From assembly GCA_017429525.1 (NCBI GenBank), contig JAFROT010000032.1:38841-102840 (forward strand): a stretch of 64,000 bases of DNA, written 5' to 3'. Below, one piece after another: positions 1 through 64,000 of this stretch. Numbering within the stretch: the first letter of the stretch is position 1; each line of letters starts with the position of its first letter. The stretch is from Bacteroidaceae bacterium (GTDB taxonomy: Bacteria > Bacteroidota > Bacteroidia > Bacteroidales > Bacteroidaceae). Both the position numbers and the translations under genes were made by a program. The notes under the pieces were generated by a model that searched no databases, was not told the origin of the DNA, and was given only the letters and a program-made list of their open reading frames with translations.

Positions 1-62
1 AAGATATAACATTTTGAAGGAATTCACAGAAAAAAGATGTAATTTTTAATAAATATTAAAAT

Positions 63-1649
63 ATGCCCAATAATTCTAACCGTCGGCCAAACTCAAGAAC
101 GCGGCAGGCTGTAGCACCTGCAGAAGACGCCTACGGACGCCAACAACCGCAGAATCTCGAGATGGAGCAAGCAGTGCTCGGAGCCATTTTGATTGAACAA
201 GATGCCTTCTCGCAGGTGAGTGAGCTTCTGCGACCCGAGACCTTCTATGACCATCGTCATCAACTAATCTTTGAGGCCGTGCGTTCGCTGAGCGTTCAGC
301 AACGTCCTATCGATATCCTCACCGTGCGCGAATATCTTGAGAGCCAAGGCAATCTCGAAGAAGCAGGCGGACCGCTCTATCTGGTGCAACTGACCTCCAA
401 CGTGACTTCTTCGGCCCATATCGAGTATCATGCCCGTATTATTGCACAGAAGTTCCTAGCCCGCGAACTCATCACCTTTGCCAGTCAGGTGTCGCGCGAC
501 GCTTTCGACTCAACCATTGATGTAGAGGATCTTATGCAGGAGGCTGAGGGAAAGCTCTTTTCGATTACGCAACAGAATCTGAAGAAAGACTTCACGCAGA
601 TCAATCCTGTCATCCACGAAGCCTACGAAGAACTACAGAAAGCCGCCGCTCGACAGGATGGCCTTTCGGGGCTTGCCAGCGGTTTCCCTCATCTGGACAA
701 ACTCACCAGTGGCTGGCAGAACTCCGACCTCATCATCATCGCAGCTCGTCCGGCTATGGGTAAGACGGCCTTCGTCCTCTCTATGGCCAAGAAGATTGCC
801 GTCGACATGCGTGAACCCGTTGCGATGTTCTCGCTCGAAATGAGTAATGTCCAGCTGGTCAAACGTCTGATGGTGAACGTCTGCGAGATTACGGGCGACA
901 AGATGAAGAGCGGACAGCTTGCTCCCTACGAATGGGGACAGCTCGGCAACCGAATCCGCACGCTCTATGACGCACCCTTCTATGTCGATGACACTCCTTC
1001 GCTCTCCATCTTTGAGCTGCGCACCAAGGCGCGTCGACTCGTTCGCGAACACGGTGTCAAGCTGATCCTCATTGACTATCTTCAGCTCATGAATGGCTCG
1101 GGAACTAGTTTCGGTTCGCGACAAGAGGAGGTCTCCAATATCTCACGTTCGCTCAAAGGTCTGGCCAAGGAGCTAAATATCCCCATCATCGCCCTGTCGC
1201 AGTTGAACCGTAGTGTAGAGAAACGTGAAGGCGAGGAAGGCAAGCGTCCTCAGTTGAGCGACCTGCGTGAGTCGGGAGCTATCGAGCAGGATGCCGATAT
1301 GGTCTGTTTCATCCACCGCCCTGAGTACTACAAGATCTATCAAGACGAGAAGGGACGAAATATGCGTGGCATGGCTGAGTTTATCATCGCCAAGCATCGT
1401 AATGGTGCTGTCGATACCGTTGTCATGCGCTTCCGTAATGAATATGCACGGTTTCAGGACCTCGACGAAGATGCCTATATCCCTATGCCTGGCGAGAAGG
1501 TTACCTACGATTCCGCTATCAACGGAAATGTCCCCGACGGTCCTGAGCTGCCTTCAAGTGAGGTTCCGAATCTCCCGCCGCTTCCGGCTGCTGACGACAA
1601 TAACACCCCATTTGGAGCGCCTCAACCGACCAATGACATGCCTTTTTGA
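63..1649 (+). CDS. dnaB: Replicative DNA helicase DnaB
   Basis: This is the hexameric 5'-3' helicase that unwinds DNA at the replication fork and loads primase. An N-terminal DnaB_N domain (about residues 30-135) is followed by the RecA-like ATPase (about 200-465). Walker A is ARPAMGKT with Lys234, and the Walker B region is LILIDYLQLM near residue 340. The SQLNRSVEKR and DLRESGAIEQDAD segments are typical family motifs. The C-terminus is a Pro/Asn-rich tail that is probably disordered. The 528-residue length is normal and leaves no room for an intein. The start follows an AT-rich leader at the window edge, so the promoter may lie outside. A separate promoter precedes pheT, so the two genes are probably not strictly co-transcribed. 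Confidence 0.97.
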   Translation: MPNNSNRRPNSRTRQAVAPAEDAYGRQQPQNLEMEQAVLGAILIEQDAFSQVSELLRPETFYDHRHQLIFEAVRSLSVQQRPIDILTVREYLESQGNLEEAGGPLYLVQLTSNVTSSAHIEYHARIIAQKFLARELITFASQVSRDAFDSTIDVEDLMQEAEGKLFSITQQNLKKDFTQINPVIHEAYEELQKAAARQDGLSGLASGFPHLDKLTSGWQNSDLIIIAARPAMGKTAFVLSMAKKIAVDMREPVAMFSLEMSNVQLVKRLMVNVCEITGDKMKSGQLAPYEWGQLGNRIRTLYDAPFYVDDTPSLSIFELRTKARRLVREHGVKLILIDYLQLMNGSGTSFGSRQEEVSNISRSLKGLAKELNIPIIALSQLNRSVEKREGEEGKRPQLSDLRESGAIEQDADMVCFIHRPEYYKIYQDEKGRNMRGMAEFIIAKHRNGAVDTVVMRFRNEYARFQDLDEDAYIPMPGEKVTYDSAINGNVPDGPELPSSEVPNLPPLPAADDNNTPFGAPQPTNDMPF

Positions 1650-1714
1650 CCCTTGAAATGCATGAATAAGCAAAAAAGTTAGGCTTTCATCGTGCAAACT
1701 TCAGAGTTTTATTG

Positions 1715-1722
1715 TACTTTTG
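1715..1722 (+). promoter_or_regulatory. Promoter -7 box for pheT
   Basis: TACTTTTG matches the Bacteroidetes -7 consensus TAnnTTTG and lies 32 nt before the pheT start codon. Confidence 0.6.
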
Positions 1723-1754
1723 CACCCGAATTAGCAAAATAATACTTCTCCAAT

Positions 1755-4262
1755 ATGAATATTTCCTACAAATGGTTACGCGAGTACGTTGAAACCGACT
1801 TGACTGCTCATGAAGTAGCCGACGCCCTCACCTCAGAAGGTCTCGAAGTGGGAGGCGTAGAAGAAGTTCAGACAATCAAAGGTGGTCTGGAAGGATTGGT
1901 CGTGGCCGAGGTCCTCACCTGTGAGCCCCATCCCAACAGCGACCACATGCACGTTTGCACGGTCAATATCGGCACTGACGAGGTTCAGCAGATCGTCTGC
2001 GGCGCTCCCAATGTAGCCGCTGGCCAGAAGGTCATCGTGGCTACGCTTGGAACGAAGCTCTACGATGGCGACAAGGAATTTATCATCAAGCGTTCGAAAC
2101 TGCGTGGCATCGAATCCAATGGCATGATTTGTGCTGAGGACGAGATAGGCATTGGCACCAGCCATGATGGAATTATCGTCCTGCCCGAGGATGCTGTCGT
2201 CGGAACGCCTGCTGCTGAATACTATGGACTCGAGAGCGACTATCTCATCGAGGTCGACATCACGGCCAACCGTGCTGATGCTTGCTCGCACTATGGCGTT
2301 GCCCGCGACCTCTATGCATGGCTCGTTCAGAATGGTTATCAGACCAGCATCCACCGTCCGTCGGTTGATGATTTCAAGGTCGACAATCACGAGCTCGAGA
2401 TTCCCATCTATGTCGAGAATGCCGAGGCATGCCCGCGTTATGCTGCCGTAACCATCACCGACTGCGAAGTCAAGGAAAGCCCTCAATGGTTGAAGGATCA
2501 TCTGACCACCATTGGCTTGCGCCCCATCAACAACATCGTCGACATCACCAACTACATTATGATGGCTTTCGGGCAGCCCTTGCATTGTTTTGATGCCGAT
2601 ATGATTAAGGGCGGTAAGGTCGTTGTCAAGACGATGCCTGACGGCACTCCTTTCCAGACGCTCGATGGCATTGACCGTAAACTCAGCGACCGCGACCTGA
2701 TGATCTGTAATGCCGAGGAGCCTATGTGTATCGGTGGCGTCTATGGCGGTAAGGGAAGTGGCACGTACGAGACGACGAAGAACGTCCTGCTCGAGAGTGC
2801 TTACTTCAATCCCACCTGGATTCGCAAGAGCGCCCGCCGTCATGGCCTGCAGACCGACGCTTCTTTCCGCTTCGAGCGCGGCATCGACCCCAATGGTCAG
2901 ATCTATGCCTTGAAGCTTGCTGCCAAGATGTGTCAGGAACTGGCTGGTGGAAAGGTGTCGATGGAAATCGTCGATGTCTATCCCGAGCCTATTCATGACT
3001 TCCCAGTCGACTTGAAGTATGACTATGTCGACAACCTCATCGGTCAGCATATCCCCGTTGAGACCATCAAGAGCATCGTCACCTCTTTGGAGATGCATAT
3101 TGAAGAAGAGACAGCCGAGGGCTTGAAACTCGTCGTGCCGGCCTATCGCGTAGATGTGCAGCGTCCTTGCGATGTCGTCGAGGACATCCTCCGCATCTAT
3201 GGGTACAACAATATTGAGATTCCGTCCTCCATCAATAGCGCACTCTCGGTGAAGGGCGAGCCAGACAAGAGCCACAAGCTCCAGAATATTGTTGGTGAGC
3301 AGCTTGTCGGTGCTGGCTTCAACGAGATCTTGAACAACTCGCTTCAGAAGTCCGCTTACTACGATGACCTCCAGAGCTACAAGGCTGAGAACTGTGTGCG
3401 CCTGCTCAATCCCCTGTCGCAGGACCTTAGCGTACTGCGTCAGACGCTGCTCTTCGGCGGTCTTGAAAGCATCAATCGCAACGTCAATCGTCGTCGCGCC
3501 GACCTTCAATTCTTCGAGTTCGGCAATTGCTATTATTTCCATGCCGAGAAGAAGTGTGCTGACATCATCCCTGGTGTCAGTTCCAGCCGTGACCCCGAGG
3601 TCATCAAGCATGTGCTCGATGCTTATAGCGAGGACTATCATCTCGGTCTCTGGGTGACGGGCAAGCGCGTCAGCGGATCGTGGGCACACCCCGACGAGGA
3701 TCAGACATTCTACGCTTTGAAGGCACAAGTCGTCAATATCCTCAGTCGTCTGGGCGTTCCTTTCGGTGCTCTTGTCTTCAAAGAGGGTAACAACGATATT
3801 TTCTCCAAGAGCATTCTCATCGAGAACCGTGGCGGCAAGACCATCGCACAGCTCGGTATCGTAGCCAAGCGCCTGCAAGTAGCCTTCGACATCCCGACAG
3901 AGGTGTACTTCGCCGACATTGCCTGGCAGCAAGTCATGCGACTGATTCGCAAGGAGAAGGTGACCTACACCGAGCTGCCTAAGTTCCCCGCCGTCAGTCG
4001 TGATCTCGCCCTGTTGGTCGACAAGTCGGTCGAGTTCGCTCAGATTGAAGCCATTGCCTATCAGAGTGAGCGCAAGCTGTTGAAGGAAGTGCGCCTCTTC
4101 GATGTCTACGAGGGCAAGAACCTGCCAGCAGGCAAGAAGTCCTACGCTGTCAACTTCCGTCTGCAGGACGAGACCAAGACACTCAACGACAAGGCCATCG
4201 ACGCTATCATGCAGAAGCTGATTGGTAATTTAACTAAGCAGTTGGGTGCCGAGCTCCGCTAA
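1755..4262 (+). CDS. pheT: Phenylalanine--tRNA ligase beta subunit
   Basis: Beta chain of the alpha2-beta2 enzyme that charges tRNA-Phe in the cytoplasm. The 835 residues show the full bacterial layout: an EMAP/tRNA-binding OB fold (about 40-150, with EPHPNSDHMHVC), the B3/4 editing domain (NNIVDITNYIMMAFGQPLHC), the B5 domain, a catalytic-like core (RRHGLQTDASFRFERG), and a C-terminal FDX-ACB anticodon-binding domain (KFPAVSRDLALLVD). No truncation is visible. The alpha subunit gene is not in this window, so pheS and pheT are unlinked here. yebC follows after 54 nt and may be co-transcribed. The long open frame on the opposite strand is a codon-bias shadow. Confidence 0.97.
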   Translation: MNISYKWLREYVETDLTAHEVADALTSEGLEVGGVEEVQTIKGGLEGLVVAEVLTCEPHPNSDHMHVCTVNIGTDEVQQIVCGAPNVAAGQKVIVATLGTKLYDGDKEFIIKRSKLRGIESNGMICAEDEIGIGTSHDGIIVLPEDAVVGTPAAEYYGLESDYLIEVDITANRADACSHYGVARDLYAWLVQNGYQTSIHRPSVDDFKVDNHELEIPIYVENAEACPRYAAVTITDCEVKESPQWLKDHLTTIGLRPINNIVDITNYIMMAFGQPLHCFDADMIKGGKVVVKTMPDGTPFQTLDGIDRKLSDRDLMICNAEEPMCIGGVYGGKGSGTYETTKNVLLESAYFNPTWIRKSARRHGLQTDASFRFERGIDPNGQIYALKLAAKMCQELAGGKVSMEIVDVYPEPIHDFPVDLKYDYVDNLIGQHIPVETIKSIVTSLEMHIEEETAEGLKLVVPAYRVDVQRPCDVVEDILRIYGYNNIEIPSSINSALSVKGEPDKSHKLQNIVGEQLVGAGFNEILNNSLQKSAYYDDLQSYKAENCVRLLNPLSQDLSVLRQTLLFGGLESINRNVNRRRADLQFFEFGNCYYFHAEKKCADIIPGVSSSRDPEVIKHVLDAYSEDYHLGLWVTGKRVSGSWAHPDEDQTFYALKAQVVNILSRLGVPFGALVFKEGNNDIFSKSILIENRGGKTIAQLGIVAKRLQVAFDIPTEVYFADIAWQQVMRLIRKEKVTYTELPKFPAVSRDLALLVDKSVEFAQIEAIAYQSERKLLKEVRLFDVYEGKNLPAGKKSYAVNFRLQDETKTLNDKAIDAIMQKLIGNLTKQLGAELR

Positions 4263-4316
4263 TATCTCAGTTCTCGAAATAACGAATTAACGAAATAATA
4301 AAAAGAATAAAAAAGT

Positions 4317-5045
4317 ATGGGAAGAGCATTTGAATACCGCAAGGCCGCCAAGCTGAAGCGCTGGGGCCACATGGCAAAGACATTCACCAAGTTAGGCAAG
4401 CAGATTGCCATCGCCGTCAAAGCTGGCGGTCCCGATTCCGACATGAACCCCACGCTGCGTGGTATCATCGCTACTTGCAAGCGTGAGAACATGCCGAAGG
4501 ACAACATCGACCGCGCCATCAAGAACGCTATGGGTAAGGACCAGAGCGACTACAAGGGCATGACCTACGAGGGCTATGGACCTCATGGCATCGCTGTCTT
4601 CGTGGACACGCTGACCGACAATCCCACGCGTACGGTTGCCGACGTGCGCAGCGTCTTCAACAAGTTTGGGGGCAACCTCGGAACGATGGGCTCGCTGGCT
4701 TTCCTCTTCGACCACAAGTGCGTGTTCACCTTCAAGAAGAAGGACGGCATAGACATGGACGAACTCATTCTGGACCTCATCGACTATGGCGTCGAGGACG
4801 AATATGACGAGGACGAGGAAGAAGGCACGCTCACCATCTATGGCGACCCCAAGAGCTACGGCGCTATCCAGAAGCATCTGGAGGAGCAGGGCTTTGAGGA
4901 GGTCGGTGGTGAATTCACCTACATCCCCAACGACCTGAAGGACGTGACGCCTGAACAGCGCGAGAGCCTCAATAAGATGGTCGAGCGCCTCGAGGAGTTC
5001 GATGACGTACAGACCGTCTACACCAACATGAAACCTGAGGAGTAA
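4317..5045 (+). CDS. yebC: YebC/PmpR family protein (TACO1-like)
   Basis: This family contains DNA-binding regulators in some bacteria and, for the YebC2/TACO1 branch, factors that relieve ribosome stalling at proline-rich sequences. Which role applies here cannot be told from sequence. The N-terminus (MGRAFEYRKAAKLKRWGHMA) and the segment AGGPDSDMNPTLRGIIATCK are clear family signatures; the Phe-Glu-Tyr variant of the N-terminal motif resembles the Bacteroidetes group. An acidic stretch near residues 160-170 is followed by the conserved C-terminal lobe ending in an MKPEE tail. Length (242 residues) is normal. It lies 54 nt after pheT in the same direction. Confidence 0.93.
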   Translation: MGRAFEYRKAAKLKRWGHMAKTFTKLGKQIAIAVKAGGPDSDMNPTLRGIIATCKRENMPKDNIDRAIKNAMGKDQSDYKGMTYEGYGPHGIAVFVDTLTDNPTRTVADVRSVFNKFGGNLGTMGSLAFLFDHKCVFTFKKKDGIDMDELILDLIDYGVEDEYDEDEEEGTLTIYGDPKSYGAIQKHLEEQGFEEVGGEFTYIPNDLKDVTPEQRESLNKMVERLEEFDDVQTVYTNMKPEE

Positions 5046-5109
5046 AAAAAGCGAAGCCGTTTTTTAGGCTGCATCTCTTTCATCATCATTATTCATAATC
5101 TGAGTTGTT

Positions 5110-5598
5110 ATGGGATACATTGAAGACAGCTTGATGAAGGATGAGCATGTCGAATTTGAGGCACAGCTCCATCCTATTGTCTACTGGGCACCTATAGCCA
5201 TTGCCGTGCTCGGATTCGTATGCTTGTTCCTGCCCTTCGATCAGGTTGAGAATCCTTGGCTGCAGGAACATGCCTGGCTCGTTCGCATCCTGCTGATGCT
5301 TGTGCTCTTCGTGACAGCGGTCGTACGTACGATTGAGATCCACGGCGGCAAACGCTATGTCGTCACCAATCGGCGTCTCATCTTCAAGCGAGGCATCATC
5401 CGCCGTCGCAGCCACGAATTGATGTTGCGTCGAGTCGAAGGTGTACAGGTCGATCAGACCATCATGGGCCGCCTGCTCGGTTATGGCTCAGTATCCGTAA
5501 CGACGGGTGAAGTCACCAACACCTACGACTATATCCGTCAGCCTATGCGTTTCAGCGCCATGATCAACCAGATGATTGACAGCATGAACGCGCATTAA
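5110..5598 (+). CDS. Bacterial PH-domain (bPH2/DUF304) membrane protein
   Basis: Small membrane protein of unknown function. Two hydrophobic segments (about residues 24-46 and 55-75) form a hairpin anchor. They are followed by a PH-like domain with the typical pattern YVVTNRRLIFKRGIIRRRSHELMLRRVEGVQV. Members usually occur singly or in pairs in the cytoplasmic membrane with the PH fold facing the cytoplasm. It starts 64 nt after yebC and is followed by a strong terminator, so it may be the last gene of the pheT-yebC transcript. No catalytic residues are recognised. Confidence 0.8.
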   Translation: MGYIEDSLMKDEHVEFEAQLHPIVYWAPIAIAVLGFVCLFLPFDQVENPWLQEHAWLVRILLMLVLFVTAVVRTIEIHGGKRYVVTNRRLIFKRGIIRRRSHELMLRRVEGVQVDQTIMGRLLGYGSVSVTTGEVTNTYDYIRQPMRFSAMINQMIDSMNAH

Positions 5599-5632
5599 CT
5601 CCTCAGAGACATTTGTGCTTCATTTAAATAAG

Positions 5633-5661
5633 AAAAGCGCCTCTATTACGGGGCGCTTTTT
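5633..5661 (+). terminator. Rho-independent terminator after PH-domain gene
   Basis: A GC-rich hairpin (AAAGCGCC...GGGGCGCTTT) with a T run, 35 nt downstream of the stop codon. Flanking A and T tracts make it usable in both directions. Confidence 0.85.
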
Positions 5662-5679
5662 CATTGGCTTGCAATCACA

Positions 5680-5987
5680 CGTATATACGCTGGGCATTCA
5701 TCGAATATACGTAAAGGCTTACGCGAATATATGTGAAGGCTCACGCGTATATATGTATAAGCCTTCGCGTATAGTACGCTCAGGCTTGTCTCAATAATGA
5801 TACTCGCGAGTATCACCAATGAGACTTTTGAGTACCAATAATGATACCTCCATAGGTCTCTATTCGATTGGATGTTGTTGACTATTCAACTTTGCCTTGT
5901 TGACTATTCGACGTTGCCTTGTTGACTATTCGACTTAGCTTTGTCTACTAATCGGCTTTGACCTGCCGACGATTCAGATCAACTTTG
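5680..5987. repeat. 22-bp-period intergenic array A (14 units)
   Basis: Fourteen consecutive units begin at 5680 and every 22 bp to 5966, without a single indel. Unit sequence drifts along the array: the first five read like CGAATATACGTAAAGG, the middle ones like ACCAATAATGATAC, the last ones like TTGACTATTCGAC. Column 4 is nearly always A, column 7 mostly A and column 9 mostly T throughout. 22 is not a multiple of three and no convincing gene is present, so it is not a protein repeat. The array reaches into the last codons of the minus-strand GAF gene at 5979 and fills the rest of the gap to the terminator. Arrays B and C share the period and core. Confidence 0.85.
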
Positions 5988-6482
5988 GGCAACGATGAGT
6001 TGCTTTGCAAGGGCTGCCACAATGGCTTCGAGGCCCTGACGATCGGTGTCATCGAAGGCTGCGAGCTGGTCGCTGTCGATGTCGAGAACGCCTATGACAT
6101 GGGCATCTGATGGATGGAGAATAGGCACGACAATCTCTGAGCGAGAGGCTGAACTGCAGGCGATGTGCCCTGGGAACTGGTCGACATCAGGGACAACGAG
6201 CGTTTGAGCTTCAGCCCACGCCGTACCACAGACGCCACGCCCTCGACGTATACGCGTACAAGCAACGGGACCTTGGAAAGGACCAAGATGAAGCCACTCA
6301 GGTTCGGCAACCATGTAGAAGCCTACCCAAAAATAGTTAAAGGCTTCATGAAGGGCTGCGGATGTATTGGCCAAGAGGCTGACAGTGTCGGTCTCGCCAT
6401 CGATGAGCAGGCGGTAGTCCTCGAGGAAGGCTGCATAGCGCTCGCCCTTGCTCATTGCGGGGTATGTGAAAGACTGTTCCAT
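5979..6482 (-). CDS. GAF-domain free methionine-(R)-sulfoxide reductase
   Basis: Reduces free L-methionine-(R)-sulfoxide in the cytoplasm, an oxidative-damage repair reaction (fRMsr, E. coli MsrC/YebR family). It is a single GAF domain of 167 residues. The three active-site cysteines are present at Cys75, Cys85 and Cys109; their spacing (10 and 24) equals that of Cys84/94/118 in the E. coli enzyme. The surrounding motifs GPVACTRI, GRGVCGTAW and GHIACSSASRSEIVVP also match, as does VIGVLDIDSD. It lies downstream of the C69 peptidase gene in the same direction, separated by 136 nt containing a long inverted repeat. The 3' end merges with the 22-bp array. Confidence 0.9.
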   Translation of the reverse strand: MEQSFTYPAMSKGERYAAFLEDYRLLIDGETDTVSLLANTSAALHEAFNYFWVGFYMVAEPEWLHLGPFQGPVACTRIRRGRGVCGTAWAEAQTLVVPDVDQFPGHIACSSASRSEIVVPILHPSDAHVIGVLDIDSDQLAAFDDTDRQGLEAIVAALAKQLIVAQS

Positions 6483-6508
6483 GAGGAGTCTTACATTTAT
6501 AGTTAAAG

Positions 6509-6605
6509 GTGAAAGAATGAAAAGTGATTAATTACAAGTTACCTTCAAGAGTTAAGATTCACGTCTTATTAAGATTATCTTATTTTTCACTTTTCATTCT
6601 TTCAC
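6509..6605. repeat. Perfect 19-bp inverted repeat between C69 and GAF genes
   Basis: GTGAAAGAATGAAAAGTGA at 6509-6527 is exactly inverted at 6587-6605, enclosing 59 nt of AT-rich sequence. It lies after the C69 stop codon (6619) and before the GAF gene start (6482). It could act as a terminator or processing site, or be a dispersed intergenic repeat. Confidence 0.7.
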
Positions 6606-6618
6606 TTTTCATTATCAT

Positions 6619-8253
6619 TCATTTCTTCTCGGGTACGAGGTAGCGGTCGCCAGTCTTCTCGACGATGACTTTGCGATAGCGTTCGGGGTAGCCAACACGG
6701 GTCAGGGGCACATGATCGCCGCCAGCTGTGCGCTTGTACTGCCCGTTCTCTTCGGGCTTGATAGCCATATCGTTGTATTTGACAATCAGTCGCTCGAAGA
6801 GTTGGCGCCAGCGGTCCATCATCATGCTGGCCGCACGACAGCTATAGCCTGTGAGATGACTGATAGCCTCTGCCTCATTCTTGGCCTGTGCCTCGGCGTC
6901 AATCTTGGCTTGCATGTCCTCGAGTTCGCGGTCGAGTTGATCGCGCACCTGTTGCACATCAGGGAAGAGCTGGCTGTAGCGCGGATAGACGAAGTTGGAA
7001 AGGGCGTTGCACACCCAGTAGGCACTCTTCAGCGAGAAGGTGAAGGGGTCGGCCGTGCGCTCGGCGTAAGGCTCGGGGCAGACAGTTGAGCAGCAGTAGA
7101 CAGGCGTGTAGGCAACCATGTTGGCATCATCGCAGCCCACCCAGAGCACACCACCGATGTGATTGGGAAGCCATGAACGGAGCTGAGCCAGATAGGTGAC
7201 AGCCGTCTGTTGCGTAGAGATGGGGCGCTCGTTGAAGTACTTCTTGCCATCCACTTCGAAGTAGAGTGGAGTAGGGCGATAGGGCGCTTCGTAAGGGCCG
7301 GCACCAACGTCTGCAGTCATCTCCATTGGCGTTCCCTCGAAGTGGTCGCGCATAGCTTGCTTGACCTCATTGAGCGTAACTGGATGGTCGGGACGGATGC
7401 ACCAAGGCATTTCCTCCGTGTTTGCTTCAATACCTTGAACGTAAGGCAAGTACTTATCCATGCCTGCAGCTACACGATTGAAGAATGTCCACACTCGAGC
7501 CTCGCAGATGTGGCGTGCACCGAAGTCGTTGGGCGCATAAGCATCGCGGAACGAGAAGTCTTTGTCCTTGCCTGAGAAATAACCTTTCTCGCGAGCGAAA
7601 GAGATGACATCCTTGGAGTAGAGGCAGTTCTGACGATCCTTTAGTGGGAACGTAGTGATGCGCGCTTGATTGGCATGGCCTGTGACACAATCATCGGGCA
7701 AACGACGGGCTACCCAAACGGCGCCTTTGCGTCCAGGGCCCTTCCCAATCATCTCGAGCACCCATACCTCGTTGGGGTCGGCAATGGTGATGCTCTCGCC
7801 TTCAGAACGATAGCCGTAGGTCTCGACAAGTTTCGTCCAGACGTCAATGGCCTCACGGGCGGTCTTTGCACGTTGCAAGGTGACGTACATGAGTGAGCCG
7901 TAGTCGAGCAGGCCTGTTGAATCAGCCAACTCCTCGCGACCGCCGAAGGTCGTCTCCATGATGGAGAGTTGGTGCTCATTGATCTGACCGATGACGTTGT
8001 AGGTGTATTCTGCCTCGGGTATTTCGCCGAGGTAGTTGTTGGTCTCGTAGTCGTAGAGCGCGCGCATCTCACCTTTGGCATGGTGACCGGCGGGGTAGAA
8101 ATGAAGATAGCCATAGGAGCCGTAGTCGTCGGCTGAATATGTAATCATGACAGAGCCGTCGGCCGAAGCCTTCTTGCCGACAATCAGGTTTGTGCAGGCC
8201 CAACCTTCGAGGCCGAAGGCAGCAACTGCGAGCGCAAAAAGAATCTTTTTCAT
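6619..8253 (-). CDS. Secreted C69-family dipeptidase (Ntn hydrolase)
   Basis: Predicted exported peptidase of family C69 (dipeptidase A type), cleaving short peptides in the periplasm or at the surface. Residues 1-19 form a signal peptide. Cleavage after GWA exposes Cys20 as the N-terminal nucleophile in CTNLIVGKKASADGS, exactly as expected for an N-terminal-nucleophile hydrolase. ESITIADPNEVWVLEMIG and the TGHANQARI segment are further family features. The 544-residue length suits the Bacteroidetes group. A Bacteroidetes -7 box lies 33 nt upstream, back to back with that of the M15 peptidase gene, so two exported peptidases are divergently transcribed. Confidence 0.92.
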   Translation of the reverse strand: MKKILFALAVAAFGLEGWACTNLIVGKKASADGSVMITYSADDYGSYGYLHFYPAGHHAKGEMRALYDYETNNYLGEIPEAEYTYNVIGQINEHQLSIMETTFGGREELADSTGLLDYGSLMYVTLQRAKTAREAIDVWTKLVETYGYRSEGESITIADPNEVWVLEMIGKGPGRKGAVWVARRLPDDCVTGHANQARITTFPLKDRQNCLYSKDVISFAREKGYFSGKDKDFSFRDAYAPNDFGARHICEARVWTFFNRVAAGMDKYLPYVQGIEANTEEMPWCIRPDHPVTLNEVKQAMRDHFEGTPMEMTADVGAGPYEAPYRPTPLYFEVDGKKYFNERPISTQQTAVTYLAQLRSWLPNHIGGVLWVGCDDANMVAYTPVYCCSTVCPEPYAERTADPFTFSLKSAYWVCNALSNFVYPRYSQLFPDVQQVRDQLDRELEDMQAKIDAEAQAKNEAEAISHLTGYSCRAASMMMDRWRQLFERLIVKYNDMAIKPEENGQYKRTAGGDHVPLTRVGYPERYRKVIVEKTGDRYLVPEKK

Positions 8254-8285
8254 CTGTTTCTACACATTATTTATAAATATTGGCG

Positions 8286-8293
8286 CAAAGATA
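8286..8293 (-). promoter_or_regulatory. Promoter -7 box for C69 peptidase
   Basis: On the minus strand this reads TATCTTTG, a perfect TAnnTTTG match, 33 nt before the start codon at 8253. It is only 13 bp from the opposing box at 8307. Confidence 0.65.
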
Positions 8294-8306
8294 ATGCTTT
8301 TTGTTG

Positions 8307-8314
8307 TACCTTTG
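8307..8314 (+). promoter_or_regulatory. Promoter -7 box for M15 peptidase
   Basis: TACCTTTG (TAnnTTTG), 21 nt before the ATG at 8335. Its upstream element must overlap the divergent C69 promoter. Confidence 0.65.
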
Positions 8315-8334
8315 CGCAGAAAACATCAAGAAAA

Positions 8335-8994
8335 ATGCACTTACGGCTGAAATTAATCATCCTGTCCGCGCTCTTTGCCTGTCAAAGCACGCTGGTCCAC
8401 GCGCAGGACAACGCTTTCTTCCAAGTGCCTGTCCCAGACTCTGTGATGGCTCGGATGCAAGGCGTCTCGTTGCCTGTGGCTGAAGCCGCTCGCTATGGTC
8501 TTCGGCGCGATGACCTGCGCTATCTGCGCTTGTTGCACTACGATTTCGACGGACATGTGCGCGAGGGCGAAATGGTCTGTAACGCCGCTATTGCCGATGA
8601 CTTGATTGACATCTTCAAGCGGTTGTTCGAGGCTAAATATCCGATAGCCAGCGTGCGGCTGATTGATGACTTCGGCGCCGATGACGAGCGCTCGATGCGA
8701 GCGAACAATACGTCGTGTTTCTGCTTCAGAGCGGTCGCTGGAACGAAGAAACTCTCGAAGCATGCGCGCGGCTTGGCCGTCGACTTGAATCCGCTGCAGA
8801 ACCCTTGTGTCAAGACACGCAAGGGTCGTACTGTCGTCCAGCCCTCCACGGCTACACGTTTCACCAACCGCTCGCGTAAGTTCGCCCACAAGATCGACCG
8901 CAATGACTTGGCTTATCGCCTGTTCCTCGAGCATGGCTTCAGTTGGGGTGGCTCGTGGCGCTCGCTGAAAGATTACCAACATTTTGAGCGGTAA
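8335..8994 (+). CDS. Exported M15-family peptidase (VanY/DdcY-like)
   Basis: Predicted zinc LD- or DD-carboxypeptidase acting on peptidoglycan in the periplasm. A signal peptide spans about residues 1-23 (cleavage after HAQ). The C-terminal half has the M15 pattern: SKHARGLAVDLNP supplies the His and Asp ligands, and GFSWGGSWRSLKDYQHFE supplies the final His and a catalytic-type acid. The Gly-Trp-Ser-like aromatic context fits the M15_4 group. The LFAC segment inside the signal region could in principle be a lipobox, but the AQ cleavage site looks better. Length is 219 residues. Divergent from the C69 dipeptidase. Confidence 0.88.
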   Translation: MHLRLKLIILSALFACQSTLVHAQDNAFFQVPVPDSVMARMQGVSLPVAEAARYGLRRDDLRYLRLLHYDFDGHVREGEMVCNAAIADDLIDIFKRLFEAKYPIASVRLIDDFGADDERSMRANNTSCFCFRAVAGTKKLSKHARGLAVDLNPLQNPCVKTRKGRTVVQPSTATRFTNRSRKFAHKIDRNDLAYRLFLEHGFSWGGSWRSLKDYQHFER

Positions 8995-9123
8995 GGCGCT
9001 ATGCGGTGGCCGTTGGTAATCAACGATGGAACCGGCAGACTCGTAGCGGGCCGAAAGGTAGAAATGAAAAAGAGTCCCACCGACGGCAGAACTCCCTTTC
9101 GGAAAAACGTATGATTGACGAAG

Positions 9124-9197
9124 TGATTCCGTTGGGATTCGAACCCAAGACCCACAGCTTAGAAGGCTGTTGCTCTATCCAGCTGAGCTACGGAACC
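9124..9197 (-). tRNA. tRNA-Arg (anticodon TCT)
   Basis: A complete 74-nt cloverleaf on the minus strand. The acceptor stem is GGTTCCG with CGGAATC (one G-U pair), the D arm is GCTC/GAGC, the anticodon stem ACAGC/GCTGT encloses CTTCTAA, and the T arm is TTGGG-TTCGAAT-CCCAA. The anticodon TCT decodes AGA. The discriminator base is A and CCA is not encoded. Confidence 0.96.
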
Positions 9198-9220
9198 ATC
9201 CTCATGTGCTTTTGCGGGCG

Positions 9221-9228
9221 CAAAGGTA
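9221..9228 (-). promoter_or_regulatory. Promoter -7 box for tRNA-Arg
   Basis: The minus strand reads TACCTTTG, 23 nt before the mature 5' end of the tRNA. Confidence 0.6.
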
Positions 9229-9287
9229 GTAAAAAGTTTGAAGACTAACGCGTAAAGCCCAAACTTTTTGCGGTTTCACGTATAAAA

Positions 9288-9330
9288 TAAGGCCATTTTC
9301 ACACCGTAAGATGCAAAAATGGCCTTTTTA
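9288..9330 (-). terminator. Terminator after DUF4301 gene
   Basis: AAGGCCATTTT pairs with AAAATGGCCTT across a short loop, flanked by A and T runs. It is 67 nt beyond the stop codon of the minus-strand DUF4301 gene and is symmetrical enough to work in both directions. Confidence 0.8.
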
Positions 9331-9396
9331 TTCGACTTAATGCTTGTGTATCGGTCGAATCCGATTCGATGGCAGAGGAATGACTAACTCATGGGC

Positions 9397-10917
9397 CTAA
9401 GCCTGATGTTGCGGGCGAAGGAGGTCGTTGACGGTCTTGACCGGATTGAATGTCTCGAGGGGCACCTGCACGAAGATTGTGTTCCAATCGCTCATGGCAC
9501 CATTCCAGAGACCTGGCAACTCGAGCGCCTTGAGTTCGCGGCCATTCTTGCTCTTGAATGAGATGAAACCGGTGGCGGTGTCAACATAGTGGGGCAGATC
9601 GAAGCGATTGCCCTTGTAGTCGCGGATAGCACAGACGAGGTCCACAGGATTGAAGTGGGTGCCGCCTTGGAACATAGCCATATAGGCAGGATTGTGCGTG
9701 TCGATCTGCGAGCTCTCGAGAATCTGAGGACTTACGCTGCCATCGGGATTGAAGGCGAGGAACGGACCACCGCCAGGTTCGCCGACGTTCTTGACCATGC
9801 CACAGACGCGGATGGGGCGATTGAACTTCTTGCGTAATGTCTCGATGAGTTCATCGTGCGACAGATTGTCAATGCCCGGAATCTCCGTGCAGAGGTCATT
9901 GCTCAGGAAGTGGCGCATCTCATCGAGCTCGGCACTGCCCAGATTGCCTTCGTCGAGACGATTCAAATAGGCAAAGGCTTGGCGCTGCGTGTTGACGAGG
10001 ATGCCTGCGATCACCTGCTTCCACAGTGTCGTTGCGGGCTTAAGGCTATCGGGTACAACATTGTCGATGTTCTTGATGAATACGATGTCAGAGGGCAGGT
10101 CGGAGAGGTTTTGGATAAGGGCTCCATGTCCGCCTGGACGGAAGAGCAGACGGCCGTCATCGGTGCGGAAAGGCTCGCCCTCGAGGGTCGATGCTACAGT
10201 GTCTGTAGAAGGTTTCTGCTCGCTGAACGAAACCGTGTAGCGAATGCTAAATCTCTCCTCGTAGATAGGCAGCACACGCTCTACCAACTGCTCGAAGAGT
10301 TCGCGATGCTCCGTCGAGACCGTGAAGTGAATATCCGCGCGACCATCGCTGGTGGCATAGAGAGCAGCTTCGACGAGATGCTCCTCAAGCGGTGTTCGTG
10401 CTACATCGGGGTAGGCATGGAACTGGAGCAGTCCCTTAGGCAACTGACCATAGTTGAGTCCTTCCTCGTCGAGCATGGCACTTACGATATCCTTGTAGCG
10501 ATGCTCGTCGATGAGATCGTCAACGCCCATACCATAAAGCACCTGGCACGCATCGTCGAGGGCGGGGTAGAAGGCAAAATCATGGATACGTTCGAAATAT
10601 GTGCGTTCGAAGTCGGTCGCGGGCTCATCGTGGTCGCCATCGCGGAACTCAAACATGTTCTTGAACATGCGTGATGCAGCTCCACTGGCAGGTACGAACT
10701 TGGTAATTTGATGTCCTTCGGCCTTGTAGGCGTTCCAAGCTTCGATATAGGCCTGACATTCGACGTCGGATGGTGCTACAATGCCATTGTCGATGGCAGC
10801 TGCAGCGCGCAGGCGAAGGAAGGGGAAACCCGTACGCAGTTGCTCGAGCTGCGTCTGAATCTGCTGCTCGCTGATACCTTTCTCGGCGAGTTGTCTTTTG
10901 TCTTCTGATGATAACAT
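9397..10917 (-). CDS. DUF4301 family protein (nucleotidyltransferase-like)
   Basis: Conserved Bacteroidetes protein of unknown function, 506 residues, predicted cytoplasmic. The segment KFVPASGAASRMFK (near residue 75) resembles the nucleotide-binding loop of UDP-sugar pyrophosphorylases, and LLFRPGGHGALIQNL with VFIKNIDNVVP (middle of the protein) resembles their uridine- and sugar-binding motifs. A sugar nucleotidyltransferase fold is therefore a reasonable inference, but substrate and reaction are unknown. The gene stands alone with its own -7 box 54 nt upstream and a terminator downstream. Confidence 0.82.
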   Translation of the reverse strand: MLSSEDKRQLAEKGISEQQIQTQLEQLRTGFPFLRLRAAAAIDNGIVAPSDVECQAYIEAWNAYKAEGHQITKFVPASGAASRMFKNMFEFRDGDHDEPATDFERTYFERIHDFAFYPALDDACQVLYGMGVDDLIDEHRYKDIVSAMLDEEGLNYGQLPKGLLQFHAYPDVARTPLEEHLVEAALYATSDGRADIHFTVSTEHRELFEQLVERVLPIYEERFSIRYTVSFSEQKPSTDTVASTLEGEPFRTDDGRLLFRPGGHGALIQNLSDLPSDIVFIKNIDNVVPDSLKPATTLWKQVIAGILVNTQRQAFAYLNRLDEGNLGSAELDEMRHFLSNDLCTEIPGIDNLSHDELIETLRKKFNRPIRVCGMVKNVGEPGGGPFLAFNPDGSVSPQILESSQIDTHNPAYMAMFQGGTHFNPVDLVCAIRDYKGNRFDLPHYVDTATGFISFKSKNGRELKALELPGLWNGAMSDWNTIFVQVPLETFNPVKTVNDLLRPQHQA

Positions 10918-10970
10918 AAAAAGAAGGTGTTAAAAGGGTAGAATATGTTATTTTGTTTCAAAATCGTGTC

Positions 10971-10978
10971 CAAAAGTA
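10971..10978 (-). promoter_or_regulatory. Promoter -7 box for DUF4301 gene
   Basis: The minus strand reads TACTTTTG (TAnnTTTG), 54 nt upstream of the start codon at 10917. Confidence 0.6.
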
Positions 10979-11021
10979 GTAAAAAACATTGAATAACGTA
11001 CAAAGTTTCGACGAAAATTAC

Positions 11022-11029
11022 TATCTTCG
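11022..11029 (+). promoter_or_regulatory. Likely promoter -7 box for relA-type gene
   Basis: TATCTTCG differs from TAnnTTTG at one position and ends 28 nt before the ATG at 11058. Confidence 0.45.
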
Positions 11030-11057
11030 CACTGTTTTCTTATGCCTATAGACCAAA

Positions 11058-13262
11058 ATGACAGATAAGAACCACCTTACTGATGCCGAAATACAACGGT
11101 TGGAGGAACTGCGAGTCGAGTTGCAACAATTGCTTGGCACGGAATTCTTAGAGACAGACTATCGGCGCGTGAGCGAACTGCTAACCGCGGTTTTGGACAC
11201 GCCAGCCATGGCTCGCGACGTGTTTGGCTTGCACCCGATGGTCACAGACGCCTTGACGGCACAAATCATAGCAACAGAGATTAGCCTCTCGCGTGCTGCC
11301 ATCCTCGGAGTAATGCTCAACAGGCTCGTAGCTTCGGGACAAATCACGCTCGAAGCCATTGACGAAGAGTTCGGGCATGACGTAGCAACCATCATTCATG
11401 GACTGGCACGCATTAATGAGCTCTACGAGAAGAATCCGATTATCGAGAGCGAGAACTTCCGTCAGTTGCTCATCTCGTTTGCCGAGGATATGCGCGTCAT
11501 CCTGATTGTCATCGCCTCTCGCGTGTGCGTGATGCGTAATATTAAGGATGCTGAGGACGACGATGCTCGCCGCCGCGTGGCCTCAGAGGCAGCCTACCTC
11601 TATGCTCCGCTGGCTCACAAACTGGGCTTGTATAAGCTCAAGAGCGAGTTGGAAGACCTCTCGCTGAAGTACCTGGAGCACGATGCCTATTATCATATCA
11701 AGGAGAAGCTGAATGCTACGAAGAAGAGTCGCGATGCCTACATCAAGCGTTTTATCGGTCCCGTCGAAGAACGCTTGACGGCGGCGGGCTTGAAGTTCCA
11801 CATGAAGGGGCGCACGAAGAGCATTCACAGTATCTGGCAGAAGATGAAGCGGCAGAAGTGCCCATTCGAAGGTGTCTATGACCTGTTTGCCATCCGTGTG
11901 ATCCTGGATTCTCCCCTCGAGCGCGAGAAGCAAGACTGTTGGCAGGTGTTCTCCATTATCACAGACATGTACCAACCGAATCCAAAGCGGATGCGCGACT
12001 GGTTGTCAATCCCCAAATCGAATGGCTATGAGAGCCTTCATATCACCGTGTTGGGCCCCGAGCAGAAATGGGTAGAAGTACAGATCCGCACGGAACGCAT
12101 GGACGAGATTGCCGAGAAGGGTCTGGCTGCCCATTGGCGCTATAAGGGCGTGAAGGGTAGTAAGGGTGCCATTGAGGACTGGTTGCAGAACATTCGAGGT
12201 GCGCTCGAAGCAGGCGATGATATGATGCTGATGGACCAGTTTAAGATGGACCTGAAGGATGAGGAAGTGTTCGTGTTCACGCCAAAAGGCGATCTCTTCA
12301 AACTGCCCCAAGGAGCTACCGTCCTTGACTTTGCCTACGCGATTCACACGAAGGTTGGCAACAAGTGCACGGGAGGCCGTATAGGTGGTAAGATGGTTAC
12401 GCTGCGCCACGTCCTACAGAGCGGTGAACAGGTTGAGATCATGACGCATGCCAACCAAGTACCGAAGCAAGACTGGCTGAAGGTGGCCAAGACCAGTCGT
12501 GCCCGCTCCAAGATACGCCAAGCTCTCAAGGAGATGGCAGCCACTCAGGCAGCATACGCTAAAGAAGAACTTGAACGCAAATTCAAGAACAGGAAGATAG
12601 ACATTGACGAACCTGCGCTCATGCACACCATGACGCGACTGGGTTATCGTGTCGTCACTGAATTCTATAAGGCCTTGAGCGAAGGAGCGCTCGACCTCAA
12701 CCAGGTCATGGAAGCCTACCTGAGCCAGCAGCGCCATGATCGTGGCGAGGTTACGGTGCAGCAGACGAGCGCCGAAGCCTACACCATCAGAGAAGACCTT
12801 ACTGCAACAGGCAAGACAGACGTGCTGGTGATTGACAACAATATGAAGGGCATTGACTACACGCTCGCGCGTTGTTGCCATCCCGTCTACGGCGACGAGG
12901 TTTTTGGCTTCCTCACTGCTGGAGGCGGTATTAAGGTGCATCGACGCGACTGTCCCAATGCGCCTGCGCTCAGACAGCGCTATGGCTACCGCATTATCGA
13001 TGCGCGTTGGGCGGGTAAGGGCAATAGCCAGTATGGCATCACGCTGCGAATTGTAGGCAATGACGACCTCGGTATTGTCAACAACATTACGAGTATCATC
13101 TCTAAAGACGAGAAAATCCTTCTGCGCAGCATCTCCATCGACTCACACGATGGGCTCTTCAGCGGCACGCTCACCATCATGCTTGATGACACGACACGCT
13201 TGAAACAACTTATCCAGAAGCTCACAAATGTGAAAGGCGTGAAGAACGTTGAACGTCTATGA
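11058..13262 (+). CDS. RelA/SpoT family (p)ppGpp synthetase
   Basis: Long RelA/SpoT homologue producing the stringent-response alarmone from ATP and GTP/GDP. Domains in order: degenerate HD region (about 50-200), synthetase (about 240-355, with GRTKSIHSIWQKM, IPKSNGYESLH and EKGLAAHWRYKG), TGS (about 402-462, VFVFTPKGDLFKLP), a zinc-finger/helical region and a C-terminal ACT domain (about 660-734). Where bifunctional enzymes carry the His-Asp pair (HDVVEDT), this protein reads LGVMLNRLV, as in RelA proteins that have lost hydrolysis. It is therefore probably synthetase-only; a separate bifunctional enzyme would be expected elsewhere in the genome. The MORN-repeat gene follows with its own promoter. 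Confidence 0.93.
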   Translation: MTDKNHLTDAEIQRLEELRVELQQLLGTEFLETDYRRVSELLTAVLDTPAMARDVFGLHPMVTDALTAQIIATEISLSRAAILGVMLNRLVASGQITLEAIDEEFGHDVATIIHGLARINELYEKNPIIESENFRQLLISFAEDMRVILIVIASRVCVMRNIKDAEDDDARRRVASEAAYLYAPLAHKLGLYKLKSELEDLSLKYLEHDAYYHIKEKLNATKKSRDAYIKRFIGPVEERLTAAGLKFHMKGRTKSIHSIWQKMKRQKCPFEGVYDLFAIRVILDSPLEREKQDCWQVFSIITDMYQPNPKRMRDWLSIPKSNGYESLHITVLGPEQKWVEVQIRTERMDEIAEKGLAAHWRYKGVKGSKGAIEDWLQNIRGALEAGDDMMLMDQFKMDLKDEEVFVFTPKGDLFKLPQGATVLDFAYAIHTKVGNKCTGGRIGGKMVTLRHVLQSGEQVEIMTHANQVPKQDWLKVAKTSRARSKIRQALKEMAATQAAYAKEELERKFKNRKIDIDEPALMHTMTRLGYRVVTEFYKALSEGALDLNQVMEAYLSQQRHDRGEVTVQQTSAEAYTIREDLTATGKTDVLVIDNNMKGIDYTLARCCHPVYGDEVFGFLTAGGGIKVHRRDCPNAPALRQRYGYRIIDARWAGKGNSQYGITLRIVGNDDLGIVNNITSIISKDEKILLRSISIDSHDGLFSGTLTIMLDDTTRLKQLIQKLTNVKGVKNVERL

Positions 13263-13318
13263 ACCTTAAAACTGCGTTAAAAGGTATTAAGGAATTTCCG
13301 TGACTCGGAATTTTCTCT

Positions 13319-13326
13319 TACATTTG
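13319..13326 (+). promoter_or_regulatory. Promoter -7 box for MORN-repeat gene
   Basis: TACATTTG (TAnnTTTG), 19 nt before the ATG at 13346. Just upstream, 13290-13313 holds a small AATT-CCG hairpin that may end the preceding transcript. Confidence 0.6.
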
Positions 13327-13345
13327 TCCGCGTAAATCATAACTC

Positions 13346-14476
13346 ATGAGCACGATTCAACTCCATAAACATCTTTGTGCGGCCATCATTGCGCTGATGG
13401 TCAGTGCATTTCATGTCAACGCGCAAGAAATCACAGTCGGCAGCTATCGTTTCCGTGATGGTGGCGAATACAGCGGCGAGCTATTCCGGGGCAAACCTTG
13501 GGGTAAAGGTAAGACGACCTATAAGAACGGCGATTACTACGAAGGCGAGTACGAGAAAGGCAAGCGCCACGGATATGGCGTGTACACGTTCACGGATGGT
13601 GAGCGCTACGAAGGCGAATGGTACCAAGACCAGCAACACGGTCAGGGTACATTCTATTTCAAGAACAACAACAAGTATGAAGGCCTTTGGTTCCGTGATT
13701 ATCAGCAGGGAAAAGGTACAATGTACTATTACAATGGCGACCGATATGATGGCGAATGGCTCGAGGACAAGCGCGTAGGAGCTGGCACGTACACCTATTC
13801 GGGAGGCGACTACTATCGAGGCGATTGGAAGGCCGACCTCAAGGACGGACAGGGTACGTTCGTCTGGGCCAATGGTGCTCAATACACGGGTACGTGGAAG
13901 GCAGGCAAGATGAACGGACAAGGCACTTACCACTATGCCAACGGCGATGTCTACAAAGGTACCTTCGTCAACGATTCGCTCGAAGGTAAAGGTATTTATA
14001 CCTTTAATAACGGAGACCGCTATGAAGGGTCGTACCACATGAGCCAACGTGATGGCGAAGGCATCTTTACGTATGCCAACGGCAACAAATACGTTGGTCA
14101 GTTCCGTGGAGGACTGAAGCATGGAACAGGTTTCTTCACGTCAGTTGATGGAACCAACTATACAGGCCAGTGGCGCAACGACAAGAAAGAGGGTCGAGGC
14201 AAGTACACTTGGAGCAATGGCGACGTCTATGATGGAGAATGGAAGGACGGTATGATGGATGGCGAAGGCATCCTCCGCCAGAAGGATGGAACGAAGTTCC
14301 GCGGCACGTTCCGTCAAGGTGAAAAGAATGGCAAATGTGTCATGGAGACCCCTGATGGCATTCGTTTCGAAGGCAGCTTCAAGAACAATCTCCGTGATGG
14401 CGATTTCATCGAGAAAGATCGTAATGGCAACGTCGTTCGTCGCGGTCATTACACCAACGGAGTGCTCGATAAGTAG
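13346..14476 (+). CDS. Exported MORN-repeat protein
   Basis: A signal peptide (about residues 1-26, cleavage after NAQ) is followed by about 14 MORN repeats of 23 residues (Y-x-G-x-W/F...G-x-G-x-Y/F...NGD-x-Y) that fill the rest of the 376-residue protein. MORN arrays fold into an extended twisted beta-sheet that usually serves as a binding or scaffolding surface, with lipids or proteins as partners. There is no enzymatic domain. Export is unusual relative to the best-known cytoplasmic eukaryotic MORN proteins, but bacterial secreted versions exist. The gene is monocistronic: own promoter before, strong terminator after. Partner unknown. Confidence 0.9.
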   Translation: MSTIQLHKHLCAAIIALMVSAFHVNAQEITVGSYRFRDGGEYSGELFRGKPWGKGKTTYKNGDYYEGEYEKGKRHGYGVYTFTDGERYEGEWYQDQQHGQGTFYFKNNNKYEGLWFRDYQQGKGTMYYYNGDRYDGEWLEDKRVGAGTYTYSGGDYYRGDWKADLKDGQGTFVWANGAQYTGTWKAGKMNGQGTYHYANGDVYKGTFVNDSLEGKGIYTFNNGDRYEGSYHMSQRDGEGIFTYANGNKYVGQFRGGLKHGTGFFTSVDGTNYTGQWRNDKKEGRGKYTWSNGDVYDGEWKDGMMDGEGILRQKDGTKFRGTFRQGEKNGKCVMETPDGIRFEGSFKNNLRDGDFIEKDRNGNVVRRGHYTNGVLDK

Positions 14477-14522
14477 TCCTCAGGACATTCACAGACTGAC
14501 CTACTCGACAAATATTCTGTGC

Positions 14523-14550
14523 GCAAAAGCCTCTTTTCGGAGGCTTTTGC
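14523..14550 (+). terminator. Terminator after MORN-repeat gene
   Basis: GCAAAAGCCTC pairs perfectly with GAGGCTTTTGC around a 6-nt loop, followed by TGATTTTATT. Confidence 0.88.
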
Positions 14551-14593
14551 TGATTTTATTAGATATAAATTTCCTTAAATCAAAGTTTTTCTG

Positions 14594-14601
14594 TATCTTT
14601 G
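14594..14601 (+). promoter_or_regulatory. Promoter -7 box for yhcH-glgB pair
   Basis: TATCTTTG (TAnnTTTG), 29 nt before the ATG at 14631. Confidence 0.6.
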
Positions 14602-14630
14602 CGGCCGAAATTATAAACGATTGTCGTTCT

Positions 14631-15098
14631 ATGATCATTGATTCTTTAGAGGTCTTGGACCGCTATGAGGGGTTAAATCCCCTCTTCAAAGTGGTTGTCA
14701 ATTTCATTCGAAAGACTGACCTTACAACCCTTCCCACTGGGAAGACCGTTATTCAGGGTGACGATATTTATGTTAACGTAATGGATGCTCCGGTCAAAGG
14801 TCGCGAAGAGGCACGTTTTGAGACTCATCGTGACATGATTGACATCCAAGTGCCATTCGATGCTCCCGAGGAGCATGGATGGGCACCCGCCGCAACGCTC
14901 CCACAGGCACGTTACGACGAATCCATCGATATGACTTTGCATGATCCTGAACTTGGCATGAGCAACGAAGCGCTCGCTTCGACCTATTTCACGCTCAAGC
15001 CCGGGCAGTTCGCTATCTATTTCCCAACCGACGGACATGCGCCCGCTATCACGGCTACAGGCTTACGCAAGGCGATCTTCAAGGTAAAAGTCATTTGA
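14631..15098 (+). CDS. YhcH/YjgK/YiaL family (DUF386) protein
   Basis: Small cytoplasmic beta-sandwich protein (155 residues) of a family linked to sugar metabolism, including sialic-acid pathways in E. coli (YhcH); the exact reaction is not settled. HRDMIDIQVPFDAPEEHGWAP and the FAIYFPTDGHAPAI segment near the C-terminus are family signatures with likely metal-binding His/Asp residues. The start at 14631 is chosen because it follows the -7 box and gives the conserved N-terminus MIIDSLEVLDRY; the frame extends further upstream, but only across the terminator. The branching-enzyme gene begins 32 nt later, so the two are likely co-transcribed. Confidence 0.85.
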   Translation: MIIDSLEVLDRYEGLNPLFKVVVNFIRKTDLTTLPTGKTVIQGDDIYVNVMDAPVKGREEARFETHRDMIDIQVPFDAPEEHGWAPAATLPQARYDESIDMTLHDPELGMSNEALASTYFTLKPGQFAIYFPTDGHAPAITATGLRKAIFKVKVI

Positions 15099-15130
15099 GC
15101 GAATCAGAGAAACTATTGAACTAAAAATAT

Positions 15131-17284
15131 ATGGCAGAGAAAAAAGTTACCAAAAAATCGACTGCTAAGAAAGTTGAAAAGAAGGCATCGAGCAAGTCTG
15201 CTTCCAAGAAGACTGTGAAAGCCGCTTCCAAAGCTGCCGATAAGAAGGACGTTCAAGCTTCAGAATCTCAACTGAAACTGGTCAGAAACGACGAGTGGTT
15301 GCAACCTTTTGCTCCTGCAATCGAAGGTCGTCACCAACACGTCCTCGATAAGTTGAATGAGCTCACCCAGGGCGGAAAACAGAAACTCACAGATTTTGCC
15401 TCAGGTTATCTCTACTATGGCCTGCATCGCGAGGACAAGAAATGGATTCTGCGCGAATGGGCTCCAAATGCTACCGAAATCTATCTCATTGGTGATTTCA
15501 ATAATTGGCAGGAGGATAAAACCTATGCCATGAAACGTATCGCGAAGACGGCTGGCGACTGGGAAATCAAGCTCCCGCTGAAAGCGCTCAAACATGGGCA
15601 GCTCTTCAAGCTTTCCGTGCACTGGGAAGGCGGTCAAGGAGAGCGTATCCCCGCATGGATCAATCGAGTCGTTCAAGACGAACAGACCAAGATCTTCTCT
15701 GCTCAGGTTTGGATGCCTGAGGAGGAATATGAATGGAAGGTCGCTAAATTCAAGCCCGAGAAATCACCTCTGCTCATCTACGAATGTCATATCGGTATGG
15801 CACAGGAAGCAGAGAAAGTAGGCTCTTACACTGAGTTCCGCGAGAACGTGCTCCCTCGAATTGTTGCTGATGGCTACAACTGCATCCAGATCATGGCCAT
15901 TCAGGAGCATCCCTATTACGGCAGTTTCGGCTACCACGTATCCAACTTCTTTGCGGCTTCGTCGCGTTTCGGTACTCCTGAAGAGCTGAAGGCGCTCATC
16001 GATGCAGCCCACGAGAAGGGACTCGCTGTCATCATGGATATTGTCCACAGCCATGCTGTGAAGAATGAGAACGAAGGCCTCGGTAATTTCGCCGGCGATC
16101 CCAACCAGTATTTCTACGAGGGCGGACGCCGTGAGCATCCCGCTTGGGACAGCCTCTGCTTCGACTATGGAAAGAACGAAGTCCTGCACTTCCTGCTCTC
16201 CAACTGCAAGTATTGGCTCGAGGAATATCATTTCGATGGTTTCCGCTTTGACGGCGTGACGTCCATGTTGTACTACAGCCATGGTCTTGGCGATAACTTC
16301 ATGTCGTATGCTGACTACTACAACGGTAACGAGGACGACAACGCCATCGCCTATCTGACGCTCGCCAACCAGCTCATACATGAAGTCAATTCCCGTGCCA
16401 TCACGATTGCCGAAGAGGTATCGGGAATGCCTGGCCTGGCCGCTCCGTTCAAGGACGGTGGTTATGGCTTCGACTATCGCATGGCCATGAATATCCCCGA
16501 CTATTGGATTAAGGTCATCAAGGAACTGCGTGACGAAGACTGGAAGCCCAGTTCGATGTTCTGGGAAGTCAAGAACCGTCGTGTCGACGAGAAGACCATC
16601 AGCTACTGCGAGAGCCACGATCAGGCACTTGTGGGCGACAAGACCATCATCTTCCGCCTAGTCGATGCCGATATGTATTGGCATTTCAAGAAGGGCGACG
16701 AGAACTACAATGTAGAGCGCGGTATAGCCCTCCATAAGATGATTCGTCTGCTCACCGCAGGTACGATGAACGGAGGCTATCTCAACTTCATGGGTAATGA
16801 ATTCGGTCATCCCGAATGGATCGACTTCCCGCGTGAGGGTAATGGCTGGAGCTATAAGTATGCCCGTCGGCAGTGGAGTCTTGTCGACAATAAGGAACTG
16901 TGCTACCACTATCTTGGCGACTTCGACAAGGCAATGCTGAAGGTGCTGAAGATGCAGAAGGATTTCCAGAAGACGCCAGTCACGGAAATCTGGGTGATGG
17001 ACGATGACCAAGTTTTCGCCTTCCAGCGTGGTGAGTTGCTCTTTGTGTTCAATTTCTCCTTCAATCGCAGCTACACGGGCTACGGCTTCCGTGTTCGTCA
17101 GGGCGCCTACAATGTTCTCCTGAACACTGATGACACAGCCTTTGGCGGTCATGGCCTCAATGACGACAGCATGCGCCACTTCACCAACTACGATCCGCTG
17201 CTTGCTCGCGAGAACAAGGGATGGCTCAAACTCTACCTGCCCGCACGCTCTGCTGTGGTGCTGGCCAAGTCTAAGGACGATTAA
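15131..17284 (+). CDS. glgB: 1,4-alpha-glucan (glycogen) branching enzyme, GH13
   Basis: Forms alpha-1,6 branches in glycogen by transferring alpha-1,4 segments. A CBM48-type N-domain (about 90-190, WILREWAPNATEIYLIGDFN) precedes the GH13 barrel. The likely catalytic residues are Asp374 (GFRFDGV), Glu428 (IAEEVSG) and Asp497 (ESHDQALVGDK). The sequence resembles the eukaryotic-type branching enzymes rather than E. coli GlgB. Unusually, residues 2-45 are an extension of Lys, Ala and Ser (repeats like KKSTAKKVEKKASSK) resembling histone-H1 tails. It is the only strong start for this frame, because the next Met lies inside the enzyme. Cytoplasmic. Probably an operon with the YhcH-type gene. Confidence 0.93.
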   Translation: MAEKKVTKKSTAKKVEKKASSKSASKKTVKAASKAADKKDVQASESQLKLVRNDEWLQPFAPAIEGRHQHVLDKLNELTQGGKQKLTDFASGYLYYGLHREDKKWILREWAPNATEIYLIGDFNNWQEDKTYAMKRIAKTAGDWEIKLPLKALKHGQLFKLSVHWEGGQGERIPAWINRVVQDEQTKIFSAQVWMPEEEYEWKVAKFKPEKSPLLIYECHIGMAQEAEKVGSYTEFRENVLPRIVADGYNCIQIMAIQEHPYYGSFGYHVSNFFAASSRFGTPEELKALIDAAHEKGLAVIMDIVHSHAVKNENEGLGNFAGDPNQYFYEGGRREHPAWDSLCFDYGKNEVLHFLLSNCKYWLEEYHFDGFRFDGVTSMLYYSHGLGDNFMSYADYYNGNEDDNAIAYLTLANQLIHEVNSRAITIAEEVSGMPGLAAPFKDGGYGFDYRMAMNIPDYWIKVIKELRDEDWKPSSMFWEVKNRRVDEKTISYCESHDQALVGDKTIIFRLVDADMYWHFKKGDENYNVERGIALHKMIRLLTAGTMNGGYLNFMGNEFGHPEWIDFPREGNGWSYKYARRQWSLVDNKELCYHYLGDFDKAMLKVLKMQKDFQKTPVTEIWVMDDDQVFAFQRGELLFVFNFSFNRSYTGYGFRVRQGAYNVLLNTDDTAFGGHGLNDDSMRHFTNYDPLLARENKGWLKLYLPARSAVVLAKSKDD

Positions 17285-17339
17285 GCCCGTTGATTCCGCA
17301 AATATTTGTTCGCTCCTCGCGCGCGTACATTATTTATGA

Positions 17340-17378
17340 TAAGCCCCGCTGACAATGCTGTTGGCGGGCTTTTTTTTA
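17340..17378 (+). terminator. Terminator after glgB
   Basis: AAGCCC(C)GC pairs with GCGGGCTT and is followed by eight T residues, 56 nt downstream of the stop codon. Confidence 0.8.
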
Positions 17379-17438
17379 CAATAGGGAAAATCCCTTCCTC
17401 TTTAGGTTTTTTCCTTTGACGGGGACGATAGAAAGACT

Positions 17439-17446
17439 TACCTTTG
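17439..17446 (+). promoter_or_regulatory. Promoter -7 box for secreted Ser/Gly/Arg-rich protein
   Basis: TACCTTTG (TAnnTTTG) with a TTTG element at 17415-17418, about 20 nt upstream. The ATG is at 17496. Confidence 0.65.
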
Positions 17447-17495
17447 CAACGTCAAAAGAACAGAAAACGTTGTTTAACCCTAAAAACTTACAGAT

Positions 17496-18641
17496 ATGAA
17501 AAAGTTATTCTCCGCACTCTTCATGAGTTTCGTCGCAGTTGTTACGCTGCATGCAATGGATTATGAGCAGGCTCGCGAGCAGGCTCTGTTCCTCACCGAT
17601 AAGATGGCGTATGAGCTCAATCTCAACGACCAGCAGTACGAAGATTGCTACGAGATCAACCTCGACTATCTGCTCAGCGTGCAGACGGCGGATGATGTCT
17701 ATGGCAACTACCTCATCTATCGCAATGCTGATCTGCGTCACATCCTCTTTGATTGGCAGTACAGCATCTTCGCTACTACCGACTATTTCTTCCATCCTCT
17801 GCTCTGGTACCGTGGCGCATGGTCGTTCCCCATCTATCGCTACTATACCTACGGACATTTCTTCTACGATCGTCCCGCTGTCTTCTGGCACTATCGTGGT
17901 GGTCATGGTCGACACTACTTCCATGCAGGCTTCTATGCTTCTCGTCGTCCCCATCGCTGGAATGGCGGCTTCCGCGGACATGATTGCGGTCCTGTAGCTC
18001 ATCGTGGAGACTTCGGTCGCGCTTCAGGTCATGGAGCAACGCGCTCTGGCCGCTCAGGGCATGCTGATCGCTTCGGTCGCGGTGATCATGCTCACAACAA
18101 CGGCGTTGGCCACACTCGTAGCGGTTACTCCATCGGTAACAGCCGTACAGCCGGACGTGATGCTGGTCGCTCTCACGACGATACCTACTCGCTCGGTCGT
18201 TCTGCCGGCACTCATGCAGCAATCGGTTCAACTCGCTCAGCTGACAGCTTCAGCCGTAGCCGTGGTGACAACAATGTCGGTGGTTACAATCATCCCAGCT
18301 CCACGCGCACTACCGTCGGTACGTCAGTCGGCCATCAAGGTTCTACGCGCTCCAGCTCATTCAGCAGCGCAGGCTCACGTAGTGGCTCATTGACACGCTC
18401 CACGCCCTCCATCAGTCACTCCTCTCGCAGCGGTTCCTACTCAGGACATTCCTCCTCCCGCAGCTCCTATTCAGGCCGTTCGTCGCGCAGCAGCGGCAGT
18501 TTCAGCGGTGCAACACGCAGCAGCGGCAGTTTCAGCGGCGGTTCACGCGGTGGTGGCAGTTTCGGCGGAGGTTCACGCAGCGGTGGTTTCAGTGGCGGCT
18601 CTCGTGGCGGCAGTTCTCGCGGTGGAGGTCGGGGCAGATAA
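17496..18641 (+). CDS. Secreted Ser/Gly/Arg/His-rich low-complexity protein
   Basis: No enzymatic family is recognised. A signal peptide (about residues 1-20, cleavage after LHA) precedes a short folded region (about 21-125) rich in Tyr and Trp (YLLSVQTADDVYGNYLIYR, LWYRGAWSFPIYRYYTYG). Residues from about 130 to the end are low complexity: first Arg/Gly/His, then Ser/Arg, and finally near-repeats such as SSGSFSGATRSSGSFSGGSR and RGGGR. The tail is strongly basic and probably disordered, suggesting adhesion to polyanions such as DNA or polysaccharide; that is inference. The coding end overlaps the convergent GNAT gene by 53 bp. Confidence 0.8.
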   Translation: MKKLFSALFMSFVAVVTLHAMDYEQAREQALFLTDKMAYELNLNDQQYEDCYEINLDYLLSVQTADDVYGNYLIYRNADLRHILFDWQYSIFATTDYFFHPLLWYRGAWSFPIYRYYTYGHFFYDRPAVFWHYRGGHGRHYFHAGFYASRRPHRWNGGFRGHDCGPVAHRGDFGRASGHGATRSGRSGHADRFGRGDHAHNNGVGHTRSGYSIGNSRTAGRDAGRSHDDTYSLGRSAGTHAAIGSTRSADSFSRSRGDNNVGGYNHPSSTRTTVGTSVGHQGSTRSSSFSSAGSRSGSLTRSTPSISHSSRSGSYSGHSSSRSSYSGRSSRSSGSFSGATRSSGSFSGGSRGGGSFGGGSRSGGFSGGSRGGSSRGGGRGR

Positions 18642-19182
18642 TCTTCTGCCAAACAAGAGCATCGACAAATCCGTCGGGCGTACGCAGCCAGTCGCTTAGT
18701 CGGGCAGAGGGCGTGAAGCCCAGGCGCTCGAACAAGCGGCTGGCTTGTTGGTTGCTCACGGCAATGGTTGCCGCCACTTGATGCAGCATCAGTCGCTGGG
18801 CATACTCGCACAATAGCCGAACGGCCTTTTCTGCGTAGTGACGCCCTTGGAAAGCCGGCAAGACGATCAAGCCGATTTCAGCTCTCAGGTGTAGGGCGTC
18901 GGCGTTGAACAGATCGGCCAGGCCTACGGCTGTCCATTTAGGGGCACGAAGGCCTTCATCATTTTCTGTGCCATCAAGCGCAGCTTCAATCACCAATCGT
19001 ACCTGTCCGTCTGCGAACAGGTCGTTCTGCGTCTGTTCAAGATAATTCCGCAGCGCATAGCGAGAGTAGGGGACGGTCGTACTGCCAAACTGCCAGAAAC
19101 GAGCGTCGTTCTCGACTTCATACAGTAAGTCTAAATCCTCCGGTTCTAAGGCGCGTAGACGAATGTCAGGAGAAGGTGTCAT
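18589..19182 (-). CDS. GNAT family N-acetyltransferase
   Basis: Acetyl-CoA-dependent acetyltransferase of the RimJ/RimL-like group; substrate unknown. The 197-residue protein opens with IRLRALEPEDLDLLYEVEND, carries the acetyl-CoA-binding strand region AEIGLIVLPAFQGRHYAEKA and the ASRLFERLGF motif near residues 160-170. The start codon overlaps the end of the glycosyltransferase gene by 17 bp, indicating translational coupling. The last 17 codons overlap the opposite-strand Ser/Gly-rich gene, so the C-terminus (ENCRHESRH) is probably not conserved. It is last in the recR run. Confidence 0.87.
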   Translation of the reverse strand: MTPSPDIRLRALEPEDLDLLYEVENDARFWQFGSTTVPYSRYALRNYLEQTQNDLFADGQVRLVIEAALDGTENDEGLRAPKWTAVGLADLFNADALHLRAEIGLIVLPAFQGRHYAEKAVRLLCEYAQRLMLHQVAATIAVSNQQASRLFERLGFTPSARLSDWLRTPDGFVDALVWQKIICPDLHRENCRHESRH

Positions 19183-20368
19183 TAGGTAGAATCAAAGTAT
19201 GAGTGACAGTGGAGTAAGTACCGATGTTCAATTGCATGCCACGTTTGTGGCATGTCTGCATGCAGCGTAGCACCTCTTCGTAGAGATGGCTCTCAGCATC
19301 AGTCTGAAAAGCCAAGTAGAGTGCCTGCGCAGCGACTTCGTCGCTGATCAATGTACAATCCTCTATGCGTTGGGCCTCTAACCCTGCTTTTTGACAGATT
19401 GACTTGACGTTCATCCAAGCGTCGTCTGTACCTACGAACAGCAAGCGTTCGGCTGCACTTTCTGAAGGCTTTGCGCTGTTAAGATGTTGAGGAATAGACT
19501 TGAGTAGCTTATGGCACCGGCGAAGCATCTGGTAAACAAGTGCAATGGCGCCTCGACCATAGACAGCAAGGCGAATCAGCAAAGCTGCCAGACGATAGCG
19601 TTGGCGGAAATGCTTGTCGAAGAAGATCAGCATCGCATTGTAGAAATTGTGTACATATCGGGCACTGGTCTTCTGTGTTGATTCGCCTTTATAGTGAAGC
19701 AGGGTTGCAGGAACGTACCAGTTCTGCCATCCGCCTTGCAGGATTCTATAGCTTAAGTCTATGTCTTCGCCATACATGAAATAGTCCTCGTCCAGCAGTC
19801 CGATGGCATCCAGAGTCGTACGTCTGATCATCATGAAAGCCCCTGAGATGACCTCTATCTGATTGGCTTCATCGCGGTTGAGATAGCCCATATAGTACTT
19901 GCCGAACCTGTGGCTCTTAGGCATTAGGGAGCAGAGTCCGCTCATCTTGTAGAAAGCGGTCAGTGGGGTAGGGAGGCCCCTTCGTGACTCGCGTGCGAAC
20001 GAGCCGTCGCGATTGAGCATACATGCGCCCGTAGCCCCTGCTTCGGGGTGGCTGTCCAAGAAGTCAACACAAGTGTGCAATGTCGTCTCGCCCACGATGG
20101 TGTCGGGATTCAGCAGCAAGACATATTCCCCCTCTGATGCGCGGATGGCTTGATTGTTAGCGCATGCGAAACCTACGTTCTCTTTGTTCTCCACATAATG
20201 AACGTTGGGGAAGAAACGCCGTGCATAGTCAATAGAATCATCGCTGCTGGCATTATCAATCACCCAGACGTCGGCCTCCATACCCGCGATAGCACGATGA
20301 ACGCTATCCAGGCATTGAACAAGAAAATGCTTGACGTTGTAGTTGACGATGACCACTGAGAGCTTCAT
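19166..20368 (-). CDS. Glycosyltransferase family 2 (rhamnosyltransferase-like)
   Basis: Predicted inverting GT-A glycosyltransferase acting at the inner membrane in polysaccharide synthesis. The N-terminus MKLSVVIVNYNVKHFLVQCL is the classic GT2 opening; DVWVIDNASSDDS and YVLLLNPDTIV supply the nucleotide-sugar and DxD-type motifs, and YFMYGEDIDLSYRI the ED acceptor motif. A C-terminal region (about 255-300) is hydrophobic and may bind the membrane. The start at 20368 is chosen over the upstream Met because only it gives the conserved N-terminus; the intervening sequence is repetitive. The family includes rhamnosyl- and galactofuranosyltransferases, and donor and acceptor are unknown. Confidence 0.9.
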   Translation of the reverse strand: MKLSVVIVNYNVKHFLVQCLDSVHRAIAGMEADVWVIDNASSDDSIDYARRFFPNVHYVENKENVGFACANNQAIRASEGEYVLLLNPDTIVGETTLHTCVDFLDSHPEAGATGACMLNRDGSFARESRRGLPTPLTAFYKMSGLCSLMPKSHRFGKYYMGYLNRDEANQIEVISGAFMMIRRTTLDAIGLLDEDYFMYGEDIDLSYRILQGGWQNWYVPATLLHYKGESTQKTSARYVHNFYNAMLIFFDKHFRQRYRLAALLIRLAVYGRGAIALVYQMLRRCHKLLKSIPQHLNSAKPSESAAERLLFVGTDDAWMNVKSICQKAGLEAQRIEDCTLISDEVAAQALYLAFQTDAESHLYEEVLRCMQTCHKRGMQLNIGTYSTVTHTLILPNDTFS

Positions 20369-20456
20369 GCGCGTAGGTTTATGTCCGTTCGTAGTTTTCG
20401 TTTTCGTTAATGCTGAAAGCAAATTCGGTTTTGACGCTGAAAGTAAATCGTTTTCG

Positions 20457-20927
20457 TTATCGTTCCCGTTCCCAGTCGCGTTCAGCCTGCATACGGTCGT
20501 CGGAAGGCCAGACGAACAAGTAGGCCACAACAGTCATCAGCGCTAGATAGCCGCAAGTCGTGTTGTAACCAAGGAGATAATACATGATTAGATTGAACAG
20601 CAACGACAACCACAGCAGACTCATTCGCACAATGCTCCACTTCGTATAGCCTGATTGCCAGGGGGCGGCCACGTCGTTTCCGTTGTCGTCATCATGATCA
20701 TCTCCCCAGATGTCTGTTCTTACGTAGTGCAAGTGCATCAACTTCAGGGCCAGGGGTAGGCCTATGATAGCCAAGGCAACGCCGACAATACTGAGTACGT
20801 AAGTACGCTGATCGTCGCCTGACAGGCTCCCGATGGGCAACCATCCAGCTTCGCCGGCAACTGCTATTAAAACTGCTGAAAGGAGTTGGCCCACGAATAC
20901 GTAACGTAGCGTCTTAGTGATATCCAT
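20457..20927 (-). CDS. Four-helix integral membrane protein, unknown function
   Basis: A 156-residue protein with four predicted membrane helices in two pairs (about 8-27, 46-66, 100-118, 122-142), separated by a charged cytoplasmic-looking loop with HYVRTDIWGDDHDDDNGND. The C-terminus is charged (DRMQAERDWERER). No named family is recognised. It sits 48 nt after recR and 88 nt before the glycosyltransferase in the same direction, so it is likely part of that transcript. Confidence 0.75.
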   Translation of the reverse strand: MDITKTLRYVFVGQLLSAVLIAVAGEAGWLPIGSLSGDDQRTYVLSIVGVALAIIGLPLALKLMHLHYVRTDIWGDDHDDDNGNDVAAPWQSGYTKWSIVRMSLLWLSLLFNLIMYYLLGYNTTCGYLALMTVVAYLFVWPSDDRMQAERDWERER

Positions 20928-20975
20928 AGTCGTTTATAATTAAATCATTTGAACAATCTTATCTCATTCGTTCCT

Positions 20976-21581
20976 TTAGGCCTTGAACGGCCTCCGATCA
21001 ACGATGCTGCGCCCTAACGTCGCCTCATCTGTGTAGTGGAGCTGCTCGTTCTGCGCGACACCACGAGCAATCGTCGTGACCTTAACATCGGCATCAGCAA
21101 GCTTGCGATAGATGTAGAAGCAGGTCGTGTCGCCTTCCATCGTAGGGCTAAGAGCCAAGATAACCTCTTGAACCGGCTCAGTCTGTACGCGTTCTACGAG
21201 GCTTTGAATCTCTAAGTCTTGAGGGCCTATGCCATCCATGGGCGAGATGACACCTCCAAGTACGTGATAGACACCACTATATTGTTGGGTGGACTCCACG
21301 GCCATCACGTCCTGAACACTTTCAACAACGCAGACGATAGCGTGATCGCGCTGCTTGGACGAACAGATGGAACAGACGTCGCCATCGCAGATGTTGTGGC
21401 AGATACGGCAATAATGGACGTTAGCCACCAATTCACGAAGGCTGTCAGCAAGCGCCTCGACGTCCGAACGCTCACGACGCAGCAGGTGCAACACAAGCCG
21501 CATTGCCGTCTTGCGTCCGATGCCAGGTAACTGCGCCATCTGAGTAACGGCACGTTCTAAATAAACTGATGGAATTTCCAT
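20976..21581 (-). CDS. recR: Recombination protein RecR
   Basis: DNA-gap and stalled-fork repair factor that works with RecF and RecO to load RecA on single-stranded DNA. Normal length (201 residues). A helix-hairpin-helix ([17 protein letters not shown]) is followed by the four-cysteine zinc finger (Cys58 onward, [16 protein letters not shown]), then a Toprim domain with [14 protein letters not shown] and [18 protein letters not shown]. First gene of a four-gene minus-strand run, with a -7 box immediately upstream. Confidence 0.95.
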
Positions 21582-21589
21582 AACGGCCG

Positions 21590-21597
21590 CAAAGTTA
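21590..21597 (-). promoter_or_regulatory. Promoter -7 box for recR
   Basis: The minus strand reads TAACTTTG (TAnnTTTG), only 9 nt from the recR start codon, implying a nearly leaderless transcript. Confidence 0.5.
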
Positions 21598-21720
21598 CGA
21601 AAAGTCGAGTGGAATACAAAAAGAAAAGCGTTTTTTTCTTTTTATTTCCGAGACGAAATAACTTCGGCATAGCTAGAGTTACGAAAAGTTGAGTGGAATA
21701 CAAAAGAAAAGCGTTTTTTG
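21592..21720. repeat. Imperfect 43-bp direct repeat
   Basis: The segment AGTTACGAAAAGTCGAGTGG...AAGCG followed by T residues (about 21593-21634) recurs at about 21678-21718 as AGTTACGAAAAGTTGAGTGG...AAGCG. They differ by one substitution and one A. The spacing is about 85 bp. Confidence 0.8.
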
Positions 21721-21828
21721 GGGCGTATAACTTATTTTGTACGGTATTTTTGACTGGTAGGTAGTCAATAGCTCAAATTGCAGGGTGCATTTTTTCGTTA
21801 AGCCTTTGTTACACCTGAGATGATTTTG

Positions 21829-21836
21829 TACCTTTG
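21829..21836 (+). promoter_or_regulatory. Plus-strand promoter inside the IS left end
   Basis: TACCTTTG (TAnnTTTG) with TTTG at 21805-21808, a spacing of about 20 nt. It reads toward the 3' end of the transposase gene, opposite to that gene. Confidence 0.5.
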
Positions 21837-21842
21837 CTGCCG

Positions 21843-21940
21843 CAGTCTGAAGCATAGTGGAGCTCTGCTGGGGAGCAACTCCATGAGGAATAGGATTGTA
21901 CAAAGCCACAAGCATAGGCAGGAGTTGCTATCAACGCGAC
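21843..21940 (+). ncRNA. Candidate small antisense RNA of the IS
   Basis: No open reading frame follows the plus-strand promoter. Instead GGAG...TGCT (21859-21869) pairs with AGCA...CTCC (21874-21882), and GCAACTCC (21875-21882) can alternatively pair with GGAGTTGC (21921-21928). Any transcript would overlap the end of the transposase gene in antisense. Extent and existence of the RNA are inference. Confidence 0.3.
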
Positions 21941-22884
21941 TCTTGCTTTTTCATGCTTAGAGTTTCTGTCAATGCCAAGAAAAACCCAGAAATGAACCGC
22001 TTGCGGTTCTCCATCGTCAGACCACTGTGATTGTTCAAGTTCTTCTTCAGATCGGTGAATGTGCCCTCAATCTTGTTGTTCGTGTTGGGCATTCCCTTGC
22101 AGTCCTCCCGTTGGTAAGTGAAGAGATAAGGCAGATAGAAGTTCAGGCTGTTCATCGCAGCTCTGAGCCTCTGGTGCGTGTAGTGCATCTTCCCGTCCTT
22201 GTGGAGACTCTTGTGGCTTATGGTGTCCCTCCACTTCTCCTTCCAAGCCTGGTAATCCTTCTTGAAATCGGCCTCATTAGCCTTGTGCAGCCTGTCAACC
22301 AATGCTTTCAACTCTCTGCTGGCATACATCTTAGGATTCAGAGTCAGATATCGCCTGATAATCTGTTTCATGTGGAATTGGCACATCTGTATGTGATACT
22401 CAGAAAACGTCTTGAACAGATTCTGCTTGCCGTCTATGACCAACCCATGGACGGCGTAGCCTCGTTCCTTTATACTGTTGAAGGCATCCTCATAGTCCTT
22501 CACCGTCTCACTCTTCACGAAGGCCATGTACAAAGGTCTGCCTGCCTGGTTGTCCAATGCCAGCAGAACACCGAAGCTGCGCCCCCAGTAGGTAACGTCC
22601 AGATGCACGAAGCCCGCACCGGACAGAGGTGGCTGTTCCCATTCACGCTTGATGCCGTGAAGCCTGAGCTTGACGGTGGATACACTCTTACCAAATCGTT
22701 TGGAAAGCTCCTCGATCGTCTGTTTCTCCTGCTGATAGGCATTCCAGAGTTCATCTTCGCTAACCTCCCTTTCTGTTCGGAACTGGTAGCCGCAAGCCTG
22801 GCATTTATACAACTGTACGCCCTTGCGCACTCCATACTTAATTGTGGGCTTGCTTCTGCACACAGGACATTCTTTCTTGTTCAT
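21931..22884 (-). CDS. DDE transposase with N-terminal zinc ribbon
   Basis: Catalyses transposition of the surrounding element. The N-terminus holds a zinc ribbon (CPVC near residue 6 and CQAC near residue 28), followed by a helix-turn-helix region (TIEELSKRFGKSVSTVK) and an RNase-H-like core. Candidate catalytic residues are Asp in HLDVTYWG, Asp in LVIDGKQN and Glu in NNKIEGTFTDLKK. The CQFHMKQIIRRY motif is typical of IS256/MULE-type transposases. Start: an upstream in-frame Met at 22920 lies within the -7 box (22918-22925) and so before the likely transcription start; MNKKECPVC at 22884 is therefore preferred. About 317 residues, apparently intact. Confidence 0.85.
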   Translation of the reverse strand: MNKKECPVCRSKPTIKYGVRKGVQLYKCQACGYQFRTEREVSEDELWNAYQQEKQTIEELSKRFGKSVSTVKLRLHGIKREWEQPPLSGAGFVHLDVTYWGRSFGVLLALDNQAGRPLYMAFVKSETVKDYEDAFNSIKERGYAVHGLVIDGKQNLFKTFSEYHIQMCQFHMKQIIRRYLTLNPKMYASRELKALVDRLHKANEADFKKDYQAWKEKWRDTISHKSLHKDGKMHYTHQRLRAAMNSLNFYLPYLFTYQREDCKGMPNTNNKIEGTFTDLKKNLNNHSGLTMENRKRFISGFFLALTETLSMKKQESR

Positions 22885-22917
22885 ACTAACTCTGCTTTCT
22901 GGCTTTTGAAATGCCTG

Positions 22918-22925
22918 CAAAGTTA
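22918..22925 (-). promoter_or_regulatory. Promoter -7 box for transposase
   Basis: The minus strand reads TAACTTTG (TAnnTTTG), 34 nt before the chosen start codon at 22884. Confidence 0.55.
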
Positions 22926-22953
22926 GTATTTATCGGGCTCTAGCGCATTTTCC

Positions 22954-23083
22954 ATCCTGCAAAATGAGCTATAGGTCGCAATTTCGACCGTCGATTTATG
23001 CCCTGAAACGTTTGAAACTCTCGAAACCCTTGTGAGAATCGGTATTTGAACGAGGTTGCACCCTGCAAAATGAGCTATTGGTC
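22954..23083. repeat. Duplicated right end of the IS
   Basis: CCTGCAAAATGAGCTATAGG at 22956 onward recurs at 23062 onward as CCTGCAAAATGAGCTATTGG, exactly 106 bp apart. The outer copy is the better match to the left inverted repeat. Confidence 0.75.
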
Positions 23084-23160
23084 TAAAAATAATATTATAA
23101 CAGAAACCATCAATAACTATCTAAGGAAGAAACTGATGTTAGTAAGTTAATGTTATAAAG

Positions 23161-23193
23161 AAAATGAGCAACCAAGTTAGGTTGCTCATTTTT
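23161..23193. terminator. Bidirectional terminator downstream of giant operon
   Basis: AAAATGAGCAACC pairs with GGTTGCTCATTTT around AAGTTA and has a T run on the plus strand. It is 115 nt beyond the stop codon of the last gene of the minus-strand operon and 80 nt outside the IS. The remaining sequence from 23081 to 23307 shows no gene. Confidence 0.8.
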
Positions 23194-23307
23194 TTTATAA
23201 ACATTGAGTATTGATATTTGGTGTCAACAAGTATATAGTTCCGCTTTTTGGGGCCATATTTTTAGCCAATTAGCTGTCGTAACTCGTTTGAAAGGCCTGC
23301 ACGCGCC

Positions 23308-25689
23308 TCACTTGGGTGGGTAGAAGGTCTGGGTGATGAGGGTGCCGCGCCCGTAGGCGTCCTTCTTGCCGTCCTCGAGGATGTAGTAGGGCCAGAGCTG
23401 GATGATGATTTTATTGGGGTCGCTGGTGTAGCAGGTCAGGGTGATGTCGTCGTAGTAGCCGTCGTGGTTGGTGCGTCCGTCGTAGGAGTGGCGGATGGTG
23501 GGTTGCGCGGCGAAGTCCTCGATGCCCCATTGCTTGATGGAGGCGTGGTTGGTGACGTAGACTTTGATGCTGAAGGTGTAGGCGTGGTCGTAGGTAATCT
23601 CGTCCATGATCTGGTTCTCAAAGACTTCGTAGTTGACGAGCTTGATGTCGGCTATCTCCACGCCGGGGAGGATGGTGTTGCACTCGAGGCTGCGGTCGTA
23701 GTACCATCCGGTGAAGTCGGGATTGTTGAATAATTGGCGATAGTAGTCGGAGTTGAAGCGCTGGAGCATGCTGGACTCGAAGTAGACGAGCCTGGCGTTG
23801 TACTCCTCGTTCTGGGGCACGTCCGTGAAGGTGAAGTGGCGGTAGAGCGCGTTGGCGAGGGGCTGGTCGCGCTGGATGAGTCCTTCGTCGGCCACGGCGA
23901 AGTCGACGAACGAGTCGTCGCTCTTCTTGGTGAGTACCATGCAGGGCATGATGCCCTGGTTGTTCCAGAGTGCACTGATGCCTTTCTCGGTGAAGTGTGC
24001 CTCGCCCTTGAGGGTGACCTCGGTGTTGTCGCTGTTCATCTCCTTGTAGACGGCCATGTCCTTGAGCTTGGGCATCCAGGTGAAGCTCTCTTTCTTGGTG
24101 AGCCCTTCGAAGTAGTGGGGCGAGTAGTGGATTTTGCCGGTCTTGGCGTCGTCGGTGTCGCCATCGACAAGCTCGCGCATCCAGTCGGTCATGGCTTTTG
24201 CTTCCTTGAGATAGGCTTTCTGCTCTTCGGGGTCGTCGATGAAGAAGGTGGCGAAGACGGACTGCACGATGGAGGCGTCGTCGGCCAGGTCGTTGAGTAT
24301 GGCGTTGAACGTCCCCTTCATGCTGAAGCCGTAGTTGAAGCTGGCGCCGAGGCCTACTCTTGCGCTGGCCGACACGCCTTCCTGCAGCTCTACGTTTCGT
24401 CGGCCGTTAACGAGCCTGTGGGGCGTGGAGACTGTGCTATGGAGGTCTATGGTGGGGTCTATGGTGAAGCTGTTGGCCTCGTTGAAGAGCCCCACGCCGA
24501 AGTGCAGGGAGAGAGTGACGCCGGGCTCGCCGCTGATGCTGAATCCCATCATCGAGAGGTCCTTCGTCTTGACCTTGGAATTGCTGATGCTCTTACGGAG
24601 GTTGTCGGCGGTGACGGCTGCTCCGAGGAAGGGGACGAGCTGGAAGGCATCGAGGCTCACGTTGATGTCGCTTATATGCTTGAACGAGAGGGCGAAGTCG
24701 CCGGCAAGGGCGAGGCTGGCGGTGATGTCTACGCCGAGGATGATGCGCAGCGAGACGACCTTGATCTTGATCTTGGCCTTGGCGGGGAGGAAATTCTTCT
24801 TCTCCCAGATGCGCAGCTTGCCGGCCAGCGTGCCGGAGGCGTGGATGACGCCCTCGAGGTCGGAATGGTCAACGATCTCGACGCCGTAGGGGATGTCGTT
24901 GTCGGAGAGGATGGCCTTGAAGGTGAGGCGGTGGTCCCAGAAGGATTCGTCGTTGCTGACCGACACGTCGCCAGAGCCTACGATGGTGTATTTGCCATTG
25001 GAGTAGCCCTCGTCGTCCCTGGAGACGGCGGAGCCGTTTTTGATGGTGATGTTCTTGTCGAGAGGTATGCGGAAGTGGAAGGTGCCGCCCTCGTCGTCGG
25101 GAGTGATGCTGAAGTCCTGGAGGTCTTCGACTTGGTCCATGCCCTCAGAGGATGCTCGCGTGGCGGCGGGCTGGAGGTCCACTTGGTCGGCGAGCACGGC
25201 GCCCAGGTCGCCCTCGAAGTCGAGCTTCTTGAAGATCTCGCCCAGGTTGGCGGCTACGGTGGCTGCGCGTATGACGCCGTCGACGGGGGCAATGGCCAGC
25301 ACGTGGTTGCCTATGCCGTCGGGGAAGTGGGGCCCGTCGACGCAGGTGATGATCTCGCCTTTCTTGGGCAGGAGGTCCTTGGGCGTGGCGAGGTCGAAGT
25401 CGACGACGGCGATGTAGCCCGTGGAGTCGATGTAGACCTGGCGGACGTACTGCTGAATGTCGTCGGTGAGCACGCGGACGTTGCTCTGGTACTGGTAGGT
25501 GACGGAGTAGCCTACGCCTCCATCGCGCACGGGCTCATCGTAGCCTTCGCCGGTGTGCACGGGCACGTCCTTGTCCTCGAAGTCGTCGTAGTAGTCGGTG
25601 AAGAAGGTGCACGAGGCCATCGAGGCCACGACGCAGAGGGCGGCTGCGCAGCGTGCCAGGAGAGGGTAGATTCTTGAGGGCTGTAGCAT
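23308..25689 (-). CDS. Large lipoprotein, last gene of giant-protein operon
   Basis: Function not recognised. The protein begins with a lipoprotein signal (lipobox ASMASC, Cys27) and has 793 residues. After an acidic Tyr/Asp segment come mostly beta-rich stretches: an N-terminal half (about 45-330) that includes VSYTYQYQ-like strands, then a region (about 330-560) with FSLKHISDINVSLDAFQLV and GLGASFNYGFSMKGTFNAI resembling beta-solenoid or barrel-like repeats, and a C-terminal part with FN3-like strands. The start at 25689 is chosen because the longer upstream frame is low-complexity shadow overlapping the preceding gene and lacks a signal peptide. Likely anchored in the outer membrane and working with the other four products. 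GC content is visibly high. Confidence 0.75.
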   Translation of the reverse strand: MLQPSRIYPLLARCAAALCVVASMASCTFFTDYYDDFEDKDVPVHTGEGYDEPVRDGGVGYSVTYQYQSNVRVLTDDIQQYVRQVYIDSTGYIAVVDFDLATPKDLLPKKGEIITCVDGPHFPDGIGNHVLAIAPVDGVIRAATVAANLGEIFKKLDFEGDLGAVLADQVDLQPAATRASSEGMDQVEDLQDFSITPDDEGGTFHFRIPLDKNITIKNGSAVSRDDEGYSNGKYTIVGSGDVSVSNDESFWDHRLTFKAILSDNDIPYGVEIVDHSDLEGVIHASGTLAGKLRIWEKKNFLPAKAKIKIKVVSLRIILGVDITASLALAGDFALSFKHISDINVSLDAFQLVPFLGAAVTADNLRKSISNSKVKTKDLSMMGFSISGEPGVTLSLHFGVGLFNEANSFTIDPTIDLHSTVSTPHRLVNGRRNVELQEGVSASARVGLGASFNYGFSMKGTFNAILNDLADDASIVQSVFATFFIDDPEEQKAYLKEAKAMTDWMRELVDGDTDDAKTGKIHYSPHYFEGLTKKESFTWMPKLKDMAVYKEMNSDNTEVTLKGEAHFTEKGISALWNNQGIMPCMVLTKKSDDSFVDFAVADEGLIQRDQPLANALYRHFTFTDVPQNEEYNARLVYFESSMLQRFNSDYYRQLFNNPDFTGWYYDRSLECNTILPGVEIADIKLVNYEVFENQIMDEITYDHAYTFSIKVYVTNHASIKQWGIEDFAAQPTIRHSYDGRTNHDGYYDDITLTCYTSDPNKIIIQLWPYYILEDGKKDAYGRGTLITQTFYPPK

Positions 25690-25729
25690 AGTGGCTGTAG
25701 GGGGGATTGAGGGGTTCTGAGATGGGGCC

Positions 25730-26431
25730 TTATTCTGCGGGCATGAAGTGCAGGGGGTAGAGGGCGGAGAGCGTGCCGTGGGCTTCGCCGTCGAGCACGA
25801 AGTCGCCGGGCAGGCGGACCATGGTAGCCCGCGAGGCGTCGTAGAGGCGCAGCGTGACGTGCTCGCCATAGGAGTAGGGGCTCCAGATTCGTAGGGCGAA
25901 ATAGCGTATGCCCTGTGCCACGTGGGGCTCGGCCACGCCGCGCAGCTGGTCGTCGATGAAGGCTCCGACGAAGATGTTGTCGGGCACACTGGCGCCACGG
26001 AGGGTGATGTCGGCGTAGATGACGGTGTCATACAGATAGTCGGTCTGACGGATGTACCACCTCGGCCACACGTTGACCAGGCAGGAGTCCTCGAGCTGCG
26101 AGGAGACGGTGATGGCGGTGACCATGGCCGAGCCTTCGCCGACGGCGATGAGCGTGTCGGCCCTCAGCTCTACGACCTCGCGGTCGTCGGACATCCAGAA
26201 GATGCTGGCGTTGGAGGTGGAGTCGGGGGCTACGTGGCGAGGTATGACGTAGCGGTCGCCTACCATGAGGTCTACGACGTGCTGGTCGAGCTCCATCGTC
26301 GACGAGGGGATGGCGTCGAGCTGGAACTCGAACATGTCGCCACACGATGTCAGCGCGGCAACGGCGAGGGCTGCCGCGAGGAGGGCAAGCCAGCGCGGGT
26401 GGCGGGTCCCGAGTATGGTGGTGTGAGTCAT
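25730..26431 (-). CDS. Lipoprotein with bacterial Ig-like (Big_2-type) domain
   Basis: A 233-residue protein with a clear lipobox (ALTSC, Cys30). Residues about 40-120 show the Big_2-like pattern: MVGDRYVIPRHVAPDSTS, then ASIFWMSDDREVVELRAD and AVGEGSAMVTAITVSS. The C-terminal part (about 125-233) is beta-rich and contains NIFVGAFIDDQLRGVAEPH, which is similar to the AFxxxECRG domain found twice in the 770-residue surface protein of this window. No catalytic motif. The next gene begins 40 nt downstream. Probably a surface-exposed accessory of the giant protein. Confidence 0.78.
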   Translation of the reverse strand: MTHTTILGTRHPRWLALLAAALAVAALTSCGDMFEFQLDAIPSSTMELDQHVVDLMVGDRYVIPRHVAPDSTSNASIFWMSDDREVVELRADTLIAVGEGSAMVTAITVSSQLEDSCLVNVWPRWYIRQTDYLYDTVIYADITLRGASVPDNIFVGAFIDDQLRGVAEPHVAQGIRYFALRIWSPYSYGEHVTLRLYDASRATMVRLPGDFVLDGEAHGTLSALYPLHFMPAE

Positions 26432-26456
26432 AGCTGTATGAGGAGTGGGGTGGGGG

Positions 26457-28625
26457 TTATTTATGCTTGATGGTGACGATGTCGGAGTGGTGGCTGCGGC
26501 GGCCGTCGTCGAACTGGATGAAGACGTAGTACTGCGCCTGCTGCCCCTTGCCGAGGCTGCGGTCTGCGAAGACGACGTCGTCCTTCGGGCGCGAGAGCAG
26601 GAAGCGGAAGTCGTCGTCGGCCTCGCTCTTGCGGTAGATGACGTAGTAGTAGTCGCTGCAGTCCTCGGGGATGGAGCCGATGTCCCAGGTGAGGCGTGCC
26701 TCGTCGCGGTCGCGCACGTACTCGCCCATCAGCTTGACGGGGATGTCGAGGATGCGCGGTCCCTGGAAGAGGAAGCTCTTCTGGAAGCTGAGCCCCGACG
26801 AGCAGCCGAGCACGTCGAGGGTCTCGACGGCGTAGTAGTAGCGCCGCTTCTGATCATAGGGCGGACGGTCCTCGACAGTGAACTTGTGGTCGGTCAGCTG
26901 GTCGGCATCGACGACGGCCAGGAGCGTCCAGCGCTGCTCGCCCTCGAGGCGGCGATAGACACGGTGCCACTTGACATCGGCCTCAGCCGAGCCAATCCAC
27001 GTGATGCGGATCACCTGGTCGTCGGAGTAGACGGAGTCGGGGCGGCAGGGCGTAGGGGGCTCGAAGTTGGGCACGGGCACACCGATGGGTGCCGAGAGGG
27101 CCGAGGCGTTGCCGCTGTAGTCGGTGGCCTTGATGCAATAGTAGATGTAGCGCTGGTTGGCGTCGACCGAGATGGTGTCGTGGAAGATGGTGTCGCGCAG
27201 CCCGCGGTCGGAGATGCGTATGAAGTCGTGGTTCAAGGCGTTGGCCTTCCATATCTCATACTCCATCACGTCCTCGTCGGGCGATGGGCTCCAGAGCAGC
27301 GTCACCTCGCCCGAGGGCAGGCTGGCGCCACGCAGGTTCAGGGGAATCTGCGGCGGCGTGATGTCGCTGATGCGCAGGGTCTGGGGCAGCGAAGCGCTGA
27401 CGTTCCCGTTGCTGTCGTAGGCCACGATGGCGATGCTGCCGGTCTGCAGGCCCGTGACGTTGACGGTGCAGGCGGTGTCAGTCGGGGCGAGCATGTGGTT
27501 GCGCAGGGGCAGCCACTGCCCGTAGAGCAGGTTGGCGTTGTAGTACATCGGCAGGTAGCCTACGAAGTCGTCCTCGAGGGTATCCTTGTGCCAGATGAGT
27601 CGCGCCGTCGTCATCGTGTCGGTGCGCTCCAGGATGATCTGATGCAGAATGGGCGGCGAAGGCGGCACCATCTCCTTGAGCTCGACGCGATGGGCCTGGG
27701 TGGGCGCCGTGAGCTGCCCGAAGGGGTCTACGGCCCGCAGGCGATACTCGTAGACGCCAGGCTCGAGGTTGTCGTCGAGGTACTTGTTGGGCTGCTCGCC
27801 GATGACGTCCTCGCTGGTCACCTCCATGGGCACGTAGGGGTGCTCGTTGATGCGCCGCCACTCGCCCTGCTCGTTGTCGCGACGCTCGATGTGGAAGACG
27901 GCGAAGCGGTCCTTGGGCCACGTCAGGATGATGCCCTTGGGCGGCACGATGGAGTCGGCTATCTCGGTGTGATAGGGGGTAGCGTCGGCAGGCTCGTTGA
28001 CGACGTCCATGACCAGTCCGTCCCACACGGGCAGGATGCTGTCGGGCACCTGCGGCTTGATGAGGTAGTCGTAGCGTGCGCCGCGGACGGCCGTGCGGTC
28101 GACAAAGCGCAAGCCCATGGCCTCGGCCAGGTCGGGACGCAGCTCAGCGGCTAGCATGGCAAAGCCGAACATGTTCTGCTGCTCGTCGTAGACTTCCATC
28201 ACCGACCCTGCGCTGCCTGGCGCGCTCTGCGTCTGGTCGAGCCCCGTGCCCTTGTTGAAGATGAGCTCCACGGCTATGGCTGCCATCGAGTCGGTCTCGG
28301 CAAAGCGGCTCATGAACTCGCGGCGGGGCAGGGGATGGATGTCGGTGGCGAGGGTGTCCTCGCGGAACTCCACGCCCTTCTGCACGCGGGTGATGGTGTA
28401 ACCATAGCCGTTGAGGTACTTCCACGGCACATACTCCTCGGGAGCCCAGCGGATGACGATGCTGTCGCCGAAGGCACGCGCCAGGGCGTGAATCTGGAAC
28501 TTGTGGCGGGCGATGGTGTCGGCATCAGCCGTACCGGAGGCCGAGGCTGCAGGCTGGGCTACGGCCAGACTCAGCGTGCAGACCTGTGCGGCAAGGAGGG
28601 CGATATATCGGAATGTCTTCTTCAT
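26457..28625 (-). CDS. Secreted fibronectin type III repeat protein
   Basis: 722 residues with a signal peptide (about 1-23, cleavage after AVA or AQ). Residues 40-220 form an N-terminal beta-rich domain. About five fibronectin type III-like domains follow, near 228-318, 323-420, 424-520, 525-620 and 627-720; each has a Trp-containing strand (ITLTW/RLIWHK/VTLLWSP/RITWIG/RLTWD) and a YxYxxxAxDxxG-type strand (YYCIKATDYSGN). There is no catalytic motif and no obvious sorting tail. The start codon lies 6 nt after the giant gene, indicating tight coupling. Such proteins accompany TANFOR-type giants in other Bacteroidetes (established pattern, recalled, not searched). Likely a periplasmic or surface adaptor. 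Confidence 0.82.
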   Translation of the reverse strand: MKKTFRYIALLAAQVCTLSLAVAQPAASASGTADADTIARHKFQIHALARAFGDSIVIRWAPEEYVPWKYLNGYGYTITRVQKGVEFREDTLATDIHPLPRREFMSRFAETDSMAAIAVELIFNKGTGLDQTQSAPGSAGSVMEVYDEQQNMFGFAMLAAELRPDLAEAMGLRFVDRTAVRGARYDYLIKPQVPDSILPVWDGLVMDVVNEPADATPYHTEIADSIVPPKGIILTWPKDRFAVFHIERRDNEQGEWRRINEHPYVPMEVTSEDVIGEQPNKYLDDNLEPGVYEYRLRAVDPFGQLTAPTQAHRVELKEMVPPSPPILHQIILERTDTMTTARLIWHKDTLEDDFVGYLPMYYNANLLYGQWLPLRNHMLAPTDTACTVNVTGLQTGSIAIVAYDSNGNVSASLPQTLRISDITPPQIPLNLRGASLPSGEVTLLWSPSPDEDVMEYEIWKANALNHDFIRISDRGLRDTIFHDTISVDANQRYIYYCIKATDYSGNASALSAPIGVPVPNFEPPTPCRPDSVYSDDQVIRITWIGSAEADVKWHRVYRRLEGEQRWTLLAVVDADQLTDHKFTVEDRPPYDQKRRYYYAVETLDVLGCSSGLSFQKSFLFQGPRILDIPVKLMGEYVRDRDEARLTWDIGSIPEDCSDYYYVIYRKSEADDDFRFLLSRPKDDVVFADRSLGKGQQAQYYVFIQFDDGRRSHHSDIVTIKHK

Positions 28626-28631
28626 AGTCGA

Positions 28632-31600
28632 TTAATAGTTGTAATAGCTGTCGGAATAGTAGTTGTTGCTGTCGTCGAACTTAGGCGTCACCTGGTACTC
28701 GATCAGGTTCTTACTGCTGTTGTAGACGTCGAGCGCCTTCGAGGCGGGATGGCCCTCGGTGTGGTAGGCGTCCTGGCGGAAGAAGTAGTAGTTGAACGAC
28801 CTGACGTTGTCGGTCAGCTGCTTCAGCGTCGGGGTGGCGTTGACGCTCTCCATGACGGCCTTGGCGCAGTCGGCGGTGAAGCGCCATTGCGGCAGCGAGA
28901 CGGGCCATGAGAACTGCTGCGAAGGCAGGGCGCTCGACGGCTTGGACGACTTGTAGGTACCATCCATCAAGTACCATCCTGGTTGCATGTAGTGGAGGGC
29001 GAGCAGCGGTATCTGATAGTAGGGCACCGAGAACGAGAAGTTCCAACGCCGTGAGAGGTCAACGCCTGAGATATGGTCGGCGTTGCTGTTGAACGAGATG
29101 ACGGAGTTGGCATAGGTACTGCTCCAACTCTTGGCATTCGCGATGGCCGTGAATCTCTTGCTCGGGTTGTTGGCTCCCGTGTAGGAGAGGAAGTCGTTGA
29201 ACACCTTCTGCAGGCGAGGATAGAATGCCTTGACGATGAAGTTGGCGTCCTGGCCATACAGGTACTCAACAGGCCACAGCGTACCCCTGCTGAAGCCCGA
29301 GACGAACTTGAAGCCCGGCTCGTACTGCTCGTACATCGAAGGCTTGATCTCGTTGCTGAATTTCGTTATCTCGCTGCCCGTAGAGACGGTAGGCGAGGTG
29401 GCTGTCCACTCGTAATGGCTTCGTATTGCTGCAGGAGCATACTCGTCGTTGCTTCGGAGGCCTGTCACGTCGAAGTTGACGTCGAGGCCCTTGTAGATGT
29501 AAGGCGCATTCGACTTGTTGCAGAAGCCGTAGCCCACGCCTGAATAGCCGTCGACGAACGCCCACGTGGCCCAGTAACCCAGGTTGAGATAGGGGTCTTT
29601 CAGGTAGCTCTTGCCGCTGACGATGCTCTGGGAGAGCGAGGGGAGCGACTGCTTGTAGGAGATGTTCTTGAGGATGGACAGCGGGGCGGTGGTTTTCTTC
29701 ATGTTCTTGAACTCCTGCTGCAAGCCGTACCAGCTGTCGAGGTACCAGCCCCAGGTGGTGTTGTAGCCATAGGAGTAGGTACCCATGGTGAGCTTAGGCC
29801 GTCCGCTCTCGCTGATTTCCTTTTGCGCCTGCTGGCGGAAGCTGTCGTTGTTGGGGTCGATGCGGAACAGGATCTCGAAGGCCGTCTCGGTGAAGTCGTC
29901 GAAGGCGAGCTGCTGGGCGAACTCACGCACACGGATGGAGGTGGTGTCACCCTTCAGTTCGTTGTTCAGCGCCTCGTAGTAGTCGTTGAGATACTTGTCG
30001 ACATCCACGGCAGGTTCAGCCGAGGGCTGGTCGGGGGCGGCGTCGGTGCCGTCCGTCACCACTGCCGTAACAGTGGTGTTCTCGGGGTTCTGTGCCTGTG
30101 AGACGGTGTTCTTGTACTTCTCGATGAAGTCGTCGCAGAACGAGTTGAGTCCGTCGAAGTTGATGTAGTTGAGCTGGAAGCGGTAGTACTTCTTCGGGTC
30201 GAGGTTATCGAAGCTCTTGACGGTGCGCATGAAGATGTAATCGGTACCCTTGGGTTGGATGGTCTCGAGTTCCATGTTCTGATAGTCGGACTTCGATGGG
30301 TCGCTTGAGTAGGTCCAATGGGGTGGCACGTAGTCGGCGCTGGCGGGAATGGCCTGCTGCTCGGGAATGTCGGTGAAGGAGTCGATGCGCGCAGTGACCC
30401 AGTTGAAGCCGTCGCAGTAGATGCAGTAGTCGCCGACGTTGCCTACGCCCTTACCAAAGTGGATCTCGGGCATTTTACTCACGGATTCGCTGATCTTGGC
30501 CGTCATCAGGTCCTCCTTGGAGCCGATAACGGGTTGCCCTGCGGTGGCGTCGCCGCCCTGGGTGACAGTGATGCTGGGGTTCTTGCTGATTGCTACTAAC
30601 GTCGCCAAGTTCATCTCTTCGACCTCGTCGTTGTAGGTGGAGAGCCTGGTCCTACTGCCAGCGCTTGCCACGCGTAGATCGTCAGCAGCAGTCGTAGTCG
30701 TTGTGGACGATTCGACTACAGGCGTGCGGGTAACTGTCCCGCCCGTGAGACCTGAAACGCCTCTCACGCCTGTGGATAGCGTATCGGTAGCGACCCGGAG
30801 ACGGCTTGCCGATGTGGTAGCTGTCGTCGTGCCCAGCGTAGTACGTCGCGCGGCTGTCGCCACCGTGTCGGGCGCATAATAGTGCTCCATCTCAGGCGAC
30901 GGACCGCCTCTCAGTGAGGTCATCCTCAGCGTAGTTTCTGCTTGCTGCATGACGGCATTGGTCTTGACGGAAGCGTCAACTTTGACATTCTCGATGATGG
31001 TGGCATCGATGGGATTGCCTGCCGTGATGATGTTGGTGTTGGAGCCCGTGACGATTGTTCCCTTTGAACCCGTCAGCCCGAAGTCGTCGGTGCCGTGGAC
31101 GAAGACGTTCGAGGGATTGGTGGTCGTGCCCGTGTTGGTGAACTCGTAGCCGCCACCAGTGTCAAGGACGCCCAGCGGGTCGCCCTTCGAACCGGCCTTC
31201 GCGTCAATAGCATCCGATAACGTTCCGGCACTGATTTCGCCCTTGTCAATCGTCTCATGGATTCTATCTTTCCAAGTGTCGTCAAACACCTGTTGTTCTA
31301 GCCCATGCAGGCCGTTGCCGCAAGGTTCGCCCCTCTCGATGATGGTCATATTGGGAATATGCTGTGCGGGTTGGTACGGCCTGCCGGGGTCGCCCTGCTC
31401 TTCCACCTTATAGTAGGTGACGTCAACAGGCAGCCAGGCACGTGCCTGCTCGTCGTAGTACTGCAGTCGTCCCATCAGCTTGCGCGACGGGTTCACGGTC
31501 TCTTCCTCATGGCTGTGGCGCATCGCCATCGTCGGCTGCTTGGCATCCTCCTTGTAGTCGAGGTAGAGCACAGCAATGTCGTCGCCGATGGAGGGCAGCT

Positions 31601-34600
31601 TGTTGTCGGTGCGGAAGTAGACAATCATCGAGTCGCGCCATGCGCGGTGCTCGTCCTTGTGGTCGGAGAGCGAGTCGTTGAAGATGGGATCTACCTCGCG
31701 TCCATCGCGGATCTCTTTGCAGTAGCCCGAGAGCGTCATGCGGTAGAGCTTGTTGCGCTTCAGCTGGGTATTCAGCAGGTAGGACGAGCGGTCCTTGGTC
31801 CAGTAAGTGACCATCTCTGTCGTGTCGGGCATCGCGTTCTCGTTCTTCTCCTTCGAGACGTCGTAGATATCGAGCATCATCTGCGGGTCGAGGTGGAAGA
31901 CATAGGTGCGGGAGGCCTGCTCGTTGTAGATGCTGATGTCCTCGTCCCAGCCAGCGTGCTCGTAGGCCACGTTCTTGTCGACCAGTCGGATGTGCTTGTC
32001 AATGTCCATCGAGGTGGTGAAGCGTGGCTCGGTGTTCATGCCGTAGGCGCGCTTCTCGTTCCAGCTTTCCTCGCGGTCCTCGGTTCCTGGCTGGGCATCG
32101 TCGAAGAGCTTGATGTCGTCGAGCGGGTTTCCGAACTCGGGTACACAGACTTCGCCTGCCTTGAGTTCTACGCTATGATTGAACTTGACGAGACCACCGA
32201 GCAGCTTGCAATGGGCCTTGACTTTGCCATAGACCCATGTCGGGTTGGGCATACCGCCCTTGAGTAAGGCGCCGAGGCCGACGTCGATAAGCGGCACCTT
32301 GCCTTTCCATATCCAGAGGTTGATGTCGAGACCTACTTCACCCTTGAACAGCGCGTAGACCTGACCTGTTCCGTACCAGCCGTTCTTACCAGCCTCGCGA
32401 CCACCGATGCAGGTGGTGCCCTCCTTCAGCTTCTTGATCATCAGGTCGAAACCGAGGATGAGCGTAGCACGGGCATAGACAAGGCCGGCATTGATGCCGA
32501 AGTCGCCATAGGCCTTGGCACCGAACATGAAGCCACCGTTGTTGCCTGGACCTCCACCGAAGCCGCTGAACGTCTTGACGACATTCTGGCGTTCGCTCTC
32601 AGCCTCGGCACCCAGGGCTTGCGGTTTTCCGCTGATGTCCGTACCGCCCAGATACTCCTGTATCTCGGAGGGGATAGGCGGCAGCTCGTCGCACGGCAGT
32701 TCGTTGCCGAAACAGAGGTAGGCGTCGGCATAGACCGTAGCCCACATGGCAAAACTGTCGCTGCGCTTGCCCAGTGCGAAGTCGATGAACGTGATCTTGC
32801 ATCGCTTGTCCTCATCAGGCTGACCGATGTAGAGGTGCCACTTGGGGTCGTCCAGCTTCTGGCCATCTTTCTTCCACGTCACGCGCAGGTTGATATTAAT
32901 GTAGACGCCTGCACTGAGATGGGCCTTGGCCTCTTCTTCCTTTTCCTTCGCGCTCTCGGCACCTTCGCTGGAATTGGAGTTCTTGTTCTCGTCGTCGTCC
33001 TGAACGCCCATTTCGCCCAGTCCGGCTTCGCTGGCCGACTTCAGCACGTCTTCGGCCAAACCCGTGAACTGAGCGAGTTCTTCGGTCATATCGGCCTTGG
33101 CATCAACCGTGATATCGGCATCGAAGTAATGATCTTTGTCGTCGTCCTTATAGAGTATCGTTACGTTGGCATTGATTAGGCCCTTGTCCGACTTGCCGCA
33201 GATGGCATGAAAATCGGCCTTGATGCGAAGGGTGGACAGGCGGTCCTTGTACATATCGTAGAAGACGTACAAGTCGCCGCTGGCATTCATCGCCTTCTCC
33301 TGCCCGATGACGAGTCCGATGTCGAACATGCCGCCCACCATACCGTAGGAGGGCTTAGCCGTTTCCTTGCCGATGGTGCTCCCGAGGTCTTTGTAGCAGT
33401 TGAAGTAGAATCCTCCCCCTACGCGCTTCACCTTGACGGGGTCGACGCCAACGCCTTGCCCCAGGTCGACGGTAATCTCGAGGAACGCCCACGTGTAGGT
33501 CTCGTCGGGGTTGAACTGCGAATTGGCCTGAAGCTCCGCCACCTCGTCCATCTTGCCTTGCTCGGTGAGGCTCTGAATGCGTTCGTCCAGACTTGCCTGC
33601 CATTTACGCTGCTCGTCGGCGAGCACATCGGCGGGTTTCGTAGCCTCGGAGTACGCGCCAGCGGCATGGAAGGCGAACAGGTCTCCTGGCATCTTCATAT
33701 CCAGTTCTGCTCGGAAACCTTTCGCCTCACGATTACCCGATTCGTCTTGGCCGTAGTCGATCTCCAGCGTGCCAGAGATGTCGATGCCGCCAAGTCCCTT
33801 GCTCTTGATGTGCGCCTCCTTGAATTCGAGGCCACGATAGTTCACCTCCTTCTTGTCCCAGTCGGCCTCTGCCCAGACGGTAGCCGTGGTACCTCCGGAG
33901 AGCTTGCCGTTGAGCATACTGATGTCGCCGCCTATCCTGAGTCCGATCTGCGAGCCCGATTCGTCGATGCCGAAGTCGGAGAGGGTGAAGAGGAATCCTC
34001 CAATCTTCTTTTGCGGAGAGGCGAAGGACCATCGTCCGAGGTCGAAGTGGATTTTGCCGTCGCTGCTGACCAGTTCTTTCTCCATCGTGTAGAAGGTCTT
34101 GCCGTCTTCCTTGCCACTCTTGCCGGCCTGATCCTTCCACTTCTTGTATTGCGCCGCCTGCTTAGCGTCGACCTTGGATTGCCATCGCTCGCAGTTGGCC
34201 AGTCGCATGTTGGCAAAGGCCACTCCTGGGATCTTCAGCCCAATCTTGGATGTCTTGGCATTGACCTCTGAGGTGAAGCTGCTGTTGATTTCAATCTCGC
34301 CGCCGAGGCATAGCTCTACGCGCGTCTCTTCGTCCTCCTCGGCTTCAACGAGGAAGTAGGTCTGATCCTTGTCGAAGGTGGCTTTTGCCAGCCAGAAGTC
34401 GAGGCTCATGTCGTCCTGCTCGGACGTCTTGAACAGCCACACGCGATGGCGGTCGGCCTCAGCGCCTTGATCCTGCAAGCTCAGCTCAGCCTGATACTTG
34501 ATGTGTGCCTCTTCATGCTTGCCGTCTTGGTTCTTCTTCGTGGACTTCAGCATTGGCACCGTGAACTGCCCCTCGAAGCCGGCGCGGTCGAACGTGCTCT

Positions 34601-37600
34601 GCACGACGTGGATGTAGGCATCGTCGATGGAGATGCTCCATCCGCCCGTCGATGCTTTCACGTTCTCGAAGATGACCTTCGCATCGCAGCTCACGCCCGT
34701 TGCATCGATGAAGAAATTGTCCAGACTACCGATCACACGGCCTTCGTCCTTCTTGTTCTCCGCCTCAATGATCTTCGGGAACTTCACTCGCATGTCGTGA
34801 ACCCACAGTCCTCGCCAGTCGCTGGCATCCGCGAACGCGGGCTTGCCGTCGACGCTCTTGTCGAGTTTATATTTCTTGGGCAGTGACGCCTCGAAGCCAT
34901 TGATAGCCAGCTTCGAATGGTGGTCGTACGAGACCTGCCCCGGCGAGAACGTCCATCCGGGAAGGTCAACGGCCTCGAAGCTGTGCATCGTGCCCTCGAG
35001 CGTCCAATCCACAAACGAGTTCATGCGGCCCTTCAGGTTCAGCACAGGGCTCTCATCAATGACCTTATCTTTCTCGACACGCTTAGCCAGGTTCTTGGGG
35101 ATGCGCATGTCAATGTCCACCAGCAACTCGCTGAAGTCGCCATCCATCCAACTGACGTAGCAGCCATTGACAGGGTCGGTGACATCCGACGGCTTGTTGA
35201 ACGACAACTCGAAGCCAGAATCCTTGTCAGTGAACGTGAAGTCATCGAGCAGGCAGAGCGCACCGTCCTGCGGCAACAGTTCGTCGGGCGAGATACAGAG
35301 TCGGGGAGCACCAAACAGCAGGATCTCGTTCTTGTACGTGTTGCTGGCTGGCAATGCTGCTTCGCCTATGATGCTCATCTGGGCATAGGTCGAAGTGAAC
35401 GTCATCGTCGCGATCTGGATGTCCACGGGTGTCGGGTTGATGTCTTTGGGCAGCTGGAGAGGCAAGTGACAACGGACGCTGCCTTTCTTTAGGTCATCCC
35501 AGATGACTCGCGCCGACTTGATATAATCATAGTAAGTATGCAGGTCGAGCGATTGCGAGAGGTTCTTCAGTTCTTCCTTGCCATCGGTGTTGACAGCCTG
35601 CTGGATATCATCGGCATAGGGGATACCGAGGTCCGTGATCCAAGTGTCGATGCCAAGGTCGGAGAACAGCGCATCGATGACGTCGGAGTTGGTTGATTGC
35701 ATTTTATCCTCATTCTCGGGATAGGTGATGACTTTACCGGCATAGACCAAGTTATTGCTGTTGATAGCCAGCGAGTCGAACTTCACGGCCACGAGAATGT
35801 CAAATCCCGCAGGAGCCCAAACGACGTGCCCCTTGCCCTTGAACGCTTTCTTTTCATTGTCAAGCTGGCACTCCTCGATGATCATGTCGTAGGCACCGAT
35901 GCCCACCTTATCACCTTTCTTGGGAGCCGTCTCTGCTTGGACCAGATTCGTGGTCACGCCCTCGCCCGGGGTACATTGCAACTTGTCGGAGAGGCGTTCG
36001 GTGAGAGCGAAATCCATCACGTTGGTGCTGTCGTCCTCGAAGCGGATAGACTTCTCATTTGTCACCTTGGGCACGATACGCATCACCAGGTAATCGCCCT
36101 TGTAGACTTTTCCGTCGAGCTTCTTCCACTCGATGGAGTCCTTTAGCTTGTCCTTGACATCTTGCGTGTAGATGGGTTTCTGCTGGAAAATGGTAGAGCG
36201 CGGGTCGCGGGGATTGGCTTTGAAAAGCTGTACCGTGTATTCGGCCTTGATGGTGTCCTGTCGCTCGCCGCGACCGCCCATATGCCAGATTTTGCGCCAT
36301 TCGGGCACAATGTCCTCGCCGACAAACACCTTACGTGTTGTTCCTTCGAGGAAGATGGGACGTGTAATGGTCGGGTTCTTGAAGACATAGAGCGAGTCGG
36401 AATCATAGTCCTTGCCACCAGATGACATCGAGGAGCCTGAACGCCCGTCCTTGTCGGTCGTTTCTTCGTCAGCGCTCTCTTCGTCAACGACTTCCTCCTC
36501 CATAATGGTTTCCTCCTGAACGACATCGGAGACGACACGGAACAGCTTGAGCGTGCTCTTGCCGTCGTTGTTCACCAACACATAATTGAGGGAGCCTTCT
36601 GCATTCTGTGCGCCTGTGTGAGCTGTCACTTGTACGGCATACAAGGCATCAGGCCTAAACTGCTTCAACACCGAAGCGGGGACCGTGAACATATTGGTCC
36701 GCAGGTCGCTCATCGTCTCGTAGAACGCGGGATTGGTGTCCATCGCATAGTCGGCTGACTGCCCCGCACCAACTTCCACGATTTTCAGGGCGTATGAGAA
36801 GATAGCGAGCGATTGGTTACAGGCCAACGTAGGACGAGTCCATGCAATTCGCGGGTCGTTGATATTGAGCGTGGCCACGTTGAAGTCATCGTTGAGATCA
36901 GAGGCCGTGATGGAACCGAAAGTCGATTGCCGGTCTATAGCCGCTCCGAGCGAAGTTCCCTTCTGACTGAGACTGAGGGGCGTAGTAGTAGTGGTTGCCG
37001 TCAGCGTCTTTCCTTTCGTGAGCGCGAGTGCATCTTCGGCAGTCTTGACCGTTGATGACTGCGTACGTCCCGTTCCCAGCGCTTTCCCTGTCACCATGTA
37101 AGTAGGCGTCAGGATGGTGGGAGCCTGAGCGCTATAGCAGACCTTAAAGGCTCCCGTTCCGCTATTGGGATTACTGATGGGGTAGGCATCGGTGAGGGTG
37201 AGGTCGTATTTGTAGGCCGTCAGTCGAACAAGGTAGTCGCCTTCGGGCAAGAGGCCCATGATGCCATTCTTCGTCTCCGCGTAAAGTCCTTTTCGGATGT
37301 AAATCTGGCTGAGGGTTAAATCGTTGAACAGGTTCCTCATCTCCACGAGGGTCAATGTCTTAGGCTGGCCTGGTGGCACGATAATCGCGGTATTCGGATA
37401 GCGCATCGCAGGTGTGGAGACAGCCAGCTCACGTTCGGGCATCAGTTGCTCGAGCTGCAAGCCGATATAGATGTTCTGCGTCTCGGCTGTGTTATTCGTT
37501 ATGGTGACCGTGAAGAACTTGTCAGGACTCTCCAAGTAACCGCCCACTTGCGGCGGGAGGATCTGCTGCTTGGGAGTGACCATGATGTCGATATCCTGCG

Positions 37601-37682
37601 CCCATACGGACGTGAGCGTCAGCATCGAGAGCACGATGAAGACGGATAGCTGCCGGATGTATGTCGTCACTTTGTATATCAT
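28632..37682 (-). CDS. Giant 3016-residue secreted protein, TANFOR-like N-terminus
   Basis: One uninterrupted frame of 9 kb. Residues 1-28 are a signal peptide. Residues about 30-385 resemble the TANFOR-type N-terminal module: TVTITNNTAETQNIYIGLQL, an LPEGDYLVRLTAYKYD strand, then a PTILTP hinge. An acidic linker (about 388-418, rich in Glu/Asp) follows. The centre (about 430-2050) is a long series of beta-strand modules that look like a filament or large beta-barrel/solenoid, with a coiled-coil-like segment near 1353-1388 and a Glu/Lys/Ser linker near 1566-1590. A Thr/Ser-rich low-complexity zone spans about 2180-2340. The C-terminal 650 residues are Tyr/Asn-rich. No enzyme motif or T9SS tail is recognised. 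Probably a cell-surface structural or adhesive protein. Confidence 0.8.
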   Translation of the reverse strand: MIYKVTTYIRQLSVFIVLSMLTLTSVWAQDIDIMVTPKQQILPPQVGGYLESPDKFFTVTITNNTAETQNIYIGLQLEQLMPERELAVSTPAMRYPNTAIIVPPGQPKTLTLVEMRNLFNDLTLSQIYIRKGLYAETKNGIMGLLPEGDYLVRLTAYKYDLTLTDAYPISNPNSGTGAFKVCYSAQAPTILTPTYMVTGKALGTGRTQSSTVKTAEDALALTKGKTLTATTTTTPLSLSQKGTSLGAAIDRQSTFGSITASDLNDDFNVATLNINDPRIAWTRPTLACNQSLAIFSYALKIVEVGAGQSADYAMDTNPAFYETMSDLRTNMFTVPASVLKQFRPDALYAVQVTAHTGAQNAEGSLNYVLVNNDGKSTLKLFRVVSDVVQEETIMEEEVVDEESADEETTDKDGRSGSSMSSGGKDYDSDSLYVFKNPTITRPIFLEGTTRKVFVGEDIVPEWRKIWHMGGRGERQDTIKAEYTVQLFKANPRDPRSTIFQQKPIYTQDVKDKLKDSIEWKKLDGKVYKGDYLVMRIVPKVTNEKSIRFEDDSTNVMDFALTERLSDKLQCTPGEGVTTNLVQAETAPKKGDKVGIGAYDMIIEECQLDNEKKAFKGKGHVVWAPAGFDILVAVKFDSLAINSNNLVYAGKVITYPENEDKMQSTNSDVIDALFSDLGIDTWITDLGIPYADDIQQAVNTDGKEELKNLSQSLDLHTYYDYIKSARVIWDDLKKGSVRCHLPLQLPKDINPTPVDIQIATMTFTSTYAQMSIIGEAALPASNTYKNEILLFGAPRLCISPDELLPQDGALCLLDDFTFTDKDSGFELSFNKPSDVTDPVNGCYVSWMDGDFSELLVDIDMRIPKNLAKRVEKDKVIDESPVLNLKGRMNSFVDWTLEGTMHSFEAVDLPGWTFSPGQVSYDHHSKLAINGFEASLPKKYKLDKSVDGKPAFADASDWRGLWVHDMRVKFPKIIEAENKKDEGRVIGSLDNFFIDATGVSCDAKVIFENVKASTGGWSISIDDAYIHVVQSTFDRAGFEGQFTVPMLKSTKKNQDGKHEEAHIKYQAELSLQDQGAEADRHRVWLFKTSEQDDMSLDFWLAKATFDKDQTYFLVEAEEDEETRVELCLGGEIEINSSFTSEVNAKTSKIGLKIPGVAFANMRLANCERWQSKVDAKQAAQYKKWKDQAGKSGKEDGKTFYTMEKELVSSDGKIHFDLGRWSFASPQKKIGGFLFTLSDFGIDESGSQIGLRIGGDISMLNGKLSGGTTATVWAEADWDKKEVNYRGLEFKEAHIKSKGLGGIDISGTLEIDYGQDESGNREAKGFRAELDMKMPGDLFAFHAAGAYSEATKPADVLADEQRKWQASLDERIQSLTEQGKMDEVAELQANSQFNPDETYTWAFLEITVDLGQGVGVDPVKVKRVGGGFYFNCYKDLGSTIGKETAKPSYGMVGGMFDIGLVIGQEKAMNASGDLYVFYDMYKDRLSTLRIKADFHAICGKSDKGLINANVTILYKDDDKDHYFDADITVDAKADMTEELAQFTGLAEDVLKSASEAGLGEMGVQDDDENKNSNSSEGAESAKEKEEEAKAHLSAGVYININLRVTWKKDGQKLDDPKWHLYIGQPDEDKRCKITFIDFALGKRSDSFAMWATVYADAYLCFGNELPCDELPPIPSEIQEYLGGTDISGKPQALGAEAESERQNVVKTFSGFGGGPGNNGGFMFGAKAYGDFGINAGLVYARATLILGFDLMIKKLKEGTTCIGGREAGKNGWYGTGQVYALFKGEVGLDINLWIWKGKVPLIDVGLGALLKGGMPNPTWVYGKVKAHCKLLGGLVKFNHSVELKAGEVCVPEFGNPLDDIKLFDDAQPGTEDREESWNEKRAYGMNTEPRFTTSMDIDKHIRLVDKNVAYEHAGWDEDISIYNEQASRTYVFHLDPQMMLDIYDVSKEKNENAMPDTTEMVTYWTKDRSSYLLNTQLKRNKLYRMTLSGYCKEIRDGREVDPIFNDSLSDHKDEHRAWRDSMIVYFRTDNKLPSIGDDIAVLYLDYKEDAKQPTMAMRHSHEEETVNPSRKLMGRLQYYDEQARAWLPVDVTYYKVEEQGDPGRPYQPAQHIPNMTIIERGEPCGNGLHGLEQQVFDDTWKDRIHETIDKGEISAGTLSDAIDAKAGSKGDPLGVLDTGGGYEFTNTGTTTNPSNVFVHGTDDFGLTGSKGTIVTGSNTNIITAGNPIDATIIENVKVDASVKTNAVMQQAETTLRMTSLRGGPSPEMEHYYAPDTVATAARRTTLGTTTATTSASRLRVATDTLSTGVRGVSGLTGGTVTRTPVVESSTTTTTAADDLRVASAGSRTRLSTYNDEVEEMNLATLVAISKNPSITVTQGGDATAGQPVIGSKEDLMTAKISESVSKMPEIHFGKGVGNVGDYCIYCDGFNWVTARIDSFTDIPEQQAIPASADYVPPHWTYSSDPSKSDYQNMELETIQPKGTDYIFMRTVKSFDNLDPKKYYRFQLNYINFDGLNSFCDDFIEKYKNTVSQAQNPENTTVTAVVTDGTDAAPDQPSAEPAVDVDKYLNDYYEALNNELKGDTTSIRVREFAQQLAFDDFTETAFEILFRIDPNNDSFRQQAQKEISESGRPKLTMGTYSYGYNTTWGWYLDSWYGLQQEFKNMKKTTAPLSILKNISYKQSLPSLSQSIVSGKSYLKDPYLNLGYWATWAFVDGYSGVGYGFCNKSNAPYIYKGLDVNFDVTGLRSNDEYAPAAIRSHYEWTATSPTVSTGSEITKFSNEIKPSMYEQYEPGFKFVSGFSRGTLWPVEYLYGQDANFIVKAFYPRLQKVFNDFLSYTGANNPSKRFTAIANAKSWSSTYANSVISFNSNADHISGVDLSRRWNFSFSVPYYQIPLLALHYMQPGWYLMDGTYKSSKPSSALPSQQFSWPVSLPQWRFTADCAKAVMESVNATPTLKQLTDNVRSFNYYFFRQDAYHTEGHPASKALDVYNSSKNLIEYQVTPKFDDSNNYYSDSYYNY

Positions 37683-37719
37683 AGCGATTCTGTATTAGCG
37701 GAGTTCGTGGAAGGAGGCC

Positions 37720-39441
37720 CTACTTGCTTTCATTCTTCTCCTTTCGAGTGATTTTCAGAAGCGAGAAGGTGTAGGTATAGTTGAACCCGACACTCAGTTC
37801 GGTGAGGTCGTAGTTGTTATCGTCGGTCGTGAAGTTGACATCATTGTATTTGTTCAAGCCTGCTGAAAGTGAGAAGGCATGAAATTGCTTGAGGATGTAG
37901 CTCAAGGCTACGTCAGCGCCTACCGACATGGTGCGCTGCCGATGCTTGACATCGTTGTAGCAGAGCGATACGGTGGCTGATGCGTTGAGGTTCTTCTCTC
38001 GGAGGAACGAGCGGTCGGTACTCAGCGAGAGGATGTCGCTAATGTACTTTGTCTGATAACCTTCGGATTGTTGATGGTTGAGTGCTGCCTGGAAATTGGT
38101 CTCCCAAGGCTTGACCGTGATGACATAGTTGATGCCACCTGCTATCGTGCGGACATCGCTCTCGTGGGTGGCAAAGTGGTTGAGGTCCTTGTTCTGGGCA
38201 AAACTGGCTGACAGGCCGACTGCATGCGCAAAGTTGTCGCTTTCAGCAGAGAACGAGGGCGAGAAATAAAAGCTGTCCATAGCTCTGCGCACCTGAATGG
38301 TATCGTTGACGCGTGCTGTGCCGTCGCCCTGGGTCTGAAGGTAGCCGTTGTAACCCGCCGACAGGCTGACATGCTGACCAAGGGGCAGGCTCACGTTGGC
38401 GGCATAGACAAAACCCTTGGTCGTATAGAGTTGGCGCTTCGAGAGATTGTCAGCCTGCCCCGAGAACGAGCCTGAGATGGATAAACGGCGGAAGAGGGTA
38501 GTGGCTGCTGTCACGCCGAGTGCATGATAGTTATTGCTCATATAATAGGCGCCCAAGGAGGTATAATCGGGCTGAATCATTCGGTAGAAAACAGATGTAT
38601 GCAAGAACGGGAGCATCACGTTCATGCTTGCATCGCCAGCAAAACGCAGGTTGGAACTGTACTTGGCATCGAAGATCTTATCGAAGCGTTCGTACTTGGT
38701 ATCTGGGATGTGGTCGCTCTCGCGGTCGGCCGTGAAGGCTGAAGTGGCAATATTGGCGTTGAACGAAAGCCATTTCAAGGGAGTGACGCCCCCCTTGAGG
38801 CCTACTACAAGATTTTCCTGAGGACGAATCAAAGATTGCCATCCCTCGTCGATAGAATTGGGACGATCGTAGGCACGCAAAAGATAGAGGTCCACGAAAT
38901 TGCCGCCACGTCCATAGCCTGCATGGAACCCCCAACCCATTCGTTTGTACTGCGGCGTGCGGGCATGAGGGTCGGTGGGATCGTCGTTGATAGCATTACG
39001 TAACTGACCGTAGAAACCGCCGAAGCGCATGTTTTTATCCTTGTACTCAAGGCCGATGCCATTGAACGACATGTTCATCACATAAGAACTGAAAGCCATG
39101 TTGCTGCGACCGAAGTGACCTGTCCAGTTCTTGTATGTAGGGCTGATGTTGAAAGAGAGGTGGGGGTAGTTGAACGACGTGTTATCGTTTGTATAATAGA
39201 ACGAGAAAGGAAGGGACATCCCGTAGACCGAGATGTTTAAGTTTGCAAATAGCATGTTACTCAATGGCGAGCGATAGCCATTGCCTACTGAGGAATGGTA
39301 GTAGGTGTTGCGAGTACCGATGGCACCCGAGATGATGAGGGGGTCGCTCTTGGCTATTTGCGAGATGTCTTGTGCCGACAGCGGGACTGCCAACAGGAAA
39401 GACATCAGTACGGAGGCCACTTTATTTCGCATCATAAGCAT
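37720..39441 (-). CDS. Outer-membrane beta-barrel protein, first gene of giant operon
   Basis: 573 residues with a signal peptide (about 1-23, cleavage after SAQ). The mature protein is a run of amphipathic strands with alternating aromatic and small residues (LYTTKGFVYAANVSLPLGQH, YNYLQTQGDG-like turns, SVGFNYTYTF near the C-terminus), typical of a 16- to 20-stranded outer-membrane barrel. The C-terminus ends in KITRKEKNESK rather than an aromatic residue. It is 37 nt upstream of the giant gene, so it may serve as the giant's secretion or anchoring pore, comparable in role (not demonstrated homology) to SprF/PorP partners of gliding adhesins. Preceded by a structured inverted-repeat element. 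Confidence 0.78.
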   Translation of the reverse strand: MLMMRNKVASVLMSFLLAVPLSAQDISQIAKSDPLIISGAIGTRNTYYHSSVGNGYRSPLSNMLFANLNISVYGMSLPFSFYYTNDNTSFNYPHLSFNISPTYKNWTGHFGRSNMAFSSYVMNMSFNGIGLEYKDKNMRFGGFYGQLRNAINDDPTDPHARTPQYKRMGWGFHAGYGRGGNFVDLYLLRAYDRPNSIDEGWQSLIRPQENLVVGLKGGVTPLKWLSFNANIATSAFTADRESDHIPDTKYERFDKIFDAKYSSNLRFAGDASMNVMLPFLHTSVFYRMIQPDYTSLGAYYMSNNYHALGVTAATTLFRRLSISGSFSGQADNLSKRQLYTTKGFVYAANVSLPLGQHVSLSAGYNGYLQTQGDGTARVNDTIQVRRAMDSFYFSPSFSAESDNFAHAVGLSASFAQNKDLNHFATHESDVRTIAGGINYVITVKPWETNFQAALNHQQSEGYQTKYISDILSLSTDRSFLREKNLNASATVSLCYNDVKHRQRTMSVGADVALSYILKQFHAFSLSAGLNKYNDVNFTTDDNNYDLTELSVGFNYTYTFSLLKITRKEKNESK

Positions 39442-39480
39442 TCCTCTTAGGTAAAGTTGATGATTGACTTCAGGAAAGAA

Positions 39481-39612
39481 ACGCGCGTGAGAGGGAAGTC
39501 TCTGTCACGTCGCTGCAGAGGAGTAGGGGAGGAACTTTAGAGCTTATGGTCCTTGCGCATAGCACGCAAATCTGCTAAGAACCTTGAACCACCTGCGCCC
39601 TCTCACGCGCGT
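39481..39612 (-). promoter_or_regulatory. Branched inverted-repeat leader element
   Basis: ACGCGCGTGAGAGGG (39481-39495) is exactly inverted at 39598-39612. Inside are two further hairpins, CTCTG/CAGAG (39500-39520) and TTGCG/CGCAA (39553-39569). It ends 40 nt before the start codon of the outer-membrane barrel gene, so it would lie in the leader of the giant operon. Whether it is RNA structure or a DNA element is unknown. No clear -7 box was found here. Confidence 0.4.
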
Positions 39613-39623
39613 GTATAAAGTAT

Positions 39624-39657
39624 AAGGTGTCACGTGCAGATATGTACGCGACACCTT
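39624..39657 (-). terminator. Hairpin after 770-residue protein gene
   Basis: AAGGTGTC pairs with GACACCTT, 13 nt past the stop codon at 39670. The following T-rich tract on the minus strand is weak (ATACTTTAT). Confidence 0.55.
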
Positions 39658-39669
39658 GAGAACAGCCGA

Positions 39670-41982
39670 TTAACGGAGCACCTTGCGGCCACCGACGATG
39701 TTGATGCCCTTCTGCATCTTGTCAAGGCGCTGACCAGCAAGGTTGTAGATAGCATCGCCGTCCTGAGCGCTCTTCACGCTGCTGATGCCTGTGACGACAG
39801 GACTGGACAGGCGGATAGGAGCGCGCAGCGTACCAGCCTTGGCGCTGTAGGTGACAGCCTCGTTGACTTCGAAGAACTCACCCGTGAACGTGTTGTAGAG
39901 GCGGAACGTGACCTTCTCGCCGCTCTTACCTGCTACGCTGATGAACATGAGGTCGTCCTTGGCCAACGAACCCTTGCCACGGCACTCATCGCCTACGAAA
40001 GCACCAATTGTGTACTGCTCTGGGTTGAGAAGCCCTTCGACGCGGGCAATGATGGGCATATTGTCGGCAAAGCGTGTGGCATCAAAATGCCATACCTCAG
40101 CCACGCCATTCTGTCCCTTCACATTACCGCCTGGTTGCGCGTTATTGCCCGAAGCATAGCATGAGGGGATGCCACCGAAGGAGAGGTCTACGCGGCCACC
40201 ATTGTCGTTGGCACAGAAGTAGATGTAACCCTTTCCGGCTTCGAACTTGAAGCCATTGACATGCACCCAAGCGGCACCATCGTAGGTGGCAAAGCCATCC
40301 TTACCAATGATCATGTCGCCCTCGTTGGCAGTACCGATGTTGGGCATCTCCTCGAGAGTGAGGTCGTACTCATAAGGATAGGTGAACCAGTTGTAGCCTC
40401 TCACGACAGAGAACGGACTGGGATATTCATTAACCTCCACCTTCTTCCCTTCGAAGAGCAACGAACCGGCATTCTTGTTCTTCATCTTGTACATGCCCTC
40501 TGTTGAATTTAGTTCCTCAATCTCGCCGAAGACGCCGAGCGTAGGATCATTATAGAGAAGGGCTTCCTGCGAGCGAATCTCGATCACGTCGTTCTGCACC
40601 CAACGCACGTAGGCTCCGTCGTTTGCAATGAGGTAGTTGGTTTCGCTGCCCAAGGCATAAACTGAGATCCAGTTCCAGCCTGCAGCGTAAGGAATCTCAG
40701 GTGAGACAAGGACGTAGACGTAGTTCTGCTGGTTGGGATGCTTGACGAGTTCGCCATCATAATAGATTTCAAATCCATAGTAGCCTACGTACTTGCCGTG
40801 AATCTCCCATGTGAGGCCATCACCGCTGGGATTGACAAAGTACATGGGACTATCACTGTTGAAGACTTCGCTATCGCATACCAATTCAACCTTCGACGGG
40901 TCGAAGTCATCGCCTGCGACGGTGAGCTTGAACTCGGCCGGCGTGATGGGGCTACAGGTCAATTCGCTAACATCCCATGTAAGACTCACAGGAGTCTTGA
41001 CGTTGATGGTCAGCATCGTGTAAACCTCGGGATTGCTGATGGAATAGATCTTGACTTGGTGCGTGCCTGGTTCCTTGATGGCATCGTGCGATGCGTACAT
41101 CCATTCTACTTCCTCTGGAACGATTTCCCAGTTCCATGCCTTGTTGGAAGCATTCTCGGGACCTACGACCACATTGAGGTCCTTAATAATCGGGTTCAAG
41201 GCATCACCAACGTAGGCCGTAACCTCGGTGGGATTGATGATGATGGATTCAACAGGAATAGTGGCAGCCTTAACAATAACATGGGTGTTATCGCTTGCGG
41301 TGAAGACAACACTGCTGTCAGGCTTCAACTCGCCTTCGATATTAAGGCCGAGATAAACGCCGTTATCACCTGTCTCCTGCTTGGCGGTGAGGACATTGTT
41401 CTCGTCGACCACGATGAAGGCTTCACTATTTCCATAGTCCCAAGTATACTTCAGTGGAGTCTCAAGCGTGCTAGTGGGCGTTGCTTGTTCCTCTGCATAG
41501 ACGATTTTGATGTCGTCGGCCAGATCGTAGGTGGCAGGTAATACAGCCTCTACCGTAATGGGCTTTGTGAGTTCAATTCCAACGACTGGATTCAGGGTCA
41601 GCTCGATAGGTACGGAGTGGGTCTCAGTCTCGCCGTCGAACACTTCCGTGTAAGTGAAGCTGTACTCGAGGCTGCCGAACATGACGCGGAATTCAATCGG
41701 TGCACCATTCTCCGTCTCGAGGTCACCCCAAACACGAAGACGGAAGAATCCCAGATTGTTGGTACTGGTTGCCTCAGCTCGACATTCGCCATTGATGAAA
41801 GCTGCAACCTGCTGGACGACTGGAGCAAAAGTCCAACTGCCAAGGACATTGACCTTCACGTATAGTGGCGTCGAGTTGGGGAACTCGGTCGGATCTGGTG
41901 CTTGCCACGAAGGATGTCTCGCTTCAGCCCAACCTGTGACAGCCGTTAACAGCAAGCACAGAACCAGTAATACTTTTTTCAT
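39670..41982 (-). CDS. Secreted surface protein with sorting-type C-terminal tail
   Basis: 770 residues with a signal peptide (about 1-19). The module containing AFINGECR (about 41-135) recurs near the C-terminus as AFVGDECRGKG (about 655-740); both are followed by strands of the GxxxxFRLYN type. Between them are Big_2-like Ig domains (VESIIINPTEVTAYVGD) and a WNWISVYAL-type domain. The last 26 residues (IYNLAGQRLDKM, then GINIVGGRKVLR) match the C-terminal tail of Prevotella surface proteins exported by the type IX system. No enzymatic motif. It lies just upstream of the giant operon but is separated from it by a hairpin and the inverted-repeat element. Confidence 0.82.
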   Translation of the reverse strand: MKKVLLVLCLLLTAVTGWAEARHPSWQAPDPTEFPNSTPLYVKVNVLGSWTFAPVVQQVAAFINGECRAEATSTNNLGFFRLRVWGDLETENGAPIEFRVMFGSLEYSFTYTEVFDGETETHSVPIELTLNPVVGIELTKPITVEAVLPATYDLADDIKIVYAEEQATPTSTLETPLKYTWDYGNSEAFIVVDENNVLTAKQETGDNGVYLGLNIEGELKPDSSVVFTASDNTHVIVKAATIPVESIIINPTEVTAYVGDALNPIIKDLNVVVGPENASNKAWNWEIVPEEVEWMYASHDAIKEPGTHQVKIYSISNPEVYTMLTINVKTPVSLTWDVSELTCSPITPAEFKLTVAGDDFDPSKVELVCDSEVFNSDSPMYFVNPSGDGLTWEIHGKYVGYYGFEIYYDGELVKHPNQQNYVYVLVSPEIPYAAGWNWISVYALGSETNYLIANDGAYVRWVQNDVIEIRSQEALLYNDPTLGVFGEIEELNSTEGMYKMKNKNAGSLLFEGKKVEVNEYPSPFSVVRGYNWFTYPYEYDLTLEEMPNIGTANEGDMIIGKDGFATYDGAAWVHVNGFKFEAGKGYIYFCANDNGGRVDLSFGGIPSCYASGNNAQPGGNVKGQNGVAEVWHFDATRFADNMPIIARVEGLLNPEQYTIGAFVGDECRGKGSLAKDDLMFISVAGKSGEKVTFRLYNTFTGEFFEVNEAVTYSAKAGTLRAPIRLSSPVVTGISSVKSAQDGDAIYNLAGQRLDKMQKGINIVGGRKVLR

Positions 41983-42176
41983 AGGCTTGAAAATTAAATG
42001 GTTATCAAATAGAGAATTAATGAATATATGTTACGAATGACTAATAAAAAACCGCAAAATCTTAATTTCTGTTGCAAATAAAGTAATTTTCCACCACATA
42101 TAATGACATTTAGTTACTCAATTTACAGTTAAAAAAACTAAAATAGTCATTTCTCTATTTTAATTTCCATAAAGAT
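41983..42176. other. AT-rich gap, no gene seen
   Basis: Upstream of the 770-residue protein gene and before array B. AT-rich, without open reading frames or clean promoter boxes. A one-mismatch -7 candidate on the minus strand (TTTATTTG) lies near 42075-42082. Confidence 0.6.
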
Positions 42177-42418
42177 GACAAATCAACTTGATTTTTTCGA
42201 CTATTCAACTTTACTCAGTTGACTATTCGACTTGCAATAGTTGATTATTCGACTTGATTCAGTTGACTATTCATCTTGCAATAGTTGACTATTCGACTTG
42301 CAATAGTTGATTATTCGACTTGATTCTGTTGACTATTCAACTTGCAATAGTTGACTATTCGACTTGATTCTGTTGACTATTCAACTTGAAGCAGTTGATT
42401 ATTCGAATCAGGAATGTA
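42177..42418. repeat. 22-bp-period intergenic array B (11 units)
   Basis: Units start at 42199 and every 22 bp to 42397, with a degenerate unit at 42177. The core GACTATTCGACTTG is nearly constant. Two tail types alternate, CAATAG and ATTC(A/T)G, giving a partial 44-bp super-period. In CAATAG units, ACTATT pairs with AATAGT, so single units can form hairpins. It ends 12 nt from the stop codon of the minus-strand lytic transglycosylase gene. It matches the last units of array A. Confidence 0.9.
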
Positions 42419-42430
42419 AAAAGAAAAAAT

Positions 42431-43723
42431 TTATTTGCCCCAAAAGGCAGAGTCGGTCATGAACTCTTCGCGAGAACGAATACGTGAAGAGGAGGACTTG
42501 CCTTTTGAAGAACTTCCTATAGAGGGTGCCAGTGAACTATGGTGCGCTGGAGCTGAACCGCGATAAGAGGCCCATCGAGATTGAATCTGACGAACGTAGC
42601 CTGAAGTCTCGCTGCCTCGCAGATAGCCGAACTTGACAACGGGATCACGGTAATACTGAGGCTGCGAGAGGCGAAGAATGAAGGGATCGACGTCGGCCCA
42701 TCGCTGAGGATTGCGGCCATTCTTGCGAGCAAGGGACATCGCATCACGGACATGCCCCGTTCCGCCGTTGTATGCAGCCAGCACAAAGTTGATGCGCTCG
42801 GAGCGGTTTGGAATGTCAGAAAACACTTCGCTGAGATGACGCAGATAACGGCAGGCAGCTTCAATATTGAGCTCAGGGTCAAAGACATCTGAACGCGTGA
42901 GGCCCAGTCGTGAGGCCGTTCCAGGCATGATCTGCATCAGTCCCTGAGCACCGGCCCACGAAATGGCTCTTGGGTCGAAAGCCGATTCCTGATAGCATTG
43001 AGCAGCGATGAGTCGCCAATCCCAACCTACGATGGCAGAATGACGAATGAAGAGGGCATCGTAGTTGCTGATCACGCCCTTCTGGCGCGAGAGCATGGGC
43101 GGCCGAGAGGGTCGGGTAGAGGTCTTGCGCGGACGTGTACGCATCTGCTCAAGAGCTTGGAACTGGGCACGGGTGTCATCCGTCCACCACGCCGCGGCGG
43201 ACTCTGCCAAAGCGGGCGAACTGCTACGCACGAGCCACTCTTTGTGGATGCTGACGAACTTATGCCGACTGTTGCCGCCTGATAATGAATCAGCGGGCAA
43301 GGGATAAGCTATCATATCGGCCTCACCAACTGAAAGCTTGCGCAGCAGTTCAGCAGTATCATTGGCTATCTCCATGCGCAGGCGTGCACCAATGGAGCGC
43401 GCATAGGCTTCGGCAATCGAGAATTGAAGACCAAACCCTTGGCCACGATACTCGTAATAAGTGTCTGGACCCGAAAGGGTAACAGCGATTAGCTCACCGG
43501 CCACTTGAATGTCGGCCAAGTCATAGTCATCGAGTTCCGTGACATCACCACCTTGGCCAAACATGACGGAGGGCATCTCTTTCTTTTCGCCCTTACATGC
43601 ACTAAGGACGAGCATGACAAAAAACAAAAGAGTGACAAGTGAACGCCGATGGCCTCCTCCAAGACGTTTCACAGGTCCTAAAGGAAAAACAAATGATTCA
43701 CTTATCACTCTTTCGCTGCTCAC
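42431..43723 (-). CDS. MltF-like lytic transglycosylase lipoprotein
   Basis: Membrane-anchored murein hydrolase with the MltF layout. The N-terminal region ends in a lipobox (MLVLSAC, Cys near 43). A solute-binding (SBP_bac_3-like) regulatory domain (about 70-185) includes VGEADMIAYPL. The SLT domain (about 225-340) has IAAQCYQESAFDP, whose Glu is the catalytic acid, then GAQGLMQIMPGTA and FVLAAYNGGTGH. The C-terminus is Ser/Arg/Lys-rich and ends in DSAFWGK. The N-terminal extension before the hydrophobic segment is longer than usual, so translation might start later, but no better start is evident. It begins 11 nt after udk. Confidence 0.9.
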   Translation of the reverse strand: MSSERVISESFVFPLGPVKRLGGGHRRSLVTLLFFVMLVLSACKGEKKEMPSVMFGQGGDVTELDDYDLADIQVAGELIAVTLSGPDTYYEYRGQGFGLQFSIAEAYARSIGARLRMEIANDTAELLRKLSVGEADMIAYPLPADSLSGGNSRHKFVSIHKEWLVRSSSPALAESAAAWWTDDTRAQFQALEQMRTRPRKTSTRPSRPPMLSRQKGVISNYDALFIRHSAIVGWDWRLIAAQCYQESAFDPRAISWAGAQGLMQIMPGTASRLGLTRSDVFDPELNIEAACRYLRHLSEVFSDIPNRSERINFVLAAYNGGTGHVRDAMSLARKNGRNPQRWADVDPFILRLSQPQYYRDPVVKFGYLRGSETSGYVRQIQSRWASYRGSAPAHHSSLAPSIGSSSKGKSSSSRIRSREEFMTDSAFWGK

Positions 43724-43734
43724 AGGTCAACGAC

Positions 43735-44346
43735 TCACGGTTTCAGACGGTGGATAATGTAGGTACGCATGATATCGATAGCCTTCTGGTTGGCACCTCC
43801 TTGCGGAATGATGAGGTCGGCATAGCGTTTCGTGGGTTCAATGAACTCGAGATGCATGGGCTTGAGGACATCGATATAGCGGTCCATGACCATTTGAGCG
43901 GTGCGTCCGCGTTCAGCCATATCTCGACTGATGACTCTAATCAAGCGGTCATCAGGGTCGGCGTCAACAAAGATTTTCAGGTCCATCAGGTCACGCAACT
44001 CCTTGCGGCAGAGGGCCATGATACCTTCGATGATGATGACCTCACAAGGCTCAATATGCACGGTCTCAGGCAATCGATTGCTTTCGATATAGGAATATGT
44101 CGGCTGTTCGATGGCATGCCCTGCACGCAACTCGTTGATTTGATGGATAAGCAGCTTCCAATCGAAGGCATTCGGATGGTCGAAGTTGATCTTACGGCGC
44201 TCTTCCATCGGGATTCCCGTATTGTCATTATAATAGGAATCTTGCGGAATGACTGCCACCTGCGAGCCTGGAAGTGATTCTACAATCTTGCGAACAACGG
44301 TGGTCTTGCCCGAACCTGTTCCGCCAGCGATACCAATAATGTACAT
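43735..44346 (-). CDS. udk: Uridine kinase
   Basis: Phosphorylates uridine and cytidine with ATP or GTP in the pyrimidine salvage pathway, in the cytoplasm. P-loop GGTGSGKT at residues 8-15; PQDSYYNDN and INFDHPNAFDW are substrate-loop motifs; EVIIIEGIMAL is the Walker B region; DDRLIRVISRDMAERGR is the lid. Length (203 residues) is normal. It is 48 nt downstream of the metalloprotease-like gene and 11 nt upstream of the lytic transglycosylase, so at least udk and the latter are co-transcribed. Confidence 0.95.
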   Translation of the reverse strand: MYIIGIAGGTGSGKTTVVRKIVESLPGSQVAVIPQDSYYNDNTGIPMEERRKINFDHPNAFDWKLLIHQINELRAGHAIEQPTYSYIESNRLPETVHIEPCEVIIIEGIMALCRKELRDLMDLKIFVDADPDDRLIRVISRDMAERGRTAQMVMDRYIDVLKPMHLEFIEPTKRYADLIIPQGGANQKAIDIMRTYIIHRLKP

Positions 44347-44394
44347 AGGTCGAATATTTGAATAAAGAATGGGAGTGACTTTCAGAACTGTTTA

Positions 44395-47091
44395 TTATCG
44401 GACTGCTACTTTCTGACCGCCAACGAGATAGATGCCACGTGGCAGAGGTACGCGGGCAGTTGCACCCATTTGTACGTAGAGTTGTCTCATCAGGCGTCCG
44501 TCGAGGTTGTAGACGGCCACATCCTGACCTTCATTGAGCGCTGTTATAGCGATAGCGCCTTGACCGCCGACGACATTGAGGTTATCCTCTGACTGAGGCG
44601 TAGCTGCCACCTGTTCGATGCCGACGACCTTGTCGCCAATGCGCTTACCGAACTTCGTTACTTCGCTGTCCGTAAGGATGATCCACCGCTGCTGAGAGGA
44701 GGCGTTAGAGTGGTTGAAGGAGGTTGCAGAAGTGCCATTGGCAGCAGCGCCGGTCAGCGCATAGTGGTCTGAGGAAAGGAACCAATAGCCCTTGGTCGTA
44801 AACGTATAAGTGGTGTATCCCGACTTTGTGCTGGCAAAGCTTCGACCACCAAGCAGTTGGAATCGGCTGTTGCTGCTTGTCGGGGAGGCACTCAGGCGTA
44901 TGCCATTATTGCCCGTTCCGCTCTTAACCATTGTCTTGCCTGTAGCTGCATTGGTGATGGTGTAGAGGCAAGTGGCAGGATCGAAATGGAAATACCAAGC
45001 GCACGAGTCGTTGCTGAGGGCATCTTCGGCCGTCATTGGCAACCATTTCAGACGATTGTTGGGAGCTTCGCAGAGGTAGGACGATTGGAGGCCGAAATTC
45101 TCGTTCTCGTTCTTGAGATAGTACTTCGTTTCCTCGTCGTGCATGAAGGTCCAAGCAGGCTGAATGAAGTTGGAGCCCGAGATAATCAGTCCGTCCTCGC
45201 CCAGCGCCTCGTGAATCATGGCATTGGCATGATAGAGAATGCGTGAGCCGGTGTCCTCATGAGCACCATTAATGCCATATGGCCACATGTGTGTATTGTC
45301 GCCCGTGAGATGCTGCCCGGTAGCGTTGGCGAGGAAGTCCATCACGCGGTCGACACGTTCGCCGAGCCAGAGGCCACGAGAGGTGTTCTCACGGTAGTTT
45401 GAATTGTTGTACCATTCGTTGGTCGTGCCCACGCCCATGCCATGGCCCCCTTCGTGGAGTACGGTACCCGTGCGCTGATAGGAGGTGTTCTGTGCTATGC
45501 GCATCCATCCGCCATAGGAGCAGTCGGCTGTACCGTCGCCCGCACCTGCGCCAGGAACATAATGGACATTGAGGTGGAAGTTCTTAATCTGAGTCGTACT
45601 ATTGATGACGTTGACGGCATCCTCGACAGCTGAGACGATGCGGTCGTTTGTCGCCTGATCGCCAGCGTAGTCATAACTGTAGGTAACCCCAGCTTTCGGT
45701 AGCGTGTAGACCTTCACTACAGCACCATAGCTGACTTTATAGCCTGCACCTATGCCATAAGGACGGATGTAGTAGAGCGTACCGGGCTTCAGGTTATCGA
45801 TGAAGAAGATGTCGCCATTGTTGGCGTGGTGGGTGGTAGCCCTCTCGTCGAAGACATCAGGCGCGGGATTCGTCGTACTGTAACAGAAGCCACGTTCCTT
45901 GCCCGCAGAAGAAAAGGTGCCGCGCGCAAAGATGATCGTTGAGCCTTGGATGAATGAGCCCATTTTGACGGTCGGTTTGGTGCCAGTGGCATTAGCGATG
46001 CGGAATGCCAGCACGGCGTCGTCAAGTGTCTTAGCAGCAACTTCGAACTGTTCGGAGGTTGACGCGCTATTGTTCAATACGGCCTTGGCCGCGTTGATAG
46101 CTTCCAACAGGACATCGGCATCGGTCTTAGATTCGTCATAAACCGACTCTGCAGTAGTGATGGCCGTTTCCAGTGTCGTATAACTTGCGGAACCCTCTTT
46201 GGCAGCAGCAATAGCCTTGGTCAAACGTGCAGTAGCGGCGGTGATATCCTCATCGCTTGAATTGTCAATAATAGCTTGAGCAGCATCCGTAGCTGCCTGC
46301 AATTCAGCCTTTAATGCATCGCTCATAGGACGCGAGAGTAGGGGAGTGGCCTCTGAGATCAAATCCTGAAGCGCGGCTACGGCCCCGATATTTGTCTCAG
46401 CGGCATTCTGAGCGCTCGCCAGTGCTTTTGCAGCTGCTGAGAAATCGTCGGCTGAGCTCTCAGCAGTCAATGATTTAGCTGTCGCAATAGCTGCCTCGAG
46501 GGCCTTCTTGACCTCATTCTGCATAGGCTTGGCCAGCAGCGCTTCCGCGCTTGAAATCCGACTGCTGATCTCAGCCAACATTGACGACGAATCGAGTCCC
46601 ATATAATAGAGGCGGAAATTGTCAACAGCAATCCAGTTGCCAGTGGCTCCGATGGCCCTGAAACCGATTTCTACATCTTCGCCAAGACATGAGAATTCGA
46701 TCGTGTATTCACCTAATGCCGTGACCTTTGTCTCAGCGGTGCCAGCAAAGATGACAGCACCAGATTGTGCAACTGAAGATCCTTGTTGAATGTTCTGAGC
46801 ACCTGCTTTGAGTTGATATTGGCCAGCTGGTAACTCCGAAAGTTTCTGTATGACAGAGCCATCACCGACTTTTTTACCTTTATCCGTCCATTTCTCATAA
46901 TAGATATTGCCAGCTTTTTGAGCGAAATCATTGTTGCTTTGTTGTTTCATCCCTGAGACGGTCCACCAGGTAGAACCGCTTTCAAAGCTTGAGTTCTTGA
47001 TGTGCTTAGATGTGACATCTTCTGGAGCAGCAATTGCTGTAAGCATTGATGCAAACATCATCCATGACAATGCTGTGTAACGTATTTGCAT
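44395..47091 (-). CDS. Secreted HExxH metalloprotease-like protein with sorting tail
   Basis: 898 residues. A signal peptide (about 1-22) precedes a CBM-like jelly-roll (about 25-165). About 170-370 are helical Ala-rich repeats resembling FIVAR or coiled-coil stalks, followed by a small beta domain (375-465). A probable zinc protease domain follows, with TVLHEGGHGMGVG (HExxH); the third ligand position is not the usual His/Asp. A ricin-like beta-trefoil region (about 660-800, WYFHFDPATCLYTITNAATG) precedes the C-terminal VAVYNLDGRLMRQLYV-type T9SS-like tail. Function inferred: secreted surface peptidase with carbohydrate-binding parts. A -7 box lies 83 nt upstream. Confidence 0.82.
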   Translation of the reverse strand: MQIRYTALSWMMFASMLTAIAAPEDVTSKHIKNSSFESGSTWWTVSGMKQQSNNDFAQKAGNIYYEKWTDKGKKVGDGSVIQKLSELPAGQYQLKAGAQNIQQGSSVAQSGAVIFAGTAETKVTALGEYTIEFSCLGEDVEIGFRAIGATGNWIAVDNFRLYYMGLDSSSMLAEISSRISSAEALLAKPMQNEVKKALEAAIATAKSLTAESSADDFSAAAKALASAQNAAETNIGAVAALQDLISEATPLLSRPMSDALKAELQAATDAAQAIIDNSSDEDITAATARLTKAIAAAKEGSASYTTLETAITTAESVYDESKTDADVLLEAINAAKAVLNNSASTSEQFEVAAKTLDDAVLAFRIANATGTKPTVKMGSFIQGSTIIFARGTFSSAGKERGFCYSTTNPAPDVFDERATTHHANNGDIFFIDNLKPGTLYYIRPYGIGAGYKVSYGAVVKVYTLPKAGVTYSYDYAGDQATNDRIVSAVEDAVNVINSTTQIKNFHLNVHYVPGAGAGDGTADCSYGGWMRIAQNTSYQRTGTVLHEGGHGMGVGTTNEWYNNSNYRENTSRGLWLGERVDRVMDFLANATGQHLTGDNTHMWPYGINGAHEDTGSRILYHANAMIHEALGEDGLIISGSNFIQPAWTFMHDEETKYYLKNENENFGLQSSYLCEAPNNRLKWLPMTAEDALSNDSCAWYFHFDPATCLYTITNAATGKTMVKSGTGNNGIRLSASPTSSNSRFQLLGGRSFASTKSGYTTYTFTTKGYWFLSSDHYALTGAAANGTSATSFNHSNASSQQRWIILTDSEVTKFGKRIGDKVVGIEQVAATPQSEDNLNVVGGQGAIAITALNEGQDVAVYNLDGRLMRQLYVQMGATARVPLPRGIYLVGGQKVAVR

Positions 47092-47173
47092 ATAGACTCT
47101 TAATTAGTTTGTTTATGTCTGTAAATAATTGATTCGTGGAATAGAAGTGTACTCGTAATTCCATTTTCCGCCG

Positions 47174-47181
47174 CAAAGTTA
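47174..47181 (-). promoter_or_regulatory. Promoter -7 box for metalloprotease-like gene
   Basis: The minus strand reads TAACTTTG (TAnnTTTG), 83 nt before the start codon at 47091. Confidence 0.55.
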
Positions 47182-47314
47182 CAATAAATATCAGAAATGC
47201 CAAAATTTTGCTGTTATTTAGGCTTTATTAATGTAATAAGGGCTTAGACAATAAAGATGCAGCACTTTATTGGTCCTACAATTAAACATAACACCTATTA
47301 GTTAAAAATACGGC

Positions 47315-47905
47315 TTATGATTCGAGATCATCTAATCTATGATCAAAGAGATCAATTAATTCTTCTGTTGAATGAACGCCTATCTTTTTGTAGATGTGAT
47401 GTCTGTGATTCTGGACAGTTCGATGACTGATGAATAACTGCTTTGCTATTTCCGAACTGTTCAAACCTTGAACGCTGAGACGGACAATGGCAGCTTCACG
47501 TTCCGTGAGACTACGCAGGACATGAAGGCGATACTTTTCCTCGACAACGGCATGCAAACAATGTACAAGATCAGCTGGCGTGCAGCAGCTCGAGATGAAC
47601 GCATCAACGCCAAAAGCGTAGAGATTGCTTTTCTGAACAACTGTCAGCCCGTCGCAGATAGCGATGATATGACAATGCGGCTGGTTGACATGCAACTGAT
47701 GTAGGCACTCGAAGGCATAGTCGTAGTTGGCAATGGCTGCAACGATAACATCGAAATGCGTGCTATGAGCCAAAGCTGAAATGAAATCTTTACACGACAA
47801 AAACGTGTCGACGAGAACGAAAGATTCAGCTTCCTTTGACACCAATGACTCGATGGCTTGGACCATCAAAGGTTGAGGATGTACGATTCCGACCTTGACT
47901 TTCAT
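47315..47905 (-). CDS. LuxR-family regulator with degenerate receiver domain
   Basis: 196 residues. The C-terminal part (about 133-186) is a canonical LuxR/GerE helix-turn-helix (LTEREAAIVRLSVQG, SSEIAKQLFISHRTVQNHRH, then the IYKKIGVHS segment). The N-terminal 120 residues have the length of a receiver domain but lack its key residues: the acidic pair is replaced by VHPQP (8-12), and the phosphoacceptor region reads DVIVAAIANYD (52-62) without the usual Asp. It is thus probably phosphorylation-independent. A 10-bp inverted repeat flanks its promoter, suggesting control at its own operator. The next upstream gene in this direction is the TPR-AraC regulator. Confidence 0.85.
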   Translation of the reverse strand: MKVKVGIVHPQPLMVQAIESLVSKEAESFVLVDTFLSCKDFISALAHSTHFDVIVAAIANYDYAFECLHQLHVNQPHCHIIAICDGLTVVQKSNLYAFGVDAFISSCCTPADLVHCLHAVVEEKYRLHVLRSLTEREAAIVRLSVQGLNSSEIAKQLFISHRTVQNHRHHIYKKIGVHSTEELIDLFDHRLDDLES

Positions 47906-47909
47906 TTTC

Positions 47910-47954
47910 TATATACCATTACTTTGCTGCAAAAGTACAGAATTATGGTATATA
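47910..47954 (-). promoter_or_regulatory. Promoter with flanking 10-bp inverted repeat (possible operator)
   Basis: The minus-strand -7 box TACTTTTG lies at 47930-47937. It is flanked by TATATACCAT (47910-47919) and its exact complement ATGGTATATA (47945-47954). The arrangement, centred on the promoter 5 nt from the LuxR-type gene start, fits an autoregulatory operator. Confidence 0.55.
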
Positions 47955-48011
47955 CGACTAGTAAAATTTGGACAGAAGTTCGGAATTTTCGAAAATCAGC
48001 ACAAATTGCCT

Positions 48012-49550
48012 TTATTGTCTACGATAATTCGTCGGCGTCTGACCATAGATTTCCTTGAAGACACGGCCGAAATAGCTTAGGTCCTGGAAACCGCAATCCC
48101 ACGCTATCTCACTGATATTAAGGCTTGTGGAACGCAGCAGTTGGCTAGCACGGTCCAAACGGACCCGCGTGATGAAATTATTAGCCGATAATCCTGTGAG
48201 CGAACGCACCTTAGCCGTCAGTTGATGACGCGTCATTTGCATCATCGGGGCCAACGTGACAGCATTTAGATCGGAGCGGCCGATGTTCTCACGTATAAGA
48301 GTTGTCAGTTGGTTGATGAAATTGCGGTCAGGCGTATTCTGTTCATCGGATGCCTCTGGAGCGGAGTCTCCTACCCTATCCTCAAATGGAGTTCCAGCCA
48401 CCATCACGAGGTTGCGTAGCGCCTTCTCCTTTACCGTACGTTGACGTAGAAGGAGGAAAAGCGTAATTGTCGTGGAAAGCAAAAGCAACAAAGCGACCAA
48501 TCCGCCATAGAGAATGGCTCGATTTACGGCCAGTTCAGCCTTCTGCTGCTCGATGACATGCTGCTGCTCGGCATAGTCATAATTGGCCTTGAAACGAGTC
48601 GTGAGTTCAGTTGTCTGCTGACTGAATACACTATCCTTATAAGCAAAAGCACGTTCGAGATAGACGGTGGCCAACCTCGGATTCTTCTCCTTAATCAGTT
48701 CAGCCATATGCTTGTAGATCTGCTGCAGGAAAAGATGGTTGTTCATCCGGTGAGCCATCTCCACGCTTTGCTGGAAGTAAGCCATTGCCTCGTCATTACG
48801 TTGATTGCGCACGCACAATTGTGCTAATTGCTTGTAGTCAATGCACAGCGAGTGGACTTCACCTACCGCCTTAAGGTATTGCATCGAAGCCATATATGCC
48901 TGCTCAGCACGCGCATAGTCGCCACTGGCTTGGAAGACATCCCCCATCTGTGAGAGTCGACGCCCCATTCGCAACGTGTCGTGAGCTGCCGAATCCAGCG
49001 AGAAAGCCTGACGAGCATAGCCAAGCGCCGTCTCCAGGCTGTCGAGCGCAACATAAATCTCAGAAGCAATTCCATAACGGATGGAGAGCTTCTTGGGCTC
49101 AGGCAGCGAACGCTCGGCTTCTATCGCCTTGAGGATAAACCCTCTCCCACTCTCGGGTTGTTTGGCCGCAAGGTAGATGGCAGCAAGATTGTTGTAGGAA
49201 CTGCTCATGCGTTCCACATCGTGACGAGCTTCATCGATGGCCAGACCTGCGGAGATAGCTTCGATGCTGGAACTGAAATCGCCCAGATGATGATAAAGCG
49301 CCCCAATATCTGAGTAGCAGTCGCTCATGCCCGCAGAATCATTGGCCGCCATATAAAGCTCAAGCGCTTGACGATCAACCTCTATTGCACGTTTTAATTG
49401 CAAGCTGTCGGCATAGACCATAGCCAATTCCATCAGGCTGTCGGCCTCCGTGGCATCTGTGCGACGATTATTCTCAAGGTTTTGCTGACACGCAGTCAAC
49501 AGGCTCAAAACGACTACAATAAAGCATGAGTTATAACGAGGAATACGCAT
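48012..49550 (-). CDS. Membrane-anchored TPR protein with AraC-type DNA-binding domain
   Basis: 512 residues. The N-terminal sequence is a signal or lipoprotein type (LLTACQQN). TPR repeats of the tandem tetratricopeptide type follow (about 40-330), then one membrane helix (about 335-360, GGLVALLLLLSTTITLFLLL). The C-terminal part (about 410-512) is an AraC/XylS helix-turn-helix: TRHQLTAKVRSLTGLSANNF, DRASQLLRSTSLNISEIAWDCGF and YGQTPTNYRR. The layout places the TPR sensor outside the cytoplasmic membrane and the DNA-binding domain inside. This is a recognised Bacteroidetes type of one-component regulator, and its target is unknown. Gap to the LuxR-type gene is 106 nt. Confidence 0.88.
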   Translation of the reverse strand: MRIPRYNSCFIVVVLSLLTACQQNLENNRRTDATEADSLMELAMVYADSLQLKRAIEVDRQALELYMAANDSAGMSDCYSDIGALYHHLGDFSSSIEAISAGLAIDEARHDVERMSSSYNNLAAIYLAAKQPESGRGFILKAIEAERSLPEPKKLSIRYGIASEIYVALDSLETALGYARQAFSLDSAAHDTLRMGRRLSQMGDVFQASGDYARAEQAYMASMQYLKAVGEVHSLCIDYKQLAQLCVRNQRNDEAMAYFQQSVEMAHRMNNHLFLQQIYKHMAELIKEKNPRLATVYLERAFAYKDSVFSQQTTELTTRFKANYDYAEQQHVIEQQKAELAVNRAILYGGLVALLLLLSTTITLFLLLRQRTVKEKALRNLVMVAGTPFEDRVGDSAPEASDEQNTPDRNFINQLTTLIRENIGRSDLNAVTLAPMMQMTRHQLTAKVRSLTGLSANNFITRVRLDRASQLLRSTSLNISEIAWDCGFQDLSYFGRVFKEIYGQTPTNYRRQ

Positions 49551-49569
49551 TTTCTATATTAATTTTCGG

Positions 49570-49577
49570 CAAAGATA
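49570..49577 (-). promoter_or_regulatory. Promoter -7 box for TPR-AraC gene
   Basis: The minus strand reads TATCTTTG (TAnnTTTG), 20 nt before the start codon at 49550. Confidence 0.6.
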
Positions 49578-50085
49578 AGTGATTTCATCTTTCCATCCTA
49601 TTGTCAGCGGTCCATTCTTGTTTCCCCTACCCTATTTTTGTCCAAATTATTGATCAGGACAACCACGAAGGAGTCACAAAAAAGTACTGATAGCTTGGAC
49701 AAAGATACCCATGAAAAATGCCAAAAAAGCATCTATAATCTACTAGAAAAAACGTCAAAAAGCGCTCTAAGCAGCATAAAAGACATTCAAAAAGTATCAA
49801 TAGTAGACTAAATCATCATAAAACGCCCGATTATTAATCAAAATACACCTTTATTCAGCCATTTTTCACCCTATCTCTGCCATTTAATTTGCATTTTTCA
49901 CTTCATCATCCACATAATAATCAATAATATAAACCACTTTTAGTGAAAAATGAGAAATAAAACATCTCATGCGCGTGCGCGAGAAAGTATTCACGAATGC
50001 GAACTCCATTTCCGACCCACATACTCCTTCTCATCACTGCCCACAACTGCTTAGGCCTACCCACCTGCCCGACCACTACGTCAAC
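49578..50085. other. AT-rich gap before array C
   Basis: About 500 nt without a supported gene. Short A-runs recur (for example CAAAAAG), but no regular period was established. The stretch turns GC-rich after about 50000, where array C begins. Confidence 0.5.
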
Positions 50086-50394
50086 ACGATCACTTGCCCC
50101 CGTCAACACAACCATCCATCTCCGCCAACACGACCATTCGTCCTTACTCACTTAACCGGCTGTAAACTCAAACATATCCAGATAAAACCTCCGATACACG
50201 AAGTCAAAACAGGTGGACCACCAAGGTGATCCACCTTACACGATCATTCGCATCGCCTCCCGCGACTATTCGCAGCGACCGACACGACCGTTCGTATAGC
50301 CCTTCGCGACCGCTCGTATCGCCCCGATCGACCGTTCGCCTCCACGCGTACGACGCTCAGACTCACGCCAACACGACGCACATCACCAATTATC
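50086..50394. repeat. 22-bp-period intergenic array C (about 14 units, partly decayed)
   Basis: Cores of the type CGACCATTCG occur at 50087, 50109, 50131, then at 50241, 50263, 50285, 50307, 50329 and 50351. Every interval is a multiple of 22, including 110 bp (five units) across the decayed centre. It runs up to the stop codon of the 85-residue minus-strand gene at 50383. Compared with arrays A and B it is GC-rich. The open frames across it are composition artefacts. Confidence 0.75.
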
Positions 50395-50640
50395 AAGAAT
50401 CATATCCTCCAGTTCTTCATCGGTCACATTCGGATAGTCAAAGCACTGCAGTTTCTCTTCAGAAAAAGACCGATCATAGTCATCACCCATAAGAAGCACC
50501 AACATTCTGTCAATAAATTTGCTAATGGCTTTAAGTTGCGTCTGATTCAGATTGGTTGTAACCTTGTAGGCAAGAGCCTTGGCATGATAAATGGAATTTA
50601 CCAGCCAGATGTATTCTTCGAATTTTGTATAGGTTGTCAT
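50383..50640 (-). CDS. Small acidic hypothetical protein
   Basis: 85 residues, no recognised family. The composition is that of a soluble helical protein (FEEYIWLVNSIYHAKALAYK, LNQTQLKAISKFIDRMLVLL), and the C-terminus is strongly acidic (EELEDMILDNW). No signal peptide or membrane segment. It stands alone between array C and the APH-RapZ gene, reading in the same direction as that gene. Protein-like composition and lack of a competing frame support it as real; a clean promoter was not found. Confidence 0.55.
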   Translation of the reverse strand: MTTYTKFEEYIWLVNSIYHAKALAYKVTTNLNQTQLKAISKFIDRMLVLLMGDDYDRSFSEEKLQCFDYPNVTDEELEDMILDNW

Positions 50641-50733
50641 GCTTCGAGTATCTTCTACCAGCGCAAATTAACGATTTTTCTTAGAAAGATTGCTCTTGCG
50701 TCATTAATTTCGGCAATAATATAGCAGTTGACC

Positions 50734-50822
50734 CATTGGATGGAGATGAAAGCCCCAGAGGGGCGAAGGAATTTAGGCAGGGAGGAAGTAAGCAAAGCGA
50801 ACGTAACCCCTGTTCTCCAATG
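50734..50822 (-). repeat. Structured intergenic element after APH-RapZ gene
   Basis: CATTGGA (50734-50740) is inverted as TCCAATG (50816-50822). Inside, GCCCC-AGA-GGGGC forms a perfect 5-bp hairpin at 50752-50764, followed on the minus strand by a T-rich stretch. It may serve as terminator for the 50872 gene or be a dispersed repeat. Confidence 0.4.
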
Positions 50823-50871
50823 ACGGTTTATCCGAGTGACGGGCCGAAATGCATCGCTAGCAGGAGACGCA

Positions 50872-52401
50872 TCAACGGAGGATACTGTGGATAGCTTGTT
50901 CGCGGTGGGTGATGTCCACTTCGATGCCGTATTTCTTGTGTAGGCGTTCGGCCAGATGCTGGGCACAATAGACGGAGCGGTGCTGCCCGCCTGTACAGCC
51001 GAAGGAGAACATCAGGTCGGTGAAGCCTCGCTGAAGATAGCGCTCGACATGGGCATCGGCCAGGCGATAGACGCTGTCGAGGAACGTGAGTATCTCGCCA
51101 TCGTCCTCGAGGAAGCGGATGACGGGCTCGTCGAGGCCGGTGAGCTGCTTGTAGGGCTCGTAGCGACCCGGGTTGTGGGTGGAGCGGCAGTCGAAGACGT
51201 AGCCGCCTCCGTTGCCACTTTCATCCTCTGGAATGCCCTTGCGGAATGAGAAAGAGAACACCCTCACGCGCAGAGGCCCCTTGCCGTCAAACTTGGAGAA
51301 CGTGGCCGGTCCGTCGGCTGGATGAGCTTTGTAGACGTTGTCCTCGGCCGTGCGATAGCCGTCTTTTCGGCGCACGGGCGGTTGCTCTTCGGGCAGGAAC
51401 TGGGGGAGCTGCACAAGCTGGGTAAGCAGTTCGCGCATGTAGGGATAGGGGCAGCCGTCGTCCTCGCTGAGCAGCTGGCGCAGGTTGGCCATGGCTGGCG
51501 GTATGCTCTCGAGGAAATGCTTCTTGCGCTCGAAATAGCCACGGAAGCCATAGGCGCCCAGCACCTGAAGGATGCGGAAGAGCACAAACAGGCGCAGGCG
51601 ACGGCGGAAACGCTTCTCGTCGACCTCGACATAGTGTTTGAGGTGTTCGACGTAGACGCCAATCAGTTCCTCACGCAGCTCAGCGCTATAGCGAGCCGAC
51701 GCCTGCCAGAGGAAGCTGGCCACGTCGTACTGCACGGGGCCACGTCGGCCTCCTTGGAAATCAATGAAATGCGGCTTGCCCTCGGCATCGAGCATCACGT
51801 TGCGGGCTTGGAAATCGCGATAGAGAAAAGCCAGCGAGGCGTCGGAGGTCAAGTCCTTGGCAAAGAGCTTGAATGTAGCTTCGAGCCGCAACTCATGAAA
51901 ATCAATACCCGTGGCTTTGAGGAAGCAGTACTTGAAATAGTTGAGGTCGAAGAGTACGCTTGTCGTGTCCATCTCGCCCTGAGGATAGCATTTAGAGAAA
52001 TCGAGCCCCTCGGCACCGAGGACTTGCATGCGAGGCAGTTCGGCTATGGTCTGACGGAGGAGTTGCTTCTCAGCCTCGTTGTAACGCCCTCCTGCATCCC
52101 GACCGCCTTTCAGAGCATCAAAAAGCGAACGTGAGCCCAAATCCTCTTGTAGATAGCGCAGCCCATCGTCGGCCACCGCCAGGATGTGGGGAACAGGGAG
52201 ATTCTTGGACGCGAAATGCCGGGCAAGGTAGACAAAGGCATGGTTCTCGTCGAGTGACGTTCCGATGACGCCGATGATGCTCTTGCCGTCTGCAGACGTG
52301 AATCGGACGTATTGGCGATTGGAACCAGAACCGACAATCGGCTCAACGGTTTTGGGGGCGCTGCCCGTGAAAGAGGTATAAAGTTCGGTGAGGAGTTGCA
52401 T
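50872..52401 (-). CDS. APH-type kinase fused to RapZ C-terminal domain
   Basis: 509 residues with two parts. Residues about 1-330 are an aminoglycoside-phosphotransferase-like kinase: catalytic loop YRDFQARNVM (Asp near residue 197) and metal motif FIDFQGG. Related APH-fold enzymes include AmgK, which phosphorylates N-acetylmuramate and GlcNAc in peptidoglycan recycling. Residues about 375-509 match the RapZ C-terminal domain (GCTGGQHRSVYCAQHLAERL), which in E. coli binds glucosamine-6-phosphate; RapZ's own N-terminal kinase is absent. An amino-sugar kinase with a built-in amino-sugar sensor is a plausible inference. The partner nucleotidyltransferase gene (murU) is not seen nearby. It begins 5 nt after the ABC permease. 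Confidence 0.85.
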   Translation of the reverse strand: MQLLTELYTSFTGSAPKTVEPIVGSGSNRQYVRFTSADGKSIIGVIGTSLDENHAFVYLARHFASKNLPVPHILAVADDGLRYLQEDLGSRSLFDALKGGRDAGGRYNEAEKQLLRQTIAELPRMQVLGAEGLDFSKCYPQGEMDTTSVLFDLNYFKYCFLKATGIDFHELRLEATFKLFAKDLTSDASLAFLYRDFQARNVMLDAEGKPHFIDFQGGRRGPVQYDVASFLWQASARYSAELREELIGVYVEHLKHYVEVDEKRFRRRLRLFVLFRILQVLGAYGFRGYFERKKHFLESIPPAMANLRQLLSEDDGCPYPYMRELLTQLVQLPQFLPEEQPPVRRKDGYRTAEDNVYKAHPADGPATFSKFDGKGPLRVRVFSFSFRKGIPEDESGNGGGYVFDCRSTHNPGRYEPYKQLTGLDEPVIRFLEDDGEILTFLDSVYRLADAHVERYLQRGFTDLMFSFGCTGGQHRSVYCAQHLAERLHKKYGIEVDITHREQAIHSILR

Positions 52402-52406
52402 GGTGA

Positions 52407-53582
52407 TTAAAGCGTCGCAATCTTACGGCGAATCGCTATGATATTTAAGAGGGAGACAAGCAAGAACAGAATAATGCCTAGAAGGATGGTCGTCCCCGTA
52501 GCGCCTTCCTGAAGCGTGGGGAACATCAGCCACAGGCGCTCGAGATAGCGGCCGCGAATCCAGAAGACGAGCACCAATGCCAACAGTAGCACGCACGCGT
52601 TCATGCCAATGGTGAGCAACTGATAGGGCAGCGAGACGCGCGCTGGGCTGTAGCCTATCAAGCGCAGGTTCTGCAGCTTGTCGGCATTCTTCTGGACGAG
52701 CAGATAGATGGAGAGCATCAAGATGTAGAACGAGAGGGCGCTGATGAGCAGGCCGACAGCCATGACGATGGCAGCCACAATCTTGAGGAAATAGGTGGCG
52801 CGCCCGGCATCGAGGCTGTTGTCCTCGAGCTCGTAGCCCTTCTCTTGGATAAAGGAAGCTATGGCATCGTCGGCAGGGTTGACTACTTCAACGATGAGTC
52901 GCGTAGTCTTGGCTTGCGCGTGAGGAGCCAGCTCGTTGTTGCTCTGTCGCATGAACGACTCGGGCACCAGCACCGTGTTCAGGCGTGTGCTGAAGCCCAC
53001 GACACGCCCTTTCAGTTGCCGCTCTGCCCCACCCTCGCCGCGCAGGCGAACGTCCATGGCGATCATCGATACGACACCCTCAGACAGTTTGGGGAGATTC
53101 TTCGTCTGGGCAAAACCGAAATTATAGAGGGCCAGATACGAGCGTGGCAGGATGATTGGCACTTCGTCAGCAGGTAGGTTGGCGGGCCATTTCACGTCGA
53201 CAAAGGCATCGGGGACGCTCTCGAAGAACATGTCGGTGCCCATTCCCGAGCCGCCCATTGACAATGAGCCATAGACCTGGTACTGTGATGCAGTGAACGC
53301 TCCGACACGGCGCGTAAAGGCTTGTTCCTCAAGTTCGCGGATATCAGCATCAGTGAACGTTTGCGCTTCACCTTTGATGCCCGAGATGGCAGCGATATGT
53401 TTGGAGATGATGACATAGGTGTTCTTCATGACACCATCCTCTCCAGAGAAAGCAGGGATGATATCCTCGAAGAATTGCAGCGAAAGCAACACGATGAGCA
53501 TGCCCAGCAGGTTGGCAAAAAAGAAGCCTACGAATTGCCCGACACTGACATGACGGCGGAGAAGTTTCCAGATGAGTTTCAT
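52407..53582 (-). CDS. ABC transporter permease (MacB/FtsX type)
   Basis: 391 residues. The first membrane helix (about 18-38) is followed by a large extracytoplasmic domain (about 45-255) and then three helices (about 268-292, 320-338, 363-385), the classic MacB/FtsX fold. Such permeases usually act in lipoprotein release, efflux or cell-wall hydrolase control. The ATPase gene overlaps its start by 4 bp (ATGA-type coupling). Substrate not inferable. Confidence 0.87.
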   Translation of the reverse strand: MKLIWKLLRRHVSVGQFVGFFFANLLGMLIVLLSLQFFEDIIPAFSGEDGVMKNTYVIISKHIAAISGIKGEAQTFTDADIRELEEQAFTRRVGAFTASQYQVYGSLSMGGSGMGTDMFFESVPDAFVDVKWPANLPADEVPIILPRSYLALYNFGFAQTKNLPKLSEGVVSMIAMDVRLRGEGGAERQLKGRVVGFSTRLNTVLVPESFMRQSNNELAPHAQAKTTRLIVEVVNPADDAIASFIQEKGYELEDNSLDAGRATYFLKIVAAIVMAVGLLISALSFYILMLSIYLLVQKNADKLQNLRLIGYSPARVSLPYQLLTIGMNACVLLLALVLVFWIRGRYLERLWLMFPTLQEGATGTTILLGIILFLLVSLLNIIAIRRKIATL

Positions 53583-54223
53583 AGTTTCAAGACTTTATCG
53601 TAAGGCAAATCCATGTGATGACCTATGCTCGTAACGACTACGGCGGCGCCTTGGCGACGGGCCTCGGCCAGCATCAGCTCACCCATGACGCGGCTATTCT
53701 CGGCATCGAGATGGCTCACGGGTTCATCGGCCAACAGGAAATCGAAAGGCTGACAGAGCGCGCGAATCATGGCAACACGCTGTTGCTGCCCGAAACTCAT
53801 GCGCGACAATGGAGTCTCACGCTTGTCGGCTATTCCAAGCGCCTCGAACCATGAGACGATCTCGGCATCGTTCTTATGGTGGGTCAGTTGGTTCTTGATC
53901 TGAACGTTCTCCCAAGCTGTGAGTTCGGGGAAAAGGCGCAATTCCTGAAAAACGTGACTGAGCGTGCGCTGTCGCAACAGGGTCCACTCCGACGTGCTGA
54001 ACGTGCGGATGTCTCGACGGTCAAAAACGATTTGTCCTTGGTAGTCGTGGCGATAGCCAATGAGGTAGCTGCAGAGCGACGACTTGCCCGTGCCCGAAGC
54101 GGCCTCAATCAGATAGAGCTTGCCCCGTTCCAATTGCACGTGCTCGAGCCAGACCTCAGAACGTATGTCCGTGCGGCCAACAAAAACCTGTGGAATGGCC
54201 TGTTGAAGAATAATCTTATCCAA
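53579..54223 (-). CDS. ABC transporter ATP-binding protein
   Basis: 214-residue ATPase of the MacB/LolD-like group. The Walker A motif (AASGTGKSS, residues 41-49) has Ala instead of the usual first Gly. The signature is MSFGQQQRV near residue 142, the Walker B segment DFLLADEPVSHLD, and the H-loop TSIGHH. It overlaps the permease gene by 4 bp; together they form one exporter-type unit. The first gene upstream in this direction is the DUF4836-like membrane protein, 55 nt away. Confidence 0.92.
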   Translation of the reverse strand: MDKIILQQAIPQVFVGRTDIRSEVWLEHVQLERGKLYLIEAASGTGKSSLCSYLIGYRHDYQGQIVFDRRDIRTFSTSEWTLLRQRTLSHVFQELRLFPELTAWENVQIKNQLTHHKNDAEIVSWFEALGIADKRETPLSRMSFGQQQRVAMIRALCQPFDFLLADEPVSHLDAENSRVMGELMLAEARRQGAAVVVTSIGHHMDLPYDKVLKL

Positions 54224-54278
54224 GAGTTAAACAGATGTATGATAATGAAATGCGTTGATGAGAATTGAGTAAGTGCGA

Positions 54279-55757
54279 TTACTTGCCCAGTATGATTTTC
54301 TTGACGACGTCGGAGCCTTCCGGCGCTACGAACTTGATTGTGAAATGACCGACATCGCCCATCTCCAAGTTGATGCGTTGGAAAAGAAGCAAGCGGTCGA
54401 GAGGCGTAGAGCCCGCAAACGTGCTGATGAGCACCGTCAGCGGCTGGATATCCAAGGATGCGAAAAAGCGCAGGCCCTTGATTTCACTTCGCTCACCCAC
54501 GAGATAGGCGTTGGGCGCAGATGCCTTATCGGTGTTGGCTAAAGAGGAGGACCCCGTCAGATAGAGCACTTTGTCCTTCACGCCGAACCAAGCCTGTCGT
54601 TCGTCGAATGCGAGCACGAAATCCTTTGGCGTGGATGCCATCAGCTCGTAGGCCGGAGTGGCAGCAGCACTCTTGATCCAATAGTCGGACTGCTTGAGGA
54701 AATCTTCGTTGTCCAGGCATGCCAGAAGGCGGACAGGCAGTTGACGCTTCCACCCCAGGACGAACGAGAGGCTCGTACACTCCGTCGTGACATCGCCATC
54801 AACGGCTTTCAGCATCAAGTCGAAATCAACAATCGTATTCAGCCCGATTAGCGCTGTCCGAAGGTTGGGGAATTTACGCAAGAGTTCCAACAGCTGTTCG
54901 CCCTTGACGTTGCAAACTGTCCAGAGGAGGGAACTCTCGTCGGCACGATTGACGAGTTGGCCTTTGATTGGGCGGAAGATGGCGTTGAGGTCCGTGAGCC
55001 GCTGCTTAAGGTCGGCCTGTTCGGTAATGAGGTCGGCATCAATGCGAACGACGTCCTTCTCCGTGCCCAAGCCGAGGGCCAATTGAATGTCTTCTAACGA
55101 TGACACTTTCAGCTGCTTCATCAGCATCTCGCGTATGTCGTTGGGCAGGACATCGGCCTCGGCAATGGCCGCTATGGGCTCATGCTTTTCCTTGAGGTGC
55201 ATATAGAAAGGCGAACTGGCTGCACACTCCTTAGTGCTTTGTTGCATGAGGCCAACCATCTTCGTGCGCAGCGCGTCTTGAGCAGCACCTACCGACGGTC
55301 CCATCAGCAGGGCTTTATCATCGTCAAAACACATCAGCCATTTCTGGTCGATGGCGCTCCATTGGAAGCCGCGTTGCTTCTCGATTGCCGTCGCATGTCC
55401 TTGTTGCATCAGATGGCTGAGGTTCTCGGCCAATACATCAGCATCGTCGACAGCAGCTGAGACACCAAAATCACCATTCTCCGTGATGAAGGCATACACG
55501 GGACTGTTCAGGTCGACGCCAGGCTGCTCAATGTTCTCTGACTGCATGAGTTGCTGGATGAGCTGTTTCCCTTCCTTTGTACTGAAATCTGCATCGTGCA
55601 AGAAAGTCATGACGTCAAGGCGCACGATAGCGGTTGCCGTCTTGGGCACAGAGGCCAGGGCGACATCCGCATGCGAACGCATCAACGAATAGGCCGTGAT
55701 TCCCCCTGCTATTGCGAGTGCTGCCCCTATCAGGATAGATAGTATCTTCTTATTCAT
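54279..55757 (-). CDS. DUF4836-like exported or membrane-anchored protein
   Basis: 492 residues from the chosen start MNKKILSILIGAALA at 55757; the frame extends 17 codons upstream without signal-like sequence. The N-terminus is a signal or anchor helix (about 5-24). The rest is soluble and resembles Bacteroidetes proteins of the DUF4836 type (ASVPKTATAIVRLDVMTFL near the start, ending in VKKIILGK), many of which are lipoproteins; here no lipobox is seen. Function unknown. It sits between rsmE and the ABC transporter genes in the same direction and may supply the transporter's periplasmic partner, which is inference from position only. Confidence 0.6.
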   Translation of the reverse strand: MNKKILSILIGAALAIAGGITAYSLMRSHADVALASVPKTATAIVRLDVMTFLHDADFSTKEGKQLIQQLMQSENIEQPGVDLNSPVYAFITENGDFGVSAAVDDADVLAENLSHLMQQGHATAIEKQRGFQWSAIDQKWLMCFDDDKALLMGPSVGAAQDALRTKMVGLMQQSTKECAASSPFYMHLKEKHEPIAAIAEADVLPNDIREMLMKQLKVSSLEDIQLALGLGTEKDVVRIDADLITEQADLKQRLTDLNAIFRPIKGQLVNRADESSLLWTVCNVKGEQLLELLRKFPNLRTALIGLNTIVDFDLMLKAVDGDVTTECTSLSFVLGWKRQLPVRLLACLDNEDFLKQSDYWIKSAAATPAYELMASTPKDFVLAFDERQAWFGVKDKVLYLTGSSSLANTDKASAPNAYLVGERSEIKGLRFFASLDIQPLTVLISTFAGSTPLDRLLLFQRINLEMGDVGHFTIKFVAPEGSDVVKKIILGK

Positions 55758-55837
55758 TATTCTTATTGTATTGGAGTTCCGCAAGTGATGCCGTAGGCTT
55801 TGGCTCACAGTAGATAAGCATACTTGCGAAAGTTGAG

Positions 55838-56581
55838 TTATTGTACTTTGAATGATAATCGATTGGCCAATCGCATCAGATGAACGGCTACAAGGGCTGC
55901 AGTCTCCGTGCGTAGACGACTACTCCCGAGAGAGACGGGTCGGAATCCTTGTGCTTCGGCAGCCTTTACCTCATCGATGCTGAAATCGCCTTCGGGCCCT
56001 ACGAGCACGAGCGCCGGCTTTTGGGGTTGAAGGACATCCAGCAAGAAGGGTTTCAAGCCGCCTGACAGGTCGTTCTCATCGTAGCAATGGGCAATGAAGC
56101 GCTGGGCGGGAATATCTTTGCGAGCGATTAATTGCTTGAACGGCTGCATCTCCTCGACTTCTGGTTTCCAAGCTTTATGGCTTTGTTTCATGGCCGCGAC
56201 TACGATTTTCTCCAAGCGGTCGGTCTTGACGACTTTACGCTCTGAAAAACGGCAGCTAAGCAAGGTGAGGCGGTCCCACCCTATCTCAGTAGCTTTTTCG
56301 ACCAGCCACTCCATCCGGTCCATGTGCTTCGTGGGAGCCACAGCCAGATGAATACTCCCTTGCCATTCAGGCTCTTGCGCGATGCTCTCTTCTATGCGAT
56401 AGCGGCAATGGTGGTTGCCGGCCTCCGTGATGAGGGCCCGATGGAAGTGACCTTGGCCATCCATCAGATACAATTCATCGCCCATGCTCATGCGCAGCAC
56501 ACGCAAGACATGCTGGGCCTCGTCGGACGGCAATTCGCCTGAGAAAGGCGTAGGCGTGTAGAAAAATCTGACTTCTTTCAT
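55838..56581 (-). CDS. rsmE: 16S rRNA m3U1498 methyltransferase
   Basis: SPOUT-class methyltransferase that modifies U1498 in the 30S subunit. 247 residues, full length. An N-terminal PUA-like domain (EAQHVLRVLRMSMGDELYLMDG) is followed by the knotted SPOUT domain with LALVLVGPEGDFSIDEV and FRPVSLGSSRLRTETAALVA, the SAM-binding and knot motifs. Start overlaps the bifunctional nuclease gene stop by 4 bp. Confidence 0.93.
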   Translation of the reverse strand: MKEVRFFYTPTPFSGELPSDEAQHVLRVLRMSMGDELYLMDGQGHFHRALITEAGNHHCRYRIEESIAQEPEWQGSIHLAVAPTKHMDRMEWLVEKATEIGWDRLTLLSCRFSERKVVKTDRLEKIVVAAMKQSHKAWKPEVEEMQPFKQLIARKDIPAQRFIAHCYDENDLSGGLKPFLLDVLQPQKPALVLVGPEGDFSIDEVKAAEAQGFRPVSLGSSRLRTETAALVAVHLMRLANRLSFKVQ

Positions 56582-57141
56582 TGTTCTTCCTCAGGCGTAC
56601 GTTTCGCAATCTCATCGCGCAACTTAGAAGCCAGTTCGTAGCTTTCTGATTCTACGGCATGCTGAAGGGCGTCCTCCAACATCTTGCGCGTAAGCGAACT
56701 GACATTTAAGGCAAAGGAATTAGCCCCTACCTTTCGCATATATTGAGCCTCCAGGAGTTCCTCCTCGACCATTATCGGGCACTTTGCCGTACTCGCAATC
56801 ACCAAAGCATCGGGTGCCAAACAGTAGTCAAGGCGTTTCTCTATGCCCTCGCGCTCACATACGACGTTGCAGAAGATGGTGCCATCTTGAATGGACTGGA
56901 GCTCGACTTGTGTGATCTTGACGTCGAACATCGTCAGCATGACATGGAACGCGTCGGGGAGCGAGAGCGCCAATGGGCTGGAAATGGGAATGCCAGCACG
57001 AATCGACAGCATGGTCGCTCGCCGTGCAGATAACAATATAGGCAGAATCCGCTCGCCGTTCTTTTCCTTGAGAAGAATCATCGAGCGATTAGCATCTGAC
57101 GCAATATTCGCTATGGCATGTATTTTTAATTCTACCAGCAT
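56578..57141 (-). CDS. Bifunctional nuclease (DUF151) with UVR motif
   Basis: 187 residues from the chosen start MLVELKIHAIANI at 57141. The DUF151 domain (about 1-130) is the bifunctional nuclease family, named after plant and mycobacterial members with DNase and RNase activity. The C-terminal UVR motif (RKMLEDALQHAVESESYELASKLRDE) resembles the UvrB/UvrC interaction helix. The longer upstream frame is rejected because its extra 35 residues are not conserved-looking and cover the inverted-repeat region. Overlaps rsmE by 4 bp. Role in nucleic acid repair or turnover is inferred from the family. Confidence 0.88.
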   Translation of the reverse strand: MLVELKIHAIANIASDANRSMILLKEKNGERILPILLSARRATMLSIRAGIPISSPLALSLPDAFHVMLTMFDVKITQVELQSIQDGTIFCNVVCEREGIEKRLDYCLAPDALVIASTAKCPIMVEEELLEAQYMRKVGANSFALNVSSLTRKMLEDALQHAVESESYELASKLRDEIAKRTPEEEQ

Positions 57142-57169
57142 GATGCTTTTTATTAAGTAGTCGAATAAT

Positions 57170-57297
57170 AGATTGACGATTAGATTGACGTCGATTCTTG
57201 AAGAGTCAAGCGTCGCAAGCGAAGAGCGGACGTCCAATATAAACAATTGTTGGAGCCTGATTTAGACGTCAATCGACGTCAATCCAAACGTCAATCT
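57170..57297. repeat. Long interrupted inverted repeat between MFS and nuclease genes
   Basis: AGATTGACG (57170-57178) and GATTGACGTCGATT (57183-57196) are inverted as AATCGACGTCAATC (57271-57284) and CGTCAATCT (57289-57297), with a matching 4-nt internal mismatch. The 74-nt loop contains CTTGA-AGAG-TCAAG. It is 44 nt past the MFS stop codon and 29 nt before the nuclease start. Confidence 0.65.
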
Positions 57298-57340
57298 TCA
57301 TTAATTTATTGTTTAAACTTTTGTGCATTTACTTATCGGA

Positions 57341-58609
57341 TTAAGCTTTTTTACTGTCCTTGAAGAACAATGCGAAGAGCACAGCTACTACAAGGGCATA
57401 GCCCGCAAATATGAACCAGCAAGTCTGCCAACCTGCAATGGTTTCAGCACCCGTAGCGCCAGCGGCCTGGGGATAGAACACGTAGTGATTGATGATCTGC
57501 TGAGCTATGATCGTGCCGACGAAGGCGCCCAAGCCATTGGTCATCATCATGAAAAGGCCTTGTGCGCTTGAGCGAATGCTCTCGTCTGTCTCCTGATTGA
57601 CAAAGAGAGAGCCCGAGATGTTAAAGAAATCGAAGGCTACGCCATAGACAATCATCGAGAGGACGAAGAGCCAAACGCCTCCCCCCGGGTTGCCGAGGCC
57701 GAAGAACGCAAAACGCAGCACCCATGCCAACAAGGCGATGAGCACGACTCGCTTGATGCCGAACTTCGACAAGAAGAAGGGGATGAGAAGGATGCAGAGC
57801 GTCTCGCTCATCTGCGACAACGAGATGAGAATATTGGCATGCTGAACGCCAAAAGTGTCGGCATATTCCGGAACAGAACCAAACGACGTAATGAACGGAT
57901 TGGCAAATCCGTTGGTGATTTGCAGGCAGACGCCCAAGAGCATGGCAAAGATGAAAAACATGGCCATGCGAGGGTTCAAGAACAGCTTGAACGCATTCAA
58001 GCCAAGCGCCTCAGCCAGAGACTTCTTTGTAGCGCCTTGCTCTATGCGCATACGAGGCATCGTCAATGAGTAGAGCGCCATCACAAGGCTCAGACAGCCA
58101 CTCACCATCCATTGTCCGGGCGTGGCCTGTAGGCCACAAAGGTCGACCACCCACATCGTGACGATGAAACCGACCGTTCCCCATACGCGGATGGGCGGAA
58201 AGGCTTTCACGGAATCGTAGCCAGCGCCCTCCAATGCAGCGTAAGCGACGGAATAGCCCAGCGCAATCGTCGGCATGAAGAAAGCTACAGATAACGTATA
58301 GAGCGAGAAAAGCGGCGCAAACTGAACGGCATCGCCAGCACTATAGGCATAAGATGAAGCTCCGATCATGAACAGACCTGCCAAGGCATGACAAAGGCTC
58401 AACACCTTCTGCCCTTCAATCCAACGGTCGGCAACGATGCCCATCAAAGCGGGCATGAAAATGCTCACGATACCTTGGACGGAATAGAACCAACCGATAT
58501 TCGAGGCCAGCCCGACACCAGCCGAATACGTTCCCATGGACGTCAAATAGGCGCCCCAAACTGCAAACTCAATAAAATTGAGAATGGTAAGCCTTATCTT
58601 CAGATTCAT
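57341..58609 (-). CDS. Nucleoside permease-type MFS transporter
   Basis: 422 residues with about twelve membrane helices. Sequence features such as FIEFAVWGAYLTSMGTY, GIVSIFMPALMGIVADRW and the late IRSSAQGLFMMMTNGLGAFVG place it in the nucleoside:H+ symporter (NupG/XapB) branch, importing nucleosides across the inner membrane. The start MNLKIRLTILNF at 58609 is preferred to an upstream Met because the -7 box (58664-58671) overlaps that earlier codon. The substrate assignment follows family membership; udk elsewhere in the window would act on imported uridine, although the genes are unlinked. Confidence 0.88.
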   Translation of the reverse strand: MNLKIRLTILNFIEFAVWGAYLTSMGTYSAGVGLASNIGWFYSVQGIVSIFMPALMGIVADRWIEGQKVLSLCHALAGLFMIGASSYAYSAGDAVQFAPLFSLYTLSVAFFMPTIALGYSVAYAALEGAGYDSVKAFPPIRVWGTVGFIVTMWVVDLCGLQATPGQWMVSGCLSLVMALYSLTMPRMRIEQGATKKSLAEALGLNAFKLFLNPRMAMFFIFAMLLGVCLQITNGFANPFITSFGSVPEYADTFGVQHANILISLSQMSETLCILLIPFFLSKFGIKRVVLIALLAWVLRFAFFGLGNPGGGVWLFVLSMIVYGVAFDFFNISGSLFVNQETDESIRSSAQGLFMMMTNGLGAFVGTIIAQQIINHYVFYPQAAGATGAETIAGWQTCWFIFAGYALVVAVLFALFFKDSKKA

Positions 58610-58663
58610 ATCTTTAAGTAATTTTGGTATGTTTTGCGTGGTCTGTATTACCTTTAGACGGCA

Positions 58664-58671
58664 CAAAAGTA
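58664..58671 (-). promoter_or_regulatory. Promoter -7 box for MFS transporter
   Basis: The minus strand reads TACTTTTG (TAnnTTTG), 54 nt before the chosen start codon. Confidence 0.6.
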
Positions 58672-58756
58672 CAAAAAACTTTGTAGATTGTACGCTTTCA
58701 TGGCAACTTTATTGCTAAAAACATTTAACGTTGGCGCCTATTTACATTTCTTTCAC

Positions 58757-58764
58757 TATCTTTG
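58757..58764 (+). promoter_or_regulatory. Promoter -7 box for GH16 gene
   Basis: TATCTTTG (TAnnTTTG), 25 nt before the ATG at 58790. Divergent from the MFS promoter. Confidence 0.6.
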
Positions 58765-58789
58765 TCGCCACAAATACAAAGAAACAAGC

Positions 58790-59731
58790 ATGAAACATCA
58801 GCTCCTTCTCCTTCTGTCCGTAGCGCCAATCCTCTCGTTCGCTCAAGGGCCATCTTCCGACTACCTCGACAATCTCACCCTCGTCTGGCATGACGAATTC
58901 GATGGCACAGGCTCGCCCGACAGTACACGCTGGTCTTTTGAACAGGGCTTTGTTCGCAATCAAGAATTACAATGGTATCAGCCACAGAATGCCCGTGTCG
59001 TCAACGGCGTATTGCAAATCACAGGACGGCTAGAACAAGTCGACAATCCACGCTATGAGCCCAATAGCCGTGATTGGCGACGCAACAGGCCACAGGCGCG
59101 CTACACAAGCGCTTGTTTGCGTAGCATGGGGCGATTCCATTTCCGTTACGGACGATTGGAAGTGAGGGCTCGAATCCCCATTGCTTCAGGTGCTTGGCCG
59201 GCAATCTGGACGCTCGGCAATCGTTGGGGGTGGCCTGCTTGCGGAGAGGTCGACGTAATGGAATTCTACCGCGTTCCACCTGCCTCCATGGGCATTCACC
59301 ATACACAAGCAGATCGTGCCCGCACGTTACCTATTATTCTCGCTAATGCTTGCTGGCAGGGCGACGACGGGCGCGATGCATGGGACACTGGCCGAATCCC
59401 CCTCTCCCACTTTACAGCGAAAGATGCCGACTGGGCTGCGCGTTTCCACATCTGGCGAATGGACTGGACCCCCGAAGCCATACGACTGTACCTTGACGAT
59501 GAGTTGCTTAACGAGATTCCGACAGAGAAATCTGCCAAAGGGGGCGGGCGCAATCACGACATTAATCCATTCGCCAATAATGTCGAAGGATTCGGCCAAT
59601 ATATTCTGTTGAATTTAGCTATAGGCAGTAGTGGTGGAGAAGTGAATGAATTAGCATTCCCAATGCTTTATGAAGTTGACTACGTCAGAGTCTACCAGAG
59701 CCGGAAACTCCTTGATCACTCTGTACCCTGA
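58790..59731 (+). CDS. Secreted GH16 glycoside hydrolase (laminarinase-like)
   Basis: 313 residues. A signal peptide (about 1-19, cleavage near FAQ) precedes a complete GH16 beta-jelly-roll. The catalytic motif GEVDVMEF contains Glu153 (nucleophile), Asp155 and Glu158 (acid/base); WHDEFDGTG and WPAIWTLG are other family signatures, and the C-terminus VDYVRVYQ is the usual last strand. GH16 cleaves beta-1,3 or mixed-linkage glucans, agar or carrageenan; the motif and lack of insertions suggest a beta-glucanase, but the substrate is not proven. No SusC/SusD genes lie nearby, so it is not part of a visible utilisation locus. The start at 58790 follows the promoter and gives the signal peptide. 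Confidence 0.92.
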   Translation: MKHQLLLLLSVAPILSFAQGPSSDYLDNLTLVWHDEFDGTGSPDSTRWSFEQGFVRNQELQWYQPQNARVVNGVLQITGRLEQVDNPRYEPNSRDWRRNRPQARYTSACLRSMGRFHFRYGRLEVRARIPIASGAWPAIWTLGNRWGWPACGEVDVMEFYRVPPASMGIHHTQADRARTLPIILANACWQGDDGRDAWDTGRIPLSHFTAKDADWAARFHIWRMDWTPEAIRLYLDDELLNEIPTEKSAKGGGRNHDINPFANNVEGFGQYILLNLAIGSSGGEVNELAFPMLYEVDYVRVYQSRKLLDHSVP

Positions 59732-59775
59732 TCCATCCTCCATCCCCGGGCGTTCGCCGGGACAAGTCGTCCCGT

Positions 59776-60969
59776 TTATGCTTTTTTCCGGCCAATGCCG
59801 AACACGTTCACATCCACCATCCGTTGAATGAACAGCCAAAAGCCTTTGCGCTCAAGATGGGTGTGCGTTCCCATCCGACAAAAGAATGCGTACAACCGAG
59901 TGTCGTGCTTCTTATTCCATTTCACAAACCAATAGAACCCGAAGGTGGACATAAAGCTTAAGAATACGACCACATAGAATTGTATGTCAATACTTGCCCC
60001 CAACTTCCACGTCAGCAGCCATAACATCACCGTTAAGAAATTTGTGAAAACAATCGACACGGCCGCTCCTACGTGAGAGAAGCCCATCTCGATATACAGA
60101 TGATGCAAGTGGGTGCGATCGGCATGAAAGGGCGACAAGCCTCGATACATTCGAGTAGACATCACACGCAAGGTGTCGAAGACGGGAACCGACATAACAG
60201 CCAGAGCGAATGGGATAAGGCCCATCCCATCCTTCTCAAAATGAGCGCAATGGCCTTCGGTCGAAAGTACGTTGAAAACAAATATCGTCATGGCCGTTCC
60301 CAACATCAATGTACCGCCATCACCTATGAACATCTTTGACCTGCGCCCAAACACATTGTGCAAGAAGAAAGGAAGCAATGCACCCGCACAAATGATGGAC
60401 AAGCTGCCCATCGTCGTGTCGCCAGCGGCATAAAAACAGTAGGCGAAGCACCCACAAGCCATCATCCCGAAAGCAGGTGAATAACCATCTACGCCATCGA
60501 TCAAATTGACGGCATTAATGATGCCTACTCCAGCCAGAATGGACAGTGGGACACCATAAACACCGCTCATGACGTTTAAGTGCCAAAGGCCGAAGAAATG
60601 GTCGATATAATGGCGAGTGCTGATGATGATGCCCCAAACGAGCATGATCTCAAGCAAGAAGCGTGTCTGAGCCTTCAGCTCGCGAATATCATCCCATGTG
60701 CCGACAACGTACATGAAAGCCATCGCCAGTAAGCAAGGACCTAATAATTCGAAACTGAAGAAGAACGTGGCGACGAATGTAGCAAACAAGATTCCGGCAA
60801 ACACCGCTGTACCCCCCATCACGGGCACTGGAAAGCGCTGCAATTTGCGAGCATCTGGATTGTCAACGATATGATAACGACGGGCAAAATTTAAAACGAA
60901 AGGATAAATGGTCAGCGTGACTAAGAATGCCACGATGAACAATAAAATACCTATTTGCGTAAAACTCAT
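59776..60969 (-). CDS. WecA/MraY-family phospho-N-acetylhexosamine transferase
   Basis: Integral membrane enzyme that transfers a GlcNAc-1-phosphate-type sugar to undecaprenyl phosphate, starting surface polysaccharide synthesis. 397 residues with about ten helices. Asp-rich motifs NAVNLIDGVDGYSP and KMFIGDGGTLMLG, the VDNPDARKLQR motif near the start, and RTHLHHLYIEMGFSH place it with WecA/TagO/RfbE-like enzymes rather than MraY of peptidoglycan. Neighbours are GH16 (convergent, 44 nt) and ppdK (divergent). The glycosyltransferase at 19-20 kb could act in the same pathway, which is speculative. Confidence 0.88.
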   Translation of the reverse strand: MSFTQIGILLFIVAFLVTLTIYPFVLNFARRYHIVDNPDARKLQRFPVPVMGGTAVFAGILFATFVATFFFSFELLGPCLLAMAFMYVVGTWDDIRELKAQTRFLLEIMLVWGIIISTRHYIDHFFGLWHLNVMSGVYGVPLSILAGVGIINAVNLIDGVDGYSPAFGMMACGCFAYCFYAAGDTTMGSLSIICAGALLPFFLHNVFGRRSKMFIGDGGTLMLGTAMTIFVFNVLSTEGHCAHFEKDGMGLIPFALAVMSVPVFDTLRVMSTRMYRGLSPFHADRTHLHHLYIEMGFSHVGAAVSIVFTNFLTVMLWLLTWKLGASIDIQFYVVVFLSFMSTFGFYWFVKWNKKHDTRLYAFFCRMGTHTHLERKGFWLFIQRMVDVNVFGIGRKKA

Positions 60970-61082
60970 TTTCCAGATGAATGCCTTGGGTTTCCTATTC
61001 GCTTTCCGTTATTATCGCACGTACGTAATATTATATGAGTATCGCGAACACGCCAAAGGAAGCGTCGTCTTTTTTTGCGCTG

Positions 61083-61090
61083 CAAAGGTA
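61083..61090 (-). promoter_or_regulatory. Promoter -7 box for WecA-like gene
   Basis: The minus strand reads TACCTTTG (TAnnTTTG), 113 nt before the start codon. It leaves a long leader with no recognised structure. Confidence 0.5.
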
Positions 61091-61237
61091 AACACTTTAT
61101 CTGATTTGTGCAAATTTTTTCGGGATAACGACGTTTCAAAGCCGTGATTCTTCGCCTACCACGACCTTTCGAGACAAAAAAACACATTTCATTAAAAGGT
61201 TTTATTTAATTCATTTGGAGATGTGCAAAAAATAGAT

Positions 61238-61245
61238 TACTTTTG
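61238..61245 (+). promoter_or_regulatory. Promoter -7 box for ppdK
   Basis: TACTTTTG with TTTG at 61214-61217, 20 nt upstream: a full two-part Bacteroidetes promoter. The ATG is at 61296. Confidence 0.7.
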
Positions 61246-61295
61246 CGCACCAAAAAGAAAATCCATTTTCATTCATTAATTATTCTTTTAAACTA

Positions 61296-64000
61296 ATGAG
61301 TCAAAAACGTGTTTACACCTTCGGTAACGGACAAGCTGAAGGTAATGCGCAGATGCGCGAACAGCTGGGTGGCAAGGGTGCCAACCTGGCCGAGATGAAT
61401 CTCATTGGCGTTCCCGTTCCTCCGGGCTTCACCATCACCACCGACGTTTGCAACGAGTACTACGAGGTCGGACAGGAGAAGATCATGGAGCTGCTCAACG
61501 ACGATGTCATGGCAGCCGTGAAGCATATCGAAACGCTCATGAACTCGAAGTTCGGCGACAAGGAGAACCCGCTGCTCGTCAGCGTACGCTCCGGCGCCCG
61601 TGCCTCTATGCCTGGTATGATGGACACCATCCTCAACCTGGGTCTCAACGACGAGGTGGCTGAGGGCATGGCCAAGAAGACCGGCAACCCCCACTTCGTT
61701 TACGACAGCTACCGCCGCTTCGTGCAGATGTACGGCGACGTGGTGCTCGAGATGAAGCCCGTCAACAAGACCGACATCGACCCCTTCGAGGAAATCATCG
61801 AGAAGGTGAAGGCTGAGCGCGGCATCAAGCTCGACAAGGACCTCAGCGTTGAAGAGCTCCAGAAGCTCGTAAAGCTGTTCAAGGCCGCCATCAAGGAGCG
61901 CACAGGCAAGGACTTCCCCGACGATCCCATCGAGCAGCTCTGGGGCGCCATCTGCGCCGTGTTCCGCAGCTGGATGAACGAGCGCGCTATCCTCTATCGC
62001 AAGATGGAAGGAATACCCGACGAGTGGGGAACAGCCGTAAGCGTAATGGCCATGGTATTCGGTAACATGGGCGACACCAGCGCTACCGGAGTTTGCTTCA
62101 GCCGCGATGCCGCCAACGGCGAGAACCTCTTCAACGGCGAGTACCTCGTCAACGCCCAGGGCGAAGACGTAGTAGCCGGCATCCGCACACCGCAGCAGAT
62201 CACCAAGATCGGCTCGCAGCGTTGGGCCGAGCGCGCTGGCATCAGCGAGGAAGAGCGCGTAGCTAAGTATCCCTCCATGGAAGAGGCTATGCCCGAGATC
62301 TACAAGGAACTCGACAGCATCCAGAACAAGCTCGAGGAGCACTACCGCGACATGCAGGACATGGAGTTCACCGTTCAGGAAGGCAAGCTCTGGTTCCTCC
62401 AGACCCGCAACGGTAAGCGCACCGGCGCTGCCATGGTCAAGATCGCCATCGACCTGCTCCACGAAGGCAAGATCGACGAGAAGACCGCCATCATGCGCTG
62501 CGAGCCCCAGAAGCTCGACGAGCTCCTCCACCCCGTATTCGACAAGAAAGCCCTCACACAGGCTAAGGTCATCGCACAGGGTCTGCCCGCAAGCCCCGGT
62601 GCAGGTTGCGGCCAGATCGTCTTCCACGCCGACGACGCTCAGGCTTGGCACGCCGACGGCCACAAGGTAGTACTCGTACGCATCGAGACCTCGCCCGAGG
62701 ACCTCGCCGGCATGAGCGCTGCTGAAGGCATCCTCACCGCACGCGGCGGTATGACCTCTCACGCAGCCGTCGTGGCTCGTGGCATGGGTAAGTGCTGCGT
62801 TTCGGGCGTAGGCTCACTCAACGTCGACTACAAGGCTAAGACCGTTGAAATCGACGGCGTAGTCTATAAGGAAGGCGACTATATCTCAATCAACGGTACA
62901 ACCGGTCAGGTTTACGCAGGCGAAGTTCCCACCAAGGCAGCCGAACTCAGCGGCGACTTCAAGGAGCTCATGGACCTCTGCGACAAATACACTAAGCTGC
63001 AGGTTCGCACCAACGCCGACACCCCCCACGATGCAGAAGTTGCACGCGCATTCGGCGCCAAGGGTATCGGTCTGACACGTACAGAGCACATGTTCTTCGA
63101 CGACCAGAAGATCATCGCCATGCGCCAGATGATCCTCGCCGACAGCGCCGAAGGTCGCGAGAAAGCACTCGCAAAGCTCCTACCCTATCAGAAAGCCGAC
63201 TTCAAGGGAATCCTCAAGGCCATGGACGGACTGCCCGTCAACATCCGCCTCTTGGATCCCCCTCTCCACGAGTTCGTGCCCCACGATCTCGCCGGTCAGG
63301 AGACCATGGCCAAGGAAATGGGCGTTGACCTCCAGACCATCCAGCGCCGCGTAGCAAGCCTCGCCGAGAACAACCCGATGCTCGGTCACCGCGGTTGCCG
63401 TCTGGGTATCACCTTCCCCGAAATCACAGCTATGCAGACACGCGCTATCCTCAGCGCAGCATGCGAGCTGAAGAAGGAAGGCTTCGATCCCAAGCCCGAA
63501 ATCATGGTGCCCCTCATCGGTATCCTCTACGAGCTCAAGCAGCAGAAAGCCATCATCCAGAAGGTCGCTGCCGAGGTCTTCGAGGAGTATGGCGTGAAGG
63601 TTGACTTCGAGATCGGTACGATGATCGAGATTCCTCGCGCTGCCCTCACCGCAGACCGCATCGCCACCGAGGCCGAGTACTTCTCATTCGGTACCAACGA
63701 CCTCACACAGATGACCTTCGGCTACAGCCGCGACGACATCGCAAGCTTCCTCCCCGTATACCTCGAGAAGAAGATCCTGAAGGTAGATCCCTTCCAGGTC
63801 CTCGACCAGAACGGCGTAGGCAAGCTCGTGAAGTATGCCGTAGAGAAAGGCCGCAGCGTACGCCCCAACCTCCGCACAGGCATCTGCGGTGAGCACGGTG
63901 GTGAGCCCACCAGCGTCAAGTTCTGCGCCAAGATCGGCCTCAACTACGCCTCCTGCTCACCCTTCCGCGTTCCCATCGCCCGCCTCGCCGCCGCGCAGGC
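61296..64000 (+). CDS. ppdK: Pyruvate, phosphate dikinase (3' end beyond window)
   Basis: Reversibly interconverts pyruvate + ATP + Pi and phosphoenolpyruvate + AMP + PPi, a central carbon enzyme in Bacteroidetes. 901 residues are visible and the family is about 875-910 long, so only a few residues are missing. Domains: N-terminal ATP-grasp (SVRSGARASMPGMMDTILNLG), the phosphohistidine domain with GGMTSHAAVVARGMGK and His489, and the PEP-binding TIM barrel with GLTRTEHMFF and GICGEHGG (Cys864). The start has a good promoter and begins MSQKRVYTFG. Codon use is markedly C-rich at third positions, as in highly expressed genes, which also explains the long antisense open frames. Confidence 0.95.
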   Translation, partial: MSQKRVYTFGNGQAEGNAQMREQLGGKGANLAEMNLIGVPVPPGFTITTDVCNEYYEVGQEKIMELLNDDVMAAVKHIETLMNSKFGDKENPLLVSVRSGARASMPGMMDTILNLGLNDEVAEGMAKKTGNPHFVYDSYRRFVQMYGDVVLEMKPVNKTDIDPFEEIIEKVKAERGIKLDKDLSVEELQKLVKLFKAAIKERTGKDFPDDPIEQLWGAICAVFRSWMNERAILYRKMEGIPDEWGTAVSVMAMVFGNMGDTSATGVCFSRDAANGENLFNGEYLVNAQGEDVVAGIRTPQQITKIGSQRWAERAGISEEERVAKYPSMEEAMPEIYKELDSIQNKLEEHYRDMQDMEFTVQEGKLWFLQTRNGKRTGAAMVKIAIDLLHEGKIDEKTAIMRCEPQKLDELLHPVFDKKALTQAKVIAQGLPASPGAGCGQIVFHADDAQAWHADGHKVVLVRIETSPEDLAGMSAAEGILTARGGMTSHAAVVARGMGKCCVSGVGSLNVDYKAKTVEIDGVVYKEGDYISINGTTGQVYAGEVPTKAAELSGDFKELMDLCDKYTKLQVRTNADTPHDAEVARAFGAKGIGLTRTEHMFFDDQKIIAMRQMILADSAEGREKALAKLLPYQKADFKGILKAMDGLPVNIRLLDPPLHEFVPHDLAGQETMAKEMGVDLQTIQRRVASLAENNPMLGHRGCRLGITFPEITAMQTRAILSAACELKKEGFDPKPEIMVPLIGILYELKQQKAIIQKVAAEVFEEYGVKVDFEIGTMIEIPRAALTADRIATEAEYFSFGTNDLTQMTFGYSRDDIASFLPVYLEKKILKVDPFQVLDQNGVGKLVKYAVEKGRSVRPNLRTGICGEHGGEPTSVKFCAKIGLNYASCSPFRVPIARLAAAQ

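Follow-up and report, generated by a model that had tools for sequence, protein, structure and literature searches.

The interval between two convergent genes of this Bacteroidaceae genome raises the question of why tandem units of differing sequence keep to a single step of 22 bp. The window, here the whole stretch of 64,000 nucleotides that was analysed, belongs to a draft genome (G000; 3.3 Mb, 56 contigs, 86% complete); the tandem array in question, array A (5680..5979, no strand assigned), consists of ~13.6 units of 22 bp in three unit types, with a z score of 12.95 at lag 22. The upstream gene on the plus strand (5110..5598) encodes a bacterial PH domain protein (bPH_2; gene prediction and domain match), and the convergent neighbor on the minus strand (5979..6482) encodes a GAF-domain protein whose best match, 98% identical, comes from the MAG RUG14845 of an uncultured Bacteroidales bacterium. 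The array adjoins the stop codon of the GAF gene, as stated in the earlier note, which had placed it immediately 3' of this gene; the regular core stops at ~5979, the last base of the GAF gene, and the final bases of the range that had been extended to 5987 are GAF coding sequence. A terminator-like hairpin is present, as had also been noted, yet it sits on the side of the plus-strand gene, opposite the GAF side: the G+C-rich hairpin, flanked by an A run and a T run (5633..5661, no strand assigned), was noted directly in the sequence, recurs in the orthologous locus L049, was not reported by the hairpin scan, and may be a bidirectional terminator that separates the plus-strand gene from array A. 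Elsewhere in the window, G+C climbs to ~0.6 across roughly 10 kb (24000-34000), where the skew shifts.

The 22-bp periodicity of array A is real. Between 5671 and 5990, identity at lag 22 reaches 0.587, compared to a dinucleotide-shuffle mean of 0.256 (sd 0.025, maximum 0.336, 2000 shuffles), and lags 44 and 66 are likewise raised (z 8.6 and 4.5); the independent method TRF delimits period-22 blocks at 5702-5778, 5792-5844, and 5875-5960. The step that had been read from 5680 onward, and the comparison with shuffled sequence that had been suggested as its check, are therefore borne out for array A. The unit types, none with a strand assignment, are type 1 (5680..5789; units CGWATATACG... with AGGCTT), type 2 (5790..5855; palindromic units with the perfect 18-bp palindrome TGATACTCGCGAGTATCA), and type 3 (5856..5979; units TTGACTATTCGAC...). 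Adjacent units are 0.45-0.91 identical within a type, with identity dropping to 0.32 and 0.27 where one type gives way to the next. Type 2 is related to neither of the others, which agrees with the earlier impression that the types hardly resemble each other; types 1 and 3, however, are alike when one of them is inverted (identity 0.43, null 0.37, p 0.018). The strict register that had been claimed throughout 5680-5966 holds inside the blocks and is inexact across the type 1 junction; phase across unrelated unit types can be judged only by symmetry axes.

Array A has counterparts in the window and in the rest of the genome. Array B (42176..42404, no strand assigned) comprises ~10.5 units of 22 bp in the sequence family of type 3, and directly adjoins the 3' side of a minus-strand gene (42431-43672) that resembles lytic transglycosylases, with NCBIfam matches below cut-off; compared with the close relative G296, its sole match was the G296 copy of array A. 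Array C1 (50069..50167, no strand assigned) is a weak 22-bp array in which the axis scan found no axis, and array C2 (50222..50375, no strand assigned) has ~6 units of the CGACCGTTCG... family, with 8 bp between it and the 3' end of a gene predicted on the minus strand. The arrays at 42176-42404 and 50069-50375 were each observed directly 3' of predicted minus-strand genes. Across the genome, the pattern TATTC-N17-TATTC has 53 matches, compared to 6 for the reversed control. In a 438-kb sample made up of the window and 20 stretches set over matches to this or a similar pattern, the strict threshold of 0.6 yields 29 places at lag 22; lags 17, 19, 20, 23, 25, 29, and 31 yield 0-1, and lags 16, 21, 26, 28, and 32 yield 2 to 5. 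The 29 arrays fall into nine similarity components, so that several sequence families of the same length coexist in one genome; sequence similarity links 19 of them, in part a selection artefact, since TATTC matches determined where the stretches were placed. On contigs C2, C5, C8, C33, and C42, another unit family, GAACCTATGTTC, was seen, mostly in steps of 22, 44, and 66 bp and in both orientations; its core recurs in an array (L168) of the congeneric genome G078.

A sample of 60 stretches (1.07 Mb) from Bacteroidaceae genomes, five of them placed over pattern hits, contains 28 lag-22 places in 21 stretches; eight of these come from the five pattern-placed stretches and 20 from the other 55, or ~1 per 49 kb. 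If this density applies to the genome of the window, it should hold several dozen arrays. Lag 44 yields 16 places, lag 21 13, lag 14 nine, and lag 28 eight; the remaining lags not divisible by three yield at most five, and lags 16, 17, 19, 20, 23, 25, 26, 29, 31, and 32 yield 0-2 each. Array sequences vary between genomes and, mostly, between loci. Among the 57 arrays measured, the core is under four units in 20; constant-size bacterial tandem repeats have at least four repeats per array, as does array A with its ~13.6 units. Beyond the family, 614 kb of the same class, sampled as 40 stretches from other families, contain three lag-22 places, one a simple GGGTTT-like repeat, one AT-rich, and just one clearly array-like, and 100 kb of E. 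coli K-12 contain no lag-22 array place. The lag spectra of the genome and of the family rule out a neutral minisatellite of arbitrary period; the 22-bp arrays form a genome- and family-wide class of fixed geometry that is not limited to array A. Arrays of 23 bp with a palindromic core GGTAGCTACC were noticed in two uncultured Bacteroides (L063 3503-3620 and L070 3523-3640).

The arrays are not distributed evenly with respect to genes, as called by a simple home-made codon-usage caller. With six edge intervals left out, and with overlapping arrays merged (as also in the modal-axis analysis below), convergent intervals account for 21 of 46 array-bearing intervals and for 40 of 268 array-free ones (p 8e-6); divergent intervals show a deficit (4/46 vs. 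65/268, p 0.02), and of the 21 arrays in tandem intervals 15 are closer to the 3' end. None of the 28 family arrays falls mainly inside a predicted gene. A coding repeat was rejected, since 22 is not divisible by three and no predicted genes cover the arrays.

Two-fold symmetry is a second property of the class. In 31 arrays of the genome, perfect inverted repeats with arms of at least 6 number 50, compared to 14.2 ± 4.9 in column-permuted arrays that keep the period; 46 of the 50 have even loops, with ~10 of the 50 in one AT-rich place that was dropped later (two AT-rich places, L132 18519 and L135 10166, were dropped from later analyses). Array-level dyads are significant at 0.05 in 12 of these 31 arrays; array A, examined as two halves, shows no significant dyad in either (p 0.19 and 0.13). 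A best axis located between bases is seen in 26 of 27 own arrays, 19 of 27 family arrays, and 8 of 11 further arrays, compared to 141 of 300 random stretches. Over all axes, 138 of 144 lie between bases in own arrays; axes on a base are not rare in family arrays (52/162), which counts against the lattice proposed here. In array A, the axes of type 2 (5795.5, 5806.5, 5817.5, and 5839.5) and of type 3 (5883.5, 5894.5, and 5938.5) share one lattice modulo 11. Seven of the eight axes in 5786-5990 occupy one residue modulo 11, equalled by one of 500 permuted controls, and seven of the 12 axes in 5660-5990 do so, equalled by none of 500. Types 2 and 3 are in phase; the axes of type 1 lie 1-2 bp off their lattice, a point against it, and type 1 taken alone is not significant (2/4 axes on one residue). 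Modal-axis sums extend the pattern to the class, with 101 vs. 40.6 ± 5.9 in 27 own arrays and 86 vs. 38.0 ± 4.8 in 27 family arrays; the lattice is individually significant (p < 0.05) in 25 of these 54 arrays, and the 29 in which it is not likewise count against it. Where arm pairing and axis parity were compared, in arrays with a core of at least 66 bp, arm-pairing cells in three sets number 707 vs. 687 ± 7, 574 vs. 549 ± 8, and 304 vs. 288 ± 6 after shuffling (~3 sd each); in each of the three sets the extra pair types exceed the mean of the shuffles without passing their maximum, another point on the negative side. As a caveat, a palindrome copied in tandem yields an 11-bp lattice without any protein; the common lattice across the unrelated types of array A is not explained by such copying.

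Comparison with the close ortholog L049, in which the 22-bp register is also present, as the earlier note would have it, qualifies this picture in both directions. The flanking 100-bp bins align at 74-100% identity, and array A is 45 bp longer; the difference is confined to the stretch from the inner part of type 1 to where the middle type starts, with equal lengths on either side. Array length thus varies between close relatives, a possibility that had been raised, yet by two units plus one base and not by whole units; since 45 is not divisible by 22, the phase between blocks is not kept strictly. This difference counts against the lattice and weakens the argument from whole-unit change. The axes of L049 strengthen the lattice: nine of 18, drawn from types 1, 2, and 3, occupy one residue modulo 11 (a count without a null distribution), and the length shift brings type 1 onto the lattice there, whereas it is off the lattice in the window. 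Within the genus, 46 of 61 genomes have a GAF match; of 30 loci read, matched by gene irrespective of synteny, four have an array in the 3' flank of the GAF gene (the window's own, G296, G274, and G110), one (G287) has an array on the gene's other side, and 25 have none.

Symmetry of this kind could reside in DNA or in RNA, and the earlier note had considered a repeating RNA unit. The arrays could be transcribed as 3'-UTR RNA, in which the self-complementary units would form hairpins in tandem and, for transcripts of either direction, confer stability or bring about termination. With the GAF stop codon on one side and the possible bidirectional terminator on the other, array A may be part of the GAF mRNA; the 3' and convergent position of the arrays in general, and the transcription of 52-nt repeats in Bacillus coagulans according to the available parts of two reports (PMC8625621; PMC8161180), would fit such a role. 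Both strands of array A fold far better than shuffles (z -6.7 and -5.6), as palindromes necessarily do, and the folding of arrays in general surpasses that of column-permuted arrays, with a mean z of about -2 for own and about -3 for family arrays. Dyad mismatches on the presumed transcribed strand, however, lack a clear excess of G-T over A-C: 64 vs. 60 in tandem-context arrays, and 44 vs. 53 in convergent arrays. A looser count on the locus plus strand of 11 further arrays gives 67 G-T vs. 28 A-C, and the stricter strand-based measure gives 25 vs. 27; several of these arrays are G+T-rich. An RNA wobble signature was rejected on these counts, and the symmetry looks to be at the DNA level. Hairpin loops do not require that own axes lie between bases (138/144), nor do hairpins need a fixed 22-nt pitch or a lattice across types, and a search of the whole window against Rfam at the gathering score found a tRNA at 9124-9197 alone, with no RNA-family match in the arrays. 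The RNA reading is thereby weakened; although rather improbable, it is a serious rival of the DNA lattice.

To the observed pitch, symmetry, lattice, position, and distribution, the reading that is tentatively preferred here, although still doubtful, adds a putative protein, a presumed dimeric state, and a possible role: the arrays may be DNA lattices for dimeric DNA-binding proteins. Each 22-bp unit would be the footprint of one dimer, or several paralogous proteins might each serve one unit type; it counts against the reading that the sequences of the arrays within one genome are so different that a single sequence-specific protein could hardly serve them all. Dimers would pack end to end along the array DNA, with one two-fold axis at the centre of each dimer and another at each contact between dimers, giving an 11-bp lattice in a 22-bp repeat; pitch and symmetry would be kept by the needs of the assembly, and the letters would drift with the preference of the protein. 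Since the arrays are located between convergent genes, they may act at transcript ends, perhaps in insulating neighbors, handling supercoils, or organising the nucleoid. The same spacing and symmetry might instead be functionless by-products of a replication, repair, or recombination process in Bacteroidaceae that duplicates DNA at palindromic 3' ends 22 bp at a time. Locus-specific array sequences, the greatest likeness between neighbouring units, the rapid 45-bp length change between close relatives, and the 25 of 30 genus GAF loci that lack an array, with one more in which the array flanks the gene on the opposite side, are consistent with such a mutational origin; the preference for convergent and avoidance of divergent intervals, the single lattice shared by unrelated types 2 and 3 in array A, and arm pairing above shuffled levels argue against it. 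No enzyme is known to have such a 22-bp ruler. This origin is regarded as rather improbable, and yet, like the RNA reading, as a serious rival of the lattice. The earlier note had suggested, from a period conserved over sequence, that spacing is under selection; the spacing is indeed kept, at this locus and across the family, and selection may be the cause, but mutation that copies in 22-bp steps would mimic much of the data.

Mobile elements offer two further readings, both involving palindromic or tandem extragenic units. REP or BIME elements mobilised by a REP-associated tyrosine transposase (RAYT) are palindromic, extragenic, and biased to convergent and downstream sites according to the available text of PMC3733652, as are the arrays, and a RAYT-like gene with several paralogues in the genome lies 40 bp from one array (L130 9959-11080); its product reaches 40.7 bits with the RAYT model (cut-off 80) and 21.1 bits with Pfam Y1_Tnp (cut-off 23), both sub-threshold. 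This HUH/Y1-like protein of 373 aa has a long C-terminal part, and its own-genome paralogues are divergent. Near RAYT-like genes, seven arrays occur in 109 kb where 2.8 are expected (p 0.03), a count that includes the array that prompted the test and one homologous pair. The RAYT model matches nine of 19 array-bearing genomes and five of 17 sampled array-free genomes; it is distant from these proteins and may miss some, and G180, where an array was found by pattern alone, has no match to it. With 10 of 19 array-bearing genomes unmatched, a RAYT seems dispensable within the reach of the model, and RAYT dependence was set aside despite the weak neighbourhood enrichment. REP tags were rejected as well, as GTAG and CGTC, counted irrespective of their place at the unit end, occur as often as in the column-permuted null; a strict 22-bp tandem pitch is no REP feature in the descriptions available from PMC3733652, and a REP-like origin is very unlikely. 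Still less likely is a MITE with an internal minisatellite, akin to BrickBuilt of Porphyromonas gingivalis, which in the available account (PMC4596501) shares the order Bacteroidales, the intergenic location, and tandem units of similar length and variable number; the same paper mentions 22-nt tandem repeats described previously in strain W83. BrickBuilt differs in its 23-nt unit, its single sequence family, and its leader and tail with IS5-type terminal repeats (PMC4596501, available parts). The arrays have neither a single-family 23-nt unit nor a leader and tail with terminal inverted repeats: no common leader, tail, or terminal repeat appeared among 57 flanks, each up to 250 bp long, from 29 own arrays; of the 10 cross hits, seven join arrays that overlap or are neighbours, one is a copied gene end (149 bp), and two are short (21 and 15 bp). 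The MITE was rejected for this lack of common flanks. A gene end together with its 22-bp array was seen in two copies (L130 9580-9919 and L133 9567-9890); the gene in L133 has a weak, sub-threshold Toprim match, and in L130 just the gene end is visible.

Returning to the preferred reading of a protein-bound lattice, its widest form would see in Bacteroidaceae dozens of dihedral DNA lattices, with a 22-bp pitch and an axis per 11 bp, at convergent gene ends, on which a previously undescribed family of dimeric proteins polymerises by pitch and symmetry and not by fixed sequence; this would be a new nucleoid or transcript-end structure and the reason for constant-size satellites, and is more speculative than the lattice itself, if perhaps not out of reach. 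The same 22-bp spacing over many sites and relatives points to a physical ruler and not to a common sequence. If such a protein were found, it would define a chromosome-organising or insulating system with many sites, which sequence-motif searches would miss, since geometry is common to the sites and the letters are not. Protein-bound direct repeats at about two helical turns are familiar from plasmid iterons and centromere arrays; in contrast to these, the arrays described here occupy many loci per chromosome, and array A neighbors genes for PH and GAF domain proteins. The source paper on constant-size repeats (J Bacteriol 2020) reportedly names 22/44 and 52 nt in its abstract. In comparison with REP and BIME elements, the arrays lack GTAG/CGTC enrichment, keep a strict tandem pitch, and occur in genomes without a RAYT match.

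The closest likeness is to the constant-size repeats of Subirana and Messeguer (PMC8161180), which the available parts of that paper describe as short arrays of one length in many unrelated sequence families; the arrays here have one length over unrelated sequences, are non-coding, and form several families per genome. The bacterial repeats described there vary in sequence but are constant in size, at 20-21 or 52 nt, with 20-23 nt in many groups; proteins polymerising on DNA, or small RNAs, are proposed for them; section 4.1 states that the persistence of repeats of the same size and unrelated sequence is unexplained (PMC8161180, available parts). The main text of this paper contains no word starting with "palindrom" or "bacteroid", and the available parts of the papers cited here make no mention of a dyad lattice, a missing wobble signature, or a convergent bias for such repeats. 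By these three features, unexplained constant-size repeats become testable in a common, culturable gut family. Since constant-size, variable-sequence repeats are described in PMC8161180, their kind is already known; the arrays analysed here differ from the available descriptions in their 22-bp length in Bacteroidaceae, their axis per 11 bp, and their bias to convergent gene ends, and what they add is the dyad lattice and the density of such arrays in this family.
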